A stretch of DNA of 64,000 nt from Symplocastrum torsivum CPER-KK1 (lineage in GTDB: Bacteria > Cyanobacteriota > Cyanobacteriia > Cyanobacteriales > Coleofasciculaceae), in contig JAHHIF010000031.1 of the NCBI GenBank assembly GCA_019358875.1, forward strand, positions 1 to 64,000, given 5' to 3'. Shown in pieces: positions 1-64,000 of the stretch. The first letter of the stretch is position 1; the number at the start of each line of letters is the position of its first letter. The translations under genes and the position numbers were made by a program. The notes beneath the pieces were generated by a model. That model was not told the DNA's origin. It did not search any database and saw only the letters and a list, made by a program, of their open reading frames with translations.

Positions 1-141
1 GCAACAAGCACTTGAAAGAATTGAGCATCTCTCATCTCTAGACGGTTTCACTCCATTGAACTTGCCTGTGCTAGCCTTCGGTTCCACTAAATCATCCGCT
101 TGTGACACTCAAAGGGCGGAATGTGGGATAAAGGATAAAAA

Positions 142-357
142 ATGAGATTTTCAAAAGCCGAACCCTACGAAAGCCAGGGTCGTAGTTACCAGTTGTGGGT
201 TGTACAGACTGTTAACGGCTATAGTGCTGAGGCGATTAAGGACACTCAAGAGAGCCTCAAGACTCCTACCGTAGCTTACCCATCAGCGAATGAAGCGCTA
301 GATGCAGCCAAAGCAGTAGCCGATGCTGATGCTCAAAGAGTCCTTCAACTGACGTAA
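142..357 (+). CDS. Small hypothetical protein, 71 aa
   Basis: I do not recognise the family. The ORF starts with ATG eight bases after a purine-rich AAAGGA stretch that could serve as a ribosome binding site. The product is soluble-looking, with no membrane segment or signal peptide; it has an aromatic first half (SYQLWVV) and an Ala/Asp-rich helical second half ending in a run suggestive of an amphipathic helix (EALDAAKAVADADAQRV). A strong two-tier hairpin follows the stop codon, as expected for a real transcription unit. The composition resembles many short conserved cyanobacterial proteins, but no function can be given. It could also be the downstream partner of a gene lying left of the window. 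Confidence 0.55.
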   Translation: MRFSKAEPYESQGRSYQLWVVQTVNGYSAEAIKDTQESLKTPTVAYPSANEALDAAKAVADADAQRVLQLT

Positions 358-687
358 CATCCTCGTGACAAAGAAGGGGCTGGGGACTAAATGCTAGAGA
401 AAACTAGCATGATAAGTGTCGTCAGCCCCTGCACAGTTCAGTTTTTAGTCCTCTTTCAGAGGATTTATGCTATTAGCTAGCCGTTTCAATCCCTGGCTGG
501 TAAGTACGTCAGGTGCAAGTGTGATTCAAAGCCACTAACAATATCCTTGAATCGTTCTCGACTCAATTTGCCACTGTTTAATTATTTGTGCGATCGCTTC
601 TCAGTCTAGAGTACAGATTTGCCATAGCCTCCGAAACATCCCTTTACAATATAGTGGGCAGAAAAAGTTGAGGAGGCTAACTGACCA
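358..687. other. Structured spacer ahead of invertase
   Basis: This 330-base spacer holds two hairpin structures downstream of the small ORF (375-430 and 449-463), one HIP1 octamer at about 590-597, and then the AT-rich leader of the invertase gene. A GAGGAG-like ribosome binding site (about 671-676) precedes the invertase ATG. No ORF of note and no tRNA-like structure was seen. Confidence 0.5.
375..463 (+). terminator. Two-tier hairpin plus small hairpin after the 71-aa ORF
   Basis: An outer stem pairs 375-383 with 422-430 (AGGGGCTGG against TCAGCCCCT, one G-T wobble). Inside it, a perfect 7-bp stem pairs 391-397 (ATGCTAG) with 404-410 (CTAGCAT) around a six-base loop. A second perfect hairpin, TCCTCT-TTC-AGAGGA, follows at 449-463 and runs into a T-rich stretch. 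The location 18 bases after a stop codon suggests transcription termination or 3'-end protection; a small RNA is the alternative. Confidence 0.45.
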
Positions 688-2112
688 ATGGTTACAGAGG
701 ATGCTCTACTGAATGAGGCATGGGAAAGACTGGAAGCGTCAATTCTTAAGTATGGCGAAGAACCAGTTGGGACGGTAGCCGCCACTCCTGAAGCGGGTGT
801 AAAGCAGTACAATTATGGTCACTGCTTTATCCGTGATTTTGTCCCTTCAGGGCTTGCTTTTCTAACCAAAGGAAGAGGAAAAGTCGTCTCTAATTTCCTC
901 ATACAGACGTTGAAATTGCAGATTAATCACAACAACATCGAAGAAATTAGAGCGCACATGGATGGTGCTAGACCCGGCATCGGTTTAATGCCAGCTAGCT
1001 TCGAGGTGGAGGAAGAGAATGGAGAACCAGTTATTAGAGCTGACTATGGTGAACGGGCGATTGGGAGAGTAACCCCCGTTGATTCCTGCCTGTGGTGGCT
1101 CATCTTGTTGCGTGCTTATACAAAGGCAACAGGCGACTCTAATCTCGCCCATGAACCGGAATTCCAAGAGGGTATCAAGTTAATACTGGAACTGTGCTTG
1201 GTAAAGCGGTTTGACATGTACCCAACGCTCTTGGTTCCAGACGGCGCTTTTATGATTGACCGTCGTATGGGCGTTTTTGGGCGCCCTTTGGAAATCCAAG
1301 CTCTATTTTATGCAACTTTGCTTGCAGCCGATGAACTACTCTTGCCCGAATATAAAATCCCCGTCCACGACGAGATACAGCAACGATTAGCGAGGTTAAA
1401 GATACACATCCAGCAGCATTATTGGATAGATCTCGATCGCGTCAATGAAATTCATCGATATGAAAACGAAGAATTTGGAGAAGAAGTTGTAAATAAATTC
1501 AATATCTACCCAGATTCTGTTCCGACCTGGGTAGCGGAGTGGCTTCCGAAACAAGCAGGCTATCTAGCAGGAAATTTGGGTCCAGGGTGGATGGATTTTC
1601 GCTTCTTTGCGCTGGGAAACCTGATGTCTATTATTTGCTCCCTAACTGACACTCAGCAGTCACAAGATATTATGAATCTCATTGCGAGAAAATGGTCAGA
1701 TTTGGTGGGAGATATGCCCATGAAAATCTGTTTTCCAGCAGTGGAAGATAAAGAATGGCAATGGGTTACGGGATGCGATCCTAAAAATATCCGTTGGTCA
1801 TATCATAATGGCGGGAATTGGCCAGTATTGCTCTGGTTTATGGTTGCAGCCGCTCAGAAAACGGGTAGAACAAGCCTTGGCGACAGAGCTATTAAAGTTG
1901 CTGAAAAACGCTGGCTTGAATATAAGGATAAAGATAAGTGGCCAGAATACTACGACGGGAAGAAAGGTACGCTGGTTGGCAAAAAAGCGATGAGATATCA
2001 AACCTGGACACTTGCCGCTTACATCGTGGCAAAAGACCTGATGGAAAACCCTCAGCATTTGGAATGGATCAGCTTTGAAGATTTTGAAATCAGTGGAAAG
2101 GTAGAAGTATAA
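688..2112 (+). CDS. invA: Neutral/alkaline invertase, GH100
   Basis: The protein hydrolyses sucrose to glucose and fructose in the cytoplasm, working opposite to sucrose synthesis from photosynthate. At 474 aa it has the usual length of cyanobacterial GH100 enzymes, which form an (alpha/alpha)6 barrel with an Asp/Glu catalytic pair. Recognisable conserved stretches are [19 protein letters not shown] near residue 45, [14 protein letters not shown] near 92, [14 protein letters not shown] near 195, and the C-terminal [12 protein letters not shown] near residue 371. The ATG is preceded by GAGGAG. It is transcribed alone: a hairpin-rich spacer lies upstream and 280 bases with HIP1 sites separate it from valS. 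The family assignment is firm; which invertase paralogue it is remains open. Confidence 0.9.
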
Positions 2113-2392
2113 TCTCTAGTCTGCTGTTACCGTAGCTGATGCCATGCCACTGACTAAACTCAGTTATCAAAAGCGCGATCGCCTCAGCTAAACTGATTCT
2201 TGACCGCCAACATGACAGCATAAGCGAACCCAAAAAAGCGACTGAATTAACAAGTTTGGTAATGATTGGCGATCGCTCTGCCATACTTCTCTTAATCTCT
2301 TCTCTATTCGCCTCTGGGGTTCATTCTCATCAAAGGCTCTCCTCCCCTATGGCAAAATTTAGGTAAGCTCGTCCTCTTTTATTGTTCCCTGC

Positions 2393-5164
2393 ATGACCGC
2401 AACAACGCCCAACCTGCAAACTCAATACGACCCTACGGCTACGGAAGCTAAATGGCAAAAGTTCTGGGAAGAACACCAAATCTTTAAAGCTGATCCCAAT
2501 CACGACAGCGAACCCTACTCCATTGTGATTCCGCCGCCCAACGTGACTGGCAGCTTGCATATGGGTCACGCCTTTGAACATGCCTTAATTGATACCCTCA
2601 TCCGCTACCACCGGATGAAAGGGCGCAATACTCTTTGGCTACCAGGAACCGACCACGCCAGCATTGCGGTATCTACGATTCTGGATAGGCAACTCAAAGA
2701 AGAGGGCAAAACTCGCCAGGACTTAGGACGCGAGGACTATCTCACTCGTGCTTGGCAGTGGAAAGAAAAATCAGGGGGTACGATTGTTGGACAACTGCGA
2801 CGCTTGGGTTTGTCGGTAGATTGGTCGCGGGAACGGTTCACGATGGATGAAGGCTTATCCAAAGCGGTGCTAGAAGCCTTTGTTCAACTGTATGAGGAAG
2901 GGCTAATTTATCGAGGCGAGTACCTAGTCAACTGGTGTCCTGCCACTCAGTCTGCTGTCTCGGATTTGGAGGTGGAAAGCAAGGAAGTAGAGGGGAATCT
3001 CTGGCACTTCCGCTATCCCCTCACAGATGGCAGTGGTTATGTAGAAGTGGCAACAACTCGACCGGAGACAATGCTAGGAGATACGGCTGTGGCTGTTAAT
3101 CCTCAAGATGAGCGATATCAGCACCTAATTGGTAAGACGCTGACGCTGCCACTGATGGGGCGGGAAATCCCAATTATTGCCGATGAGTTGGTTGACCCAG
3201 CATTTGGTACAGGTTGTGTAAAGGTGACACCTGCCCATGACCCGAATGACTTTGAGATGGGTCAACGTCACAAGCTGCCGTTCATCAACATTATGAATAA
3301 GGATGGCACGTTGAATGAGAATGCAGGGACGTTCCAAGGGCAAGACCGTTTTGATGCCCGCAAAAATGTGGTGCAGCAACTGGATACTGAGGGGTTTTTG
3401 GTGAAGGTTGAGGATTACAAGCATACAGTGCCGTATAGCGATCGCGGAAAAGTCCCCGTCGAACCCCTCCTCTCTACTCAATGGTTTGTCAAGATTCGCC
3501 CCCTCGCTGACCGCACGTTAGAATCCCTAGACGAGCAGAATTCACCTGTATTTGTGCCTCAACGGTGGACGAAAGTCTATCGCGATTGGCTGGTAAAGCT
3601 GACAGACTGGTGCATCTCGCGGCAACTCTGGTGGGGACACCAAATCCCAGCCTGGTATGCAGTCAGTGAGACGGGAGGACAAATTACTGACTCAACTCCG
3701 TTTGTGGTGGCGAAGACTGAGCAAGAAGCACGGGAAAAAGCAAGTACACAATTTGGCACGGATGTCAAGCTAGAGCAAGACCCAGATGTTCTCGATACCT
3801 GGTTCTCGTCGGGACTGTGGCCGTTTTCAACCATGGGTTGGCCGGAAGAAACTCAGGATTTAGCGACTTACTACCCGACTACTACACTGGTTACGGGTTT
3901 TGACATTATCTTCTTCTGGGTTGCCCGGATGACAATGATGGCAGGACATTTCACAGGTCAGATGCCATTCCAGAATGTTTATATTCATGGACTGGTGTTG
4001 GATGAGAACGGCAAAAAAATGTCCAAGTCGGCGAACAATGGTATCGATCCGTTGCTACTGATTGATAAATACGGTACAGATTCTCTGCGCTACACCTTAA
4101 TAAGGGAAGTGGCAGGTGCGGGTCAAGATATCCGTTTGGAATACGATCGCACAACTCAAGAGTCGGCATCAGTGCAGGCATCCCGGAATTTTGGAAATAA
4201 ACTGTGGAATGCTGCCCGGTTTGTGATGATGAATCTGGATGGCAAAACGCCGCAAATGCTAGGGAATCCAGCCTTGCAAGGAAATCTGGAATTAGGCGAT
4301 GGCAAAGCGTCAGCGAGTCTTCAAGCGTCTCGCTGGATTCTCTCACGCTTCCAGCAAGTGGTGCGTCAAACCAGTGATTATCTGGACACCTTTGGTTTAG
4401 GTGAAGCGGCAAAGGGACTCTACGACTTCATCTGGGGGGACTTCTGTGACTGGTATATTGAATTAGTTAAATCCCAATTACGTGAAGATGCCACGTCCCC
4501 ATCTCGGCAGATTGCTCAAGCAACCCTTGCCTATGTACTAGAAGGCATCCTGAAATTGCTCCACCCATTCATGCCGCATATTACTGAAGAAATCTGGCAT
4601 ACACTCACTCAAACAACTGAGGATTCCCTCGCTGTTCAACCTTATCCTGAAATCAACTCTCAGCTAATTGACCCAGAACTGGAGCAACAGTTTGAGCTGC
4701 TAATTGGTACAATCCGTACAATCCGCAACCTTCGGGCTGAGGCAGATGTGAAGCCAGGGGTGAAGGTGTCTGTTATTCTGCAAAGTGGGAGCGATAAGGA
4801 ACGCCAAATCCTTGAAGCGGGTCAGTCATATATTCAAGACTTAGCCAAAGTGGAGACATTGACAATTACCCCAGAACTCTCAGGAGAACTCAAAAGAACT
4901 ATGGCAGGTGTCGTCGGCACCATCCAAGTCCTGATGCCCCTCGCTGGCGTTGTAGATGTAGATGCCCTCTCTGCTAAGTTAAAGAAAGATTTAGCGAAAG
5001 TGGAAGCGGAAATCAAAGCTCTTTCCGGGCGTCTAGCCAATCAAAACTTTGTTAACAAAGCTCCAGCAGAAGTCGTACAGGGTGCGAAGGAAGCTTTGGC
5101 GGAAGCCGAAAAGCAAGCGGAAATTTTGCGATCGCGCCTCAATCAAATTGCAACAGAATCTTGA
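2393..5164 (+). CDS. valS: Valyl-tRNA synthetase
   Basis: A class I aminoacyl-tRNA synthetase that charges tRNA-Val, with an editing domain that removes threonine. The class I signatures are visible: HMGH at residues 56-59 and KMSKS at 542-546. Between them are the CP1 editing-domain motifs ([17 protein letters not shown] near residue 222) and [10 protein letters not shown] near 415. The anticodon-binding domain follows, and the last 65 or so residues form a Lys/Glu/Ala-rich coiled coil ([21 protein letters not shown]), which is typical of ValRS. The length of 923 aa is near full size. The next ORF begins 38 bases downstream on the same strand and may be co-transcribed. No T-box-like leader was seen, as expected for a cyanobacterium. 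Confidence 0.97.
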
Positions 5165-5202
5165 ATAGTTTCTAACCACTAATAACCAACAACCAACAGG
5201 CA

Positions 5203-5700
5203 ATGCTACACCTGGCCCAAGTGCAAAAGAATGAGAGTGTAGGCGGGGTGGAACTGAGATTGCTGGCCCGCCAACAGTCTGAGAATTCCTGGACAGTCAT
5301 TAGCCCAGAAGACATTCCCCTACCCAACAGCCACCCCCTGAATGAAGGTTTGTTGGTTTTGGTCGAGCTTTCTGAGAACCAAGAGGTTCTAAGTATTCAA
5401 CATGCCAACGACTGGGTGTTGGATCTGGTAGAGCAGTACCTAAGTGCTGGCGTTACTCCAACATTCCTACAGGAAGAAGCGGAACGCACTGAACAATGGC
5501 GGCAAGACCTCACCCTGCAAAGTCAGGATTTGACTCGCCGCCATCTAGAAATGGAAGCTCGTCGCGAACAAATTCAAACCCTGGAAGAAGACTTAAAACG
5601 GGAAAAGCAGCAGCTAGACGCGCTAGCTGCTCAGTTGAAAAACAAAGCAGATTCAGAGAGTCCCGACGCTGAGGACACGAGTTCTAAAGATACTGATTGA
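5203..5700 (+). CDS. Hypothetical protein with C-terminal coiled coil
   Basis: The family is not recognised. The first 85 residues look globular (MLHLAQVQKNESVGGVELRL, then a hydrophobic segment ending in EQYLSAGVTPTFL). From about residue 90 to 150 it is a continuous Glu/Gln/Arg/Lys-rich helix with heptad-like Leu spacing, predicted coiled coil, and the last 15 residues are acidic and Ser-rich. There is no signal peptide or membrane span. It lies 38 bases after valS on the same strand and probably shares its transcript; the gene on its other side is convergent. A structural or scaffolding role is possible from the coiled coil alone, but this is inference. Confidence 0.65.
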   Translation: MLHLAQVQKNESVGGVELRLLARQQSENSWTVISPEDIPLPNSHPLNEGLLVLVELSENQEVLSIQHANDWVLDLVEQYLSAGVTPTFLQEEAERTEQWRQDLTLQSQDLTRRHLEMEARREQIQTLEEDLKREKQQLDALAAQLKNKADSESPDAEDTSSKDTD

Positions 5701-5733
5701 GAGGAATCGCAAGTAGAGGCGACACGTTAGTGC

Positions 5734-7863
5734 CTATCCCTGCCGCTTACTCTTCCTCATGTCTACCTGTTTGGGCGAGCTAGGGGAAAAAACACTCGCC
5801 GAGGTGCCCTGTGGTTCCCCTAACATGACAATCGAGCAAGTCAGTTGTTGCAGTAACGGAGTCGTGACTTCGCCAACTGTTAATCCATTGCCACCCTGCT
5901 GACGTCTTTGCGATCGCAATACAACCAAATCATGAGATTGGGACGCATTCAGAATTGCTTGTGTCACATTCTCGTGAGGCTTGATTTGAACCTCTATTGG
6001 TGAGCCTTGAGGCGATACTTTAGAAACCATCAGCTCTAGTTGAGAGCGTGTCCAGGCAATTTTGCTGGGTGAGGTTCTTGGGCTACAGACATGGAGTAAC
6101 GTCACTTGCGCTTGATTAGCACTAGCGAGAATGTTGGCAAACCGTGCTGGTCGCAAAGCGGACGTTGTTAAGTTTTCCACTGGCACCAGGATGCGCTGGA
6201 TAGAGAGTGGTGACTCTAGAAGGCGTGCCACTGCTACCAGGCAGTGAGTGCCCCAGAGAACCGAGTCCGTGACGTTACCAAATAAACGTGCGGTGAACCC
6301 CCTCCGGTTGCTCAAACCCAGCACAATCATACTGGCATTTTGTTCTCGGCTAGCATGGCTAATGCCTTGAGCAACGTTGTACTCAATTCGCAGTTGCGGT
6401 GACGCTTCTACTCCCAAGTCACGACTCAGGTCTTTTGCCTGGTCAAGCAATAGCTGACTTCTTCGGACAGCCGCTTGCATTTCTGGAGAGTCCATGCGAG
6501 CGTGCGCCTGTGCGATCGCAAGTGGCACAATTCGACCACCTTCGTGTCGCGCCAGCAATGTTGCCATTTCAATTAAGTACCGCTCAGTTTGAGGATTATA
6601 AACTGGCACTACCACCGTGAACTCACCCTTTTCCTCGACTGCTTCTGGTGTCCTCTCGTCTGAGGAGGTATCGTCTTGAAAATCTGTTCCTGCTGTCTGT
6701 AGTTGAGGGGCAAATCGGGATGTTAGAACGGGGCCAAGTGTTGAAGTCACTAGCATCAAGACAATCACACTATTTAAAACCCCTTCATCAAGTACTCCCG
6801 CCCGGTAACCGACCAATGTTGCTGCCAGTGTCGCACCGACCTGTGGCATTGACAACGACCACATTGTCATCATCTCGACTACGTTGTAGCGGTAGACAAA
6901 CTTGGCAAGGACGGCTGCCAAAAGTTTGCTAACAATCAAACCGACGACAATCGCAGCCGTTAGCCAAATGGTCTCTATGCTTTTGACAAACGCGGGGAGA
7001 TCAACCAGCAAGCCTAAGTCAACAAAAAAGATCGGGATAAACAGCACACTGCCAACAAACTCGACTTTTTCCTTGACTGGTCCATCGCCTACAACGTCAT
7101 TGACGGCTAAACCCGCAAGAAACGCACCAATAATTTTTTCTACGCCAATTAGCTGCGCTCCCACTGATGCTAGAAATAAGGCCAGCAGTACAAACAAAAA
7201 TTGGTTACCCTGGTCATCTTTAGAACGACGGAAAAATTCTCTCCCCAACCTGTCAAAGCCGACTAGGATCGCGACTGAGTAGACAGCCAAGGAACCTAGC
7301 AGAATTGCCAGCCGTAGTGCTGAGAATTCCCCTTCACTAATAGCAATACAAATAGCGAGGACTAAAAGAGCGCCAATGTCGGTGAAAATAGTTGCCCCAA
7401 TGGTTACTGTCACGGCTTCGTTGTTGACAACGCCTAAGCGTCTAACAATGGGATATGCCAATAGCGTATGGGAGGCAAACAGGGAACCAATTAAGATTGA
7501 AGCATTCCAGTCAAAGTCAAACAGACGCCCTACCAACGTTCCCATGATTAGCGGGACTGCGAAGGTGAAGCTACCAAACCCCATTGAGCGATTCCTCGTG
7601 CGGCGGAACTGCTCCATGTCCACTTCTAAGCCAGCAACGAACATCAGGTAAACTAACCCGATATCCGATAGCAGAGACATCGTCTCTGATTTATTTTCAA
7701 GCACCTGCAAACCATTGGAACCCAGCAGCACACCTGCCGCCAAAAGCCCGACAATTCCAGGCACTCGGAACCGCTCAAAGACAGGAGGCACTGCCAAGAT
7801 GACTACGAGCAAAATGGCAAACGGGACAATAGGCTCCTTTAAAACTTCGGAAAAAGATTCCAT
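5734..7863 (-). CDS. CPA2-type cation:proton antiporter with two USP domains
   Basis: An inner-membrane Na+(K+)/H+ exchanger. Residues of about 10-390 form roughly a dozen hydrophobic segments of the Na/H-exchanger fold, with conserved stretches GLVYLMFVAGLEVDMEQFRR, GSLFASHTLLAYPIVRRLGV and GAFLAGLAVNDVVGDGP. The cytoplasmic tail holds two universal-stress-protein domains in tandem: about 413-555, with the nucleotide-binding pattern G-x2-(R)-G...G-N-V-T-D-S near VLGLSNRRGFTARLFGN, and about 565-690 (RILVPVENLTTSALRPARF onwards). Antiporters with USP tails are common in cyanobacteria and are thought to couple ion exchange to nucleotide or stress signals. It is convergent with the coiled-coil gene and has a long 745-base region upstream. 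Confidence 0.88.
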   Translation of the reverse strand: MESFSEVLKEPIVPFAILLVVILAVPPVFERFRVPGIVGLLAAGVLLGSNGLQVLENKSETMSLLSDIGLVYLMFVAGLEVDMEQFRRTRNRSMGFGSFTFAVPLIMGTLVGRLFDFDWNASILIGSLFASHTLLAYPIVRRLGVVNNEAVTVTIGATIFTDIGALLVLAICIAISEGEFSALRLAILLGSLAVYSVAILVGFDRLGREFFRRSKDDQGNQFLFVLLALFLASVGAQLIGVEKIIGAFLAGLAVNDVVGDGPVKEKVEFVGSVLFIPIFFVDLGLLVDLPAFVKSIETIWLTAAIVVGLIVSKLLAAVLAKFVYRYNVVEMMTMWSLSMPQVGATLAATLVGYRAGVLDEGVLNSVIVLMLVTSTLGPVLTSRFAPQLQTAGTDFQDDTSSDERTPEAVEEKGEFTVVVPVYNPQTERYLIEMATLLARHEGGRIVPLAIAQAHARMDSPEMQAAVRRSQLLLDQAKDLSRDLGVEASPQLRIEYNVAQGISHASREQNASMIVLGLSNRRGFTARLFGNVTDSVLWGTHCLVAVARLLESPLSIQRILVPVENLTTSALRPARFANILASANQAQVTLLHVCSPRTSPSKIAWTRSQLELMVSKVSPQGSPIEVQIKPHENVTQAILNASQSHDLVVLRSQRRQQGGNGLTVGEVTTPLLQQLTCSIVMLGEPQGTSASVFSPSSPKQVDMRKSKRQG

Positions 7864-8608
7864 GGGATGTCAGTAGGATGGGATTATGCAGTAGAGAGTT
7901 TGAAGTGAGGTGCGTTGGGGTAAGCCAACCTCAGGTAAATCGTTCAAGGGAAGGCACGACCTTAGCTGTGTCTTGGTAAATTAAGTGACTAAGTTACCTT
8001 AGAATCGTAAAAAAATAACGCGACGCTTTTTTTAGCTATCGTTTGTCTTCATTAGTTATTAGTCATTAACCTTGATTAAGAACTAATAACACAGGAGTGT
8101 AAGAGTCAAGAAATGGAAGAAGAATTTTGGACGAGGCTTGAGCTGAGTGCCTTTTAGGGTCTTGCTTTTGTTTAGGCGATCGCTAACGGACTCTACTCTG
8201 GTAAGAAAAACTTAGCACAGCTTGTGTCCTGATTGACTAAGCTAGGAGTCAAACAAGTAATGGTTCTCTCAGATTGGGTCAACTGTCCTAGTCCTTGATT
8301 CAAAAGTTTTTTGGCTCATTAACCTTGTATCAAGGCTTAAACCTTACAGTTACGAAATTTTCTAGAATCGGTCACTGTAAAGTTAAACAAATTTTAATAA
8401 GTAGAAATACTATCCCTAGAGGGATTTAATTTAAAGACAAATCCTCTCTAAGTTTGTAGACTTAGCTTGCAAGAGGAACTCATTAGTTAATAGGGTGAGG
8501 GTAAAGAGCGAAAGGATATTTAATACCAACCTTTTCACTCTTTCGCTTTTACCTAAAAAGCGTTAATAAAAAATTGTGTTTTAAATACCAGAGTCGATAC
8601 ACAATAGC
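7864..8608. other. 745-base spacer upstream of the antiporter
   Basis: No convincing ORF. The spacer is AT-rich and contains several inverted repeats: GTTATTAGT/ACTAATAAC (8055-8063 with 8082-8090), a nested hairpin at about 8437-8472 (outer TCCTCT/AGAGGA, inner CTAAGT/ACTTAG), and an imperfect 14-bp stem at 8499-8514 with 8538-8553. One HIP1 octamer lies near 8176. It must include the antiporter promoter on the reverse strand and the 3' end of the HAS-barrel gene unit. A small RNA is possible but unproven. Confidence 0.4.
8499..8553 (-). terminator. Hairpin downstream of the HAS-barrel gene run
   Basis: The arm GGTAAAGAGCGAAAGG (8499-8514) pairs almost fully with TCTTTCGCTTTTACC (about 8539-8553), leaving a loop of about 24 bases. 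It sits some 55 bases beyond the stop codon of the reverse-strand HAS-barrel gene, so it could end the transcript of the ndhS-rodA-mrp run. Confidence 0.35.
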
Positions 8609-9277
8609 TTACCAGTGAAGTTGACTCAATATATACCGTAAGCGGTCATAATCGTCCTTCAGCAGCACACTCAATGTACGCCCTGCTTTCACTAACCACT
8701 CCCGATCTGCTTTGCGTAATTGATACACTTCTCGAATCGCTGCGGCTGTCAGTGCCTCTACAGGTGCGCCATTGACTTGCAAAAGTGTTCGTAAAAAGTC
8801 TAACTGTTCGCTAAAGTGAACAATTTCTCCAGGGTCACACTGATAGACAGCTTGGTGAATTTGCGGCGGACGGGGGGGAAGATACTGATAAACAGGTCCA
8901 CCTGTATGCTTTGAGCCATTTGCGCCTTGAAAGGGGGGCTGAAAACCGACAATAGCAGCGCGGAACTCGGTTTTGAGCATGGCAAAAATTTGGGGCTGTT
9001 GCTCTCGTAAGTCTTCCAGAGACAACCCCAGCGCTCTTGCTCGGTGAACAGAATCAATTGGGCTAGTGGTTGCATAGTAAACCACAGCCAAAACTTGATT
9101 GCCCGATTCTTCATCAACCGACCTTACCCAACTACCAAAGGGCGGCATGACGGGAAAGCTCAAATCTTCTGGCTCCAAACATTGGGCAAGAAATTCTGTC
9201 GTCGTCGTTTCGATCACCTCAGCAATGTGATTGTCGGGGCGATCGGCAACGGCAAACTGGGGTAAGGGAAGACGCAT
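8609..9277 (-). CDS. HAS-barrel-domain-like cyanobacterial protein
   Basis: A 222-aa soluble protein conserved in style with cyanobacterial HAS-barrel proteins. The N-terminal half, about residues 1-120, reads as a small beta-barrel (AEVIETTTTEFLAQCLEP, PPFGSWVRSVDEESGNQVLAVVYYATTSPID). The HAS barrel is otherwise known as the N-terminal module of HerA/ATP-synthase-type ATPases, but no ATPase domain is attached here. The C-terminal half is helical (FSEQLDFLRTLL onwards) and ends ILSQLHW. It is the last gene of a reverse-strand run after ndhS, 50 bases away, with heptamer repeats in that gap. The domain call is by resemblance only and no function is known to me. Confidence 0.55.
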   Translation of the reverse strand: MRLPLPQFAVADRPDNHIAEVIETTTTEFLAQCLEPEDLSFPVMPPFGSWVRSVDEESGNQVLAVVYYATTSPIDSVHRARALGLSLEDLREQQPQIFAMLKTEFRAAIVGFQPPFQGANGSKHTGGPVYQYLPPRPPQIHQAVYQCDPGEIVHFSEQLDFLRTLLQVNGAPVEALTAAAIREVYQLRKADREWLVKAGRTLSVLLKDDYDRLRYILSQLHW

Positions 9278-9287
9278 AGGCTTAGTT

Positions 9288-9315
9288 AGTTGTCAGTTGT
9301 CAGTGGTTGGTTGTC
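9288..9315. repeat. Heptamer STRR array
   Basis: Four consecutive seven-base units occur between ndhS and the HAS-barrel gene: AGTTGTC, AGTTGTC, AGTGGTT, GGTTGTC. This is the short tandemly repeated repetitive (STRR) class known in filamentous cyanobacteria. Confidence 0.65.
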
Positions 9316-9327
9316 TTGTGCTAATGA

Positions 9328-9522
9328 CTATTTACCTTTCTTGGCAACTTTTGGCTCAACGGCTTCGAGTTCAGACAGTTGGAATGTTATGAGTTTGTCC
9401 CAGTTACCGCCTTCAAATAGAACAGCCGCTTTGCCATCACTAACACGTTGGACTAGTCCTTGAAAGTGATAGTAAATGTCATTGGGATTGACTACGCGAA
9501 CAATTGAACCTGGAAGAATCAT
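9328..9522 (-). CDS. ndhS: NDH-1 subunit S (ferredoxin docking)
   Basis: A 64-aa SH3-like subunit of the thylakoid NDH-1 complex, which forms part of the ferredoxin docking site for cyclic electron flow. The sequence [20 protein letters not shown] followed by [24 protein letters not shown] matches my recollection of cyanobacterial NdhS (Synechocystis Ssl0352) nearly residue for residue. The C-terminus is a short Lys-rich tail. It is encoded on the reverse strand between rodA and the HAS-barrel gene; no other ndh gene is nearby, which is usual for ndhS. The start is the ATG at 9522, with a GGGA element upstream. Confidence 0.85.
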
Positions 9523-9605
9523 GAGTCCCTACAACTGAGTTTGTACCTAATAGCTTACTAGGAGTTAGCAGTCATTGGTCATTAGTAAAGACGATGCACT
9601 AATGA

Positions 9606-10859
9606 CTAAAACTTCAATCGATGTCGGTGATTCGCAACCGACTCCACAAGCCCGATGCCAATAAAGTTCGCTAGTAATGCTGAGCGACCATAACTCAACA
9701 GGGGAAGTGGAATCCCTGTAATGGGCGCTAAGCCAATGTTCATGCCAATGTTAACCACTGTCTGAAACACGATCATCGAGAGGACTCCGATCGCAATTAA
9801 AGAACCAAAGTTGTCTTTAGCATTCTGAGCAATGATTACTAAGCGCAGACACAGGAACCAAAAAGCCAAAAGAACACACAACCCCCCAACAAAGCCGAGT
9901 TCTTCACCAATGGCTGAGAAGATAAAGTCAGTGTGTTGTTCAGGAATAAAGCGGAGTTGGGTTTGGGTTCCTTGGTGAAGTCCCCTACCCCAGAGTTCAC
10001 CTGCCCCGATCGCAATTCGAGATTGTATTAGGTGGTACCCTCCCCCCAAGGGGTCTTTATCAGGGTCTAAAAAGAGAATTAGACGGTTTTTTTGATAATC
10101 CTTCAGAAGACCCCACAAGAGGTGCCCTAAACCGCCTGAAATGGCATTCACGACCAAAGCGCCGAACGCTCCTAACAACGGCCAAGGTAGAGTGCGCCAG
10201 CCAATGATGACCATCGCAGCGACCCAGACAAACCAAGCTGGCAATAATATACTAAATAGGATTGCTGAGACAACAGGCGAAGCCAGTAGTAGCAACCAGC
10301 CTGGATTCGCATTACCCCAGTAGAGCATCCCTAGAGTAATTGAGCCAAACACTAGGGAGGTTCCCAAGTTAGGCTCCAAGAATACAAAAATCCAGGGAAC
10401 TCCCGCAACAGCTAAGACTCTGAAAACGGCGCTCAAGGTTGAAGCAGGTTCCGAGTGCAAAATTGCCGCCAGGGTGATGATTAACCCAATTTTTGCAAAT
10501 TCAGAGGGTTGGACATTGAAGCCAAAGATTGGAATCCATCGTTGAGCGCCATTGGCATCACTACCAATGAACATCACCGCTATCAGGGAGGCAACTGTAG
10601 CGCCATACACAATCCAATGCCACTGGATGAGAGCCTCATAACGCGATCGCGCAATGAACAGCGCTATGGTTAGTCCAATCCCGCCAACAATCCAATGCCA
10701 CCACCAATCGGTCAGCCCCTCGTTCAGTTCAGCACTGCGAATCATCACTCCGCCAAGGAAGGTTAGACCGATAGTCAATATCATTAACTGCCAGTCCAAT
10801 TCTTGCCAAGACCCAAATAGAGACTTCCAGCGAATACCGATTAGTGACTTTTGCAACAT
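9606..10859 (-). CDS. rodA: Rod-shape-determining SEDS glycosyltransferase RodA
   Basis: A peptidoglycan polymerase of the SEDS family that works with a class B penicillin-binding protein in cell elongation. The 417 residues contain about ten membrane spans. SEDS landmarks are NGAQRWIPIFGFNVQPSEFAKIG near residues 103-123, LILFLDPDKDPLGGGYHLIQSRIAIGAG near 260-287, EQHTDFIFSAIGEELGFVGG near 309-328, and the C-terminal GIPLPLLSYGRSALLANFIGIGLVES. RodA is favoured over FtsW by the short N-terminus and by PITGIPLPLLSYG. It belongs to the reverse-strand run below mrp, 100 bases away, but no mreB/mreC or pbp gene lies in the window. Confidence 0.92.
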   Translation of the reverse strand: MLQKSLIGIRWKSLFGSWQELDWQLMILTIGLTFLGGVMIRSAELNEGLTDWWWHWIVGGIGLTIALFIARSRYEALIQWHWIVYGATVASLIAVMFIGSDANGAQRWIPIFGFNVQPSEFAKIGLIITLAAILHSEPASTLSAVFRVLAVAGVPWIFVFLEPNLGTSLVFGSITLGMLYWGNANPGWLLLLASPVVSAILFSILLPAWFVWVAAMVIIGWRTLPWPLLGAFGALVVNAISGGLGHLLWGLLKDYQKNRLILFLDPDKDPLGGGYHLIQSRIAIGAGELWGRGLHQGTQTQLRFIPEQHTDFIFSAIGEELGFVGGLCVLLAFWFLCLRLVIIAQNAKDNFGSLIAIGVLSMIVFQTVVNIGMNIGLAPITGIPLPLLSYGRSALLANFIGIGLVESVANHRHRLKF

Positions 10860-10959
10860 ATCAAGTTGTTGTAATCCTTGTTAGCAATTAGCTTTGGTAA
10901 GGTGTGATGTTCAGGAAGTTTGAAAAAAAATTTTGTACCAAAAGACAAAAAAGTCAGCA

Positions 10960-12027
10960 CTACCTGCTGCTGAGGGCGGCAACTGAGACTTTAGCAGCAA
11001 TTTGCTGCGCGATCGCAACTAGCGCTTTCGCAGATGCTGAATCTGGATCGCCAGCGACAATCGGCACTCCCGAATCCCCTCCCTGCCGTAGGGAAATCTC
11101 CAAGGGGATACAACCGAGTAAAGGAATACCCAGTTCCTTCGCCGTCTTCTCACCCCCTCCAGAGCCAAATAAGTCATACTGACGTTCTGGTAGATCTGGC
11201 GGGATGAAATAGCTCATATTTTCCACAATTCCTAACACAGGCACTCCCAGTTGCTGGAACATCTTCAACCCTCGACGAGAGTCAAGTAGTGCCACCGTTT
11301 GGGGTGTTGTCACAATGACAGCACCTGCCATCGGTACCGCCTGTGCCAAGGTTAGCTGAGCATCACCAGTTCCGGGTGGCATATCTACAATTAAATAATC
11401 CAATTCGCCCCATTCTACCTGGTAGAGAAAGCGGCGAATAATCCCGTTTAACATTGGTCCTCGCCAAATTACTGGCTGATCTGGGTCGATCAAAAAGCCC
11501 ATTGAAACTAACTTGACGCCGTGGTTAAACGTGGGTTCCAATATTTCTCCGTCTGCCCCTTGATGCACCATCACCTTGGCTTTCTCTAACCCCAGCATGG
11601 TTGGAGCATTCGGGCCATAAATATCGGCATCAATGAGACCGACTTTTGAACCTAACTGTGCTAACGCTACGGCAACATTCACGGCTACTGTACTCTTGCC
11701 GACACCACCCTTTCCACTAGAAATTGCCAAAATATTTTTCACCCCAGCGATCCCGGTGCGATCGGGTAGCGATTTTTGCTGAGGAGTCTCCGCTGTGACA
11801 TCCACGACAACCTTTTCAACACCAGGTAGCTGCTTTACTGCCTTCTGACAATCCTCAACAATAAACTCCCGCAACGGGCAAGCTGGGGTTGTCAACACCA
11901 AGGTAAAACTAACAGCCCCGTTGTCAATTTTGACATTCCGAATCATATTCAATTCCACCAAACTTTTGCGGAGTTCGGGGTCTTGTACGGGTCGTAGGAC
12001 TTCTAGAACTGAACTAGCATCGAGCAT
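10960..12027 (-). CDS. mrp: Mrp/ApbC-type P-loop Fe-S carrier ATPase
   Basis: A soluble ATPase of the Mrp/Nbp35 family that carries iron-sulfur clusters to apoproteins. Residues of about 1-85 are the MIP18/DUF59 domain (PVQDPELRKSLVELNMIRNV); the deviant Walker A GKGGVGKST is at 105-113, and GLIDADIYGPNAPTMLGLE and DYLIVDMPPGTGDAQLTL follow. The classical C-terminal CxxC motif of bacterial ApbC is absent: after ENMSYF the sequence reads IPPDLPERQYDLFGSGGG. The three cysteines seen by eye are C50 and C60 in the DUF59 domain and one in LLGCIPLE. I recall the same variant in other cyanobacterial Mrp proteins. It lies upstream of rodA on the same strand. Confidence 0.9.
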   Translation of the reverse strand: MLDASSVLEVLRPVQDPELRKSLVELNMIRNVKIDNGAVSFTLVLTTPACPLREFIVEDCQKAVKQLPGVEKVVVDVTAETPQQKSLPDRTGIAGVKNILAISSGKGGVGKSTVAVNVAVALAQLGSKVGLIDADIYGPNAPTMLGLEKAKVMVHQGADGEILEPTFNHGVKLVSMGFLIDPDQPVIWRGPMLNGIIRRFLYQVEWGELDYLIVDMPPGTGDAQLTLAQAVPMAGAVIVTTPQTVALLDSRRGLKMFQQLGVPVLGIVENMSYFIPPDLPERQYDLFGSGGGEKTAKELGIPLLGCIPLEISLRQGGDSGVPIVAGDPDSASAKALVAIAQQIAAKVSVAALSSR

Positions 12028-12143
12028 AATACTTTCTCTTTCCTTGCCTGAATCATTTAGACTAAGGCAACTTCTTTAGGGATTCTTCATAGATCTTAAT
12101 AGGTTGCTGCTGCATTCTAGAGCAGTGTTTAGCAAAGCCGGAA

Positions 12144-12689
12144 TTATAGAACCGCAACCTGCTCTGCGGCTTGCGCTAATTCCGAGGCAACACGCGCCGC
12201 GTAGGGGCGAATTAGCCACCAGATAAACGGGGATAACCAACCGCGTAGCGTCACCGAATAGGAGACATAGGTGCCGCAAACCGTAGACTCAACCTGGTAA
12301 GTTACTACTTTCTCAACGCCAGGAATTGCTAGAAATCGGACACTGAGTAGCTCACCGGGTCGGACGCGCTCAACAAAAATTTGCACAGGAATCGGCATCA
12401 AGCGAGTTACTACCTGATAAATCAAACCTGGCTTAGCGATTAACCCCCTAGGAGCATTGGTGCTAGATAACAGAGGATTCCAGGAAATATCAGCTAAGTT
12501 AATCAACTTTTGCCAGAGTACGTCCACTGGCGCAGTACTCAAGGCGCGATAAGTCCGGAAAAACGTAAACTTGCACCAAATGCGTCCTCGACCGGCGATT
12601 AACTTGAAGGAAAAATTAAGAATCACAACACGCCTCCGGCAGCGACGTTCAGGCAAACTTTTGATTGTAGGTAATGTGTTGCGGGTCAA
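12144..12689 (-). CDS. SRPBCC-family (START-like) protein
   Basis: The product resembles SRPBCC/polyketide-cyclase-like lipid-binding proteins: the FRTYRALSTAPVDVLWQKLINLADISWNP stretch is a typical first helix-loop, followed by alternating beta strands (LSVRFLAIPGVEKVVTYQVES, GTYVSYSVTLRGWL) and a closing long helix (YAARVASELAQAAEQVAVL). No catalytic residues can be assigned, and these proteins usually bind hydrophobic ligands. The start is uncertain: the longest frame begins with TTG at 12689, and no ATG exists before residue 118, so a TTG or internal GTG is used. It is transcribed towards mrp, with 116 bases between. Confidence 0.65.
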   Translation of the reverse strand: MTRNTLPTIKSLPERRCRRRVVILNFSFKLIAGRGRIWCKFTFFRTYRALSTAPVDVLWQKLINLADISWNPLLSSTNAPRGLIAKPGLIYQVVTRLMPIPVQIFVERVRPGELLSVRFLAIPGVEKVVTYQVESTVCGTYVSYSVTLRGWLSPFIWWLIRPYAARVASELAQAAEQVAVL

Positions 12690-13067
12690 ATCCCTCTATT
12701 TAGGATATAGTCGCAACTCTTGAAATAACAATTAAGGTCTGGCGATTAGTTAGTGCTTGTGATTGAACCGATTCGAGATAGTCTAGGTAAAGTGCAGTGA
12801 TACTCCTAATGTGAATTTTTGTCTTATATTTTGGTCACAGAAGGTTTTTGAGAAACCCTGATCAATACTGTGTTCTTAGACGTGATCGCCTCCTGCTGGA
12901 CTACATCCCGACAACTTTCCAAGCTGATTAACTGTTGCTAACCTGATCAAGACAAATGCTTTTAGCAGCATTGCCCTGATTAGAGAAAACAGCTTTACCG
13001 CTTTGAACGGTTCCAGATGCCCAGCGGCGACAAGCCGCTTTTGGATGAACGACATTGAATTGAGATT
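12690..13067. other. Divergent spacer between SRPBCC gene and hemF
   Basis: A 378-base spacer carrying the promoters of two divergent genes. No ORF was found. It contains a hairpin close to the hemF start (13023-13039). No clear -35/-10 pair with good spacing was identified. Confidence 0.4.
13023..13039 (+). promoter_or_regulatory. GC hairpin in hemF leader
   Basis: The perfect stem AGCGGC/GCCGCT with loop GACAA is followed by TTTT-G. It lies about 28 bases before the hemF ATG, so it would be in the mRNA leader and could act as a stability element or weak attenuator. Confidence 0.35.
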
Positions 13068-14105
13068 ATGACAGCTTTTAAGACAGACGCAACGAGCAAC
13101 ACCAATTCTTTACCGACTGCTGACTCTAGAGAGAGAGTTAAGCAGTTTATGCAAAACCTGCAAGACAATATTTGTGATGCACTTGCTCAAATGGATGGTG
13201 CTGGCGCTTTTAAGGAAGATGTTTGGGAACGGGAAGAAGGCGGCGGCGGTCGTTCCCGTGTCATCCGTGATGGTGCTGTGTTTGAGCAGGGTGGAGTAAA
13301 CTTTTCTGAAGTTTGGGGTAGCCAGCTACCGCCCTCCATTCTGACGCAACGTCCAGAAGCAGCGGGACACGGATTTTTTGCCACTGGCACCTCAATGGTG
13401 TTGCATCCCCGCAATCCCTATATCCCGACGGTTCACCTAAATTACCGCTACTTCGAGGCAGGGCCTGTTTGGTGGTTTGGTGGCGGGGCGGATTTGACAC
13501 CTTACTACCCCTTTGCCGAAGATGCGGCTCATTTCCACCGCACACTAAAAGCGGCTTGTGACGCTCATCACCCAGAGTATTATCCCGTTTTCAAGCTTTG
13601 GTGCGATGAATACTTCTATCTAAAACACCGTCAAGAAACGCGGGGTGTTGGTGGACTGTTTTTCGACTATCAGGATGGCACAGGCGCACTGTATCGCGGT
13701 CCTCACCCAGATGGAGCAGCGGCAGCTTATAGTAACAAAATCGGGGCTTTGGAGCCTCGCGGTTGGGAGGATGTGTTTGCTTTTGTACAGCAGTGCGGTG
13801 AGGCGTTTTTACCTGCATATATGCCAATTGTTGAGCGACGTCGAGGCATAGAGCCTGGTGAGCGGGAACGCAATTTTCAGCTCTATCGCCGGGGACGTTA
13901 TGTAGAGTTTAATCTGGTCTACGACAGGGGGACAATTTTTGGTCTGCAAACGAACGGGCGTACTGAGTCGATTCTGATGTCTCTACCCCCTTTAGTTCGT
14001 TGGGAATATGGTTACCAACCGGAACCGAATACACCCGAAGCTGACTTATACAATACATTCCTCAAGCCACAGGACTGGGCTAACTGGATGCCTGCTACCT
14101 CATGA
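13068..14105 (+). CDS. hemF: Coproporphyrinogen III oxidase, aerobic
   Basis: Oxygen-dependent enzyme that decarboxylates coproporphyrinogen III to protoporphyrinogen IX, in the pathway that supplies heme, chlorophyll and phycobilins. All family blocks are present: [14 protein letters not shown] near residue 53, [10 protein letters not shown] near 75, [10 protein letters not shown] and [23 protein letters not shown] near 123-155, [13 protein letters not shown] near 196, and the signature [30 protein letters not shown] near 277-306. The length of 345 aa is normal. It is a single gene with a hairpin in the leader and a strong hairpin after the stop. An oxygen-independent hemN, often kept alongside, is not in the window. 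Confidence 0.97.
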
Positions 14106-14126
14106 ACCAAGAAAGGCAGAGGGTAG

Positions 14127-14174
14127 AAGGCTGAAGGCAGAAGGGATTTATCCCGGTGTCTTCTGCCTTGCCTT
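14127..14174 (+). terminator. hemF 3' hairpin built from the AAGGCAGAAG repeat
   Basis: A stem of 10 bp (14134-14143 AAGGCAGAAG with 14160-14169 CTTCTGCCTT) is extended by 5 bp (14127-14131 with 14170-14174) past a two-base bulge. The loop is about 16 bases. It begins 22 bases after the hemF stop. There is no long T-run after it, so it may be a termination or protection hairpin. Confidence 0.55.
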
Positions 14175-14313
14175 AAAGATATCTGAGTTAAACTACTTGA
14201 GGTGAGTAGCTGCATGGGCGCAACCAGGGTGCTTGTTGTTCGGATGAAGTGTTTAAGGTTTAATTGATGCACCCAAATCGCAACCGCAACGCTGCCACGG
14301 CAAGGAGGTATCC

Positions 14314-14682
14314 GTGATTCATATAGAGCAGAAAACGCACACGACACAGGATGGTACGACCATTATTGTTTTGGCACCCATTGGGCGCCTAGACATTACG
14401 ACAGCTTGGCAATTTCGCCTGAAGTTGCAAGAGTGTATCTCTAAACTCAGCCGCCATGTGGTTGTCAATTTAAGTCAGGTTAATTTTATTGACAGTTCAG
14501 GTTTGACATCCTTGGTGGCTGGAATGCGAGATGCTGACAAAGTTAAAGGTAGCTTCCGTATTTGTAATGTTCATCCTGAAGCCAAATTGGTGTTTGAAGT
14601 CACCATGATGGACTCAGTGTTTGAAATTTTTGAAACTGAAAAAGAAGCGTTGGAAGGTGTGCCTCGAAGTATGCCAACCTAA
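14314..14682 (+). CDS. STAS-domain anti-sigma-factor antagonist-like protein
   Basis: A 122-aa single STAS domain. Its conserved loop FIDSSGLTSLVAGMRDAD carries the serine that partner anti-sigma kinases phosphorylate in the SpoIIAA/RsbV family. The start is GTG at 14314, fixed by a strong ribosome binding site AAGGAGG at 14302-14308, six bases upstream. No anti-sigma kinase (RsbW-like) or PP2C phosphatase gene lies beside it, so its partner is elsewhere; in cyanobacteria such orphan STAS proteins also work with response regulators. It sits between the hemF terminator and the convergent cpcT gene. Confidence 0.85.
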   Translation: MIHIEQKTHTTQDGTTIIVLAPIGRLDITTAWQFRLKLQECISKLSRHVVVNLSQVNFIDSSGLTSLVAGMRDADKVKGSFRICNVHPEAKLVFEVTMMDSVFEIFETEKEALEGVPRSMPT

Positions 14683-14919
14683 GTTCTTAAGGGACTAGTA
14701 CTGCTAGCTTGGAAGTCAAAAGTCAAAAAGCTTTATTTCTGCACTTTTGAGCAAGTTTTCAGATGGTAAGCTCATTTGGAATGTGACCTACTAGGGACTA
14801 GGGAAGAGATTTCTTTATAGATATCTAATTTTGATTAATAAATTGTGGCTTTTGTTCATAGTTCTGGTTGTGTTAGATAATCCCCTATCTCTTCTAGTCC
14901 CCACTCTCTAACCTCTAGT

Positions 14920-15537
14920 TCAGTGAATTACCAATTCACTGCCAAAATCTTGTCGCTTTGTGAAGCGAAATGGGCCGAGTAAGGCTCCCCAAATCGCTTT
15001 TCCTGTTGTTGTGTCAATGCCTTTGTCGTAGCTGCGGAATTCCTCTGGTGTTGCCTCAAATCCTAAGGAAACTTGGTAATTGTTGCCTTGATAGCTAAAG
15101 CTACAAGGTTTACCTGTTGCTGAAGTTGCTGAGAACTCGTATGAATTTGGTGTAACTTGGCACGACTGAACGGTGAGACTACAGCCAGGTAGAAACTCGA
15201 TTTGTTCAGGAGTCAGTTGTTTTAATAACTCTGGCTTACGACCAGCACCTCGGATGGATTCTAAATCTTTGAGCATGTAGTACTGTACCTGCAACGAGTC
15301 TGGTGTTGTCTGGCTGTGCTGTAGACGTAGGATACGCGGACGGTAAGGCTTATCTAAATTGACGATATTGGCTTGTTCTGCAAATAGAGTCAGGCTGTCT
15401 TCAGAAAATAAGGGAACAGGTCGCTGCCAGAGGCGAAGATGAACATACCAAGCGGGTTCTCCGAGCGCTTGTTGTTGATTATCAAATTCGCCAGCCATAT
15501 ATTTTGCTAGGGTAACTAGCTCAGAGGAAAGGCTCAT
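14920..15537 (-). CDS. cpcT: CpcT/CpeT-type phycobiliprotein lyase
   Basis: A chromophore lyase of the CpeT/CpcT family. CpcT attaches phycocyanobilin to the second cysteine of the phycocyanin beta subunit. Family features are the N-terminal LVTLAKYMAGEFDNQQQAL, the WYVHLRLWQRPVP strand, LEQ-like FAEQANIVNLDKPYRPRILRL, the central CSLTVQSC, and the late FRSYDKGIDTTTGKAIWGALLGPFRF. The length of 205 aa is normal. The gene stands alone on the reverse strand, away from any cpc operon, as cpcT often does. Upstream of its start is a heptamer repeat. The paralogue CpeT (phycoerythrin) is the alternative. Confidence 0.85.
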   Translation of the reverse strand: MSLSSELVTLAKYMAGEFDNQQQALGEPAWYVHLRLWQRPVPLFSEDSLTLFAEQANIVNLDKPYRPRILRLQHSQTTPDSLQVQYYMLKDLESIRGAGRKPELLKQLTPEQIEFLPGCSLTVQSCQVTPNSYEFSATSATGKPCSFSYQGNNYQVSLGFEATPEEFRSYDKGIDTTTGKAIWGALLGPFRFTKRQDFGSELVIH

Positions 15538-15550
15538 ACTAATCTGAAAA

Positions 15551-15578
15551 TAGGTGTTAGGTGTTAGGTGGTAGGTGG
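15551..15578. repeat. Heptamer STRR array
   Basis: Four tandem seven-base units (TAGGTGT twice, TAGGTGG twice) begin 13 bases upstream of the cpcT start codon, in its presumed leader or promoter region. Confidence 0.65.
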
Positions 15579-15755
15579 CAGGGGAGAAGGGAGAGGGATT
15601 TTCATCGCGATGTTTGTGTACTCGTGTTCATGGGTGTCTACCTTGTAATTCACCACTCCTAACTCATAACTTATAAGTCCTGTTCTGGGATCGTGCCTTG
15701 GCAAACGTGTCCATAAGCGAGACAATGGTCATACGTCCCCCTTCAAGTCTGCTTT

Positions 15756-16511
15756 GTGAATAACGTTCGCACAGTCTCGGATACTAAACGAGATTTTTAC
15801 AACCATCACACCCGTCCCATTAACTCGATTTATCGACGAGTGGTAGAAGAATTGATGGTAGAAATGCATTTGCTATCCGTCAATACTGATTTTAAATACG
15901 ATCCCATCTATGCCTTGGGTGTCGTAACCTCCTTTGAGCGATTCATGCAAGGCTATCGACCAGAACGAGATAAGGAATCAATTTTTGATGCTATCTGTCA
16001 GGCAGTCGAGGGTAATCCGCAGCAATACAAGCAGGATGCTGAACAGCTCAAAACCATAGCGGAGCGTTTATCTGGGAGAGACTTAGTCTCGTGGTTTAGT
16101 TTACCCACTGCCCATGATGCTGGGGACTTGTACAGCACTGTTGCTGCGATTTCAGATAACCCCAAATTTAAGTACAGCCGCTTATTTGCGATCGGTATCT
16201 ATACGCTACTCGAACAAGCTGATACAGAGTTTGTTAACGACGAGAAGCAACGTACAGAGGCACTCAAGCAAATTAGCGAAACGCTGCACCTCCAAGATGA
16301 CAAACTGCAAAAAGACTTGGAGTTGTACCGCAGCAACCTAGAAAAAATGGCTCAGGCACGCATTGTGATGGAAGATGTCATCAAAGCTGAGCGAAAAAAA
16401 CGGGAACAGCGTGCCCAGGATATGAATAAAACAGCGACTCCTCCAGGCGGTGAGTCTACTCAGCCGTCGGATACTCCTAAAGATGAAGCTCCCTCTTCTG
16501 AGGCATCTTAA
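15756..16511 (+). CDS. thf1: Thylakoid formation protein Thf1 / Psb29
   Basis: A photosystem II biogenesis and quality-control factor, also linked to FtsH protease stability. The N-terminal half VRTVSDTKRDFYNHHTRPIN and SIYRRVVEELMVEMHLLSVN is the family signature, followed by YDPIYALGVVTSFERFMQGY and the helical domain containing AGDLYSTVAAISDNPKFKYS. From about residue 165 to 222 a long charged coiled coil follows, then a Pro/Ser/Thr acidic tail, as usual for the family. The start is GTG at 15756; the conserved region begins at residue 4, so an internal start is not likely. It is a single gene convergent with trxA. Confidence 0.95.
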   Translation: MNNVRTVSDTKRDFYNHHTRPINSIYRRVVEELMVEMHLLSVNTDFKYDPIYALGVVTSFERFMQGYRPERDKESIFDAICQAVEGNPQQYKQDAEQLKTIAERLSGRDLVSWFSLPTAHDAGDLYSTVAAISDNPKFKYSRLFAIGIYTLLEQADTEFVNDEKQRTEALKQISETLHLQDDKLQKDLELYRSNLEKMAQARIVMEDVIKAERKKREQRAQDMNKTATPPGGESTQPSDTPKDEAPSSEAS

Positions 16512-16534
16512 TCATTGATTTCCTGAATGCTGAC

Positions 16535-16852
16535 TTAAACCAAGGATTGTAATCGTTGGACAAGTTGCTCGGCTGGCAGAACGCCTTCAATGCGCTCTAC
16601 TGGCTGGGCATTTTTGAAGAGTACCAAGGTAGGCAAGGCGTGAATTTGGTATTGAGAGGCTAATTGGGGATATTTATCTGTATCAATTTTTACAACTTGT
16701 AACCGACCTTTTAGCTGAGTGTTCACGTTCTCCAAAATCGGAGCCATCATCTGACAAGGCCCACACCAAGTAGCATAAAAATCTACCAATACCGGGACAT
16801 CGGAGCCTGAGAGTAGGTCTTGGAAGCTACTGAACTGCTTTTTAACTGCCAT
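16535..16852 (-). CDS. trxA: Thioredoxin
   Basis: A small disulfide reductase with the active site WCGPC (C30 and C33) inside FYATWCGPCQMMAPIL and the cis-proline loop IHALPTLVLF. The length is 105 aa with no signal peptide, so it is cytoplasmic. It ends 23 bases from the convergent thf1 stop and is divergent from fabG with about 90 bases between. Cyanobacteria carry several thioredoxins; the m-, x- or y-type cannot be fixed by eye. Confidence 0.95.
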   Translation of the reverse strand: MAVKKQFSSFQDLLSGSDVPVLVDFYATWCGPCQMMAPILENVNTQLKGRLQVVKIDTDKYPQLASQYQIHALPTLVLFKNAQPVERIEGVLPAEQLVQRLQSLV

Positions 16853-16931
16853 AAAAAATAAACCACTGTTTTAGGCTTTCTGCTCGATTCTAGTGCAAAA
16901 TTTTTGGAGCTGAATTAGACAAACAGTGTAA

Positions 16932-17708
<777 letters not shown>

Positions 17709-17852
17709 ACCCAGGAAATATCTAGGAACGCAGGGAATAATCAACAACTTTGCGTTCCTCTCTACCTCTTGGAGTAAAAATTCCTCGTACAGTTGAAGCA
17801 GAGTGATGATGGTGAAATAGCCCACTGCAAAGACGATAGAAAGGAATGAATG

Positions 17853-18539
17853 ATGAGCCAGCAAAAACGAGTATTAATGGTTGTCACAAATTGCGATCGC
17901 ATCGACGACACCCACCCTACTGGTATCTGGTTTGAAGAATTTGCTATCCCCTACATGGAGTTCCAGTCCAACGGCTTTGAAGTAACAGTTGCTAGTCCAA
18001 ATGGAGGAGTAGCACCACTTGATCCACGCAGTACCGAGACGGAAGAAGCAAGCAACTGGACTGAAGCTCAAGAGGTATTGCAGCATACTAAAGCCCTCGC
18101 TTCTCTTGAGGCAGCAGATTTTGATGCCATCTTCCTCCCTGGAGGACATGGAACAATGTTTGACCTACCGGAAAGCGCGGAACTACAAAAGCTACTCAGC
18201 ACCTTTGCTAGAACCAACAAAGTGATTGCGGCAGTTTGTCATGGGCCTGCGGGGTTTGTTGGCGCAAAGCTAGCAGATGGTAAGCCTCTGGTTGCTGGTA
18301 AAACGATTACTGGGTTTACCAACGAGGAAGAACGTGCCGTCGAACTGGATCAGTTGATGCCCTTCTTACTGGAAACTAAGCTACGTGAACTAGGTGGTCA
18401 GTTCGTTGTGCAGCCTAACTGGTCTGACCATATTGAGCAGGATGGCAACCTGATTACGGGTCAAAATCCTCAATCGAGCAAAAGTGCTGCACAAGCAGTG
18501 GTTTCAGCACTTAATCCGGTTAGTACAAGTGTGAGCTGA
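17853..18539 (+). CDS. DJ-1/PfpI family type 1 glutamine-amidotransferase-like protein
   Basis: A flavodoxin-fold protein of the DJ-1/PfpI superfamily. The nucleophile elbow is IAAVCHGPAGF (Cys about 129, followed by His), and the preceding loop is FLPGGHGTMFDLP with an upstream Glu in IWFEEFAIPYMEF. That arrangement matches the class I glyoxalase-like/Hsp31-like chaperone group, which deglycates or detoxifies methylglyoxal. ATG 17853 is preferred over ATG 17850 because the AAGGA element at 17841-17845 is then seven bases upstream. It lies 140 bases after fabG and just before the groEL regulatory region. Confidence 0.88.
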   Translation: MSQQKRVLMVVTNCDRIDDTHPTGIWFEEFAIPYMEFQSNGFEVTVASPNGGVAPLDPRSTETEEASNWTEAQEVLQHTKALASLEAADFDAIFLPGGHGTMFDLPESAELQKLLSTFARTNKVIAAVCHGPAGFVGAKLADGKPLVAGKTITGFTNEEERAVELDQLMPFLLETKLRELGGQFVVQPNWSDHIEQDGNLITGQNPQSSKSAAQAVVSALNPVSTSVS

Positions 18540-18608
18540 CTCAAATAGGGAGATTAGGGCAATCCCTACACAATTAGGGGAATCCCTACATAAGTGATAG
18601 CAATTTTA

Positions 18609-20332
<1,724 letters not shown>

Positions 20333-20359
20333 TCCCCTACCTTCCTGGTATAAATTTTG

Positions 20360-20394
20360 AAAGCAGCTTGCCTCTCAAGGCAGGCTGCTTTTTT
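20360..20394 (+). terminator. Rho-independent terminator of groEL
   Basis: A 14-bp hairpin (20360-20373 with 20378-20391, including one T-G wobble) around a four-base loop, with arms AAAGCAGCTTGCC and GGCAGGCTGCTTT, is followed by more T residues. It begins 28 bases after the groEL stop. Confidence 0.9.
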
Positions 20395-20509
20395 AGTACG
20401 ATTAGACCTTGCTGCGAACGCACCTTGCTTATACAAGTGTCAATTCTCTGGGCGATCGCTGATGATTGCAGTAATACTGGATGAGAGAATTGCAGATAAT
20501 AGTGAAACG

Positions 20510-21670
20510 ATGCTCGTATTTTTTATTCACGGTGTTGCCACACACAATGTTAAATATGCAGATAAATTGAAAGGTCTCATTAAGGAAGAGTTTATCGAAG
20601 GAGGGAAACCACTTCCCCATTTTTACTCTAGCTTTTGGGGTGATGTATTAAAGGATGTCGGCAAGATATGGAACTGGATTTATCAAGACTTACAGGAAGT
20701 CAAGAAAGACTATCCACAAGTTAACATTGACGATATTTTTCGATACCAAAAATTTAGAGAAGGCTTTCTTTCTGAGTTTTTTGGTGACTTTTTAAGTTAC
20801 CTGAATTCTGAAAGGGGTGCTACTATTAGAAAATTTATTGCTCAGCAGCTAAAGGATTTTTTGGAAAAGAATCCTCAAGAAACAGAACTCCATATTATTG
20901 CTCACTCTCTAGGAAGCGTTATTTTATGGGATGTCTTATTTTCCGAGCGATTCAGTTTAGAAGACCCAGCTAATGACATTCGGGCAATGATTAATGGCTT
21001 TAGCTATGGCAAAAAAATTAGGAAAATCACTCTCAAAAGTGTCACGACAATGGGTTCACCTATTTTATTTTTAAACGCTATGTTAGAAGTCAATCTAGAC
21101 AAATTTAAGCAATTTACTAAAAACTATCAGAACGAACCCCTAAGATGGGTTAATATTATTCATTCTTCAGATATTGTTGCTTATCCTATTCGGTCAAGCT
21201 TAGATCTAACATCAACGGAAAACTTGGTTTTTCAAGATAAATTTGTCTCCACTGATGCTAATCTGGCGGAAAAGGCTACTCGTACTGTTGGTCAATTGGA
21301 TGCAGCATTGGTCTTAGGGGTAGCTGATGCTCACGTTGGGTACTGGCAGTGCCAGCAGACAGCTCGTTTAGTCACAGCTAATATTTTTGGTGAAGTTCTG
21401 CAAGATGTAATTAATCACTTAGATAAAGTTCCTGGAATGACAAAAGATTTAATGCAATTAAGTCGTCATAGTCCTATTGATAAAACCTTAGAAGACCTGA
21501 AGTTTAAAGATAGTAGTGGAACACTGCGCTTAATTGTAAATGCTATTCAGGTGCATCACGTTTACGTCTTTGATAGTAATGAGGTTTGCAAATTTGGAGG
21601 ATATGTTGGCTGGATGCATACAGATGCTCTAAAGCAAGAGATTGATTTTATAAAAAGCAACTTTTGCTGA
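20510..21670 (+). CDS. Alpha/beta-hydrolase (lipase-like) of unknown substrate
   Basis: A serine hydrolase fold is suggested by the start MLVFFIHGVATHN (oxyanion-loop HG) and the nucleophile elbow IIAHSLGSVILWDVLF (H-S-L-G). A later acidic and His region (SDIVAYPIRSSLDL, ADAHVGYW) could provide the other triad members. I start at ATG 20510: the open frame extends back to 20357, but that part lies within the groEL terminator. ATG 20462 is the other possibility, giving 402 aa. The gene is visibly AT-richer than its neighbours, with AAA/TTT codon preference, which may mean recent acquisition. The next gene, corA, begins 38 bases after its stop. Confidence 0.7.
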   Translation: MLVFFIHGVATHNVKYADKLKGLIKEEFIEGGKPLPHFYSSFWGDVLKDVGKIWNWIYQDLQEVKKDYPQVNIDDIFRYQKFREGFLSEFFGDFLSYLNSERGATIRKFIAQQLKDFLEKNPQETELHIIAHSLGSVILWDVLFSERFSLEDPANDIRAMINGFSYGKKIRKITLKSVTTMGSPILFLNAMLEVNLDKFKQFTKNYQNEPLRWVNIIHSSDIVAYPIRSSLDLTSTENLVFQDKFVSTDANLAEKATRTVGQLDAALVLGVADAHVGYWQCQQTARLVTANIFGEVLQDVINHLDKVPGMTKDLMQLSRHSPIDKTLEDLKFKDSSGTLRLIVNAIQVHHVYVFDSNEVCKFGGYVGWMHTDALKQEIDFIKSNFC

Positions 21671-21708
21671 TAAGAAGTTAGGTAGATAATGAAGATGAGG
21701 TAATTCGC

Positions 21709-22860
21709 ATGACACAAAGACATTTTCCGGAAGCAGAGTTAGCCGCACAGCCCGAAGAAGAAGATTTGTTTGATTATTACTACGATAAACAGGGAAGTGC
21801 GCCAGGATTTATCAACATTAGAGCAGATGCTACACCAACAGAAATTGTCTTAATTGATTACAGCGAAGCTAACGCCACTCGCGTACCACTGGCAACCCCA
21901 GAAGCTTGTATTCCTTTTCTAGATACGGAGTCGGTTTCCTGGGTAGATGTTCTAGGTTTAGGTAGTAAAGATGTCTTGCTGCGCTTAGGTGATGTTTTTG
22001 AGTTACATCCACTGCTTTTGGAAGATGTGGTAAATGTACCTCAGCGGCCAAAAATAGAGGATTACGAAGACCATTTGGTAATCATTTTACAGATGGTGCT
22101 GCTTAAAGAAGAAGAAACTGGTTTTTGGATTGAGCAAGTTAGTTTTATTTTGGGAAAACATTACCTGCTTACGGTACAAGAGGAACCGCAACGAGATTGT
22201 TTTGGTCCAGTACGCGATCGCATTCGCAAAAATAAAGGCATCATCCGCAAGCAGAAAGCTGATTATTTAGCTTATACTCTCCTAGATGCAATTATTGATG
22301 GTTTCTTCCCGGTGCTAGAAGACTATGGGGAAAGAATTGAAGAATTAGAAGATGAAGTTGTCACCAACCCAACCCGTCAAACTCTAAAAAAAATCTATCA
22401 AATTCGGCGGGAATTGCTAGCCCTTCGTCGTTCAATCTGGCCGCAGCGAGAAGCGATTAATATCTTGATTCGTGACAGTAGTGACCTGATTAGCCCTGAT
22501 GTGCGAATTTATCTACGAGACTGCTATGACCACACGGTTCAGGTTATAGATATGGTGGAAACTTATCGTGAACTAGCTTCTGGTCTCATGGATGTCTATC
22601 TATCCTCTGTAGGAAATAAGATGAACGAAATCATGAAGTTTTTGACAATAGTTTCTGTAATCTTTATTCCCTTAACTTTTATTGCTGGAGTATATGGGAT
22701 GAATTTTAATACAGATAAACCTGGGAATATGCCCGAACTCAACCTACCTTGGGCTTACCCAATTTGTTTGGCAGCCATGATTGCGATCGCTAGTGGTTTG
22801 ATATACTTTTTCTGGCGACGGGGCTGGTTTGAGAATTTTTCAACAATCAAGAAGAACTAA
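21709..22860 (+). CDS. corA: CorA-type magnesium/cobalt transporter
   Basis: A pentameric Mg2+ channel of the inner membrane. The large cytoplasmic N-terminal domain has LHPLLLEDVVNVPQRPKIEDYEDHLVI near residue 103, a long helical stalk (RLKKIYQIRRELLALRRSIWPQREAIN-type), and two C-terminal membrane spans, the first ending in the signature YGMNFN and the second followed by a basic tail FFWRRGWF. The length of 383 aa is normal. The N-terminal 60 residues are acidic (AAQPEEEDLFDYYYDK). It lies 38 bases after the hydrolase and 50 or more bases before the next ORF on the same strand. Confidence 0.95.
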   Translation: MTQRHFPEAELAAQPEEEDLFDYYYDKQGSAPGFINIRADATPTEIVLIDYSEANATRVPLATPEACIPFLDTESVSWVDVLGLGSKDVLLRLGDVFELHPLLLEDVVNVPQRPKIEDYEDHLVIILQMVLLKEEETGFWIEQVSFILGKHYLLTVQEEPQRDCFGPVRDRIRKNKGIIRKQKADYLAYTLLDAIIDGFFPVLEDYGERIEELEDEVVTNPTRQTLKKIYQIRRELLALRRSIWPQREAINILIRDSSDLISPDVRIYLRDCYDHTVQVIDMVETYRELASGLMDVYLSSVGNKMNEIMKFLTIVSVIFIPLTFIAGVYGMNFNTDKPGNMPELNLPWAYPICLAAMIAIASGLIYFFWRRGWFENFSTIKKN

Positions 22861-22927
22861 AACCTAAATACCATAGGATTGAACTTTGTCAATAGTTCAT
22901 TCTTAACCCTTGGAGGAAGTCATTATA

Positions 22928-23557
22928 ATGGATAGCCGCAATCTGTTGATACTAACGGTTTACTTTATTATTGTTACTTATGTTTTTTATCAAGCCTATA
23001 AATCTCTAGATAGCCAAATAACAGTTGAAGTAGATTCAGAAGATTTAAGTAACAGGCTAGAGAGTAATACGCTGGAAGATCAAAGCATAGGGGAGTTAAT
23101 GGGAATAAGTTTTAAGCTCAAACCAAGTTATAAACTTGAAGATTTTAAAACTCTACCCATTACTATTAAAAATACTTCTCAAGAGTCTACGATTACTGTA
23201 GACTGGAAACAGTGTTCTATCACTGATTTTGATGGAGTTGCTCAGCGAGTCATTCGAGTAGTTTCTGCTACTACAGAGCAAAAAATAGCTCAAGAGCCAA
23301 GCCTTGTTCTCCCTAGCCAGACTATTAAAGAAGAAGTGAGTAATGAAGATTTAATTGCTCCTTTATTTAAAACAGATAAGCTCAAAAAAGCGGCTCAAAA
23401 CAATGGTAAGTTCTTCTTCAGATTAATTTTTAGAATATCTGACCCTATTGTTAACGTAGAACAAGGCTATAACCTACGCCTTCCGTTCATTGTTAAAAAG
23501 TTACGCTTGAAAAAAGCCCTCACCCTTGCCTTGAAACCTAAAAAATCTAAGAAATAA
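22928..23557 (+). CDS. Membrane-anchored hypothetical protein
   Basis: The family is not recognised. The start is ATG 22928, placed by the GGAGGA element at 22912-22917; the longer frame would begin with TTG before that element. One membrane span (about residues 6-24, LLILTVYFIIVTYVFY) is followed by a domain of about 150 residues facing the periplasm or the cytoplasm, rich in beta-strand-like stretches (YKLEDFKTLPITIKNTSQES, ITVDWKQCSITDF), then a strongly basic tail (KKLRLKKALTLALKPKKSKK). AT-rich like the hydrolase gene upstream. It may be co-transcribed with corA. Confidence 0.6.
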   Translation: MDSRNLLILTVYFIIVTYVFYQAYKSLDSQITVEVDSEDLSNRLESNTLEDQSIGELMGISFKLKPSYKLEDFKTLPITIKNTSQESTITVDWKQCSITDFDGVAQRVIRVVSATTEQKIAQEPSLVLPSQTIKEEVSNEDLIAPLFKTDKLKKAAQNNGKFFFRLIFRISDPIVNVEQGYNLRLPFIVKKLRLKKALTLALKPKKSKK

Positions 23558-23694
23558 TCTGTTCAATCTCTTCCTTTGCCTCCAAGAAGAACACCCAACA
23601 CCACACTTACAAAGAAAGGCTCCAGGGCAGGAGCAGATGGCAGAAGGGAAGAAAAGATGTCTTAAGCAGCTATCAGTTGAAGCCTCAACACGAC

Positions 23695-23700
23695 TAGACT
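23695..23700 (+). promoter_or_regulatory. -10-like element ahead of rnpB
   Basis: TAGACT lies five bases before the proposed 5' end of the RNase P RNA. The nearest -35-like hexamer, TTGAAG at 23677-23682, is only 12 bases upstream of it, so only the -10 element is proposed. Confidence 0.35.
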
Positions 23701-23705
23701 GGAAA

Positions 23706-24159
23706 AGGGAGAGAGTAGGCGTTGGTGGTTGCGGATTCCCTGATAACAGAGAGTCTGAGGAAAGTCCGGGCTCCCGAAAGACAAAACTTGCTGGGTAACG
23801 CCCAGTGCGGGTGACCGTGAGGATAGTGCCACAGAAACATACCGCCTGTTTGTTGTTGGTTATTGGTTATTGGTTCTTTGTTGTTTGCAAGGAACTATTA
23901 ACAACGGATGAATAACAAATTTGGTAAGGGTGCAAAGGTGCGGTAAGAGCGCACCAGCAGCATCGAGAGGTGCTGGCTCGGTAAACCCCGGTTGGGAGCA
24001 AGGTCAAAGGAACTACGGTTAGTCTTTTACCAGTTCCGCTTCATAGAGCCGCTTGAGGCGTTTGGTAACAAACGTCCCAGATAGATAACCGCCCTGCTGA
24101 GTCGCGAGAACGCGGCTAAGTGAGAACAGAACCCGGCTTATGACTTACTCTCTCCCCCT
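23706..24159 (+). ncRNA. rnpB: RNase P RNA
   Basis: The catalytic RNA of RNase P, which removes 5' leaders from pre-tRNAs. The terminal helix P1 is seen as GGGAGAGAGTA near 23707 pairing with TACTCTCTCCCC near 24146-24158. Universally conserved segments are GAGGAAAGTCCGGGCTCC (about 23757-23774), GGGTAACGCCC followed by GGGTGACC, then a stretch of AGGTGCTGGCTCGGTAAACCCC type, and the 3' ACAGAACCCGGCTTA segment. Within it, at about 23849-23890, is a run of heptamers (TTGGTTA and variants), as described for RNase P RNA genes of filamentous cyanobacteria. The ends are estimated from the P1 pairing. Confidence 0.95.
23849..23890 (+). repeat. Heptamer STRR array inside rnpB
   Basis: Six consecutive seven-base units lie within the RNA gene: TTTGTTG, TTGGTTA, TTGGTTA, TTGGTTC, TTTGTTG, TTTGCAA. 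The following AACAACGGATGAATAACAAA could fold back on the array to extend a helix, so the insertion would lengthen a peripheral stem. Confidence 0.7.
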
Positions 24160-24165
24160 TCTATA

Positions 24166-24245
24166 TAGATGAGAAGATATAGATGAGAAGATGAGGTGAT
24201 GAGCGAATGGGGTGATAAAGAGATGAGGGGATGGGGTGATGGGTA
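24166..24245. repeat. GATGAG-type low-complexity repeat
   Basis: Between rnpB and rnc a purine-rich tract carries two exact 14-base copies of ATATAGATGAGAAG followed by degenerate GATGAGG/GGTGATG units. Its period of seven fits the STRR class. Confidence 0.5.
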
Positions 24246-24290
24246 AAAAAAGATTTCTTTTCATAGAACAAGTCTAAAATCCAAAATCGA

Positions 24291-25004
24291 ATGACTCTCA
24301 CAGACCCTCGCCGTCAGAAGCAACTACGGCAGTTGATTCAAAAATTGGGATTACCTGAGCAATCTCCGGTGCAGTGGGAACTTCTTGACCTTGCCCTGAC
24401 TCACCCTAGTATTTCTGCTGAAGCCAACTATGAGCAGTTAGAGTTTGTTGGTGATGCAGTGGTGCGGATAGCCGCATCAGAGTTGTTATTTGAAACCTAT
24501 CCTGAAGCTTTAGTCGGTGAATTTGCGGCGATTCGCTCAGTTCTAGTGAGCGATCGCATTCTTGCCCAAATTGCTCAAAGCTACGGACTAGATCGTTACC
24601 TACTAGTTTCTAGTAGTGCTGCCAGTGACATGGCAGGTGAAACATCAAGGCTAGCTGATGCCTTTGAAGCCGTGTTAGGCGCACTTTATTTGAGTACCCA
24701 CACTCTGGAACTTGTGCGTCCCTGGCTAGACTCTCACTTACAGCACTTAGCCACTGAAATTCGCAAAGACCCAGCCCGCCAGAATTATAAAGACGCTCTC
24801 CAGGAATGGACTCAAGCCCACTATAAACTACTTCCACAGTATCGTCTTAAAGAAACCAGCTCCGTGCATGGCGATACCGAACGATTTACGGCAGAAGTCT
24901 GGCTTCAAGACCGATACTTAGGTGAAGGAACAGGGAGATCAAAAAAAGCAGCAGAACAAGCAGCAGCGAAACAGGCGTTTTCAAAAGTGATGAGTGGGGA
25001 ATAG
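24291..25004 (+). CDS. rnc: Ribonuclease III
   Basis: A double-strand-specific endonuclease for rRNA and mRNA processing. The RNase III signature is NYEQLEFVGDAVVRIA, giving metal ligands E48, E51 and D55, and the second acidic pair is in LADAFEAVLGALYL. The dsRNA-binding domain covers about residues 160-235 (NYKDALQEWTQAHYKLLPQY through SKKAAEQAAAKQAF). The length of 237 aa is normal. It lies 131 bases after rnpB on the same strand, so two RNA-processing functions are adjacent. No strong ribosome binding site precedes the ATG. Confidence 0.95.
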   Translation: MTLTDPRRQKQLRQLIQKLGLPEQSPVQWELLDLALTHPSISAEANYEQLEFVGDAVVRIAASELLFETYPEALVGEFAAIRSVLVSDRILAQIAQSYGLDRYLLVSSSAASDMAGETSRLADAFEAVLGALYLSTHTLELVRPWLDSHLQHLATEIRKDPARQNYKDALQEWTQAHYKLLPQYRLKETSSVHGDTERFTAEVWLQDRYLGEGTGRSKKAAEQAAAKQAFSKVMSGE

Positions 25005-25174
25005 GGAATTGGGGAAAGAAACTTTTTAATTTTTCGTTGTGTACGCCAGTTCATGCAGTCTCTTGCATAAACAACAGATAAAAGGGTGATAAGTACTACA
25101 GCTACCTAGCTTTAATTGACTTTTGCGAGAGGTCTAATGATCAGCAAGCGGCGAGCAATTAACTTAAAATCTTC

Positions 25175-26236
25175 ATGAAAACGAGGATTGCCGTACTGGG
25201 AGTAGGTCATTGGGGCATCAACCTGCTGCGGAACTTCTTAGAACACCCTGATGCCTTGCTAGTGGCGGTGGTCGATCAAAACCCAGAACGTTTAGCAGTC
25301 TGCCAAGAACAGTTCAATCTGGATTCTGGTGTGGTTTTAGCAACGGATTGGCACGCTATCCCTAGAAGCATTGAGATTGAGGCAGTTGCGATCGCAACTC
25401 CAGCCAGTACCCATTACAGTCTGATTGCGGATGCTCTGCGGCAAGGTTACCACGTCCTAGCAGAAAAACCCTTAACTCTTGATGTCGCTGAGTGCTTGGA
25501 ACTGTGCCACCTTGCTGAACAACAGCAGCGACAACTCATAGTTGACCATACCTATCTCTTTCACCCAGCGATTGAGCGTGGCAAAGAAGTTGTTCAGTCA
25601 GGAGGATTGGGAGAACTACGCTATGGCTATGCAACTCGCACCCATTTAGGACCAGTACGTCACGATGTAGACGCTCTTTGGGACTTAGCCATTCACGACC
25701 TAACAATTTTTAACACATGGTTAGGGCAGTTACCCATGAACGTACAAGCAACGGGTCGAACTTGGCTACAAAGAGGCAATGGAGAAGAAATCCCCCTATT
25801 CTCTCCCAAAAGTCTAGCTGACTTTGTACAGGTCACATTAACCTATCCGACTGGCTTCCAAGCCTTGATTCACCTATGTTGGCTCAACCCAGATAAACAA
25901 CGGCGTCTTGGGGTTGTGGGGACACAAGGAACATTAATTTTTGATGAAATGCACGGCTTTACGCCCCTAATTCTCCATCATGGGCATTTGGAAGACAACG
26001 GCGATCGCTTTACTCCTCGCAATCAGTACTGTGAAGTACTCGACATCGAAGCCACTGAACCGCTGAGAGTAGTATGCGATCGCTTTCTTAAAACGATCCG
26101 CTCCAGTCAAGCCTCACCTGCTTCCTCTGGCTGGATTGGCGCCCAACTTGTCCAAATTTTGAGCTGTTTGTCACAATCCCTGCAACAGGGAGGACAGCCA
26201 GTCGTTGTTCCCCGGTTACTAGAACCTCACGATTGA
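25175..26236 (+). CDS. Gfo/Idh/MocA-family oxidoreductase
   Basis: An NAD(P)-dependent sugar dehydrogenase-like enzyme. The Rossmann motif is GVGHWG at residues 9-14, followed by VVDQNPERL, AIATPASTHYSLIADALRQG and the catalytic VLAEKPLTLD loop; DHTYLFHPAIERGK and DLAIHDLTIFNTWLG match the family's active-site helices. The pattern is close to WlbA/UDP-N-acetylglucosamine 3-dehydrogenase-like members, so a nucleotide-sugar substrate is plausible. Its stop codon overlaps the 3' end of the convergent histidine kinase gene by 10 bases. Confidence 0.85.
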   Translation: MKTRIAVLGVGHWGINLLRNFLEHPDALLVAVVDQNPERLAVCQEQFNLDSGVVLATDWHAIPRSIEIEAVAIATPASTHYSLIADALRQGYHVLAEKPLTLDVAECLELCHLAEQQQRQLIVDHTYLFHPAIERGKEVVQSGGLGELRYGYATRTHLGPVRHDVDALWDLAIHDLTIFNTWLGQLPMNVQATGRTWLQRGNGEEIPLFSPKSLADFVQVTLTYPTGFQALIHLCWLNPDKQRRLGVVGTQGTLIFDEMHGFTPLILHHGHLEDNGDRFTPRNQYCEVLDIEATEPLRVVCDRFLKTIRSSQASPASSGWIGAQLVQILSCLSQSLQQGGQPVVVPRLLEPHD

Positions 26237-28335
26237 GTAACAGCTCCATTGGAATCTGCTGAACTCATCGGTGTAACACCATTTAATCCCTGTGAGTCGC
26301 CTGTGAGCAACAGTGAAGGTTCAATTGTCGGCAAGCTAATCTCAACCGTAGTCCCTTGACCATCTCCCTCGCTCGACAGGGTAATCCTACCTCCCATCAG
26401 TTCTATTAAATTTCGTGAAATGGCTAGACCAAGCCCTGTACCACCACATTTACGAGTTGTTGAGCCATCAACCATCACAAAGGGACGAAAGAGTTTCTGT
26501 TGTTGAGTTGGGTCGATACCAATTCCCGTATCCTTCACAGTGACAAAAACTTGAGAGGAGGAAAGTTGGGAATTAGCGTAGTCATTACCATGATCAGTGT
26601 TTGTCGCTTTTGCTTTCTTCGCACTCAGATTGTACAAGGGGCGAGAACTTGGCGACAGATTGCCTGTTGACGACATCATCGGTTGTTCAGCGAGCGGCTC
26701 AATTCGTGTACTAATCGTAATGCTGCCAGCATCTGTAAACTTAACAGCATTGCTAACCACATTCAGTAACACTTGCTTGAGTTTCGCCGGGTCGGCACGC
26801 ACAGGAATAATGTCATGCAAGTCTGTCGTGTTGAACTGGAGATTTTTCTCTTGAATTGGAACAGCTTGTAAATTAATCACTTCATTGAGCAACTTTCGTA
26901 AGTCAATCGGCTCCATTTCTACCGAGAGTTTACCTGCTTCAATTTTGGCAATGTCCAAAACATCATTAATAATGCCTAACAAGTGGATTGCCGCATCATC
27001 AGCACGTTGTAAAAAATCTAGTTCTTCTTCTTTATCATCACAAAAGCCATCACGTACTAGTCGCAGACAGCCAATAATTCCATTGAGCGGGGTTCTCAGT
27101 TCATGGGAGGTATTGGCAAGAAATTCATTCTTAAGCTGATTTGCAGTTTGTGCTTCTTTCCAGGCAGTTTCCAGTTCTTCTGCCCAATGTCTCAATCGCG
27201 AAATCATCCCCTCAAGAGCTTCGGATAATTGATTGAATTCGCGAATATTAAAATTACGAGGAATCTTTCCTGTAGAGTGTAGCTCTGAATCATTTAACGC
27301 ATACTCTGTGAGTTTCTCCAATGGCATCGCTAAATCGTGAGCGATATAGTAAGTTGCCAACAGGCTGGCGGCAATTAGACAGCAGGTGAGGATGAAGAGA
27401 ACTTGCTGAATATCTTTGAGACCTGCAAGGGCACTATCTATGTGAGTAACTGCTAAGATTGTCCACTTTTGGTTCTCTTCCCCTGTAACTGGACTGGTAA
27501 TAGAAGTATAGCCAGCGAGCAATTCTACGTTATTTTGTTCAAAGAAAAACAGATGCTCAAAAGCTTGCTGACCTGCGATCGCTCTTGTGAGGACTCGCTG
27601 AAGTGGTTCTGCCTCTACCTCCTGCTCGATGTTGCGCCCCACTCGCTCTAGGGAGGGATGAGCAAGAATCATACCCGACTGGCTAATCACCACTGGATAG
27701 CCAGTCAATGAACCTGGTGGTGTTTCTTTTGGTTGTAGCAGAGCAGAATGGATACTTAAGGCATATTGGAGTTGATCGGCAGCATTATAGACTGGGACAC
27801 TGAATACGAGTTTCAGTTGATTCTCGGCGTTGAGTTGATTGATGTTTCCTGTTTCAGAAGGTGGCTGGTCTTGAGGTAATAGTACCTTCACATCAACCTG
27901 AGAGCGAGTGATTGGTGTTGACCCTCGCTCCTGGAACCACAACGTTTCTGAAGATGGTTCTATGAATTGATTCCCACAGGTACTAGCAACAACGGCTTTA
28001 GTTTGAAGATTACTCAACTGCACACACTGGATTTGGTTCGGCAGTTGCTGAGCAAGTTCCTCGACAAATTTTTGATAGCCTACTGGTGACTGTGACTTGA
28101 AGACGACGCTTTCACTCGCGCTTATTAGGTTTGATTGGAGAGCGGCAATTATTTCTTGAATACTTTCGCCTTTTCTCGCAGCGCTTTCTGTGAGGTTTTG
28201 ACCAGCAGTTTTCAGAAGCGTCGAGCGTGCTTTTCGGTAGGTCACATATACCCCCATAAGTAAGATGGGCACGCTCAGCAGCAAAAGGCGTGTCAACAGG
28301 ATGCGGCGAAAGGAGGACTGACCTAGCTTAGCCAT
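26227..28335 (-). CDS. Membrane sensor histidine kinase
   Basis: A two-component sensor. The N-terminal membrane span (about residues 11-31), an extracytoplasmic sensor domain of about 270 residues with a dCache-like pattern (YPVVISQSGMILAHPSLERVG), a second span (about 310-332), a HAMP linker (YIAHDLAMPLEKLTEYAL onwards), a HisKA domain with SHELRTPLNG near residue 412, and a HATPase domain ending TGLGLAISRNLIELMGG near 636. There is no receiver domain and no response regulator gene next door, so it is an orphan. A 380-base spacer separates it from the divergent RibD-like gene. The ligand is unknown. Confidence 0.9.
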   Translation of the reverse strand: MAKLGQSSFRRILLTRLLLLSVPILLMGVYVTYRKARSTLLKTAGQNLTESAARKGESIQEIIAALQSNLISASESVVFKSQSPVGYQKFVEELAQQLPNQIQCVQLSNLQTKAVVASTCGNQFIEPSSETLWFQERGSTPITRSQVDVKVLLPQDQPPSETGNINQLNAENQLKLVFSVPVYNAADQLQYALSIHSALLQPKETPPGSLTGYPVVISQSGMILAHPSLERVGRNIEQEVEAEPLQRVLTRAIAGQQAFEHLFFFEQNNVELLAGYTSITSPVTGEENQKWTILAVTHIDSALAGLKDIQQVLFILTCCLIAASLLATYYIAHDLAMPLEKLTEYALNDSELHSTGKIPRNFNIREFNQLSEALEGMISRLRHWAEELETAWKEAQTANQLKNEFLANTSHELRTPLNGIIGCLRLVRDGFCDDKEEELDFLQRADDAAIHLLGIINDVLDIAKIEAGKLSVEMEPIDLRKLLNEVINLQAVPIQEKNLQFNTTDLHDIIPVRADPAKLKQVLLNVVSNAVKFTDAGSITISTRIEPLAEQPMMSSTGNLSPSSRPLYNLSAKKAKATNTDHGNDYANSQLSSSQVFVTVKDTGIGIDPTQQQKLFRPFVMVDGSTTRKCGGTGLGLAISRNLIELMGGRITLSSEGDGQGTTVEISLPTIEPSLLLTGDSQGLNGVTPMSSADSNGAVTQS

Positions 28336-28714
28336 AGGACATCAGAGTGGAGGAATGAAGTAGAAAACCCAGCAACAATATAAATACAGTAGATGAGGGA
28401 CTTATCCCAGAAGGGGGATGAAGATTGACTTGTTTCCTGCTGGGTTGATGGCAGCGTGAGAAGCGAATATTAGTACAGAATCGCTTCAGTGTCATCTTAA
28501 ATTTTGGTAAACAGTGAGCCACTTGCCATTAAAACAGGCTTGAGGAGTATTCATGTCTATAGATCGTTGCTTTCATAGAACTCGTCTCCATCCTAAAACG
28601 GTTCAACATTCTTCTGGGTTCCAGAAGCTAATCTTCATTTTGAAGCTATACAATAAATCAACTGAATCTCCGGACTTCCAACCATTATCGTTTTTCTTTC
28701 CTAACTAAATAGCT
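28336..28714. other. Divergent spacer, kinase / RibD-like gene
   Basis: A 379-base region between divergent starts. It must hold two promoters, but no clear promoter pair, operator or repeat was recognised. Short frames here are not supported by ribosome binding sites. Confidence 0.35.
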
Positions 28715-29431
28715 ATGCCTGACCACTCTGCTCTTCATCGACCTCATACGACGATGATTCTCGCCATGAGTGCCGATGGCAAAATTGCAGATGTAACGCG
28801 ATCGCCTACCCGATTTTCGTCCAAGGCGGATCGGATACACCTGGAAAAACAAGTGGCCCTGGCTGATGGTGTTTTATTCGGTGCGGGGACGCTCCGCGCC
28901 TATGGCACGACCCTTGGTGTCTCAAATCCTGAATGGCTGCAACTCCGAAAACAGCGTGGAGTACCGCCGCAGCCAGTGCAGATTGTTTGCTCCCGTTTGG
29001 CTGAACTTGACCCGCAATTACGCTTCTTTCGCCAGGACGTACCTCGCTGGCTACTGACAACAGAAACTGGTGCTAAACGTTGGCAGGAACAAGAGTCAGC
29101 GGTCGTTGGAGCTTTTGAGCGAATTATTGTCGCTAATACATCTGAACAAGGGTTTGATTGGATCGATGCTTTCCAAAAACTAACACAGCTTGGTTTAGAA
29201 CGCTTAGCTGTTCTAGGGGGCGGCGAATTAGTGGCGTCTTTGATGGCGGCTGATTTGATTGATGAATTTTGGCTGACCGTTTGCCCGTTGATTGTTGGCG
29301 GCATAGCGGCACCAACGCCTGTAGACGGGGAGGGATTTTCGATACCAGAGTTTCGGCACCTAGAGCTGTTAAACGTTCAAACGATTGAGCAAGAGGTATT
29401 TTTACACTATCGGATGCAACACGGTTCATAG
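28715..29431 (+). CDS. RibD C-terminal-domain (pyrimidine-reductase-like) protein
   Basis: A stand-alone RibD_C/DHFR-fold domain, 238 aa. Family blocks are MILAMSADGKIA near residue 15, the NADPH-contact region LADGVLFGAGTLRAYGTTL, the central IVANTS and LAVLGGGELVASLMAADLIDEFWLTVCPLIVGG. The N-terminal deaminase domain of bifunctional RibD is absent, so it may supply the reductase step of riboflavin synthesis or be a paralogue with another substrate. It is followed 80 bases later by the FemAB-like gene on the same strand. Confidence 0.85.
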   Translation: MPDHSALHRPHTTMILAMSADGKIADVTRSPTRFSSKADRIHLEKQVALADGVLFGAGTLRAYGTTLGVSNPEWLQLRKQRGVPPQPVQIVCSRLAELDPQLRFFRQDVPRWLLTTETGAKRWQEQESAVVGAFERIIVANTSEQGFDWIDAFQKLTQLGLERLAVLGGGELVASLMAADLIDEFWLTVCPLIVGGIAAPTPVDGEGFSIPEFRHLELLNVQTIEQEVFLHYRMQHGS

Positions 29432-29510
29432 TGCCTAGCTTTTTTTGGTAAAGATTAGTTAACCTAAAAGCAGTTTTTATCTTTGGAATTAGAGGCAAGC
29501 GCTGCTGCTG

Positions 29511-30749
29511 ATGACGCGCTATTTTCACAAGTTTTTACCCTGGATTTCCCAAATGGTTCAACAATCCCAGCCTGAGTATTCCGTTACCTGGGTTAACCGA
29601 TTCGCTGATATTCCCCAAACAGACTGGGATGCTTTTGCTCAACCCTTGAAGACACCGTTCTTGGAATGGGAGTGGTTGAATAATCTCGAAACATCGGGTA
29701 GTGCTACGGCAAAGACAGGGTGGTTACCCAATCACCTAACCGTTTGGCGAGATCGACAGCTAATTGCCGCAGCACCTTTATATATCAAAGGTCACAGTTA
29801 CGGTGAGTTTGTTTTTGATCACCAGTGGGCAGATTTAGCTCAGCGTTTAGGCTTGCGCTACTACCCGAAAATGCTAGGGATGACACCGTTTACGCCAGCT
29901 ACGGGTTATCGATTTTTGATCGCACCTGGAGAAGATGAGGATGAGTTGACGGAGTTGATGGTTGCGGCAATTGATCATTTCTGTGACAAGAACCGCATTT
30001 TGGGTTGTCACTTTCTCTTCGTTGACCCTGAGTGGCGACCTGTACTAGAGCGTCACGGTTTCACAAGCTGGTTGCACCACAGCTATATTTGGCAAAACAA
30101 AGGCTTTGGTAGCTTCGATGACTATTTGAGTGTCTTTAATGCCAATCAACGCCGCAATATCAAGCGGGAACGTAAAGCGGTGACAACGGCGGGACTGCGC
30201 CTCGAAACGCTTAAAGGTGAGGAGATTCCTAAATCCTTGTTTCCGACGATCTACAGCTTCTACAGCAGCACCTGCGATAAGTTTTATTGGGGGAGTAAGT
30301 ATCTCACCCGCAAGTTTTTTGAGCAGTTGTATCCCAAGTACCGCGATCGCGTTTTATTAGTCGCGGCTTATCGGGAGGAGGATGACCGCCACCCAGTCGG
30401 ATTATCCTTCTGTTTAACCAAGGGTGACCAACTCTATGGGCGCTATTGGGGTTGTTTCGAGGAGTTTGACTGCCTACATTTCGATGCCTGCTACTATGCG
30501 CCAATTGAATGGGCGATCGCTAATGGTATTCAGATGTTCGATCCGGGTGCAGGCGGACGGCACAAGAGGCGTCGTGGCTTTCCAGCAACACCTAATCACA
30601 GCTTGCATCGGTTCTACAATGGGCGACTCACCCAAATTTTGCGAAACTACATCGGTGAGGTAAATGCTATGGAACAGGAGGAGATTGACGCGATTAATCA
30701 GGATTTACCGTTTAGCAAGCGGGAAATCAACATCTGTATTCAGGAGTGA
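29511..30749 (+). CDS. FemAB-like GNAT protein (PF04339-type)
   Basis: A 412-aa protein of the family once annotated as 'peptidoglycan biosynthesis protein', which has a doubled GNAT fold. Characteristic parts are WDAFAQPLKTPFLEWEWLNNLE near residue 37, HLTVWRDRQLIAAAPLYIKGHSYGEFVFDHQWA, NQRRNIKRERKAV, YSFYSSTCDKFYWGSKYLTRKFFE and the end GIQMFDPGAGGRHKRRRGF. The acceptor substrate is unknown. ATG 29553 (MVQQSQPEYSV) is an alternative start that would remove 14 residues; neither has a strong ribosome binding site. It is 31 bases before the Uma2 gene. Confidence 0.8.
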   Translation: MTRYFHKFLPWISQMVQQSQPEYSVTWVNRFADIPQTDWDAFAQPLKTPFLEWEWLNNLETSGSATAKTGWLPNHLTVWRDRQLIAAAPLYIKGHSYGEFVFDHQWADLAQRLGLRYYPKMLGMTPFTPATGYRFLIAPGEDEDELTELMVAAIDHFCDKNRILGCHFLFVDPEWRPVLERHGFTSWLHHSYIWQNKGFGSFDDYLSVFNANQRRNIKRERKAVTTAGLRLETLKGEEIPKSLFPTIYSFYSSTCDKFYWGSKYLTRKFFEQLYPKYRDRVLLVAAYREEDDRHPVGLSFCLTKGDQLYGRYWGCFEEFDCLHFDACYYAPIEWAIANGIQMFDPGAGGRHKRRRGFPATPNHSLHRFYNGRLTQILRNYIGEVNAMEQEEIDAINQDLPFSKREINICIQE

Positions 30750-30780
30750 TGAGGTTAACTGATTTGAGGTTTTTTTAGAA

Positions 30781-31347
30781 ATGCCGCAGATTCAAAATCG
30801 ACTGACGCTTGAAGAATTTCTAGCATTGCCAGAGTCGGATGTGACGTATGAATTAGTCGATGGTGAGGCAGTACCTAAGATGTCGCCGAAACGGTTTCAT
30901 TCCAGAGTCACTGGTTCTCTATATACATTGCTGACCCAGTGGTGTCAGAACAGAGGCGAAGTAAATATAGAATGGGCAATTGCTTTAAAACGTAACGGTG
31001 AAGATTGGGTGCCTGTGCCAGATTTGACCTACGTTTCCTATCAGCGTCTCCCAGCAGATGTGATGGAGGATGAGGCTTGTCCCGTACCACCAGAGTTGGT
31101 AATTGAAATCATCTCACCTGGACAAACATTTGGACAATTAGCCGAGAAAGCAACAGATTACCTGGAAGCCGGAGTATTGAGGGTTTGGGTTGTCGATCCT
31201 CAGGCGAGAAGCATCACGGTTTTCTACCCAGATGCGCCACCACAAACCTATACTAAAGCTGCTCTTCTAACTGACTCACTATTGGATGGGCTAGAACTTA
31301 CTCCCCAGCAAGTTTTTGGGGAAGCAAGGCTGCCTGACAAGTCTTGA
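30781..31347 (+). CDS. Uma2-family (DUF820) putative endonuclease
   Basis: A 188-aa PD-(D/E)xK-fold protein of the Uma2/DUF820 family, which is greatly expanded in cyanobacteria. The core motif runs through WVPVPDLTYVSYQRLP (catalytic Asp in PDL) and PPELVIEIISPGQTFGQLAEKATDYLEAGV (Glu and following Lys), then VWVVDPQARSITVFYP. The functions of these proteins are largely unknown; some accompany mobile elements, but nothing mobile lies here. It directly follows the FemAB-like gene. Confidence 0.85.
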   Translation: MPQIQNRLTLEEFLALPESDVTYELVDGEAVPKMSPKRFHSRVTGSLYTLLTQWCQNRGEVNIEWAIALKRNGEDWVPVPDLTYVSYQRLPADVMEDEACPVPPELVIEIISPGQTFGQLAEKATDYLEAGVLRVWVVDPQARSITVFYPDAPPQTYTKAALLTDSLLDGLELTPQQVFGEARLPDKS

Positions 31348-31684
31348 AGAAGTAGTTATCAAAGTAATCAGATTTTCAATTTTGGTAATTTACAAATAAT
31401 CTGAATCATTGCATTTCTGCCGCTGAGAATAAGCTAGGGTTTTTAGATTTTAAGTCTTCAAGTTGATTTTTTAGCCTTTGTATCTGCTGCTTTTTTCAGG
31501 CTTTACAAGTTCTTCTGAAGATAATGGTATAGCAAAAGGCAGAAGGCAGAGGGCAGAGGGCAGAAGGGTTTTTACTGGTATGTGGTCGTTAGTTTGACCC
31601 TCTCCTCTTCTTGTGCATATACGGTAGTGACTAAGGAGAGGGTTCAGGGTAGTACAAGAGCTTATTTTTCTGTTGTTAGTTAGC
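31348..31684. other. Spacer with GGCAGA repeat
   Basis: A 337-base region between convergent genes. It contains a copy of the TATAGCAAAAGGCAGA dispersed repeat at 31528-31568 and is otherwise AT-rich with no ORF. No clear terminator with a T-run was recognised. Confidence 0.4.
31528..31568 (+). repeat. Dispersed repeat TATAGCAAAAGGCAGA, copy 1
   Basis: The copy begins TATAGCAAAAGGCAGA and continues as iterated AGGCAGA/GGGCAGA heptamers ending GGGTTTTT. The same 16-base head occurs at 35474 and, inverted, at 44974-45000. Confidence 0.6.
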
Positions 31685-32656
31685 TCAATCAGGAATCACG
31701 GTATTCTCCAAACCCGCTTCCGCTGCTGGATATTGAGGATTCATAGCTTCAAGTGTGTCAGCAAGTGTACGGGCAATTACTAAGTTGCGGTACCACTTAT
31801 TGTTAGCTGGTACAACATACCAAGGAGCATAGTCGGTTGAGCAGTTATTCATTGCTTCTTCAAACGCTAACTGGTAGTCATCCCACAAAAGTCGCTCTTG
31901 GATGTCATTACTAGAGAACTTCCAGCGCTTGTCTGGGTCTTCTAACCGACTTTCCAACCGCCGCTTTTGTTCGTCTTTGGAGATGTGGAGATAAAACTTG
32001 ACTACCGTAATGTTATTGAAGGTGAGCATTTGCTCAAACTCATTAATCGTGTGGTAGCGCTTTCGCCAAACATCTTCTAGCACTAAATTCTTGACACGCA
32101 CAATTAGGACATCTTCATAGTGGGAGCGGTTGAAGATAGTAATCATGCCGCGTTGGGGTGCACGATTGTGGTAGCGCCACAGAAAGTCGTGACTTGTCTC
32201 TTCGTCACTAGGCTTTTTAAACGACCAAACTTGACAACCCTGAGGATTAACGCCGCTAAATACGTTTTTAATCGTGCCATCCTTACCCCCGGTATCCATG
32301 GCTTGCAGGACAATTAGTAAACTGCGCTGATTTTCTGCATACAAACGCTGTTGTAGATTACTAATACGTTTTCGCTGGTTTTCAAGTTCTGCTTCAACGT
32401 CTTTCTTTTTCTTGTAGTGTTCAGAGGCATCGGGATCGAAGTTAGCTAGGGTAATCGGTTTTCCTGGTAGCACCCGATAGCTAGGGTAGTTGGGTTGAGG
32501 CGGTGGATTGTCCAAAATGACGTTTTCTGGTGCCGTCACTATAGCTGCTTTGGTTTCGGCTTTCGCTGCTGCTTGTTTAGTTTTCGGTGCTTCAGCTTCA
32601 GCTATTCCATCGACAGGCGTTGTCTTACTGTTTGATGAATTTTTTTGTTTGCTCAT
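31685..32656 (-). CDS. Polyphosphate kinase 2 family protein
   Basis: A PPK2-type enzyme that transfers phosphate between polyphosphate and nucleotides. The Walker A-like loop is AMDTGGKDGTIKNVFSGVNPQG, the lid region follows, and the Walker B-like NRSHYEDVLIVRV is next; WKFSSNDIQERLLWDDY and YAPWYVVPANNKWYRNLVIA are family blocks. The pattern fits the single-domain PPK2 group that phosphorylates AMP/ADP. The first 70 residues are an unusual Ala/Lys/Thr-rich low-complexity extension (TKQAAAKAETKAAIV), probably disordered. It is cytoplasmic and monocistronic. Confidence 0.88.
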   Translation of the reverse strand: MSKQKNSSNSKTTPVDGIAEAEAPKTKQAAAKAETKAAIVTAPENVILDNPPPQPNYPSYRVLPGKPITLANFDPDASEHYKKKKDVEAELENQRKRISNLQQRLYAENQRSLLIVLQAMDTGGKDGTIKNVFSGVNPQGCQVWSFKKPSDEETSHDFLWRYHNRAPQRGMITIFNRSHYEDVLIVRVKNLVLEDVWRKRYHTINEFEQMLTFNNITVVKFYLHISKDEQKRRLESRLEDPDKRWKFSSNDIQERLLWDDYQLAFEEAMNNCSTDYAPWYVVPANNKWYRNLVIARTLADTLEAMNPQYPAAEAGLENTVIPD

Positions 32657-32819
32657 GATGTCTCCTGATAATTTGGATAATTAGCTCACAGCAAGCCCGT
32701 AGCCATCCCCAACGGCGGCAGAACTACCACAACGTCCTTCATCCAGGAACCTACTTCTGTTTTCATGGTAGAGCAAGCTTAATTTACCAAGACTCCCAGA
32801 GCCATCAGGTTTGGGAAAT

Positions 32820-35318
32820 TTATGCCACTTGATAGATAAAGCTCAGCGTTGCCCAAGCATTCACATCCAGGGCATAGGTGTCGGAAACTGAGCTGATAGA
32901 GTCTGGCGCGTAGGACGACGTTGTTGCCATCTGCATGGCACTGGCTTTATGTAAGTCTTGCAGCACTGCCTGCACTACTTCCAAGGGGTTATATAAATCA
33001 CCAATTCGATCTCCTTCTCCTTTAGGACGCTTTGCGGCTTCTAGTGCCACCACCGCTTTAGTGAAGGGAGCGCGACTGCAAATCAATTGAATTTCTGCAA
33101 GTCCGGCAGGGCCAGGGACAACCCAATCTGTATCAGCCGAAGATTGGGGTAACACGAGAGTTTCTCCGGGTGCGATTACTGCATTTTTTAGGGGTGGCTT
33201 ATTTTCCGAGAATTGTGCTTCCTGAAAGGATTGAATTTTATAAAGAGCGATCGCACTGCTGCTAGTATCCAAACCAATTAGCATGAAATACACTGGGTAC
33301 TCGCTATAGTTTTCGAGCCGATACTGAATGCGACTGCCAATCGGCAACGTTGGAACACTTCCCTCTGCCCAAGGGGTTGCTAAGTCAGGTGCCGTCTTTT
33401 TATCCACTAATGCCCTTAAACCCTTTCCCTCTCCTGCTTTTGGAGAATCACACAAAGGAGGACATTGTTTGGGTGATGAAACCGCCCGTAGTGTTTGTTG
33501 TTGCATCACCACAACTTGCTCTGGGGCAATCATTTCTATTGAGGCTCGGATGCCCAAACGGGACGACCCTTCATTAGCCGTTAGACGCAGCAATTTTGCC
33601 GCTAGCAATGTTTTCAGTTTTGGGATGAGCCGATTGACCGCTGACTTCACTGCCTCTCCAGCTTCCCCAGTTGTATTCTGAATCGGATTATGGGCAAGAG
33701 AAAATAGACCATAACCCTCTGCCCTGATTGAGGAATCATCACCATCTGTCGGAGTAGGGTCAGAATCAGTGTCTTGCGATGACGTTACCTTTCCGAATAA
33801 ATAATCAGCAGGTTGTTCCCCCACAACTACCACCGAAGAGACAGAGGGAACGTTAGCAAAAGCACTCGTTGCATCCACCCGCTCAATTCGTTCGAGTGTT
33901 GCATCCAGGGCGATAGTAAGACCAAGATTGCGGGGTAACACCCGGACAGCTTCTTGAACCAACTGTCCAACCTGTAGTTGGGAATTATCAGCAATACTTT
34001 GGCTAATAATCCGCGCTCTTGCTGTGAGACCCTCTTTTGAGCGAACTAGGAGTTGTGGAGGTTTGGCAGAAGCTAGGGGGGTGAAATTTCCCTGTTCTTT
34101 GTTATCTTCAGCCTCCGAAGGGAGCGATGCGATCGCGTTTTGACGAGACAAGGTAAATAAAGAATTAGCACCGTAGTACTCTAAGACAGTCGCAGGTAAG
34201 CCAGCTAGCCACAACTGAACGCTCCTACCACTCTCTTCAACAGCCGTCACGACACCATCTGCGCCAATGCTAGGGTCAGGTGGCAGATAATACGCCAGCA
34301 AGGGCTGATGAATACGTTCTTGAGTAATAAGTTGAGGCTGCTGCTCTTTACCGACTAGCTGATTGACCATCCCAGCCGCACGACTCAGGCTAATTTGAAC
34401 CGTCGTTGCAGGTGCAGCTTGCCACAGATACTGAGTTAGAGCGTAGGTAAATAAGCCAGCACTGAAGCCATTCCACTGCGCCTCAGCAGCGGGTTGGCTT
34501 GGACCAGCAGCGGCGAGAACAATCCCTGGTTGTTGATTTTGGCTTTTGGGCTTCTTGAGTTGTTTCCAGGATGTATTGAGACGGCTTAGAAGTTGTTCTT
34601 GAAAAGCAAGTTCTGCCGGAGAGGGACTATCTGCCGGAGGATTAGGGCAAGAGCGCACGCGAAGATTGCCTTGAAGGACACTCTCAGTCTCATTATGGCT
34701 GGTATCCAATACTGTAGTAACGTGGTCGGTAGCAAGCGATCGCAGTAGCAAAACCAGTGTTTCTTCGAGCAAATCGTTAGCAGTTGCTACTCCTTTGGTT
34801 GCCAGGAGGCTATCGACTGGTACTAAGCTGTTTACTTCATAAGCAACAGGTAAGCCAGATTCTTCCTCTTGCCTCTCGCCTCGTACCTCATACCTAGGCG
34901 AAGCCATCTTGACGCGACTCCCATAGCCGCTGAAGTGGAAGACTACCACATCACCCGCTTTGGCTTGCTCAGTCAGATGCTCAATAAAGGCAGTTTCAAT
35001 ATTCTCCCTGGTTGCTTGGATATCCGTCAGTGTTAAGATATCGCTGGCGTTGAAGCCAAAGCGATGAATCAGGAGTTCCCGTTGCAGCTCCACATCTGTG
35101 ACACAACCACCCAACGCTGTGCCACGAGGATATTGGTTAATTCCCACAAGTAGCGCTAACTTCCGACCACCTGATTGAGCCAGTGCCTGAAAATAGCGAT
35201 CGAACAGAGGCAGTGCTAAGCTTTTATCACCCAAGAGTGATAGCACCGTTTCACTGATACCTAGTGATACTAGTGCTAATCCAGCCCGTTGCAGAAAAGT
35301 ACGCCGATCAAGTCCCAT
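32820..35318 (-). CDS. Tat-exported pseudo-orthocaspase with DUF4384-like C-terminus
   Basis: A caspase-fold (p20) protein of 832 aa. The N-terminus MGLDRRTFLQRAGLALVSLG is a twin-arginine signal. The p20 core runs from about residue 50 (GGRKLALLVGINQYPRG) to about 215. The two catalytic positions are substituted: the His motif reads HFSGYG (128-133), giving Tyr132, and the Cys motif reads LDTSHN, giving Ser207 within D205-T206-S207-H208. So it should not be a cysteine protease; Tyr/Ser 'pseudo-orthocaspases' are described in cyanobacteria. The C-terminal part (GSRIQYRLENYSEYPVYFM onwards) resembles DUF4384. Heptamer repeats abut the start codon. Its partner or ligand is unknown. Confidence 0.85.
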   Translation of the reverse strand: MGLDRRTFLQRAGLALVSLGISETVLSLLGDKSLALPLFDRYFQALAQSGGRKLALLVGINQYPRGTALGGCVTDVELQRELLIHRFGFNASDILTLTDIQATRENIETAFIEHLTEQAKAGDVVVFHFSGYGSRVKMASPRYEVRGERQEEESGLPVAYEVNSLVPVDSLLATKGVATANDLLEETLVLLLRSLATDHVTTVLDTSHNETESVLQGNLRVRSCPNPPADSPSPAELAFQEQLLSRLNTSWKQLKKPKSQNQQPGIVLAAAGPSQPAAEAQWNGFSAGLFTYALTQYLWQAAPATTVQISLSRAAGMVNQLVGKEQQPQLITQERIHQPLLAYYLPPDPSIGADGVVTAVEESGRSVQLWLAGLPATVLEYYGANSLFTLSRQNAIASLPSEAEDNKEQGNFTPLASAKPPQLLVRSKEGLTARARIISQSIADNSQLQVGQLVQEAVRVLPRNLGLTIALDATLERIERVDATSAFANVPSVSSVVVVGEQPADYLFGKVTSSQDTDSDPTPTDGDDSSIRAEGYGLFSLAHNPIQNTTGEAGEAVKSAVNRLIPKLKTLLAAKLLRLTANEGSSRLGIRASIEMIAPEQVVVMQQQTLRAVSSPKQCPPLCDSPKAGEGKGLRALVDKKTAPDLATPWAEGSVPTLPIGSRIQYRLENYSEYPVYFMLIGLDTSSSAIALYKIQSFQEAQFSENKPPLKNAVIAPGETLVLPQSSADTDWVVPGPAGLAEIQLICSRAPFTKAVVALEAAKRPKGEGDRIGDLYNPLEVVQAVLQDLHKASAMQMATTSSYAPDSISSVSDTYALDVNAWATLSFIYQVA

Positions 35319-35352
35319 ATCACCTATCAGCTATTAGCTATCAGCTATCAGC
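35318..35352. repeat. Heptamer STRR array at the pseudo-orthocaspase start
   Basis: Five seven-base units, TATCACC, TATCAGC, TATTAGC, TATCAGC, TATCAGC, begin at the first base of the start codon and fill the region where the ribosome binding site should be. On the coding strand the nearest unit offers only AGGTGA immediately before the ATG. Confidence 0.65.
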
Positions 35353-35713
35353 CTACCAGGAATGTCGATTTTGTAATTTGCATTATCTTAGAGAGGTTGA
35401 TAAGCAATTCAAAATTCAAAAATTCAAACTACAAAACCTAATAGTACCAGGCTTTTTAGCAACCTTCAAAATATATAGCAAAAGGCAGAAGGCTCCAGGG
35501 TAGAAGGCAGAACTATAACTTGAATCACATCCGTTGTGCGAAGTTGCACTGTGTTGTACCAAAGTGATGACAGCTAAGGAAAGAGAAAAGGAATGAATTG
35601 CTCCTTTCCCCTTTAACCGAATGGGACTTAGTTAAGGGAGATGAGGGAGGTGAGGGAGTAATTTCTGCCCTACCTTCTCCACTATTTCCCCCATACTTCA
35701 GCACAGTACTTGC
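35353..35713. other. Spacer between pseudo-orthocaspase and sat
   Basis: Together with the heptamers this is a 395-base region upstream of one reverse-strand gene and downstream of the other. It holds a second copy of the GGCAGA repeat (35474-35513), but no supported ORF and no clear terminator for sat. Confidence 0.35.
35474..35513 (+). repeat. Dispersed repeat TATAGCAAAAGGCAGA, copy 2
   Basis: The copy starts with the same 16-base head as at 31528, then AGGCTCCAGGGTAGAAGGCAG. It lies in a spacer upstream of the pseudo-orthocaspase gene. Confidence 0.55.
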
Positions 35714-36895
35714 TCAAATCTCATACGTCGTGATATTCATAGCCCTAGCTAATTCTGCCGCCACTTCAGGTCGTGAAAATTCCGCAGGTGGTAATTCGCC
35801 CCGACGCAACATCTCCCGCACTTTTGTCCCGGACAGATGAATTCGCTCCTCTGGGACACTAGGACTAGTCTTCGTTGTTGCCATCTGCTGGGTGCGCTTG
35901 CAGTAAAATGCATGTTCAAACTTCATTGGCACAATACCCAGTTCCTCTGGCTCAAACTCATCAAAGATATGCTGAGCATCATAAGTCCCGTAATAGTCAC
36001 CGACACCCGCATGGTCGCGCCCGACAATGAAGTTAGTACAGCCGTAATTCTTGCGAATTAGGGCGTGAAAAATCGCTTCTCTAGGGCCGGCATAGCGCAT
36101 CGCGGCTGGATTGATTGCCAGAATCACTCGGCTTTCTGGGAAGTATCGCTCCCGCATAATCTCGTAGCAACGCATCCGTACCTCAGCCGGGATGTCGTCG
36201 CTTTTCGTTTCCCCAACTAGGGGATGAAGAAACAGACCATCGACAGTTTCCAGCGCACACTTGATGATGTACTCATGTGCGCGGTGGATGGGATTGCGGG
36301 TTTGGAAGCCAACAATTGTTTTCCAACCCTTCTCTTGAAACAGTACACGGGACTTAGCGGGGTCGATTTGATAATCAGGAAACAAGGGATGGGGGTCACG
36401 ATGCAGTAACCAGACAGAACCTGCTAGATTAATGTCTCCGTAGTTATAGAGTACCTTGACACCAGGGTGTGCTTCGTCATCTGTGCGGTAAACATTAACC
36501 GCCTCATGAATTTTGTCATAGCGATACTTCTGAGTCAGCTCTAAAACACCCACAAAACGACCGTTGGTGTCGTCCAAACGAATCAAGCTGCCTTCTTTTA
36601 AGGGCTTGGCAATTTCTTCTTCCACCGAAAGCGTTACCGGGATTGACCAAGGCAAACCGTTAGCTAGACGCATCTGGTTTACTACTGATTCATAGTCAGC
36701 TTGCTCCATGAAGCCAGTAAGCGGACTTAATGCTCCGATCGCAATCATTTGTAAATCAGAGGTTGCCCGTTTAGTAAGCTGTACTCTGGGTAGGAAGTCG
36801 GCTTTCTCTAAAAATTCATGCCGCTGATTGTGTGTAGCAATGCGGTTAACTAATTGACCGCCGTGGGGAGCGATGCCCTCTGGATGATGACTCAA
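35714..36895 (-). CDS. sat: Sulfate adenylyltransferase (ATP sulfurylase)
   Basis: The enzyme that activates sulfate as APS, the first step of assimilation. The ATP-binding signature [13 protein letters not shown] (with RNP and H-x-x-H) is present, followed by [44 protein letters not shown] and [15 protein letters not shown]. The single-domain form of 393 aa is the cyanobacterial type, without a fused APS kinase. The C-terminus carries [20 protein letters not shown]. It is the downstream gene of a reverse-strand pair with mnmA, 160 bases apart, so two sulfur-handling genes adjoin. Confidence 0.96.
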
Positions 36896-37058
36896 AATAA
36901 CCCTCTTTCTGTGTTAACTGCAACTCCTTGAAATTAACTCAGTTTGATAACTTTTCGTCCAAATTGTGTAAGGAGATTTATCATAGATCGTCTAAAAGAG
37001 AGAAGACAAGGGAGATTTTTCTTCCTTGTCTCCCATGTCCTCATTCCCAACTCCCTCT

Positions 37059-38111
37059 TCAAAACCGCTCAATGATTCCGCCACCCAGTACAATATCGCC
37101 GTCATATAAAACAGCGGCTTGTCCTGGAGTGATGCTGAACTGTGGTTCGTCGAAGACTAGTTTCATCCGATCGCCTTCTAGGGGAATCACATTGGCAGGA
37201 ACAGCCGGAGAACGGTAGCGGATTTGTGCAGAGGCACGGATGGGAGCCGTAGGTGCACTAATCGATACCCAGTTGACTCGTCCTACTGTACATTCTGACT
37301 GAGTAGCACAAGTGCGATCGCCTACTATAACCCGATTGCGTCCGGCATCCAACCCAATCACATACAAAGGTTCAGCAGCAGCAATTCCTAAGCCCTTACG
37401 CTGCCCAATTGTATAGTGGTGAATGCCTTGATGCTGACCCAAGACCTTCCCGTCCGCATCAACAATATCACCTGTGGTTTGGGAAATATACTTGTCCAGA
37501 AATGTCCGCATTGAACCGTGCGACTCTACTAAGCACAAGTCTTGACTTTCTGGCTTATCTGCTGTCTTGAGCTTGTACTCGGCTGCTAGCTGTCGCGTTT
37601 CGGTTTTCTTGAGTTCTCCCAAGGGAAATATTGAGCCAGCGAGTAAGTCTTGCGTCAAGTCATATAGAAAGTAAGACTGGTCTTTTGTCAAGTCCACTGC
37701 CCTACGCAATTGATAGCGATCGCTTGCCGCATCATAAGTAATCCGGGCATAGTGACCTGTAGCAATCTTGTCAATCCCTAATTGCTCACGGGCATACTTA
37801 ATCATTGGCCCAAACTTCACCGTCTTGTTGCACGCAGAGCAAGGCAATGGTGTAATTCCTGCTTCATAACCCGTAACCAAATAATCAATAATATGATGCT
37901 GAAAGACCTCACGACTATCAACAATATGATGGGGAACGCCGAGTTGTTCACAAATAAACGCTGCATCGACCATCCCCTCAGAGCAACACTGACCCTTTCC
38001 TTTCATTAACCAAAGGGTCAGACCAACAACTTCGTATCCTTGATGATGCAGGGTGGCGGCAGCAACGGAACTATCAACGCCACCAGAGAGGCCGACAACG
38101 ACTCTATTCAT
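37059..38111 (-). CDS. mnmA: tRNA 2-thiouridine(34) synthase MnmA
   Basis: The ATP-dependent thiolase that makes s2U34 in tRNA-Lys/Glu/Gln. The PP-loop SGGVDSS opens the protein; the catalytic cysteines are in [12 protein letters not shown] and [10 protein letters not shown]. The C-terminal barrel includes [15 protein letters not shown] and [12 protein letters not shown] start at ATG 38111 ([11 protein letters not shown]), not the longer frame at 38129, since MnmA proteins begin just before the PP-loop. The length of 350 aa is normal. It is divergent from the SPOR-like gene. Confidence 0.95.
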
Positions 38112-38227
38112 GAAATCTAAACGTAACACGTTTGAAACATACTGCCTCTTCTAGGCTAACATCCACAAAGTATAGACGTGTTAAGCAAGTCAAAAGTTAA
38201 AAGTCACGCATTGAAAGGAGTTCAAAA

Positions 38228-38989
38228 TTGAGGCGTTCAACATTAACAAACACTTTAGTTTCAGGGTTGCCGATTTTACTGGTTGGAAGTTGGCTTATCG
38301 CTTTTCAATCGACCACGGCTGCCCAGCAACGTCTGCCAGACCCTCGAATCTTTGATGAGTTACCGCCACCAAGCTCTTCACCCATTCCATCATTTAATAC
38401 GCCGAGTTCCCCTCCAGCTTTTCCGGATGCGCGTCCGGAACGTGAGTTAGATTTTCGCGCACCTAACCGACCGATTCCATCTAGAACACCAACCTCGACG
38501 TTAAGTCTCTATCGAGTTGATATTTTTGGGGATAGTCCTTTGCTTTTATCACAAGTTCAACGCATTGAACCGGATGCCTTTGTTCGACAGGATGAGGGCA
38601 TCATTCAAGCTGGGGTATTCGCTGATGAATTTAATGCCCAGTCTCGTGTCCGTGAGTTGGAATCTCAAGGGTTTCGGGCGCGAGTTACCCCGATTACTGC
38701 TGGTACTGGTGCAGTGAATCCAGGAAGACAAATTAGCGATCGCAACACACGGGAACGTCGCCTAGATCAGTCATATTTCGTTGTCATTCCCGGAGACGCA
38801 CGGGAATTACCAGATATTGCTGCTCAAGTTGTTCAGTTGGGTATTAGACGAGGTGCAGTCACACAACGAGAATCCCCAAGGGGGCCACACGTTGCCGTTG
38901 GACCATTTGGCGAACGGGGAGATGCCGACCGATGGAGTAGTTATTTCCGGTCAGTTGGGATGGATGCACGAGTTTATTTCGGACAATAA
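38228..38989 (+). CDS. Secreted SPOR-like protein with Pro-rich linker
   Basis: A 253-aa protein with an N-terminal signal peptide (LVSGLPILLVGSWLIAFQST, cut near AAQQ), a Pro/Ser/Arg-rich low-complexity segment (about residues 38-90), and two related modules that resemble SPOR domains: IIQAGVFADEFNAQSRVREL with ESQGFRARV, and VAVGPFGERGDADRWSSYF with GMDARVYFGQ. SPOR domains bind denuded peptidoglycan at division sites. The start is TTG at 38228, supported by AAAGGAG at 38214-38220, seven bases upstream; no ATG exists in the first 200 residues. Its 3' end is 8 bases from the convergent CHAT gene. Confidence 0.7.
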   Translation: MRRSTLTNTLVSGLPILLVGSWLIAFQSTTAAQQRLPDPRIFDELPPPSSSPIPSFNTPSSPPAFPDARPERELDFRAPNRPIPSRTPTSTLSLYRVDIFGDSPLLLSQVQRIEPDAFVRQDEGIIQAGVFADEFNAQSRVRELESQGFRARVTPITAGTGAVNPGRQISDRNTRERRLDQSYFVVIPGDARELPDIAAQVVQLGIRRGAVTQRESPRGPHVAVGPFGERGDADRWSSYFRSVGMDARVYFGQ

Positions 38990-38997
38990 ACCTTTCT

Positions 38998-40407
38998 CTA
39001 CCAAGGACTACCAACTACTGTAAAAGCCGCCCAGTAGTAGGGGTGCGAAAAGTTCTGGTTCTCAATTTTTGCTAGTGCTGGTGGTAGAGGAATACGTCCT
39101 CCAGAACTGTTTAACTGACCATCTATCAGGCTCACTTGCCCGTTGAGAAGCGCAAGCTGAGCTTGGCGGAGGGCTTCGGCTTTAATGGGTGCTGTTTTCA
39201 AATCCCGATAAAATTCTGTCATCAGCGCTAAAGTTCCTTCATCGCTGACATTCCACAAACTTGCGATCGCTGATTTTACACTTGTCTGAACCGCTAACCC
39301 AGCAAAGCCTAATTCAGCTTGTTCATCTCCTATCGCCGTTTTACAAGCACTCAGCACTAACAACTCTACAGATGGGTTGTTCCACTGCAACTGCTTCATC
39401 TGCTCAAGTGTCAGCTTTTTGTCCCAAAACTGAACGTAGGAGTTACTCGGTACTCCAGACTCAAAAGAGGCATGAGTCGCTAGGTGAATAATTTTGAAGG
39501 GCTGTTGTTGGCGTTGCAACTCTAGATTAGCCAGCGTGAATTCTTGGTTGAGGAAGAATTCACCCTGCCATAGCTTGTTCGTGATAGTCGATAACTCGAC
39601 AGGTACAGCGGGTAAGGAGGCTTCCTCCCTAAATTCTGATGCACCCATTGCTAGAACTTGAGAATTTTCTAGATGAGCGTAGTTTGTATCGATCAGGTTA
39701 AAGGCAGGAATACGGGCAAAGCTATACTTCTCCACCAGAAACTGTTGCCCATCATGTAAAGCTGCCACTGGCATAGTACGCAATCCCGGTCCTAGGCAGA
39801 AGAGTAGCGTATCTATGTTTTGAGCTTCGAGTTCTGCCTCTAGGGGAGCAATCATCCACTGATAGAGTTGCTGGGCAGGTGCAAGATAGCGGTTCGTCTT
39901 CCTCCGAGCAGGGCTTACAATCGAGTTTGTAAACTCTTGCACTTGCTGAAGTAATGCTTCCTTGTTCGCTGCCGAGATGCGCTGGTGAATGGGTTCGCCC
40001 TCTGGAGTAACTAATACAAGTTCCAGGTGTTGCGGTTGAGGAACGATGTAGATGAGGGCAGGTTTTTTTCCAGTTTGAGTTGCAATTTTGCTTAGAGTAT
40101 CTGCGGCTTGCTCGACTGTCCTGGGGTGGTTGGGAAAGTTTCTCCCAAAATAAGCTTCAAATTTTTTTACCCAGTTGTGTTCAATGAGGAGTACCGCCTC
40201 AGCAATTTTTCCTCGGTCAAGAGTCCTTTGTATATCGGAGGTCTGAGCCGCTTGTGCAAGAAGGGTAGGACTTTGAGCAAGAGAACGATTACCAACCTTG
40301 TTGGGAGTTGAGATAAGTGTTTGTGCCCGTACTGATTCTGTATTAACGTTTCCGGCAAGATGTAGGACGGCTAGCAACACACTAATGCGACCAATTACTG
40401 ATTTCAT
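38998..40407 (-). CDS. Secreted CHAT-domain (caspase-like) protein
   Basis: A 469-aa protein with a signal peptide (ISVLLAVLHLAGNVN, cleaved near VRAQ) and a CHAT domain, the caspase-clan peptidase fold. Unlike the neighbour at 32820-35318 its catalytic dyad is intact: H312 in IIHLATHASFESG and C355 in LLVLSACKTAIG. The region of about 55-160 is a helical N-terminal module without visible TPR repeats. The CHAT core continues through GFAGLAVQTSVKSAIASLWNVSDEG. AAGGAG lies nine bases before the ATG. In cyanobacteria CHAT proteins often carry TPRs; this shorter extracytoplasmic form has no known substrate. Confidence 0.88.
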   Translation of the reverse strand: MKSVIGRISVLLAVLHLAGNVNTESVRAQTLISTPNKVGNRSLAQSPTLLAQAAQTSDIQRTLDRGKIAEAVLLIEHNWVKKFEAYFGRNFPNHPRTVEQAADTLSKIATQTGKKPALIYIVPQPQHLELVLVTPEGEPIHQRISAANKEALLQQVQEFTNSIVSPARRKTNRYLAPAQQLYQWMIAPLEAELEAQNIDTLLFCLGPGLRTMPVAALHDGQQFLVEKYSFARIPAFNLIDTNYAHLENSQVLAMGASEFREEASLPAVPVELSTITNKLWQGEFFLNQEFTLANLELQRQQQPFKIIHLATHASFESGVPSNSYVQFWDKKLTLEQMKQLQWNNPSVELLVLSACKTAIGDEQAELGFAGLAVQTSVKSAIASLWNVSDEGTLALMTEFYRDLKTAPIKAEALRQAQLALLNGQVSLIDGQLNSSGGRIPLPPALAKIENQNFSHPYYWAAFTVVGSPW

Positions 40408-40713
40408 TGCTGCTTACTCCTTAAAGGAGGTGCCTAGAAAGAACGGGATGAGCAACACTATCTTCCTCTAGAGCTACTACCAAAGGCATCAACCGTTGTG
40501 AGGATCTATCCCTAGGGAGAAGGAATGCTAAGTAGTTTTGCCCTGCGATGAGGTACTGATAGCCAAGAAAACGCGATCGCTATCCCTGAGTTTCCAGATA
40601 AAAAGCGCTCTATAGTAAAGTGGTTTTTGAAAGAAATTCTCATAAAGATTTTATAGATAGCCTTGGAGTGGGTGCCAAAGCACCCTCATCTCCAATTACA
40701 GGGCTGAATAGTC
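40408..40713. promoter_or_regulatory. Divergent promoter region, CHAT gene / futB-like gene
   Basis: A 306-base spacer with one HIP1 octamer. On the forward strand TTGAAA (40627-40632) and TATAGA (40652-40657) form a weak promoter candidate with a 19-base spacer, about 55 bases before the permease ATG. No iron-box (Fur site) could be recognised by eye. Confidence 0.35.
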
Positions 40714-42423
40714 ATGGAAAAACCCACTCGATATCCAGCCTCTACCGCCCCTGTAAATCTCGCACGTCAGTTGGTGGGGCAAGTTGTGCGTCCTAATGGT
40801 TGGACTGTTCTGGTTATCGCGATCGCATTTCTCATCTCAACACCCGTACTATTTGTCTTGAGCAACATCTTTGTTGACTCTAGGGAGATTTGGCAGCACT
40901 TAGCCCAGACAGTATTAGCACGTTACATTCTCAACTCACTCTGGTTGATGATTGGTGTCGGATGCGGTGTTTTAGTCATTGGTGTAGGAACAGCCTGGTT
41001 GGTAACCATGTGCCGATACCCTGGAAGTCGCCTATTTGAATGGGCGCTATTACTTCCCCTCGCTGCACCTGCCTATGTTCTGGCTTACACCTACACAGAC
41101 TTTTTAGAATTCTCTGGACCAGTGCAGACAGCGCTGCGTAGTTTGTTCGGTTGGAGTTATGGAGACTACTGGTTTCCGAATATTCGCTCGGTCGGGGGTG
41201 CGATCGCGATGCTGACCTTGGTACTGTATCCCTATGTCTATCTGCTGGCGCGTGTTGCCTTTTTAGAGCAGTCAGTCTGTACCTTAGAAGCGAGTCGAAG
41301 CCTCGGCTGTGGCCCTTGGCGCAGTTTTGCAACCGTTGCCTTACCCCTGGCACGTCCGGCAATTATGGCCGGTTTGGCGCTGGCGCTAATGGAAACCCTA
41401 AATGACTTTGGGACGGTGCAGTATTTCGGCGTTGATACCTTTACCACTGGTATCTACCGCACTTGGTTTGGGATGGGTGAACGAGAAGCCGCTGCACAAC
41501 TGGCAGCCTTTCTCTTGTTATTTATCCTCTGGCTAATTTTGCTTGAGCGTTGGTCACGTCGTCAGCGTCGCTACTATCAATCCACCAGCCGTTACCGCCA
41601 ACTACCAAGCTACCAACTACGGGGAATACGGGCTATCGCTGCGGGCTTTGCTTGCTTGGTGCCAGTGAGTCTTGGCTTTGGGCTACCTGCTGCCATCTTA
41701 CTAGAAATGACTCTCAAGAATGCCTCGACTACTTTGGATGACCGTTTTTGGGGCTTTGCTCGAAATAGTTTCATTCTTGCGGTTATTACTGCTGGGTTAG
41801 GAGTTGCGATCGCGATTGTAATTGCCTACGGGTTACGACTGCGGTCTAATATGGCGATGCGGTTTGCTGCCCGGATTGCCTCAATGGGTTATGCTATTCC
41901 GGGTTCGGTGATTGCGGTTGGCATCCTCATTCCAATTGGGAAACTTGATAATGCGATCGACGCTTGGATGCGGGCAAATTTTGGAATCTCAACAGGCTTA
42001 CTCCTAAGCGGTACTATTACTGCTTTGGTGTTTGCTTATCTAGTACGTTTCCTCGCCGTCTCCTTCAGCACCGTTGAGGCAAGTCTTGGAAAAATCAAGC
42101 CGAGTTTGGATGATGCCGCGAGATCGCTGGGTCACAGTCCTGCAAGTACCTTGGTTAAAGTGCATACACCAATGATGTGGGGTGGATTGCTAACAGCAGC
42201 AATGCTGGTTTTTGTGGATGTGATGAAGGAGTTACCAGCAACCTTAATTATTCGACCCTTCAACTTTGACACGTTAGCCGTGCGAGTCTACAATTTAGCG
42301 TCCGATGAGCGACTGACCGAAGCAGCAGGACCAGCATTAGCGATCGTTGTTGTCGGGATTATTCCGGTCATTCTTTTAAGTTTGAGAATTGCTGAATCTC
42401 GAACTCATCAAACCAATAGCTGA
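40714..42423 (+). CDS. futB: Iron(III) ABC transporter permease, FutB-like
   Basis: A fused, two-half inner-membrane permease of 569 aa with about twelve spans, typical of the FbpB/FutB ferric iron uptake group. Both halves carry the ATPase-contact EAA loop: LEASRSLGCGPWRSFATVAL and LDDAARSLGHSPASTLVKVH. TINDFGTV-like MATCH near ETLNDFGTVQYFGVDTFTTG is a substrate-pathway block typical of this group. The ATPase subunit (FutC) is not adjacent, and the binding protein FutA lies 1.2 kb downstream on the opposite strand. A pentapeptide-repeat lipoprotein follows after three bases and should share the transcript. Confidence 0.82.
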   Translation: MEKPTRYPASTAPVNLARQLVGQVVRPNGWTVLVIAIAFLISTPVLFVLSNIFVDSREIWQHLAQTVLARYILNSLWLMIGVGCGVLVIGVGTAWLVTMCRYPGSRLFEWALLLPLAAPAYVLAYTYTDFLEFSGPVQTALRSLFGWSYGDYWFPNIRSVGGAIAMLTLVLYPYVYLLARVAFLEQSVCTLEASRSLGCGPWRSFATVALPLARPAIMAGLALALMETLNDFGTVQYFGVDTFTTGIYRTWFGMGEREAAAQLAAFLLLFILWLILLERWSRRQRRYYQSTSRYRQLPSYQLRGIRAIAAGFACLVPVSLGFGLPAAILLEMTLKNASTTLDDRFWGFARNSFILAVITAGLGVAIAIVIAYGLRLRSNMAMRFAARIASMGYAIPGSVIAVGILIPIGKLDNAIDAWMRANFGISTGLLLSGTITALVFAYLVRFLAVSFSTVEASLGKIKPSLDDAARSLGHSPASTLVKVHTPMMWGGLLTAAMLVFVDVMKELPATLIIRPFNFDTLAVRVYNLASDERLTEAAGPALAIVVVGIIPVILLSLRIAESRTHQTNS

Positions 42424-42426
42424 ATC

Positions 42427-42939
42427 ATGAAACGAAACCACTTTTATCTATTACTTTTGTTCCTCACTCTTGCAAGCTGTGGAGGACAAGGAAGCGAACT
42501 GGAAAAATCCACAGCACGATTAAAAGAAACAAAAAGTTGTCCAGGTTGTGAAATTAATGAGGCTGACCTTAATAGTGCTGACCTAGTTAGTGCTGATCTC
42601 AGCAGTGCAAAGCTTAACAACACCAATCTCAGTAGTGCAAAGCTCAACAACGCAAATCTCAGTGGTGCTTTTTTAGATAGCGCCAAGCTTGATGGTGCTG
42701 ACCTCAGTGGTGCTAACCTCAGTGGCGCAGGCTTAGCATCAGCAAATCTCACTGGGGCAAATCTTACTGGGGCAAATCTTAGTAAGGCTTACCTGAGAGG
42801 TGCTGATTTAAGTGGTTCTATTCTCAATAATGCCAATCTGAAGGATGCTGACCTAAGTGAGGCAAAAATTGAAGGGGCAAAGCTTGATGGAGCGAATCTT
42901 AGTGGGGCAATTATGCCTGATGGCTCAGTTAAAAAATAA
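42427..42939 (+). CDS. Pentapeptide-repeat lipoprotein
   Basis: A 170-aa lipoprotein: the signal peptide ends in the lipobox LASC, so the mature N-terminal Cys is lipid-anchored. From about residue 45 to 165 it is made of uninterrupted pentapeptide repeats of the A(D/N)LSG type (for example ADLNSADLVSADLSS, ANLSGAFLDSAKL), which fold as a right-handed quadrilateral beta-helix. It begins three bases after the permease stop and is likely translated from the same message. Its role is unknown; an envelope structural or iron-uptake accessory role is only suggested by position. The repeat count makes slippage-driven length variation likely. Confidence 0.88.
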   Translation: MKRNHFYLLLLFLTLASCGGQGSELEKSTARLKETKSCPGCEINEADLNSADLVSADLSSAKLNNTNLSSAKLNNANLSGAFLDSAKLDGADLSGANLSGAGLASANLTGANLTGANLSKAYLRGADLSGSILNNANLKDADLSEAKIEGAKLDGANLSGAIMPDGSVKK

Positions 42940-43040
42940 CGCTGCCACGGTTCACCACGCAAATGAGACAAGCTGAATTCAAAAAAGTTGAAGAGCCTTA
43001 AAATTTCTGTAACCTTATTATAAAAACGAAGAATAAACCT

Positions 43041-43394
43041 ATGCAATTAGAAGACTATTTCAACTTTCTCGCCCCCAACGACATCCGACTCAAAGGTTCG
43101 CGCATCGGCATAGAAACTATTTTGTACGAATACATCTATCGCGCCCGAACTCCTGAAGAAATTGCCAACATTTACACATCCCTCACTTTAGAACAAGTCT
43201 ATGCCACTATTCTCTATTACCTGCACAACAAAGAAGCGGTGAGCAAATACATCGCAGACTGGCTGGAGTGGGGGCGAAAAATGCGAGAAGAACAACGCCG
43301 CAACCCTTCTCCCGCCATTCAAAGATTAATGAAAATCAAAGCCGCTAGAAAAGCTCTCGAACAAGCTGAACAAATGGAAAAATGGGCAATTTGA
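43041..43394 (+). CDS. DUF433 domain protein
   Basis: A 117-aa protein whose first 80 residues fit DUF433, an antitoxin-like winged-helix family: IRLKGSRIGIETILYEYIYR-type entry, then ARTPEEIANIYTSLTLEQVYATILYYLHNKEAV. The remaining 37 residues form a basic helix (KIKAARKALEQAEQMEKWAI). DUF433 genes often precede a DUF5615 toxin gene, but none follows here; the next frame is the convergent futA. So this is an orphan antitoxin-like gene or one with another role. Confidence 0.8.
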   Translation: MQLEDYFNFLAPNDIRLKGSRIGIETILYEYIYRARTPEEIANIYTSLTLEQVYATILYYLHNKEAVSKYIADWLEWGRKMREEQRRNPSPAIQRLMKIKAARKALEQAEQMEKWAI

Positions 43395-43579
43395 AGTGTA
43401 GTGGCAGTCATTTCACCTCATCCTCCCTCTACTCTGAGTTGCCATCCGTCATTATTTGAGGATAGCACTGAGGAATCATTCAAGAAGCTGTCAGCCAGTA
43501 ATGCCCATGAAAGTGGCGCACCCCTTTAGAGGTACGCCTTATTTGCCTGAAACAGTAGAGATGTTTTGCCGCAACGTCT

Positions 43580-44632
43580 CTACTTCCAACCAGCGCGATC
43601 CATTAGTTGGAGTGCTTCTGGATTATTCTTGCCAAAAGTGGCTGCATTGGTTGCATCCGATTTGAACTTACCAAAAGCGTCGATAACAGGGTCTACAGGA
43701 ACACCTTCTACAACTGGGTATTCGTTATTACCTTTGGCAAACATTTCTTGAACTTCTGGACTGACTAGATGTTCTAAGAACTTAATTGCGCCTTCCTTGT
43801 TAGGGGCAGTCTTCACCACACCACCACCACTGATATTGACGTGGGTGCCGCGATCGCGTTGATTGGGGAAGAACACACCAATTTTTTCGGCAGCCGCCTT
43901 CTCCGCAGCATCATCTGATTTCATCAGACGAGCGAGGTAGTAGGTATTTGCGATCGCAATATCGCCAACGCCATCCGCCACGGCTTTAATTTGAGCCGTA
44001 TCATTGCCTTCTGGTGGTCTTGCGAAGTTGGCGACCATCCCACGGGCCCATTGTTCAGTTGGCTGAGCACCCAAAGACTCAATCATTGAACCAACAAGTG
44101 ATTGGTTGTAAATATTGCTAGACGAGCGTACTAGGATTTTGCCCTTCCACTGTGGCTCAGTCAATGCCTCGTAGGTTGATAGCTGTGACGGGTTAACTCT
44201 GTCTTTGTTGTACATAATGACACGCGCCCGCTTCGAGAGTCCATACCAGGAGCCATCAGGGTCGCGAAGGCTCGCCGGAACAGCCGAGTTCAGCACTTGC
44301 GAAGAAATAGGCTGCAAGATACCTTCTTCCTTCGCCCGCCAGAGACGCCCCGCATCAACCGTGATGAACACGTCCGCCGGACTGTTTGCGCCTTCGCTTT
44401 TGATCCGTTCAATTAATTGATCGGCTTCCGCTTCCACCAGATTGACTTTAATGCCTGTCTTTTGGGTAAAGCTTTCGTACAACGCATTATCCGTGTCGTA
44501 GTGACGTGCCGAATAAAGGTTGATGACAGGTTGCTGAGCGACTACGGGACTTGGATGACTAAAGTGCCCTACTACCACGGCAATCAACGCTGTGATTGTC
44601 GCTAGTAAGAAGCGTCTAGTGATTTTCATCAT
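43580..44632 (-). CDS. futA: Ferric iron ABC transporter substrate-binding protein
   Basis: A periplasmic Fe3+-binding protein of the FutA/FbpA family. The N-terminus [20 protein letters not shown] is a signal peptide with an RR-x-F-L pattern that could be used by the Tat pathway, as reported for a FutA in Synechocystis. Iron ligand tyrosines are expected in YSARHYDTD and [11 protein letters not shown], both present. The protein continues through [15 protein letters not shown] and ends near LMDRAGWK. I take ATG 44632 over the TTG at 44635. The gene is convergent to the futB-like permease cluster and not in an operon with it. Confidence 0.9.
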
Positions 44633-44635
44633 CAA

Positions 44636-45184
44636 TAAGGTTTTCTCGTGTTTAACTGTCTTACTGAGTAGATGCTGATACAGTCATCTACCTCGGTGTA
44701 TTGTACTGCTAATGCGATTAATTCTTGATAGTTAACTGCAATTACTTATCGACCTTAAGGGAAATTTACTACCTTAACCCTTGGTACTAATTAATACTTT
44801 TTGTCAATCTTTCTAGCTTAATTAATAAAACTTCCAGCAAAGCGATCGCGTCTGGGAAGACCTTAGTGAGAGTTGCAGCGAGTTCGCTTTCGCTAAAACA
44901 TCCAAATATAGCAGTTGCATTGGCGACTCCTAACTCTCGCCAAATACTGAAATCAAGACCCGTCAATATGCATCCCTTCTGCCCTCTGCCTTTTGCTATA
45001 ACTCCCCTTGCGAATTAGCCGCAGGTTGTGCAATACTCCTTTAACCAATTTAAAATACGCTAACTCGATCGAATTACTGGGGTTTGTGGATAAATTCCAG
45101 TTTTATTGGTCTAAGGGGTCTGCTGTGGCGGTACCCAAGGGTTTTCCATGCACACTTGTATTGCTCACTGAGGGAGTAGCAAAA
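44636..45184. other. 549-base spacer upstream of futA and DUF1326
   Basis: Divergent regulatory region. It holds an inverted copy of the TATAGCAAAAGGCAGA repeat (44974-45000), one HIP1 octamer and AT-rich tracts next to futA. No convincing Fur box was seen. The long frame running into the DUF1326 gene from 45008 is not taken as coding. Confidence 0.35.
44974..45000 (-). repeat. Dispersed repeat TATAGCAAAAGGCAGA, copy 3 (inverted)
   Basis: On the reverse strand the sequence reads TATAGCAAAAGGCAGA followed by GGGCAGAAGGG, matching the head of the copies at 31528 and 35474. Confidence 0.6.
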
Positions 45185-45802
45185 ATGGCAACGGCAACCA
45201 AAACTTATAAGTTAGAAGGGCAAATTCTGGAAGCTTGCTCTTGTAATGCTCCCTGTCCCTGTTGGATTGGGGATGATCCAGATGGAGGCGCTTGTGATAG
45301 CTTTGTCGCCTACCACGTTGAGAAAGGCGAGATTTTGGGAATTGATGTGTCGGGGTTAACCTTGGTCAAGATTGTCTACATTCCAGGGAATGTCTTGGCT
45401 GGGAACTGGCGTGCTGTTGTTTATGTGGATGCTAAGGGAACACCAGAACAGCAACAGGCGTTGATAAAGGTTTTCAATGGGGAATTAGAGGGTGCGATCG
45501 CAGATGTCGCAAAATTGGTGAGTGATGTGCTAGATGTGCGAATTGCCCCAATTGAGTACGACATTCAAGAAGGACGAGGGACAATCAAAATTGGCGATGT
45601 CTTAGTGAGCGAAATGGAACCCTATCGAGGACCAGACGGCAAGCCAACCAAAATGATTGATAGCATCTTCAGTACGATTCCCGGTTCTCCCGCCTACATT
45701 GCAAAAGCCTCAGTACATCGGGTAAACATACCAGAATTTAATCTCACCTGGGAATACAACGGTCGAAATGCAATCCAAGGTCTATTCCAGTTTGAGGAAT
45801 AG
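45185..45802 (+). CDS. DUF1326 protein, Cys-rich N-terminus
   Basis: A 205-aa protein of DUF1326, a family of unknown function. The N-terminal motif has five cysteines: C18-x-C20-x3-C24-x-C26 and C37 (LEACSCNAPCPCWIGDDPDG-type). This is a plausible metal or thiol site. The rest is beta-rich (LVKIVYIPGNVLAGNWRAVVYV) with no signal peptide or membrane span. Start at ATG 45185, eight bases after AGGGAG; the open frame continues back to 45008 but lacks family features there. The DUF2182 gene starts five bases after the stop, so the two are translated from one message. Confidence 0.85.
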   Translation: MATATKTYKLEGQILEACSCNAPCPCWIGDDPDGGACDSFVAYHVEKGEILGIDVSGLTLVKIVYIPGNVLAGNWRAVVYVDAKGTPEQQQALIKVFNGELEGAIADVAKLVSDVLDVRIAPIEYDIQEGRGTIKIGDVLVSEMEPYRGPDGKPTKMIDSIFSTIPGSPAYIAKASVHRVNIPEFNLTWEYNGRNAIQGLFQFEE

Positions 45803-45807
45803 GCACC

Positions 45808-46632
45808 ATGTTAGGAAAACCATCAGAGGTGGAACCTGCTTCAAGGTTGCCAGCATTGAGCAATGTTTTCAACAATGACGTAGCAATCCTTTGGGGAGTA
45901 ATCCTCGTGGCTTGGGTTCTTACACTTCTAGCGGCTGCCACAGGACAAGAGCATCTTCTGCACCACAATGCACTGATTGAGCATAATCCCTTACCGTTCC
46001 CACTAAAGTTACTACTTTTTCTAGCGGCTTGGCAGGTCATGACAACTGCAATGATGTTGCCAAGTACCTTACCACTGGTGCGTTTATTTGTGAGAGCGAG
46101 TCGCGAACAACCTCAGCCTCGCTTAGTGTTGCTGACATTTTTGGGTGCATATATAGCCATTTGGACAGGATTTGCCATTGTTGCCTTTGTTGGAGATATG
46201 GGATTGCATTGGCTGCTGCATCACTGGTTTTGGCTACATCAGCATCCTTGGATGATTGCGGGTTCTACCCTACTGCTAGCTGGGGGATTTCAGTTTAGTG
46301 GCTTGAAAGAGCAATGTTTAAAAGCCTGTCGCCACCCTTTAAGTTTTCTCACCCACCACTATCAGCGAGGGTTACAAGGCGCGTGGAACTTAGGCACTCG
46401 TCACGGTTTGTATTGTTTGGGTTGTTGTTGGGCATTGATGCTGGTGATGTTTGCGGTTGGAGTCGGGCATTTCACTTGGATGGTTGTCCTGACAGCCGTG
46501 ATGACACTAGAGCGGACGTGGAAGCGTGGAGGTGAGCTTGTCCCAGTGATTGGTGTTGTCTTTTTGGTATGGGGAGTGCTGGTATTGCTTCATCCCAATT
46601 GGTTGCCAGATTTGTTAGGAGGTCATGCTTAG
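45808..46632 (+). CDS. DUF2182 integral membrane protein
   Basis: A 274-aa polytopic membrane protein (about seven spans) of DUF2182, annotated in general as putative metal-binding. Likely functional residues are the Met run WQVMTTAMMLPSTLP in the second span, His residues in the first loop (HLLHHNALIEH), and the Cys cluster GLYCLGCCWALMLV plus CLKACRH in the middle. GAGGAA eight bases upstream supports the start. It is coupled to DUF1326 on one side; on the other its stop codon directly abuts the ATG of the carbonic anhydrase. Pairing with DUF1326 is a recurring association. Confidence 0.85.
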   Translation: MLGKPSEVEPASRLPALSNVFNNDVAILWGVILVAWVLTLLAAATGQEHLLHHNALIEHNPLPFPLKLLLFLAAWQVMTTAMMLPSTLPLVRLFVRASREQPQPRLVLLTFLGAYIAIWTGFAIVAFVGDMGLHWLLHHWFWLHQHPWMIAGSTLLLAGGFQFSGLKEQCLKACRHPLSFLTHHYQRGLQGAWNLGTRHGLYCLGCCWALMLVMFAVGVGHFTWMVVLTAVMTLERTWKRGGELVPVIGVVFLVWGVLVLLHPNWLPDLLGGHA

Positions 46633-47214
46633 ATGAGCGCAGTTCATGAAGAAGTCTTAGCAGCAAATCAAGCTTACGCTGAAAGCTTTGGTGAAAAAGC
46701 GCAGTTACCAATGCCACCCGGACGACACTTTACGATTCTCACCTGTATGGATGCCCGTCTTGACCCTGCTAAGTTTGCGGGACTCGCTGAAGGGGATGCT
46801 CATGTGATTCGTAATGCGGGTGGACGTGCTAGCGATGATGCGATTCGCTCGCTAGTCATTTCCTACAAGTTGCTCGGTACCAAAGAATGGTTTGTCATTC
46901 ATCACACCGATTGTGGGATGGAAACCTTCACAGACCAGATTATGCGGGGTTTGCTGGCAAGCAGCTTAAAGACAGCATCAATCGATAAGAACGGTTGGCA
47001 TGACTCCAGTGATGGTTCAGGATCAACTGAGGGTGAATTTATTGATTGGTTGACGATTGGTGACCAAGCCAAAAGCGTTTGTGCAGATGTACAGCGTATT
47101 CGCTCCCATCCCTTAGTTCCTAGCTCAATTCCTATTTACGGCTACCTCTATGACGTTAAAACTGGACGATTAATTGAGGTTCCAGACGCAACAGAAATTG
47201 GCAAAGCCTTGTAA
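46633..47214 (+). CDS. Beta-carbonic anhydrase, clade like M. tuberculosis Rv1284
   Basis: A 193-aa zinc enzyme that interconverts CO2 and bicarbonate. Zinc ligands are C38, H91 and C94 (LTCMDARLD and [11 protein letters not shown]), with the D40/R42 dyad. [21 protein letters not shown] and [10 protein letters not shown] follow the short beta-CA clade that includes Rv1284. An insert after TDQ ([20 protein letters not shown]) is longer than in that homologue. There is no signal peptide, so it is cytoplasmic and not a carboxysomal CcaA by length. Start ATG 46633 follows AGGAGG at 46617-46622 and abuts the previous stop. Confidence 0.88.
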
Positions 47215-47332
47215 GCGGTAATACTTTTAAAAGCCACTCCACTCTAAGTCTGATTGCCGAGCTTTTAAGTAACGCTAATCGCGTTGCTTCTTCTCTTCAA
47301 TAACTTTTTACTTTAAGGGAACTACAAAAGTT

Positions 47333-48391
47333 ATGATTAAACAACTTAAGAAAAGAAGTTTTAGCTTTTTTGGAAGCCTTCGCATTCCAGTTTGGTTTAT
47401 TCTTACTGCCCTGGCAATGGCTCTGGTAGTGGTTGTAAGTAGCTGTAGCAATTCAAGTTCAAATCAAACACAAGATTCTAATCAAACAGCCAATAAGCCA
47501 GCCGCTATTAAAATTGACTATGCCTATTACAACCCAGTGAGTCTGGTTTTAAAAGAGAAAGGTTGGTTAGAAGAAGAATTTTCCAAAGACCAAGTAAAAG
47601 TCGAATGGGTTCTAAGTTTAGGTAGTAATAAAGCTTTACAACTTCTCAATAGCCGTAGTATTGATTTTGGTTCGACAGCAGGTGCTGCTGCTTTAATTGG
47701 TAAAGCTAATGGTAACCCAATCAAATCTATTTATGTTTACTCCAAACCAGAGTGGACAGCATTAGTGACTACCGCTAATTCTAGTATCAATAAAGTTGAA
47801 GATTTGAAAGGTAAGCGGGTTGCTGTAACACAAGGAACTGACCCTCATGTTTTTTTACTAAGAGCCTTGGATAAAGCTGGGTTAAGTGTCAAAGATATTG
47901 AGCTAATTCCACTGCAACACAAAGATGGTAAAGCCGCTTTAGAGAAAGGGGATGTTGATGCTTGGGGAGGCTTAGACCCTTTAATGGCTCAAACAGAACT
48001 TGAAAAAGGTTCGCGCCTCTTCTTCCGTGACGCTAATCTAAACACGTATGGAGTTTTGAATGTAAGGGAAGAGTTTGCTAAGGAGTATCCTAGCTACGTG
48101 GAGCGGGTATTAACCGTTTATGAAAAAGCCCGGAAGTGGTCTGTCGATAATCCAGATGAATTGAAGCAAATCTTGGTGAAAGAATCCAAATTGACGGATG
48201 CGGTTGCGGCTAAGCAACTCGAACGTACTGACCTCTCTAACTCAGTAATTGGTAAGGAACAAGAGACAGCAATTAATGCAGCAGGCGATGTGTTGCTCAA
48301 AAGTGGTGTCATCAAAAACTCCGTGAATGTTGGGCAAGTTTTAGGTGACTTGATTGACCCTCAGTTTGTTGAAAAGGTTTCTAAGAAGTAG
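47333..48391 (+). CDS. ssuA: Aliphatic-sulfonate-type ABC substrate-binding lipoprotein
   Basis: A periplasmic binding protein of the SsuA/TauA/NrtA group. The signal peptide ends in VVVSSC, a lipobox that gives a lipid-anchored Cys followed by a Ser/Asn/Gln linker. The binding domain has KIDYAYYNPVSLVLKEKGWL, NSRSIDFGSTAGAAALIGKA, VEDLKGKRVAVTQGTDPHVFL and DAWGGLDPLMAQTELEKGSRLF. Sulfonate specificity is inferred from its partners and motif pattern; nitrate or taurine cannot be excluded. It starts 118 bases after the carbonic anhydrase and heads the ssuA-C-B order. Confidence 0.8.
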   Translation: MIKQLKKRSFSFFGSLRIPVWFILTALAMALVVVVSSCSNSSSNQTQDSNQTANKPAAIKIDYAYYNPVSLVLKEKGWLEEEFSKDQVKVEWVLSLGSNKALQLLNSRSIDFGSTAGAAALIGKANGNPIKSIYVYSKPEWTALVTTANSSINKVEDLKGKRVAVTQGTDPHVFLLRALDKAGLSVKDIELIPLQHKDGKAALEKGDVDAWGGLDPLMAQTELEKGSRLFFRDANLNTYGVLNVREEFAKEYPSYVERVLTVYEKARKWSVDNPDELKQILVKESKLTDAVAAKQLERTDLSNSVIGKEQETAINAAGDVLLKSGVIKNSVNVGQVLGDLIDPQFVEKVSKK

Positions 48392-48402
48392 AGAGAATTT
48401 AG

Positions 48403-49272
48403 ATGAGCAAGCCTTTGAATCACTCTAATGGTCATTTAGTCAAGACTACTTCTATTTCAACCACAGAGCTACCGCAATATCGCAACAAGCAGAAGCGGAA
48501 AAAGCGTTCTAAAGTAAACTGGACAAAGGGGCTAATTCTACCAACTGTCTTAGTAATACTGTGGGAATTTTTAGCCCAAGTAAATTTTTTTCCTCCTAAC
48601 TTACTGCCAGCGCCTTCAACGGTAATTGCAACTATTGGAGATTTGGCATTGAGTGGAGAACTATTCGAGCATATTGGCATTACCCTTTATCGAGTTTTCT
48701 TAGGATTTTTGATTGGTAGTGTTTTTGCGACCATTTTGGGGGCTTTGACAGGGTATTCGCGGCTAATTCACCAACTTTTAGATCCCTTACTCCAAGCTTT
48801 GCGGAATATTCCCTCATTGGCTTGGGTTCCTTTGTTTATCTTGTGGTTGGGGATTTATGAAACTTCCAAGATAATGCTGATTGCCGTAGGTGTTTTCTTT
48901 CCTGTCTATCTGAATTTAATGAGTGGAGTTCAAGGAGTCGATCGCAAGTTAGTTGAAGTGGGTCGGGTTTATCGGCTTAACGGTTTTCAATTAATTCGAC
49001 GAGTGTTTTTACCCGCAACTCTACCGTCTTACATTGTTGGTTTGCGTAATGGTTTGGGGCTGGGTTGGATGTTTGTGGTTGCCGCTGAAATTATGGGAGC
49101 AAGTAAAGGACTAGGGTTTTTGTTGGTAGATGGCGAAGCCACAGGGCGACCCTCCGTTATTATTGCTAGCATTCTGCTTTTTGCGATTTTTGGCAAATTA
49201 ACTGATGCCATCTTAGCGACAGTGGGAAAACGCTTACTACACTGGCAGGATGCTTACGCCTCACGATTATAA
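48403..49272 (+). CDS. ssuC: Sulfonate ABC transporter permease
   Basis: A 289-aa permease with six spans of the SsuC/TauC/NrtB type. The EAA loop is VDRKLVEVGRVYRLNGFQLIRRVFLPATLPSYIVGLRNGLGLGW, and the last part carries AEIMGASKGLGFLLVDGEA. The N-terminal 45 residues are an unusual basic, polar extension (HSNGHLVKTTSISTTEL then KQKRKKRSK). It begins 11 bases after ssuA and ends 11 bases before ssuB, so the three are one operon. Confidence 0.88.
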   Translation: MSKPLNHSNGHLVKTTSISTTELPQYRNKQKRKKRSKVNWTKGLILPTVLVILWEFLAQVNFFPPNLLPAPSTVIATIGDLALSGELFEHIGITLYRVFLGFLIGSVFATILGALTGYSRLIHQLLDPLLQALRNIPSLAWVPLFILWLGIYETSKIMLIAVGVFFPVYLNLMSGVQGVDRKLVEVGRVYRLNGFQLIRRVFLPATLPSYIVGLRNGLGLGWMFVVAAEIMGASKGLGFLLVDGEATGRPSVIIASILLFAIFGKLTDAILATVGKRLLHWQDAYASRL

Positions 49273-49283
49273 AAGGGAAGAGG

Positions 49284-50030
49284 ATGCTACAGATAGAAGG
49301 GGTAAACAAAGAATTTGATAATGGATTTACGGCTTTAGATTCTATTAATTTAGCCGTGAATTATGGTGAAATTATTAGCTTGGTTGGAACAAGTGGGTGT
49401 GGGAAAAGTACGTTACTTCGGATAATTTCAGGCTTAGATTTCCCAACATCAGGAACGGTGTTTATTCATAATCAACTAATAACAGCACCTCACCCAGAAA
49501 TTGGCATCATTTTTCAAGAAGCGAGATTGATGCCTTGGTTAAGTGTGCAAGAAAATGTGAAGTTTGGATTGTGTCATCTACCCAAATCTGAGCAAGCAAA
49601 ATTGACGGGTGATGTTCTTGAAAAAGTGGGATTGACGGAATCTTCACAGCTACTACCTCGTGAACTTTCGGGCGGGATGGCACAACGGGTTGCGATCGCA
49701 CGCGCCTTAGTCACAAAACCCTCGCTCTTATTACTGGATGAACCCTTTAGCGCCTTAGATGCCTTTACACGCATGAAGTTACAGGAGCATCTGTTGCAGA
49801 TTTGGGAGTATGATCGACCAACGCTGATTCTTGTGACTCATGATATTGAAGAGGCTTTGGTATTAAGCGATCGCATCATTGTCATGCGAGGTAATCCAGG
49901 TCACATTCATCGGGAATTTCAGCTAGATTTGCCCCGTCCCCGTAAGAGAACGGATATTCGTTTTCAGTATTGGAAAGAGCAGTTGTTGGCTGAATTAGAT
50001 TTGTCACCGACTCAACAATCCTTGGTTTAA
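49284..50030 (+). CDS. ssuB: Sulfonate ABC transporter ATPase
   Basis: The ATP-binding subunit. Walker A is GTSGCGKST (residues 35-43 region), the signature is ELSGGMAQRVAIARA, Walker B is LLLLDEPFSALDAF, and the switch His is in ILVTHDIEEALVL. The 248-aa length and the order A-C-B fit SsuB/TauB. It ends 23 bases before the convergent glycosyltransferase stop, so there is no room for a separate terminator. Confidence 0.9.
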   Translation: MLQIEGVNKEFDNGFTALDSINLAVNYGEIISLVGTSGCGKSTLLRIISGLDFPTSGTVFIHNQLITAPHPEIGIIFQEARLMPWLSVQENVKFGLCHLPKSEQAKLTGDVLEKVGLTESSQLLPRELSGGMAQRVAIARALVTKPSLLLLDEPFSALDAFTRMKLQEHLLQIWEYDRPTLILVTHDIEEALVLSDRIIVMRGNPGHIHREFQLDLPRPRKRTDIRFQYWKEQLLAELDLSPTQQSLV

Positions 50031-50053
50031 TGCAGCTAGAGGGCGATTCAAAC

Positions 50054-51244
50054 TTACAACCAAGTGACTTGCGATCGCTCATGCAATACTCGACCATAAA
50101 TTCCCTCAGTTTGCTTGGCAAGCTTAGCCCAACTAAAGCGGCGATCTAAATCTTCATAGGCATTATCAATCAGCCATTGGGCATAACCAGGATTTTTCAA
50201 GACTTCTAAAATACCCCAGGCAAGGGAGTCAGGGTTGTTTGTCCAGGTAACAATACCCGTTTTGGTGTGTCTTACCACTTCTGGCAAGCCACCTGTATCT
50301 GAGACAACCACGGGGACACGGGCAGCGAAGCTTTCTAGAGCAACAATTCCAAAGGGTTCATAAAGACTAGGGAAAACCGCGCAATCGGCAACAGTCTGAA
50401 ATCTATCTAGATCTAGATCAGACATAAAGCCAGTGAAATAACATTTATGACCAATGCCTAAATCCCAGGCTTGACGCTTGAGGTGGTCAGTGTTACCACT
50501 GCCGATTATCACAAACTTGGCATAGTCTCCTATTTCTTGCAGCACTTTTGGGGCAGCCTTCAGCAGGACAGAGACACCTTTTTCATAAGTCATGCGACCG
50601 ACATAATAGACAATTTTCTCGCTATCTTCAGCAAAGCGACGGCGAAAGTTACCATGATCAAAGTTGGGAACGCGGTGTTTCTTTTCGGGTCGAATGCCGT
50701 TGTAGACGACATCAATTTTGTCCCAAGGCGTTTCTAATGCCCGTTCGACTTCCCGCCGCATGTAGTCAGTGCAAACAATCACTCGCCAAGCATCGAAGGC
50801 AAGCAGTTTTTCTTTACCGCAGATGTAGTGCTGAGTATTGGTGTGGATGCCGTTGTAACGACCAAATTCTGTAGCGTGGATCGTCGCAACGAGTGGGACT
50901 TTGAAGTTATGCTTAAGTGCGATCGCAGCATCCCCTACTAGCCAATCATGGGCGTGAATCAAATCAAACGGACCTTCCTCTAAAATCAGCTTACCGCCAT
51001 GAAGCCCCATGCTCTCGTTTAAGTTCACAATCCAGTGGAAGAAGTCATGGCTGGGGGCTACGGATACCCGATGAATATAGACCCCATCCACTATTTCATA
51101 GAGAGGCGCTGCCCCAAACTCGACAGTAATTAAATGAATCGAGTGCCCTAGTTTCACTAACTCTGGATACAACTCTGCCACATGGCGAGCAATTCCCCCA
51201 ACAATACGGGGTGGAAATTCCCAGGCAAGTACCAGAATCTTCAT
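50054..51244 (-). CDS. Glycosyltransferase family 4 protein
   Basis: A GT-B-fold retaining glycosyltransferase of 396 aa. The N-terminal domain opens MKILVLAWEFPPRIVGGIARHVAEL and includes FDLIHAHDWLVGDAAI; the C-terminal nucleotide-sugar domain has YVGRMTYEKGVSVLLKA and the E-x7-E motif in YEPFGIVALESFAARVPVVV. The start resembles glycogen-synthase-like GT4 proteins (the WEFPP-GG segment). The donor and acceptor are unknown. It is followed by a 407-base region upstream and is convergent with ssuB. Confidence 0.88.
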   Translation of the reverse strand: MKILVLAWEFPPRIVGGIARHVAELYPELVKLGHSIHLITVEFGAAPLYEIVDGVYIHRVSVAPSHDFFHWIVNLNESMGLHGGKLILEEGPFDLIHAHDWLVGDAAIALKHNFKVPLVATIHATEFGRYNGIHTNTQHYICGKEKLLAFDAWRVIVCTDYMRREVERALETPWDKIDVVYNGIRPEKKHRVPNFDHGNFRRRFAEDSEKIVYYVGRMTYEKGVSVLLKAAPKVLQEIGDYAKFVIIGSGNTDHLKRQAWDLGIGHKCYFTGFMSDLDLDRFQTVADCAVFPSLYEPFGIVALESFAARVPVVVSDTGGLPEVVRHTKTGIVTWTNNPDSLAWGILEVLKNPGYAQWLIDNAYEDLDRRFSWAKLAKQTEGIYGRVLHERSQVTWL

Positions 51245-51651
51245 GATCTCCTATTCCCCGAATTTATACAGATTTACAAATTTATATATTTTCAAATTTT
51301 ATTAAAACTGCTGAGAAAACCGCATCTCCTCGTGGGTGCGGATGAGAAGCGTCTCTTTAGCTAATGGCTAATAGTCCATTACTAATGCAGAAAGCCGAAG
51401 GCAGAAGGCTTTTATGTTTATCACAAGTACGTGGTTGTTTGGTCCCTTAAATTTGTCCTAACCTTTATGGCTACAGCTATATCAGGAACACCCTTTCCAA
51501 TCCAACACAAAGAAAGGGCGATCGCCTTCCTACTTATCTCTTCAAAAAGCGATCGCCTTGCTCTAACTATTCCACCTCATCAGCGTAAGCCGCGCAGTTG
51601 GTAGGTAATGCCTGACGGTAGCAAGCGCCACCCTTGGTCTTAAAACCTGTC
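51245..51651. other. Spacer upstream of the GT4 gene, downstream of dxs
   Basis: A 407-base region with a diverged GCAGAAGGC repeat (about 51389-51415) and two HIP1-type octamers (about 51519 and 51550). No ORF with support was seen, and the dxs terminator is not evident. Confidence 0.35.
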
Positions 51652-53559
51652 TTAACCTCCAACTACCGATAGCTGCTCACTAAAGTAAGCCTCTCGTACT
51701 CGTTCGGCGATTTGCGAACCGGTTAAACCTAATTCGGACTTAGCCTCATCTGGCTTAGCGTGTTCAACTAATTGATCAGGAACACCAATGCGCTTCACTG
51801 GCACCACAACATCATGCTCCATTAAAGCTTCAGTCAGAGCCGAACCGAAACCGCCCATGATGCAACCTTCTTCTAGCGTCACTACACGACCAATTCGCTT
51901 CGCCAACGGCACAATCAAGTCCGTATCGAGAGGCTTGACAAAACGGGCGTTAACTACCGTTGCTTCAACACCATGCTCACTGAGTATTTCAGCCGCTTGC
52001 ATTGCGGTATGTACCATTGAACCATAAGCAACCAGTAGCACATCGTCACCACTCCGCAATAGTTCACCCTTACCAATAGGAATGGCTTCCCAGCCTTCTT
52101 CCATTAGGGGAACACCATAGCCATTACCGCGAGGATAGCGCATTGCGATCGGACCATCATGGTTAACGCCTGTAACCACCATTTGCTGCAATTCTGCTTC
52201 ATCTTTGGGAGCCATCACAACAATATTGGGTAGGCAGCGCAGGTAAGCGATGTCGTACATTCCTTGGTGAGTCGGGCCATCATCACCCACAATTCCAGCA
52301 CGATCAAGACAGAAGAAGACTGGCAGATTTTGAATACAAACGTCGTGAACAATCTGGTCGTAGGCACGTTGCAGGAAGGTAGAGTAAATTACGGCAACAG
52401 GACGCATCCCTTCGCAAGCCAAACCAGCAGCGAGAGTAACAGCGTGCTGTTCCGCAATGCCAACGTCAATGTATTGGTTGGGCAGTTTGCTGGCGAGTTT
52501 GTCTAACCCTGTACCCGTTGCCATAGCTGCCGTAATGCCCACGATTTTAGGATTGTTCTCCGCGAGTTTGACTAAGGTGTGGGCAAAAACTTTGGAGTAT
52601 GAAGGTGGCTTAGGCTTATTAGAAGGAATCGCTTTGCCAGTAGCGAGATTGAAAGGACTTTGAGCATGGTAGCCCACTTGGTCTTTTTCGGCGATCGCAT
52701 ATCCTTTCCCTTTCATCGTCGCCACATGCACCAGCACTGGACCATCGTGCTTGTGTGCCGCTTTAAATGTAGAAAGTAAGTCGCCCAGACTATGACCATC
52801 CACAGGCCCCATATAGGTAAAGCCCAACTCCTCAAACACCGCACCTACTTTAGGCACAGCTAAGCGCTTCATTCCTTCCTTGATGCGTTCCATTTCTGGA
52901 GTTAGTGACTCGCCAACAAAAGGAATATTCTTAAACTGCTCTTCTAAATTATCAGCCAGAAATTGCACCGGGGGACTTAGCCGGACTTTGTTGAGATAGC
53001 GAGGAATTGCGCCAACATTGGGCGAAATCGACATCTCGTTGTCGTTTAAAACGACTAGGAGTTTGGTATTGGGTAAATGACCAGCATGGTTAATCGCTTC
53101 TAATGCCATGCCACCTGTAAGCGCCCCATCACCAATAACCGCCGCAACTTTAAAGTTCTCACCCTTAAGGTCTCGTGCCAACGCCATCCCCAGCGCCGCA
53201 GAAATACTGGTAGAAGCATGACCTGCGCCAAAATGGTCAAATTTGCTCTCGCAGCGTTTCAGGTAACCCGCAATACCATCCTTTTGCCGCAGCGTGTGGA
53301 ATTGGTCATACCGACCTGTGATCATTTTGTGGGGATAAGCTTGGTGACCGACATCCCAGACAACCTTATCGTGGTCTAAGTCGAGGGTCTGATATAGGGC
53401 TAGTGTCAATTCCACAACACCTAACCCTGGCCCTAAGTGACCACCACTAGTAGCGACAGTTTGGAGATGCTTCTCCCGAATTTGACGGGCAATTTGCTCA
53501 AGTTGACGAATCGACAGACCGTGCAGCTGATTCGGATGAGTAATTTCACTTATATGCAT
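51652..53559 (-). CDS. dxs: 1-deoxy-D-xylulose-5-phosphate synthase
   Basis: The thiamine-diphosphate enzyme that starts the MEP isoprenoid pathway by joining pyruvate and glyceraldehyde 3-phosphate; it feeds carotenoid and phytol synthesis. The TPP motif is [18 protein letters not shown] with the distal [16 protein letters not shown]-x-G-HAST ([17 protein letters not shown]), [12 protein letters not shown] and the C-terminal [16 protein letters not shown] are all present. At 635 aa it is full-length. Its 5' region of 400 bases contains a MITE-like element. Confidence 0.97.
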
Positions 53560-53968
53560 ACGAGCGTATCTTTAGAGTTGCTACTGGATTTTTTAGGTAT
53601 CCCTTTCACACTCTAAAGTATCTAATAATTTGACCCCTTAAGAATCAAGCGCCATGGATCTACTGTCAAGTGTCCTTTACTTGAGCGGCTTTCCCTTGAG
53701 CTATTTGATAAAAGTCACTCTGCCTGTGACTTGACAGATTTAGTCAAGAACTACAGGAAGTCTTGGGTTTTCGCCAGTAGGGGCACAAATAATTCATCAG
53801 TGTCAACTTAAGAGGCTTGGCGGTTAGAAACCGCAGCTACACAAACACGCACCTGCCTACGCAGGTTAAATAATTGTTGATTTTTCATTAGTCCGCGCAG
53901 GCGGACTTCGTTTGTTTAGCCGCGACTTCCAGTCGCTCTTGTCTTAAGCTACAACTTCTAAAACCCTA
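53560..53968. other. 409-base dxs upstream region
   Basis: The region upstream of dxs on the reverse strand. It contains the four-hairpin repeat at 53819-53936, and an inverted pair at about 53666-53746 involving CTGTCAAGTG and related CTTGACAG. No ORF is supported. Confidence 0.4.
53819..53936. mobile_element. MITE-like element with four hairpins
   Basis: A 118-base module made of GCGGTT-AGA-AACCGC (53820-53834), CTACACAAAC (53837-53846), ACCTGC-CTAC-GCAGGT (53851-53866), AGTCCGC-GCAG-GCGGACT (53890-53907), GTTTGTTTAG (53910-53919) and GCGACT-TCC-AGTCGC (53922-53936). The ends are related as inverted repeats. It has no ORF, so it would be a non-autonomous element. The sequence type resembles palindromic repeats I know from other filamentous cyanobacterial genomes, but no second copy lies in this window. 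Confidence 0.7.
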
Positions 53969-54286
53969 TTAGTCCCTAGCGACTTTGACTTTATAGAGAA
54001 TAGGTTCTTCCTGTTCACGACCATCATCAACTCGCAAGCGATCGCATCTGATTGACAAAAGTTGCTGAACACTATCTACATCTACTATATGGCTTGAATG
54101 AATCTCCAGATAAGCATCTGATGGAGCCTCAAACAAAAGCCGTTGTCCTGGAAAAACAACCTGCTCAAACGACCAATCAGGTAGCTTTTTACTAGTTGCT
54201 ACTTGAACATTGCTTGTTGCATTGAAATAGCAACAGAGAATGAGATTGGAACGTTGAGAACGTACAGAACTAATGGTTTTATTCAC
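53969..54286 (-). CDS. DUF1830 protein
   Basis: A 105-aa member of DUF1830, a family confined to cyanobacteria. The identifying stretch is LILCCYFNATSNVQVATSKK, then LPDWSFEQVVFPGQRLLFEAPSDAYLEIHS and the end IRCDRLRVDD. The protein is soluble and of unknown function; the paired Cys in LCCYFNA is conserved in the family as I remember it. An inverted repeat GCAACGC/GCGTTGC (54376-54382 with 54407-54413) sits about 90 bases upstream. Confidence 0.85.
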   Translation of the reverse strand: MNKTISSVRSQRSNLILCCYFNATSNVQVATSKKLPDWSFEQVVFPGQRLLFEAPSDAYLEIHSSHIVDVDSVQQLLSIRCDRLRVDDGREQEEPILYKVKVARD

Positions 54287-54810
54287 AACTGCAAGTCACG
54301 TAGTACAAGATTACTGCTACCGAAAAAGTGGTATCTCCCTCCACTTTCTCCAAACATATCCCTATCTAAACAATTGCAACGCCGATGAAAGCCGGTTGAA
54401 AGTCTAGCGTTGCTGCAGGCAAGTTACTTTACACAAAAACAACTTAACCCAACCAACTAACTCCTTTAGTTGATTGAGAGGTTCTTAAACTGCACCGACA
54501 AGTTCGCCTAATTCAAGGTATAAGCCTATCCTATATTTATCTTCCTCAAGTTTAAGCCCATCTGTCTAAGGGTATAGTTCTGTAGGGCTTACGCACCGTA
54601 ACGCCAGTTCAAGGGCTTGAGATTCTGACACTCTTTCCTCGAAGAGCTGGCTAATGGGTATAGAGCTATGGGTTACCCGAAGGAAAGCGATCGCCTACAG
54701 CCAAAAAGCCTTTTTCCAAAGTCAGAGTATTTGGACTTGTGATTAATTTTGTCTAACTATTCAGCGTAAGTTACGTTGCCTCAACTCTGACGCTGTTGTA
54801 AAGAAAGAGG
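54287..54810. other. 524-base spacer
   Basis: Between two reverse-strand genes. It contains the 7-bp inverted repeat 54376-54413, a HIP1 octamer near 54689, and a TAGGGCTTACGCA segment (about 54592) resembling a common cyanobacterial intergenic repeat. No supported gene. The small hydrophilic frames here lack ribosome binding sites. Confidence 0.35.
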
Positions 54811-55029
54811 TTATCGACCAGATTGTTCAACTAACTTCTTTAATCGTAGATATGCCTCCTCTGGCGTGAGAGGCGAACTTTCATTTTCATTAGGAATGTA
54901 GAACTGTTGGCTATCGGGGAAGTAACGTACAACGAAACTGGGAATCAGCCCTAAATCCATTGCTTTTTTCCCAAGCCCCACGGCTGTTTCTGACAGGGTA
55001 AATTCATCATGAAACGGAGCCTTACTCAT
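54811..55029 (-). CDS. Small hypothetical protein, 72 aa
   Basis: I do not recognise the family by name. The protein is soluble: an amphipathic first part (FTLSETAVGLGKKAMDLGLIP), a beta stretch (SFVVRYFPDSQQFYIP), and a C-terminal helix (TPEEAYLRLKKLVEQSG). It is preceded on the coding strand by GGGAGAGAAC six bases before the ATG, a good ribosome binding site. It is bounded by long spacers, so it is a monocistronic unit. Confidence 0.6.
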   Translation of the reverse strand: MSKAPFHDEFTLSETAVGLGKKAMDLGLIPSFVVRYFPDSQQFYIPNENESSPLTPEEAYLRLKKLVEQSGR

Positions 55030-55442
55030 TGTTCTCTCCCAATAATTCAGTGTGTTGTTCTGGATACACGACTAACTATAAGTGATATCAAGTCTGTTGT
55101 TTCTCCCAGTATAGTGGTGCAATTAATTGTATTCCTACTAACGTTCTATAGTGCTAGTGGTAAATTGCAAAGACTATCAGCTAAATTATTCACTTAGTAA
55201 GAATGGTTGGACAAGAGGATTGTTAATTAGTCCTTAGATACGCTTAAGGTTGTCAGAAGTGTAACTTTAGACTACATATACTCACCAATCGTGATTAGCA
55301 AACATCTTCCTAAAGTAACATTCTATTTTTCGGACATTGTTGTCAAAATTATGTAGAATTACTTTTCTATTCTTCGCTTAAGTATCGAACCTCAATCGGT
55401 ACAATAGAGAGGTCAAAAAATCACGCTAATGATGTCAGGGGT
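55030..55442. promoter_or_regulatory. AT-rich region upstream of the EPS export pair
   Basis: A 413-base region carrying promoters for the small reverse gene and the forward export genes. TACAAT at 55400-55405 is a good -10 match about 38 bases before the SLBB start codon, but no matching -35 hexamer is evident, which would suit an activated promoter. No supported ORF. Confidence 0.35.
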
Positions 55443-56963
55443 ATGCATACAGGTTTCTTTGAAGCAATGACACAGCCTGTTGCGGGTCTGACCCTACTTG
55501 TTTTCATGGCTGCGTCTTGCCCATTACCTGCGATCGCGCAGTTACCAACACTACAGCAGGGGCAAATTCCAACTCGCTTAAATAACAGCGTTGGACAGCC
55601 TCAGACAGCTTATGTTATTGGGGGAGGCGATCGCCTTTTTATTGATGTCTTCCAGGTAACTCAGTACAGTGGCGAGTATCAAGTACCGATTGATGGTGTA
55701 CTGTATCTACCCCTAATTGGCGGCATCTCTGTTCAGAACTTAACGCTGGAACAGGCAACGAATGTCATCTCCTCGGCATACGCGGCTTTCCTTAAGCGTC
55801 CCATTATTACTGTAAGACTGCTTTCTCCTCGTCCCCTCAACGTTTTTGTTGCTGGAGAAGTCAATCGTCCAGGTTCCTTCACGATTAACCTAACCGGAGG
55901 TGCTGGGGATAATCCGGGTGTTCAGTACCCAACCTTAACTGAGGCAATTCAGCAAGCTGGGGGAATCACCCTAGCGGCTGATATTAGTCAGGTTCAAGTC
56001 CAGCGCCGACAGTCTGGAAACCGTGCCGACCAAGTCTTTACGGTTAATTTCCAGCAACTCTTGCAAACGGGTGATCGCACTCAAGATTTGACCTTACGAG
56101 ATGGCGATACAATCTTTATTCCGACCTTAAACACAGTTAATCTCCAAGACACTCGCCAATTAGCCACCGTTAGCTTCGCCGCTGATTTGGACAAGCCACG
56201 CACCGTTGCCGTTGTCGGTGAAGTAAAGCGTCCCGGTTCCTACATTCTGGTGGGAACTGCAACTCAAAACAATAACTCGACAGGCATTACTGGCGGCTTA
56301 CCTACCGTAACGACTGCCATTCAACAGGCTGAGGGAATCCTCCCTGAAGCCGATATTCGCCGTGTTGAAATTCGCCGCTTGACCAAAACGGGCGGTGAGC
56401 AAATTATCAGTGTTAACCTCTGGGAACTCTTGCAAACAGGAGATATCTCTCAAGATGCCATCTTGCAAGAAGGAGATACCGTTGTTGTTCCGAAAGCCAC
56501 AGAGGTGACCCCCGCCGAAGCCGTTGAAGTCGCAACGGCTCGCTTTTCTCCCGCTACAATTAACGTGAGTGTAGTTGGGGAAGTGGCAGAGCCAGGTACA
56601 ATTCAGGTTCCACCAAACACAACGTTGAATCAAGCCTTGCTAACCGCTGGTGGATTTAGAGGTAGTCGAGCACGTCGTAGTACTGTAGAGCTGATTCGTC
56701 TTAATCCTGATGGTACAGTGATCAGAGAAGATGTACCCATTAACTTTGCCCAAAACGTTAATGAGCAAACTAATCCGATACTACGTGAAAACGACATAAT
56801 TGTTGTAGGTCGCTCTAGTAGTACTAGGTTTACAGATACATTAGGACTATTATTGAATCCCGCTGGCTCAGTTCTTGCGGCGCTTTCGATTCCGGATCGA
56901 ATCGCAGGACTTCTCGAACTGCTAGGAATTATAGACAGGGATGACGATGATGACGATGATTAA
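55443..56963 (+). CDS. SLBB-domain polysaccharide export protein, Wza/GumB-like
   Basis: An outer-membrane or periplasmic export factor for exopolysaccharide. A signal peptide (GLTLLVFMAASCPLPAIAQ) is followed by the export domain (YVIGGGDRLFIDVFQVTQYS with GEYQVPIDGVLYLPLIGGIS), then three SLBB modules beginning at VFVAGEVNRPGSF, VAVVGEVKRPGSY and VSVVGEVAEPGTI. The C-terminus ends with seven consecutive Asp residues. The short N-terminus carries no lipobox. The tyrosine kinase gene begins 33 bases later, and the two form the standard export/co-polymerase pair. Confidence 0.92.
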   Translation: MHTGFFEAMTQPVAGLTLLVFMAASCPLPAIAQLPTLQQGQIPTRLNNSVGQPQTAYVIGGGDRLFIDVFQVTQYSGEYQVPIDGVLYLPLIGGISVQNLTLEQATNVISSAYAAFLKRPIITVRLLSPRPLNVFVAGEVNRPGSFTINLTGGAGDNPGVQYPTLTEAIQQAGGITLAADISQVQVQRRQSGNRADQVFTVNFQQLLQTGDRTQDLTLRDGDTIFIPTLNTVNLQDTRQLATVSFAADLDKPRTVAVVGEVKRPGSYILVGTATQNNNSTGITGGLPTVTTAIQQAEGILPEADIRRVEIRRLTKTGGEQIISVNLWELLQTGDISQDAILQEGDTVVVPKATEVTPAEAVEVATARFSPATINVSVVGEVAEPGTIQVPPNTTLNQALLTAGGFRGSRARRSTVELIRLNPDGTVIREDVPINFAQNVNEQTNPILRENDIIVVGRSSSTRFTDTLGLLLNPAGSVLAALSIPDRIAGLLELLGIIDRDDDDDDD

Positions 56964-56996
56964 CGCACGACTTTGTCGGGAGTAATGTGAAAAAGT

Positions 56997-59291
56997 ATGG
57001 ATACCGAACGCGACTATCAAATGTTTTCACAGAGGCAGGGTGGCAAGCTATCTGATCCCATAGCACAAAGCCATGCGCCTGAGCCGGAAGAGAGTAGTGG
57101 ACATACACTGGATCTGGCTTGGCTTTTTGCGGTAGTTCGTCGTCGCGCACCTGTGATGTTCGCAGCATCGCTGGCTTTAGGGACGTTAGCTGGCGGCTAT
57201 ATTATTTGGAATGCCAAAAAGACTCCTCCCTCCTACAAAGGTTCATTTCGGGTTTTGGTAGAACCCGTCACGGCAGAGGGGAGGCTAGCGAAGCTCTCGT
57301 TACTTGCTCAAACCGGTAACAATATGGGTGCTTCAGAAATCTCTAAGTTAGGAATTGAAAACTCTGACTTAGTAGATTATGAAACTCAAATTCGGGTCCT
57401 CACAAGTCCCAAGCTGATGACTCCGGTGATTAAAGAGTTACAAGCTCGGTATCCAGATATTACTTACGATTCAGTAACGGGTAAGTTAGAGATTGCCCGC
57501 ATCAGTTACGAAAAAGATGGCAAACAGCAAGGCACCAAAATTTTAGGTGTTACCTATGAGGATAGAGATACAGAGAAAATTGAGTTTGTCTTAGATAAAC
57601 TGGCACAAACGTACTTAAGCTATAGCAGGGATGAGCGTCTAGCTAGTCTACGTCAGGGAATTCAGTTTATCGACGAGCAACTTCCAGCTCTAGAGAAGAA
57701 AGTTGATACACTCCAAGGAGAACTGCAAAAACTACGTCAGCAGTACACTTTAAATGAGCCAGGTACAACAGGAGAAGCTTTAACTGAGCAAGCTCGATCT
57801 CTGAGCGCACAGCGCGTTGATCTTCAAGCAGAACTGGTTCAGACAAGAGCAGCCTACGAGACTCGACAAAGACAGCTTAGTGAAGATAATATCGTCTCCG
57901 TTCTGTCGAGCGATCCTAATAAGCCAGACACCTACAGCAATCTGATCACAGAGCTTCAGAAGGTAGATACGGAGATTGCCCTTCAATCTTCGCAGTTTCT
58001 TGAAAATAGCCCACCGATTCAAGATTTACGGGAAAAACAGCAAAATTTACGGACTCTATTAACTCAAGAAGCAAAAAAGAGTTTGGACAATATTGCTGGT
58101 CAAATTCAAGAATTAGAAGCACGCGATCGCTATCTTGCCCAAGCTGAAGCTGAGGTTACCGAAAAAGTTAGAGTCTTCCCAACAGTTTTGCGTAGGTACT
58201 CTGATTTAGACCGGGAATTGCAAGTAGCGACAGAAAGCCTCAAGCAATTCTTAGAGAAAAAAGAAACCTTGAGGCTAGATGCGTCCCAGCGGGAGATTCC
58301 TTGGGAAGTTATTGCACCCCCAGAATTACCGCGTGATCAGGCAGGGGAATTCATCCCATCTTCTGCAAAACAAACAAAACGGCAACTTGCGATCGCAGGT
58401 GTTTTGAGTATCCTGATGGGGATTGGCATTGGTTTCATCGTTGAAATCCTACACACCGTATTCCACACCCCCGATGAAATCAAAGCTGCTACCAAACTCC
58501 GGTTATTGGGAGTTATTCCCTTTGCCAGAGAACTCAAAAAACTTGACAAAAAAGCCAAAAAACTTCCCCCAGCCTTGTTAGGGCAACTTGGTACGCCTGC
58601 CTTGATACCTGTATCTAAGCAAGCCCCAGACGAGCAAGCCACTGTCTTTTTAGAAGCGTTCCGCTCTCTCTACACCAACATTCGCCTTCTCAGTGCCCGC
58701 AAACCAATTCATTCTTTGGTGATAGGTTCAGCACTCAGCAGTGATGGTAAGACAACGGTTGCCGTACACCTAGCACAGACAGCCGCTTCCATTGGTCAGC
58801 GAGTATTACTCATTGATGCTGATTTGCGTCGTCCTCAACTCCATCTCCGCCTCGGCTTACCGAACGATCGAGGACTCACTGATGTGATTACAACAGATCT
58901 AAGTTTGAATGATGCAATTCAACACTCATCTGTTGAAGATAACCTCTTTGTCATGACTGCAGGTCAAGCCACATCCGACTCAATTAAACTCCTCTCCTCA
59001 GATAAAATGCAGTATCTGATGGAGCAATTCCAAGCCTTTTTCGACTTGGTGATTTACGACACACCACCGCTGCTGGGACTTGCAGATGGCAATATCCTAG
59101 CGGCAAATACCGATGGCATCGTTCTCGTTGTCGGACTGGAGAAAACTGACCGTTCACTGCTCAACAAAGCATTAGAAGGCTTGAAAATTTCCGGTGCCCC
59201 TGTTTTGGGTGTTGTTGCTAATGGGATTAAGGGTTACTCGTCTGAATCCTATGCTCCCTATGTGCGGCAATATCAAACTGTTGAAAAGTAG
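56997..59291 (+). CDS. Wzz/Wzc-like polysaccharide co-polymerase with BY-kinase domain
   Basis: An inner-membrane protein of 764 aa that controls chain length and export. The first span is near residue 48-70, followed by a Wzz domain and a long coiled coil (residues of about 210-440), a second span near 462-482, and a C-terminal bacterial tyrosine kinase: Walker A SALSSDGKTTVAVHLA, Walker A' LLIDADLRRPQLHLRLGLP, Walker B LVIYDTPPLLGLADG. The tail has a tyrosine cluster Y747, Y752, Y755 and Y759, the autophosphorylation sites of such kinases. No cognate phosphatase is adjacent. It is 33 bases after the SLBB gene. Confidence 0.93.
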   Translation: MDTERDYQMFSQRQGGKLSDPIAQSHAPEPEESSGHTLDLAWLFAVVRRRAPVMFAASLALGTLAGGYIIWNAKKTPPSYKGSFRVLVEPVTAEGRLAKLSLLAQTGNNMGASEISKLGIENSDLVDYETQIRVLTSPKLMTPVIKELQARYPDITYDSVTGKLEIARISYEKDGKQQGTKILGVTYEDRDTEKIEFVLDKLAQTYLSYSRDERLASLRQGIQFIDEQLPALEKKVDTLQGELQKLRQQYTLNEPGTTGEALTEQARSLSAQRVDLQAELVQTRAAYETRQRQLSEDNIVSVLSSDPNKPDTYSNLITELQKVDTEIALQSSQFLENSPPIQDLREKQQNLRTLLTQEAKKSLDNIAGQIQELEARDRYLAQAEAEVTEKVRVFPTVLRRYSDLDRELQVATESLKQFLEKKETLRLDASQREIPWEVIAPPELPRDQAGEFIPSSAKQTKRQLAIAGVLSILMGIGIGFIVEILHTVFHTPDEIKAATKLRLLGVIPFARELKKLDKKAKKLPPALLGQLGTPALIPVSKQAPDEQATVFLEAFRSLYTNIRLLSARKPIHSLVIGSALSSDGKTTVAVHLAQTAASIGQRVLLIDADLRRPQLHLRLGLPNDRGLTDVITTDLSLNDAIQHSSVEDNLFVMTAGQATSDSIKLLSSDKMQYLMEQFQAFFDLVIYDTPPLLGLADGNILAANTDGIVLVVGLEKTDRSLLNKALEGLKISGAPVLGVVANGIKGYSSESYAPYVRQYQTVEK

Positions 59292-59353
59292 TAAGCTCTC
59301 ACGCCTTGATAAACTGCACCCTCATTAGTACCGATAACACCTTGTGCAGGGGG

Positions 59354-59410
59354 ACTGGGGGCGGCAATCTGCCCCCAGTGGGGGGATTGGGGGGCAACGT
59401 CCCCCAATCC
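59354..59410 (+). terminator. Tandem GC-rich hairpins after the kinase gene
   Basis: Two perfect hairpins in tandem: ACTGGGGGC/GCCCCCAGT (59354-59362 with 59371-59379), and GGATTGGGGG/CCCCCAATCC (59384-59393 with 59401-59410, seven-base loop). They lie 63 bases beyond the kinase stop codon and precede TTTAATT. Very G-rich arms could also fold in other ways. Confidence 0.6.
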
Positions 59411-59558
59411 GGGTTTAATTACAACGACTATTTTTCGCTTACTCCTTTCCCGCCAGAAGAATACCTATTGTATTTCCACGCAAAATTAAGGTTTGAGCCA
59501 TCTGGTAGTAGGTAATCTTAGACCGGGAAGGGAGTAAGTCAGCACCATTCCCCTTAAA

Positions 59559-60320
59559 TCATCGAAGCTGAACCGCACTGCCAACTTTTGCTACGGGAGA
59601 ACGATTCGCATCAGCCGACAACTGTAGAATTCGCGCATCGAGCTTTTGCGCCACATCACCAATTGCTGCCGTTGGTTGTCCACCAGTGGTAGGATACATC
59701 ACTGCTGTAAACGCCCCCACATTATTGCGGCGAAACGCAGCAACATCTACACGTAGCGGTTGACCTTGCATCTCCATCGCCATTGTTAATCCAGTTGAAG
59801 CATTGGCTAGGTTATTGAGTTCTGGAAGCGCTTTATATTCAGTTACCTTCAGCCCCCCAAAGTCTTTTAACTTTTCCTGCAACTGGCTTAGCATCATTTG
59901 CTGGACTTCTGGCTTCTGTTGCTCTTGCAGATTAGCATCGAAACCCGCCTGTTCCGACTGATTCGGGAGTTTCCCCGTAAATCCCAAAACGATTTGGAAG
60001 TTTTGCTGATTGACAAAAGCAAAGAAGTTTTCGGGTTGTAGGCTATTTTGTCCTAGTTGTTGCCTGAGAACATCCAACCGAGAGGCAATCATAGTCGCCA
60101 CTTCTGGAGGCAGTTCGGTAAATCCAGGCGGTAAATCTTCGAGAGTCAAGGCTGCCTGTGGCGTGGCTTGTTGTTCAGCCGCAATTGGAGAAATAATTTG
60201 GGAGGTGGTCGGCTGTTGCTGCGAAACAGTTGGTGCTGTTGGTGTCGCAGCTTGGGCAGGAACCCCAGCCAAAATGACACTCGTTAACACAGATAAGCTC
60301 AAGGATAGTCTTTTTGGCAT
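59559..60320 (-). CDS. Secreted hypothetical protein
   Basis: Not recognised. A 253-aa protein with a signal peptide (LSLSLSVLTSVILAGVPAQA) and a Gln/Thr/Pro-rich linker (TPTAPTVSQQQPTTSQII). The mature part has PPEVATMIASRLDVLRQQLG, FFAFVNQQNFQIVLGFTGKLP, and the C-terminal RVDVAAFRRNNVGAFTAVMY with PTTGGQPTAAIGDVAQKLDARIL. It may be a small alpha/beta fold, possibly lipid- or ligand-binding, but that is guesswork. A GC-hairpin terminator region lies in the gap to the convergent kinase gene. Confidence 0.65.
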   Translation of the reverse strand: MPKRLSLSLSVLTSVILAGVPAQAATPTAPTVSQQQPTTSQIISPIAAEQQATPQAALTLEDLPPGFTELPPEVATMIASRLDVLRQQLGQNSLQPENFFAFVNQQNFQIVLGFTGKLPNQSEQAGFDANLQEQQKPEVQQMMLSQLQEKLKDFGGLKVTEYKALPELNNLANASTGLTMAMEMQGQPLRVDVAAFRRNNVGAFTAVMYPTTGGQPTAAIGDVAQKLDARILQLSADANRSPVAKVGSAVQLR

Positions 60321-60605
60321 TTCAGTTCAGGAGCAAACTTTACTTTGTCGTTGGCTATTCGCTCATCGTACTATCGTCACTTTCCAAGTGAGTACATCAG
60401 CGAACACCAGCAGAAATTTTCGTCTAGCTAAACATGATGTGCAATATTCATCTCTTGTTCCCCAACTGAGTACAGGTCACCCTAAAAGGGGTTCGGAATT
60501 CACAGTGGCAACAACTACAGGTAATCGCTTAGCTAGGGGACGCATTCCGAACCTCATCAATGACGAGTGGTACTTAGAACATACGAGTAAATTCTAGGTA
60601 ACAAC

Positions 60606-62924
60606 TTAAGCTTCAATCACAACCCGAAGATTTCCCCGCTTCTTAGCAACACGGCAAGCCGTCGTATTACCCGAACGCTCGAATTCCAAATCCAGTAGAG
60701 TTGGACCGACTCTCAAATTGTGCAGCGACAAACTATTAATCGACGCTGGCAAAGCTGGGTCAATAATCCGCAAACAGTTATTCCGAGCATCCGGTACCAA
60801 ATTCACCATCATTTGCAACAACTGGAAGATGCTACCAGTTGCCCAAGCTTGGGGAGAACAGGCGACAGGATACTTCACAGGAGCATTATCTGGAGTACGC
60901 TCATAGCCACAGAAGAGTTCTGGAGGACGCAGGTAGGGCTGTTGTAAGGTCATATCAAACAACCCCTGCGAGAGTTCCAGAGCCTGATCGATCAGCCCAA
61001 GCGATCGCAACCCCAACGCAATTAGTGAATTATCATGAGGCCAAACAGAACCCACATGATACCCCATCGGATTGTACGCAGGTGACAAGCTACTGAGGGT
61101 ACGAACCCCCCAGCCATTAAACATATCCGGCGCACGTAAGCGTTCCGCCACACTGTAAGCTTTTTCGGGTGAGAGGATACCAAGATTGAGACAGTGACCA
61201 GGGTTAGAGGTAATGCTGTCTACCGGATTCCCATCCCCATCCAGCGCCAAGGCACAGAAATCCTCTTCTTCCATCCAGAAATCTTGGTTGAATCGGCGCT
61301 TGAGGTCTTTTGCCTCATCTTGCCATCGATCTGCCAAATCAAGCCGCTTCTTCAGTCGGGCAATTTCACTCAGACGGATTTTGGCAGCATAGACATAAGC
61401 TTGCACTTCGCATAATGCGATCGCACCCGTTGCCAACTGCCCCTTGCGATTGACAATACAATCTCCGGAGTCCTTCCATCCCTGATTCGCTAAGCCTCGC
61501 TTTGAGTGACGCTCGTAACTGAGGTAGCCTGTCTTGCTACAGCTACGGTCGATCCACTCCATTGCGCGTTGGGCACTATTCCACAGACGCTCCAAGGTTT
61601 CAGTGTCGTGCGTCCAAGCGTAGTATTCAGCGTAGAGCATCAACCACAGGGGTGTAGCATCAACGGTGCCGTAGTAAGGAGTATGAGGAATTTCTTGGCA
61701 ACGTGCCATTTCACCCATCCGTAACTCGTGCAAAATCTTGCCGGGTTGCTCATCGCGCCACTCGTCCTCATTCTTGCCTTGGTAATCAGCCAAGATTGTT
61801 AGAGTTTCACGAGCAATCGTTGGATCGAGCATCAGTATCTGCGAGGCGGCGATAATTGAGTCACGCCCGAACAACGTGGAAAACCAAGGGACTCCTGCTG
61901 AGAGTACCTTTCCTTTGCCAAAGGACTGCCGTAGTAGATAAACATCCTGCTCAGCACGCTCGATTACTCGATTAAATGTATTTTTGTCCGAGCGAATCTG
62001 GGTTACCTGTTGATGCCATTCTTGGTGTTCTAATAACTCAGCGGCTTTTGCCTGTATTAGGGTTACTGGCGCACTGACACTAGAAGTAGGGCGATTATTC
62101 GTCAGCATCTGAAGCCGATAGCCTAGTGTTTGCTTCTCGTGAGTATCTAACTCCAGTTGCCAAACCGCCGTGTAACCCGTCAAGTAGTCAGGGAGGCGAT
62201 GAACAAACTCAATGCGAGATTCCATCACAGCGCCATCTAAGCCTTTGTAAGCGAGCGACAACTCAGATGCGATCGCCTTTAAGTAAGACTCTTCTCCAGA
62301 CTCCTCTTGCCCCTTGTGTAAACCGCGTAAAAGCTGTCCTTTATGTTTGCGACCATAACCCCGAACTACAAACAAGTCCACAAAATCCGCATCAAAGCTC
62401 AAACTGAGCTGAAAGCGAATCGGACTGGTGCTGTAGTTAGATACGGTGATTTCTTCAAACAATGACCCATTTAGGACAAGTTCTCGATGAATCCCAACCG
62501 TGTCAGCTCTTAGGGGAGCAAAATCAAAAACAGATGAATCGTTTAGTTCCTCATCTGGCTCTAATTTATCCCCTCCCTCTAATCGTGAGCCTCCGTCCAT
62601 GCTGGGATTGGTACACAGAACAGACAGAGCAAATCCTTTGTCAGCCGTGCTGCTAAGCAACACTGGCGAATGTCCGTTAATTTGTAACTCCAAGCGGCTG
62701 AGAAACCGTGTATCGCAGCAGAATAGCCCCATGCTAGCGTTCGTGTCATCTCCTAAACACCCAGCAATATTGCCAAGCGTATCGGTGACCAGAAACAAGT
62801 CATTATCTTTAACTGTGAGCGTTGGTTGAGGACGCTCACTCAGAACACAAGGCCATTCCGGGATAGGAAGTTGGTCAGCGGGGACAAATGTTTTACCATC
62901 TAAATTCAACGTATCCGTCGTCAT
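60606..62924 (-). CDS. Amylo-alpha-1,6-glucosidase-like enzyme (glycogen debranching type)
   Basis: An enzyme of 772 aa with an N-terminal beta-sandwich domain (GDE_N_bis-like: LVTDTLGNIAGCLGDDTNASMGLFCCDTRFLSRLELQINGH) and a C-terminal (alpha/alpha)6 barrel carrying AGVPWFSTLFGRDSIIAASQILMLDP, TPYYGTVDATPLWLMLYAEYYAWT, NQGWKDSGDCIVNRKGQLA and HVGSVWPHDNSLIALGLRSLG. These are hallmark blocks of the bacterial debranching-like group. The substrate is uncertain: glycogen side chains or an extracellular glucan. I start at ATG 62924; the longer frame uses a TTG at 62942. No signal peptide. It is divergent from nothing close, and a 413-base spacer follows its 5' end. Confidence 0.88.
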   Translation of the reverse strand: MTTDTLNLDGKTFVPADQLPIPEWPCVLSERPQPTLTVKDNDLFLVTDTLGNIAGCLGDDTNASMGLFCCDTRFLSRLELQINGHSPVLLSSTADKGFALSVLCTNPSMDGGSRLEGGDKLEPDEELNDSSVFDFAPLRADTVGIHRELVLNGSLFEEITVSNYSTSPIRFQLSLSFDADFVDLFVVRGYGRKHKGQLLRGLHKGQEESGEESYLKAIASELSLAYKGLDGAVMESRIEFVHRLPDYLTGYTAVWQLELDTHEKQTLGYRLQMLTNNRPTSSVSAPVTLIQAKAAELLEHQEWHQQVTQIRSDKNTFNRVIERAEQDVYLLRQSFGKGKVLSAGVPWFSTLFGRDSIIAASQILMLDPTIARETLTILADYQGKNEDEWRDEQPGKILHELRMGEMARCQEIPHTPYYGTVDATPLWLMLYAEYYAWTHDTETLERLWNSAQRAMEWIDRSCSKTGYLSYERHSKRGLANQGWKDSGDCIVNRKGQLATGAIALCEVQAYVYAAKIRLSEIARLKKRLDLADRWQDEAKDLKRRFNQDFWMEEEDFCALALDGDGNPVDSITSNPGHCLNLGILSPEKAYSVAERLRAPDMFNGWGVRTLSSLSPAYNPMGYHVGSVWPHDNSLIALGLRSLGLIDQALELSQGLFDMTLQQPYLRPPELFCGYERTPDNAPVKYPVACSPQAWATGSIFQLLQMMVNLVPDARNNCLRIIDPALPASINSLSLHNLRVGPTLLDLEFERSGNTTACRVAKKRGNLRVVIEA

Positions 62925-62942
62925 ACCAAATTTTCCAGTCAA

Positions 62943-63355
62943 AGGTAGAGTGGTCTGAGGCTATGGCTTTGTTGCACCGTTATCGGTTGTCAACGTTAAG
63001 AGTGCGACAACACTTACACCTTGTTCATTGAGACGAAAGCGCTTTTAACAAACACTTTAAAGATACGTCCTTGACAAGGCAGACATTTTTTCATCCAGAA
63101 ATGTTGAGACAGTTTCCCGACGCCGATGCCGCTACGCAGGTGAAGATATGGTGGAGACATTCAGCAATAGTAGATGCCCACGAAAAGACTCGCCAGTTGA
63201 CAATTGCCTACAGGCGCCGAGGGAGTTGTCTTTTCACTGGTACGATATTTTCGTCCAGACTTACTCTGTTACAAATGTAATCGAATTAGCAAGACTGGCT
63301 GAGCAAAGATAAGGTCTGTGACGAGACTTAATATTTGTACACAAATGGCTTCCCC
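62943..63355. other. Spacer between two reverse-strand carbohydrate genes
   Basis: A 413-base stretch with no supported gene. A 69-aa frame at 63071-63280 lacks a ribosome binding site and looks random. It should contain the debranching-type gene promoter on the reverse strand. Confidence 0.3.
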
Positions 63356-64000
63356 CTAAGCATTTGCACCCAGAACCATTTTGTAAGCCCGTTCATACTC
63401 ATTGACCATTGACTTGACGCTAAAGCGGTGTGAAACGTAGTTTCGACAAGCGTTTCTGTCTAGTTTCATCGCCTCTGGAACAGCTTGGATCATTTCTTCC
63501 AAGGTGTGGCAGACATATCCAGTCTTACCATGAGCAATCACTTCCGGAACTGAACCTAACGCCATACCAACCACGGGAGTCCCCATCGCCATTGATTCAA
63601 TCATCACCAAACCGAACGGTTCACGCCAAGTGATTGGAAACAGGGTAACTGTTGCCCCTCCAAGCAGATTCGCTTTCTCTTCGTGAGAAACTTCACCCAA
63701 ATACTGAATTTGTTCGCCATCAATCAGTGGTTTTAGCTTCTGGTGATAGTACTCTCGGTCTACTGGGTCAACCTTACCTGCCATTCTCAGAGGTAAGCCA
63801 GTAGCACGAGCAATTTTAATCGCGTCTTCTGGTCCTTTTTCCGGTGAAAGGCGTCCGACAAAAGCAAGATAAGTAGGTTTATCTGGTTCTGCTTGAAAAG
63901 GATAGACCTCTAGATCAATGCCGTTGTAGACCGTGTGAATGTAATTTAAGCCAAGCCTAGGTTCCCGCTGAGCTTCACTGATACTGATATAGGGTTGCCA
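63356..64000 (-). CDS. Glycosyltransferase family 4 protein, partial (C-terminal part)
   Basis: The reading frame continues to the window's right edge, so only the C-terminal 214 residues are seen and the start is missing. The visible part begins WQPYISISEAQREPRLGLNY, then TVYNGIDLEVYPFQ, AFVGRLSPEKGPEDAIKIAR, and the donor-binding E-x7-E motif in WREPFGLVMIESMAMGTPVVG; it ends YKMVLGANA. This is a GT4 (GT-B fold) enzyme. Its specificity cannot be judged from this part. With the BY-kinase/SLBB pair 4 kb away it may belong to an exopolysaccharide locus, but that is inference. Confidence 0.9.
   Translation of the reverse strand, partial: WQPYISISEAQREPRLGLNYIHTVYNGIDLEVYPFQAEPDKPTYLAFVGRLSPEKGPEDAIKIARATGLPLRMAGKVDPVDREYYHQKLKPLIDGEQIQYLGEVSHEEKANLLGGATVTLFPITWREPFGLVMIESMAMGTPVVGMALGSVPEVIAHGKTGYVCHTLEEMIQAVPEAMKLDRNACRNYVSHRFSVKSMVNEYERAYKMVLGANA

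Follow-up and report, generated by a model that had tools for sequence, protein, structure and literature searches.

What might a caspase fold that has lost both catalytic residues, and that carries a signal for export, do in a cyanobacterium? The question arises from a gene of Symplocastrum torsivum CPER-KK1 in a 64,000-nucleotide stretch of DNA (the window), where an open reading frame encoding 832 amino acids from an ATG start occupies exactly positions 32820..35318 of the minus strand, the plus strand there being full of stops. A sequence-only reading of this DNA had given the same position and length, to which we add the strand, and had called the product a Tat-exported Tyr/Ser pseudo-orthocaspase. 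That name is right as regards the Tyr-Ser (YS) dyad, the leader, the S1 pocket, and the clade, with export being predicted, and we regard the identity of the gene (hereafter POC) as a YS pseudo-orthocaspase as secure. Each of the 39 relatives searched had an ortholog, as did hundreds of cyanobacteria, which is far beyond chance. The original observation is confirmed, and the interpretation placed on it is partly supported. As to function, the mechanism we favor is that POC helps to maintain membranes by binding through its pocket without catalysis; we put it forward tentatively, as slightly short of probable.

The domain layout described earlier, a p20 caspase core with a DUF4384-like domain near the C-terminus, was borne out. 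Following the leader (residues 1-47; 35178..35318, minus strand), a Peptidase_C14 match (PF00656) covers residues 52-331 (34326..35165, minus strand) with 74.1 bits against a Pfam cut-off of 21.4, and Pfam matched no further peptidase domain after residue 331. DUF4384 was matched at residues 658-751 (33066..33347, minus strand; 30.6 bits against a cut-off of 27), leaving 81 residues beyond it. The best Foldseek match of a structure predicted from 46 sequences (mean pLDDT 69, pTM 0.70) was metacaspase-9 (E 4.8e-14). The C-terminal half (residues 345-832; 32823-34286, minus strand) gave a confident fold model of its own (pLDDT 81, pTM 0.84), for which no PDB match was found at E ≤0.001, the weak best matches being F1-ATPase chains. 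This half includes a middle domain with the strikingly conserved RIERVDATSAF (residues 477-487; 33858..33890, minus strand), which is among the most conserved stretches of the protein.

The combination of a YS dyad, a Tat-like N-terminus, and an acidic pocket is already published: YS pseudo-orthocaspases of cyanobacteria, with a TAT-like N-terminus and the acidic pocket retained, were described by Klemencic et al. 2019 (PMC6426788), and the sequence-only reading had referred to them correctly. POC resembles these proteins, which include WP_012305740 of Synechococcus PCC 7002, in its Tyr/Ser pair, its TAT-like leader and AxA site, its p20 core, its acidic S1 pocket, and its cyanobacterial host. 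They lack p10, as POC may too. Most of them were reported without another domain (PMC6426788), whereas DUF4384 is recognized in POC; pseudo-forms with DUF4384 have been counted elsewhere (PMC8283722). The best solved relatives, the type II metacaspases MC9 and MC4 of Arabidopsis, share the p20 fold but have an active His-Cys dyad and lack both the Tat leader and DUF4384. POC falls outside that class (p20 and p10, a long linker, and His-Cys) as the dyad is absent. A role in anti-phage caspase defense was considered and rejected: PADLOC returned a match to a generic caspase model only, and the neighbors are sat, mnmA, PPK2, and other housekeeping genes.

Both substitutions were upheld by alignment. 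Tyr132 (34923..34925, minus strand), in HFSGYG, occupies the catalytic His site and aligned with the His of Arabidopsis metacaspases 9 and 4, while Ser207 (34698..34700, minus strand), in DTSH, occupies the catalytic Cys site and aligned with the Cys in the DSCYSG motif of paralogs from this genome whose dyad is intact. The alternative, that another His or Cys lies on the catalytic positions, was looked for by alignment, and none was found at either; His128 corresponds to a His found ahead of SGHG in active relatives as well, and Cys72 is an S1-pocket residue. Across 146 orthologs, position 132 was Y in 127, F in 10, L in 5, H in 3, and C in 1, position 207 was S in 115, G in 24, R in 4, C in 2, and A in 1, and no aligned ortholog had a His-Cys pair (0/146). 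The two positions evolve at around the median rate of the domain (56th and 47th percentile, respectively), the rates being coarse and the letter counts plain. Judged from sequence, POC would be proteolytically dead because the dyad is missing in every ortholog. Conversely, the acidic S1 pocket characteristic of YS forms appears to be kept, with residues assigned to it by equivalence to TbMC2: Asp75 (35094..35096; TbMC2 Asp95), Ser130 (34929..34931; the TbMC2 pocket Ser), and Asp205 (34704..34706; TbMC2 Asp211) were each unchanged in 146/146 orthologs, and Cys72 (35103..35105; TbMC2 Cys92) was C in 136/146, the others having A or S (all minus strand). The simplest reading would be that catalysis has gone across the whole clade and that a pocket for basic residues has been retained. 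The invariant Asp and Ser residues could serve the fold instead of binding, which counts against a binding role. Two Oscillatoria orthologs (L134 and L143) have Tyr-Cys pairs, in which the His site is Tyr and Cys has been either regained or kept at the other site. Such pairs, together with the facts that YS is the commonest combination and that Ser can be a nucleophile, might be taken to mean that POC is still a hydrolase with Ser207 (and Tyr132) as an unusual catalytic pair. We consider this extremely improbable, given that 29/146 orthologs have G, R, or A at position 207 and 19/146 have F, L, H, or C at position 132, with an unchanged pocket.

The leader of POC (MGLDRRTFLQRAGLALVSLG...) comprises the twin-arginine motif DRRTFLQ, an h-region, and a likely signal peptidase site, ALA/Q (47/48), and thus has the RR and AxA elements expected of the Tat-like leader of YS forms, with export predicted. 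Both the arginines and the cleavage site are conserved in the ortholog alignment. Arg5-Arg6 were found in 145/146 rows, with a gap in the remaining row, bearing out the twin-arginine start proposed earlier, and Ala47 was found in 136/146. What the exported form does had been called unknown. Some information on location does exist: in a proximity-labeling map of the thylakoid lumen of Synechococcus PCC 7002, lumenal PsbU-APEX2 enriched the ortholog A0101 (homologous to sll0148; log2 7.64), which was absent with cytoplasmic APEX2 (PMC7880944), and a knock-out also exists (PMC7889975). By orthology, therefore, POC is likely located in the thylakoid lumen or the periplasm. The lumen data come from a unicellular ortholog in a species other than S. 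torsivum, which counts against our preferred reading.

Twenty relatives matching the same profile have an RR leader, and their dyad is intact, in 19 by motif and in the twentieth (L229) by alignment of the tree set; an RR leader is therefore shared by dead and active forms, a point that differs from the published description of YS proteins (PMC6426788). Two of these dyad-intact (HC) orthocaspases are encoded in the S. torsivum genome itself (G000:C60, 742 aa, with DUF4384; G000:C64, 411 aa). Both resemble POC in leader and p20, and the long form also in the middle region and DUF4384, but both retain HxSGHG...DSCYSG and fall outside the dyad-less clade. POC grouped with the YS forms in the tree, and all dyad-less forms made up one clade (SH-aLRT 97, from a quick search that included Gloeobacter-family HC forms and excluded the longest branches). 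The HC clade had come out nested inside POC in an early tree that used distant outgroups, a result we put down to long branches; a single POC clade was not rejected (AU P = 0.749, on quick-search trees of an earlier sequence set), and the later tree gave the support stated above. These sequence comparisons fit a single origin of the dyad-less form. POC was not found in two Gloeobacter genomes of family f57 (G452, 4,659,019 bp, and G468, 4,724,791 bp), which we take to be G. violaceus PCC 7421 and G. kilaueensis JS1, respectively. Two other genera of this family (G493 and G518, the genes of the latter being less certain owing to 8% contamination) carry long HC forms, with an RR leader in 2/3. 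Tat-exported active paralogs, as in Gloeobacter-family genomes, are the likely source of POC. The two HC proteins of S. torsivum, one of the same length class and with the same domains, also raise the idea that POC is a decoy or dimer partner regulating active Tat-exported orthocaspases in the same cell, for which cFLIP and TbMC4 offer precedents (cited in PMC6426788). Synechocystis and some other unicellular species carry the pseudo-form only (PMC6426788), and we regard this idea as very unlikely, also in light of the endosymbionts discussed below.

The standing hypothesis ties pseudo-orthocaspases to photosynthesis: Gloeobacter, Prochlorococcus, and Cyanobium were reported to lack them, and participation in photosynthesis or in the biogenesis of thylakoids was proposed (PMC6426788). 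In a phylum sample of 386 genomes (counts tallied by hand, dyads read in part of the genomes), a POC match was found in 126 of the 127 PsbO-bearing genomes outside family f32, and in 0/57 PsbO-bearing genomes within it. We take f32, a Cyanobiaceae-like family, to be that of Prochlorococcus and marine Synechococcus. Given that f32 has PsbO and no POC, thylakoids can do without POC. The sole exception outside f32 in this sample is a 2.2-Mb genome of the same order (G400). One locus counted within the 126 (L169, genome G151, 1501-2670) has a stop at the catalytic-His codon and has lost most of the C-terminal p20 part and the middle region by deletion. A further genome (G084) was considered as non-photosynthetic for want of a PsbO match and was not counted, as its photosystem II genes are intact. 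The near-universal match in PsbO-bearing genomes outside f32, together with the lumenal location near PsbU (PMC7880944) and a psbO-sat-POC neighborhood in one genome, could suggest an assembly or repair factor for photosystem II. That neighborhood belongs to a 2.7-Mb, Synechococcus elongatus-sized genome in which psbO, sat, and an HG-type POC lie together (L265, G070); psbO was rejected as a general neighbor of POC, being found there in two lineages only. Against such a function, f32 has photosystem II without POC, photochemical yield was normal in the unstressed Synechocystis knock-out (PMC7889975), and purifying selection on POC persists where photosystem II genes are gone or decayed, as described below. 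A photosystem II factor is, in our view, decidedly unlikely.

Directly upstream of POC on the same strand lies sat, encoding ATP sulfurylase (PF14306 and PF01747; 35714..36895, minus strand), at a distance of 395 bp (in many relatives the gap is roughly 100-130 bp). The coding strand showed no terminator-like site in this gap of the window. Across 80 named relatives, sat was located within 600 bp upstream of POC on the same strand in 60 and 0.6-1.9 kb upstream in seven more, several of the remaining loci stopping at a contig edge. In a taxonomically spread set of 62 genomes (hand tally), it was close upstream and co-directed in 29 (one at 2.3 kb) and never opposed; linkage is hence absent in about half of this sample, which counts against our reading. 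The adjacency suggests that the two genes are transcriptionally co-regulated, not that their products touch, given that ATP sulfurylase should be cytoplasmic. A similar arrangement has been noted in one Nodularia genome, where sulfate adenylyltransferase adjoins metacaspase M32 (PMC4933709). M32 is likened to POC by its gene neighbor alone, and the phylum-wide breadth of the linkage is found only here. At another locus (L290, G654:C5, approximately 3198-3425), a decayed POC with stops persists 132 bp downstream of sat, marking loss in place in a free-living lineage. A second caspase-fold gene, 3.7 kb upstream of POC (38998-40407, minus strand), encodes a CHAT-domain protein that probably has a signal peptide and shows apparent His/Cys motifs (HLATH and LSACK); it was rejected as a functional partner, as it is present in 1/80 related loci.

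The sat linkage, along with the sulfur link proposed for Nodularia (PMC4933709), bears on another alternative, namely that POC is a pro-death or oxidative-stress signaling component tied to sulfur metabolism. Its other support is the knock-out of SyOC (sll0148), the sole pseudo-orthocaspase of Synechocystis PCC 6803, which grew normally and was more tolerant of H2O2 (PMC7889975). The same phenotype counts against the membrane-upkeep role that we prefer, with the qualification that SyOC, compared here by description, is a divergent homolog with a YG dyad. Purifying selection in an obligate endosymbiont with a 1.44-Mb genome (see below) is not what one would expect of a death gene, and we judge this alternative unlikely.

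Two genomes in our sample fit UCYN-A (G414, 1,443,806 bp; G413, 1,491,611 bp), and four fit diatom spheroid bodies (G176, 2,794,318 bp; G211, 3,020,309 bp; G442, 2,483,960 bp; G295, 3,072,807 bp), which are reported to retain thylakoids and not photosystems (PMC11070190, PMC5638926). D1 was absent or broken in 6/6, and the remains of CP47/CP43 in G176, G211, and G295 were full of stops. Nonetheless, all six encode a full-length POC with a YS dyad and the pocket residues CDSD by alignment (a Tyr-Glu dyad suggested for UCYN-A by a regular-expression reading was rejected, since alignment gives Tyr-Ser), POC is the only C14 (caspase-fold) gene in each, and TatC is intact. In both UCYN-A-like genomes, sat lies upstream of POC with a gap of 108-109 bp. 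For this pair, dN/dS was 0.146 for POC, 0.129 for sat, and 0.079-0.143 for other neighbors, and it was 0.145-0.149 for POC in spheroid-body pairs. POC is under purifying selection in these endosymbionts, with dN/dS near that of neighboring genes. In the open-access papers searched, we found no report of this retention. The tentative link to photosynthesis, which the sequence-only reading had given correctly, is weakened by a selected POC where photosystem II genes are gone or decayed. Likewise, regulation of active caspases cannot be the core function where POC is the only C14 protein, as in UCYN-A and the four spheroid bodies. A function limited to photosystem II, or to the control of active caspases, is at odds with these endosymbionts.

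The pocket-based binding role could then operate as follows. POC would fold in the cytoplasm, cross the membrane by Tat, and be cut after Ala47 of the ALA motif. The mature protein may act as a binding protein in the thylakoid lumen, or in part in the periplasm. There, basic (Arg/Lys) stretches of lumenal or membrane proteins would be held in its S1 pocket and left uncut, with partners being contacted through the conserved C-terminal half. It would help to maintain internal membranes that outlast photosystem II, or to cope with stress in them, and would not serve photosystem II itself. A broader evolutionary scenario, which we offer as a rather unlikely possibility, is a single origin of the dead caspase, at or after the appearance of thylakoids, from an active orthocaspase exported by Tat. 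It would then have become a general lumenal reader of basic protein segments, useful enough to internal membranes to be retained in the nitrogen-fixing, organelle-like UCYN-A (beside sat) and in spheroid bodies long after the loss of photosystem II.

POC is near-universal in cyanobacteria outside two lineages, and photosynthesis has been the standing hypothesis for its role. New here are its retention in endosymbionts, its likely source in Tat-exported active paralogs, and its conserved neighbor sat. With POC under selection in endosymbionts that have neither photosystem II nor an active caspase, two of the standing explanations can no longer be its core function, and the idea of service to photosystem II needs revision, as the family survives in relatives without photosynthesis.
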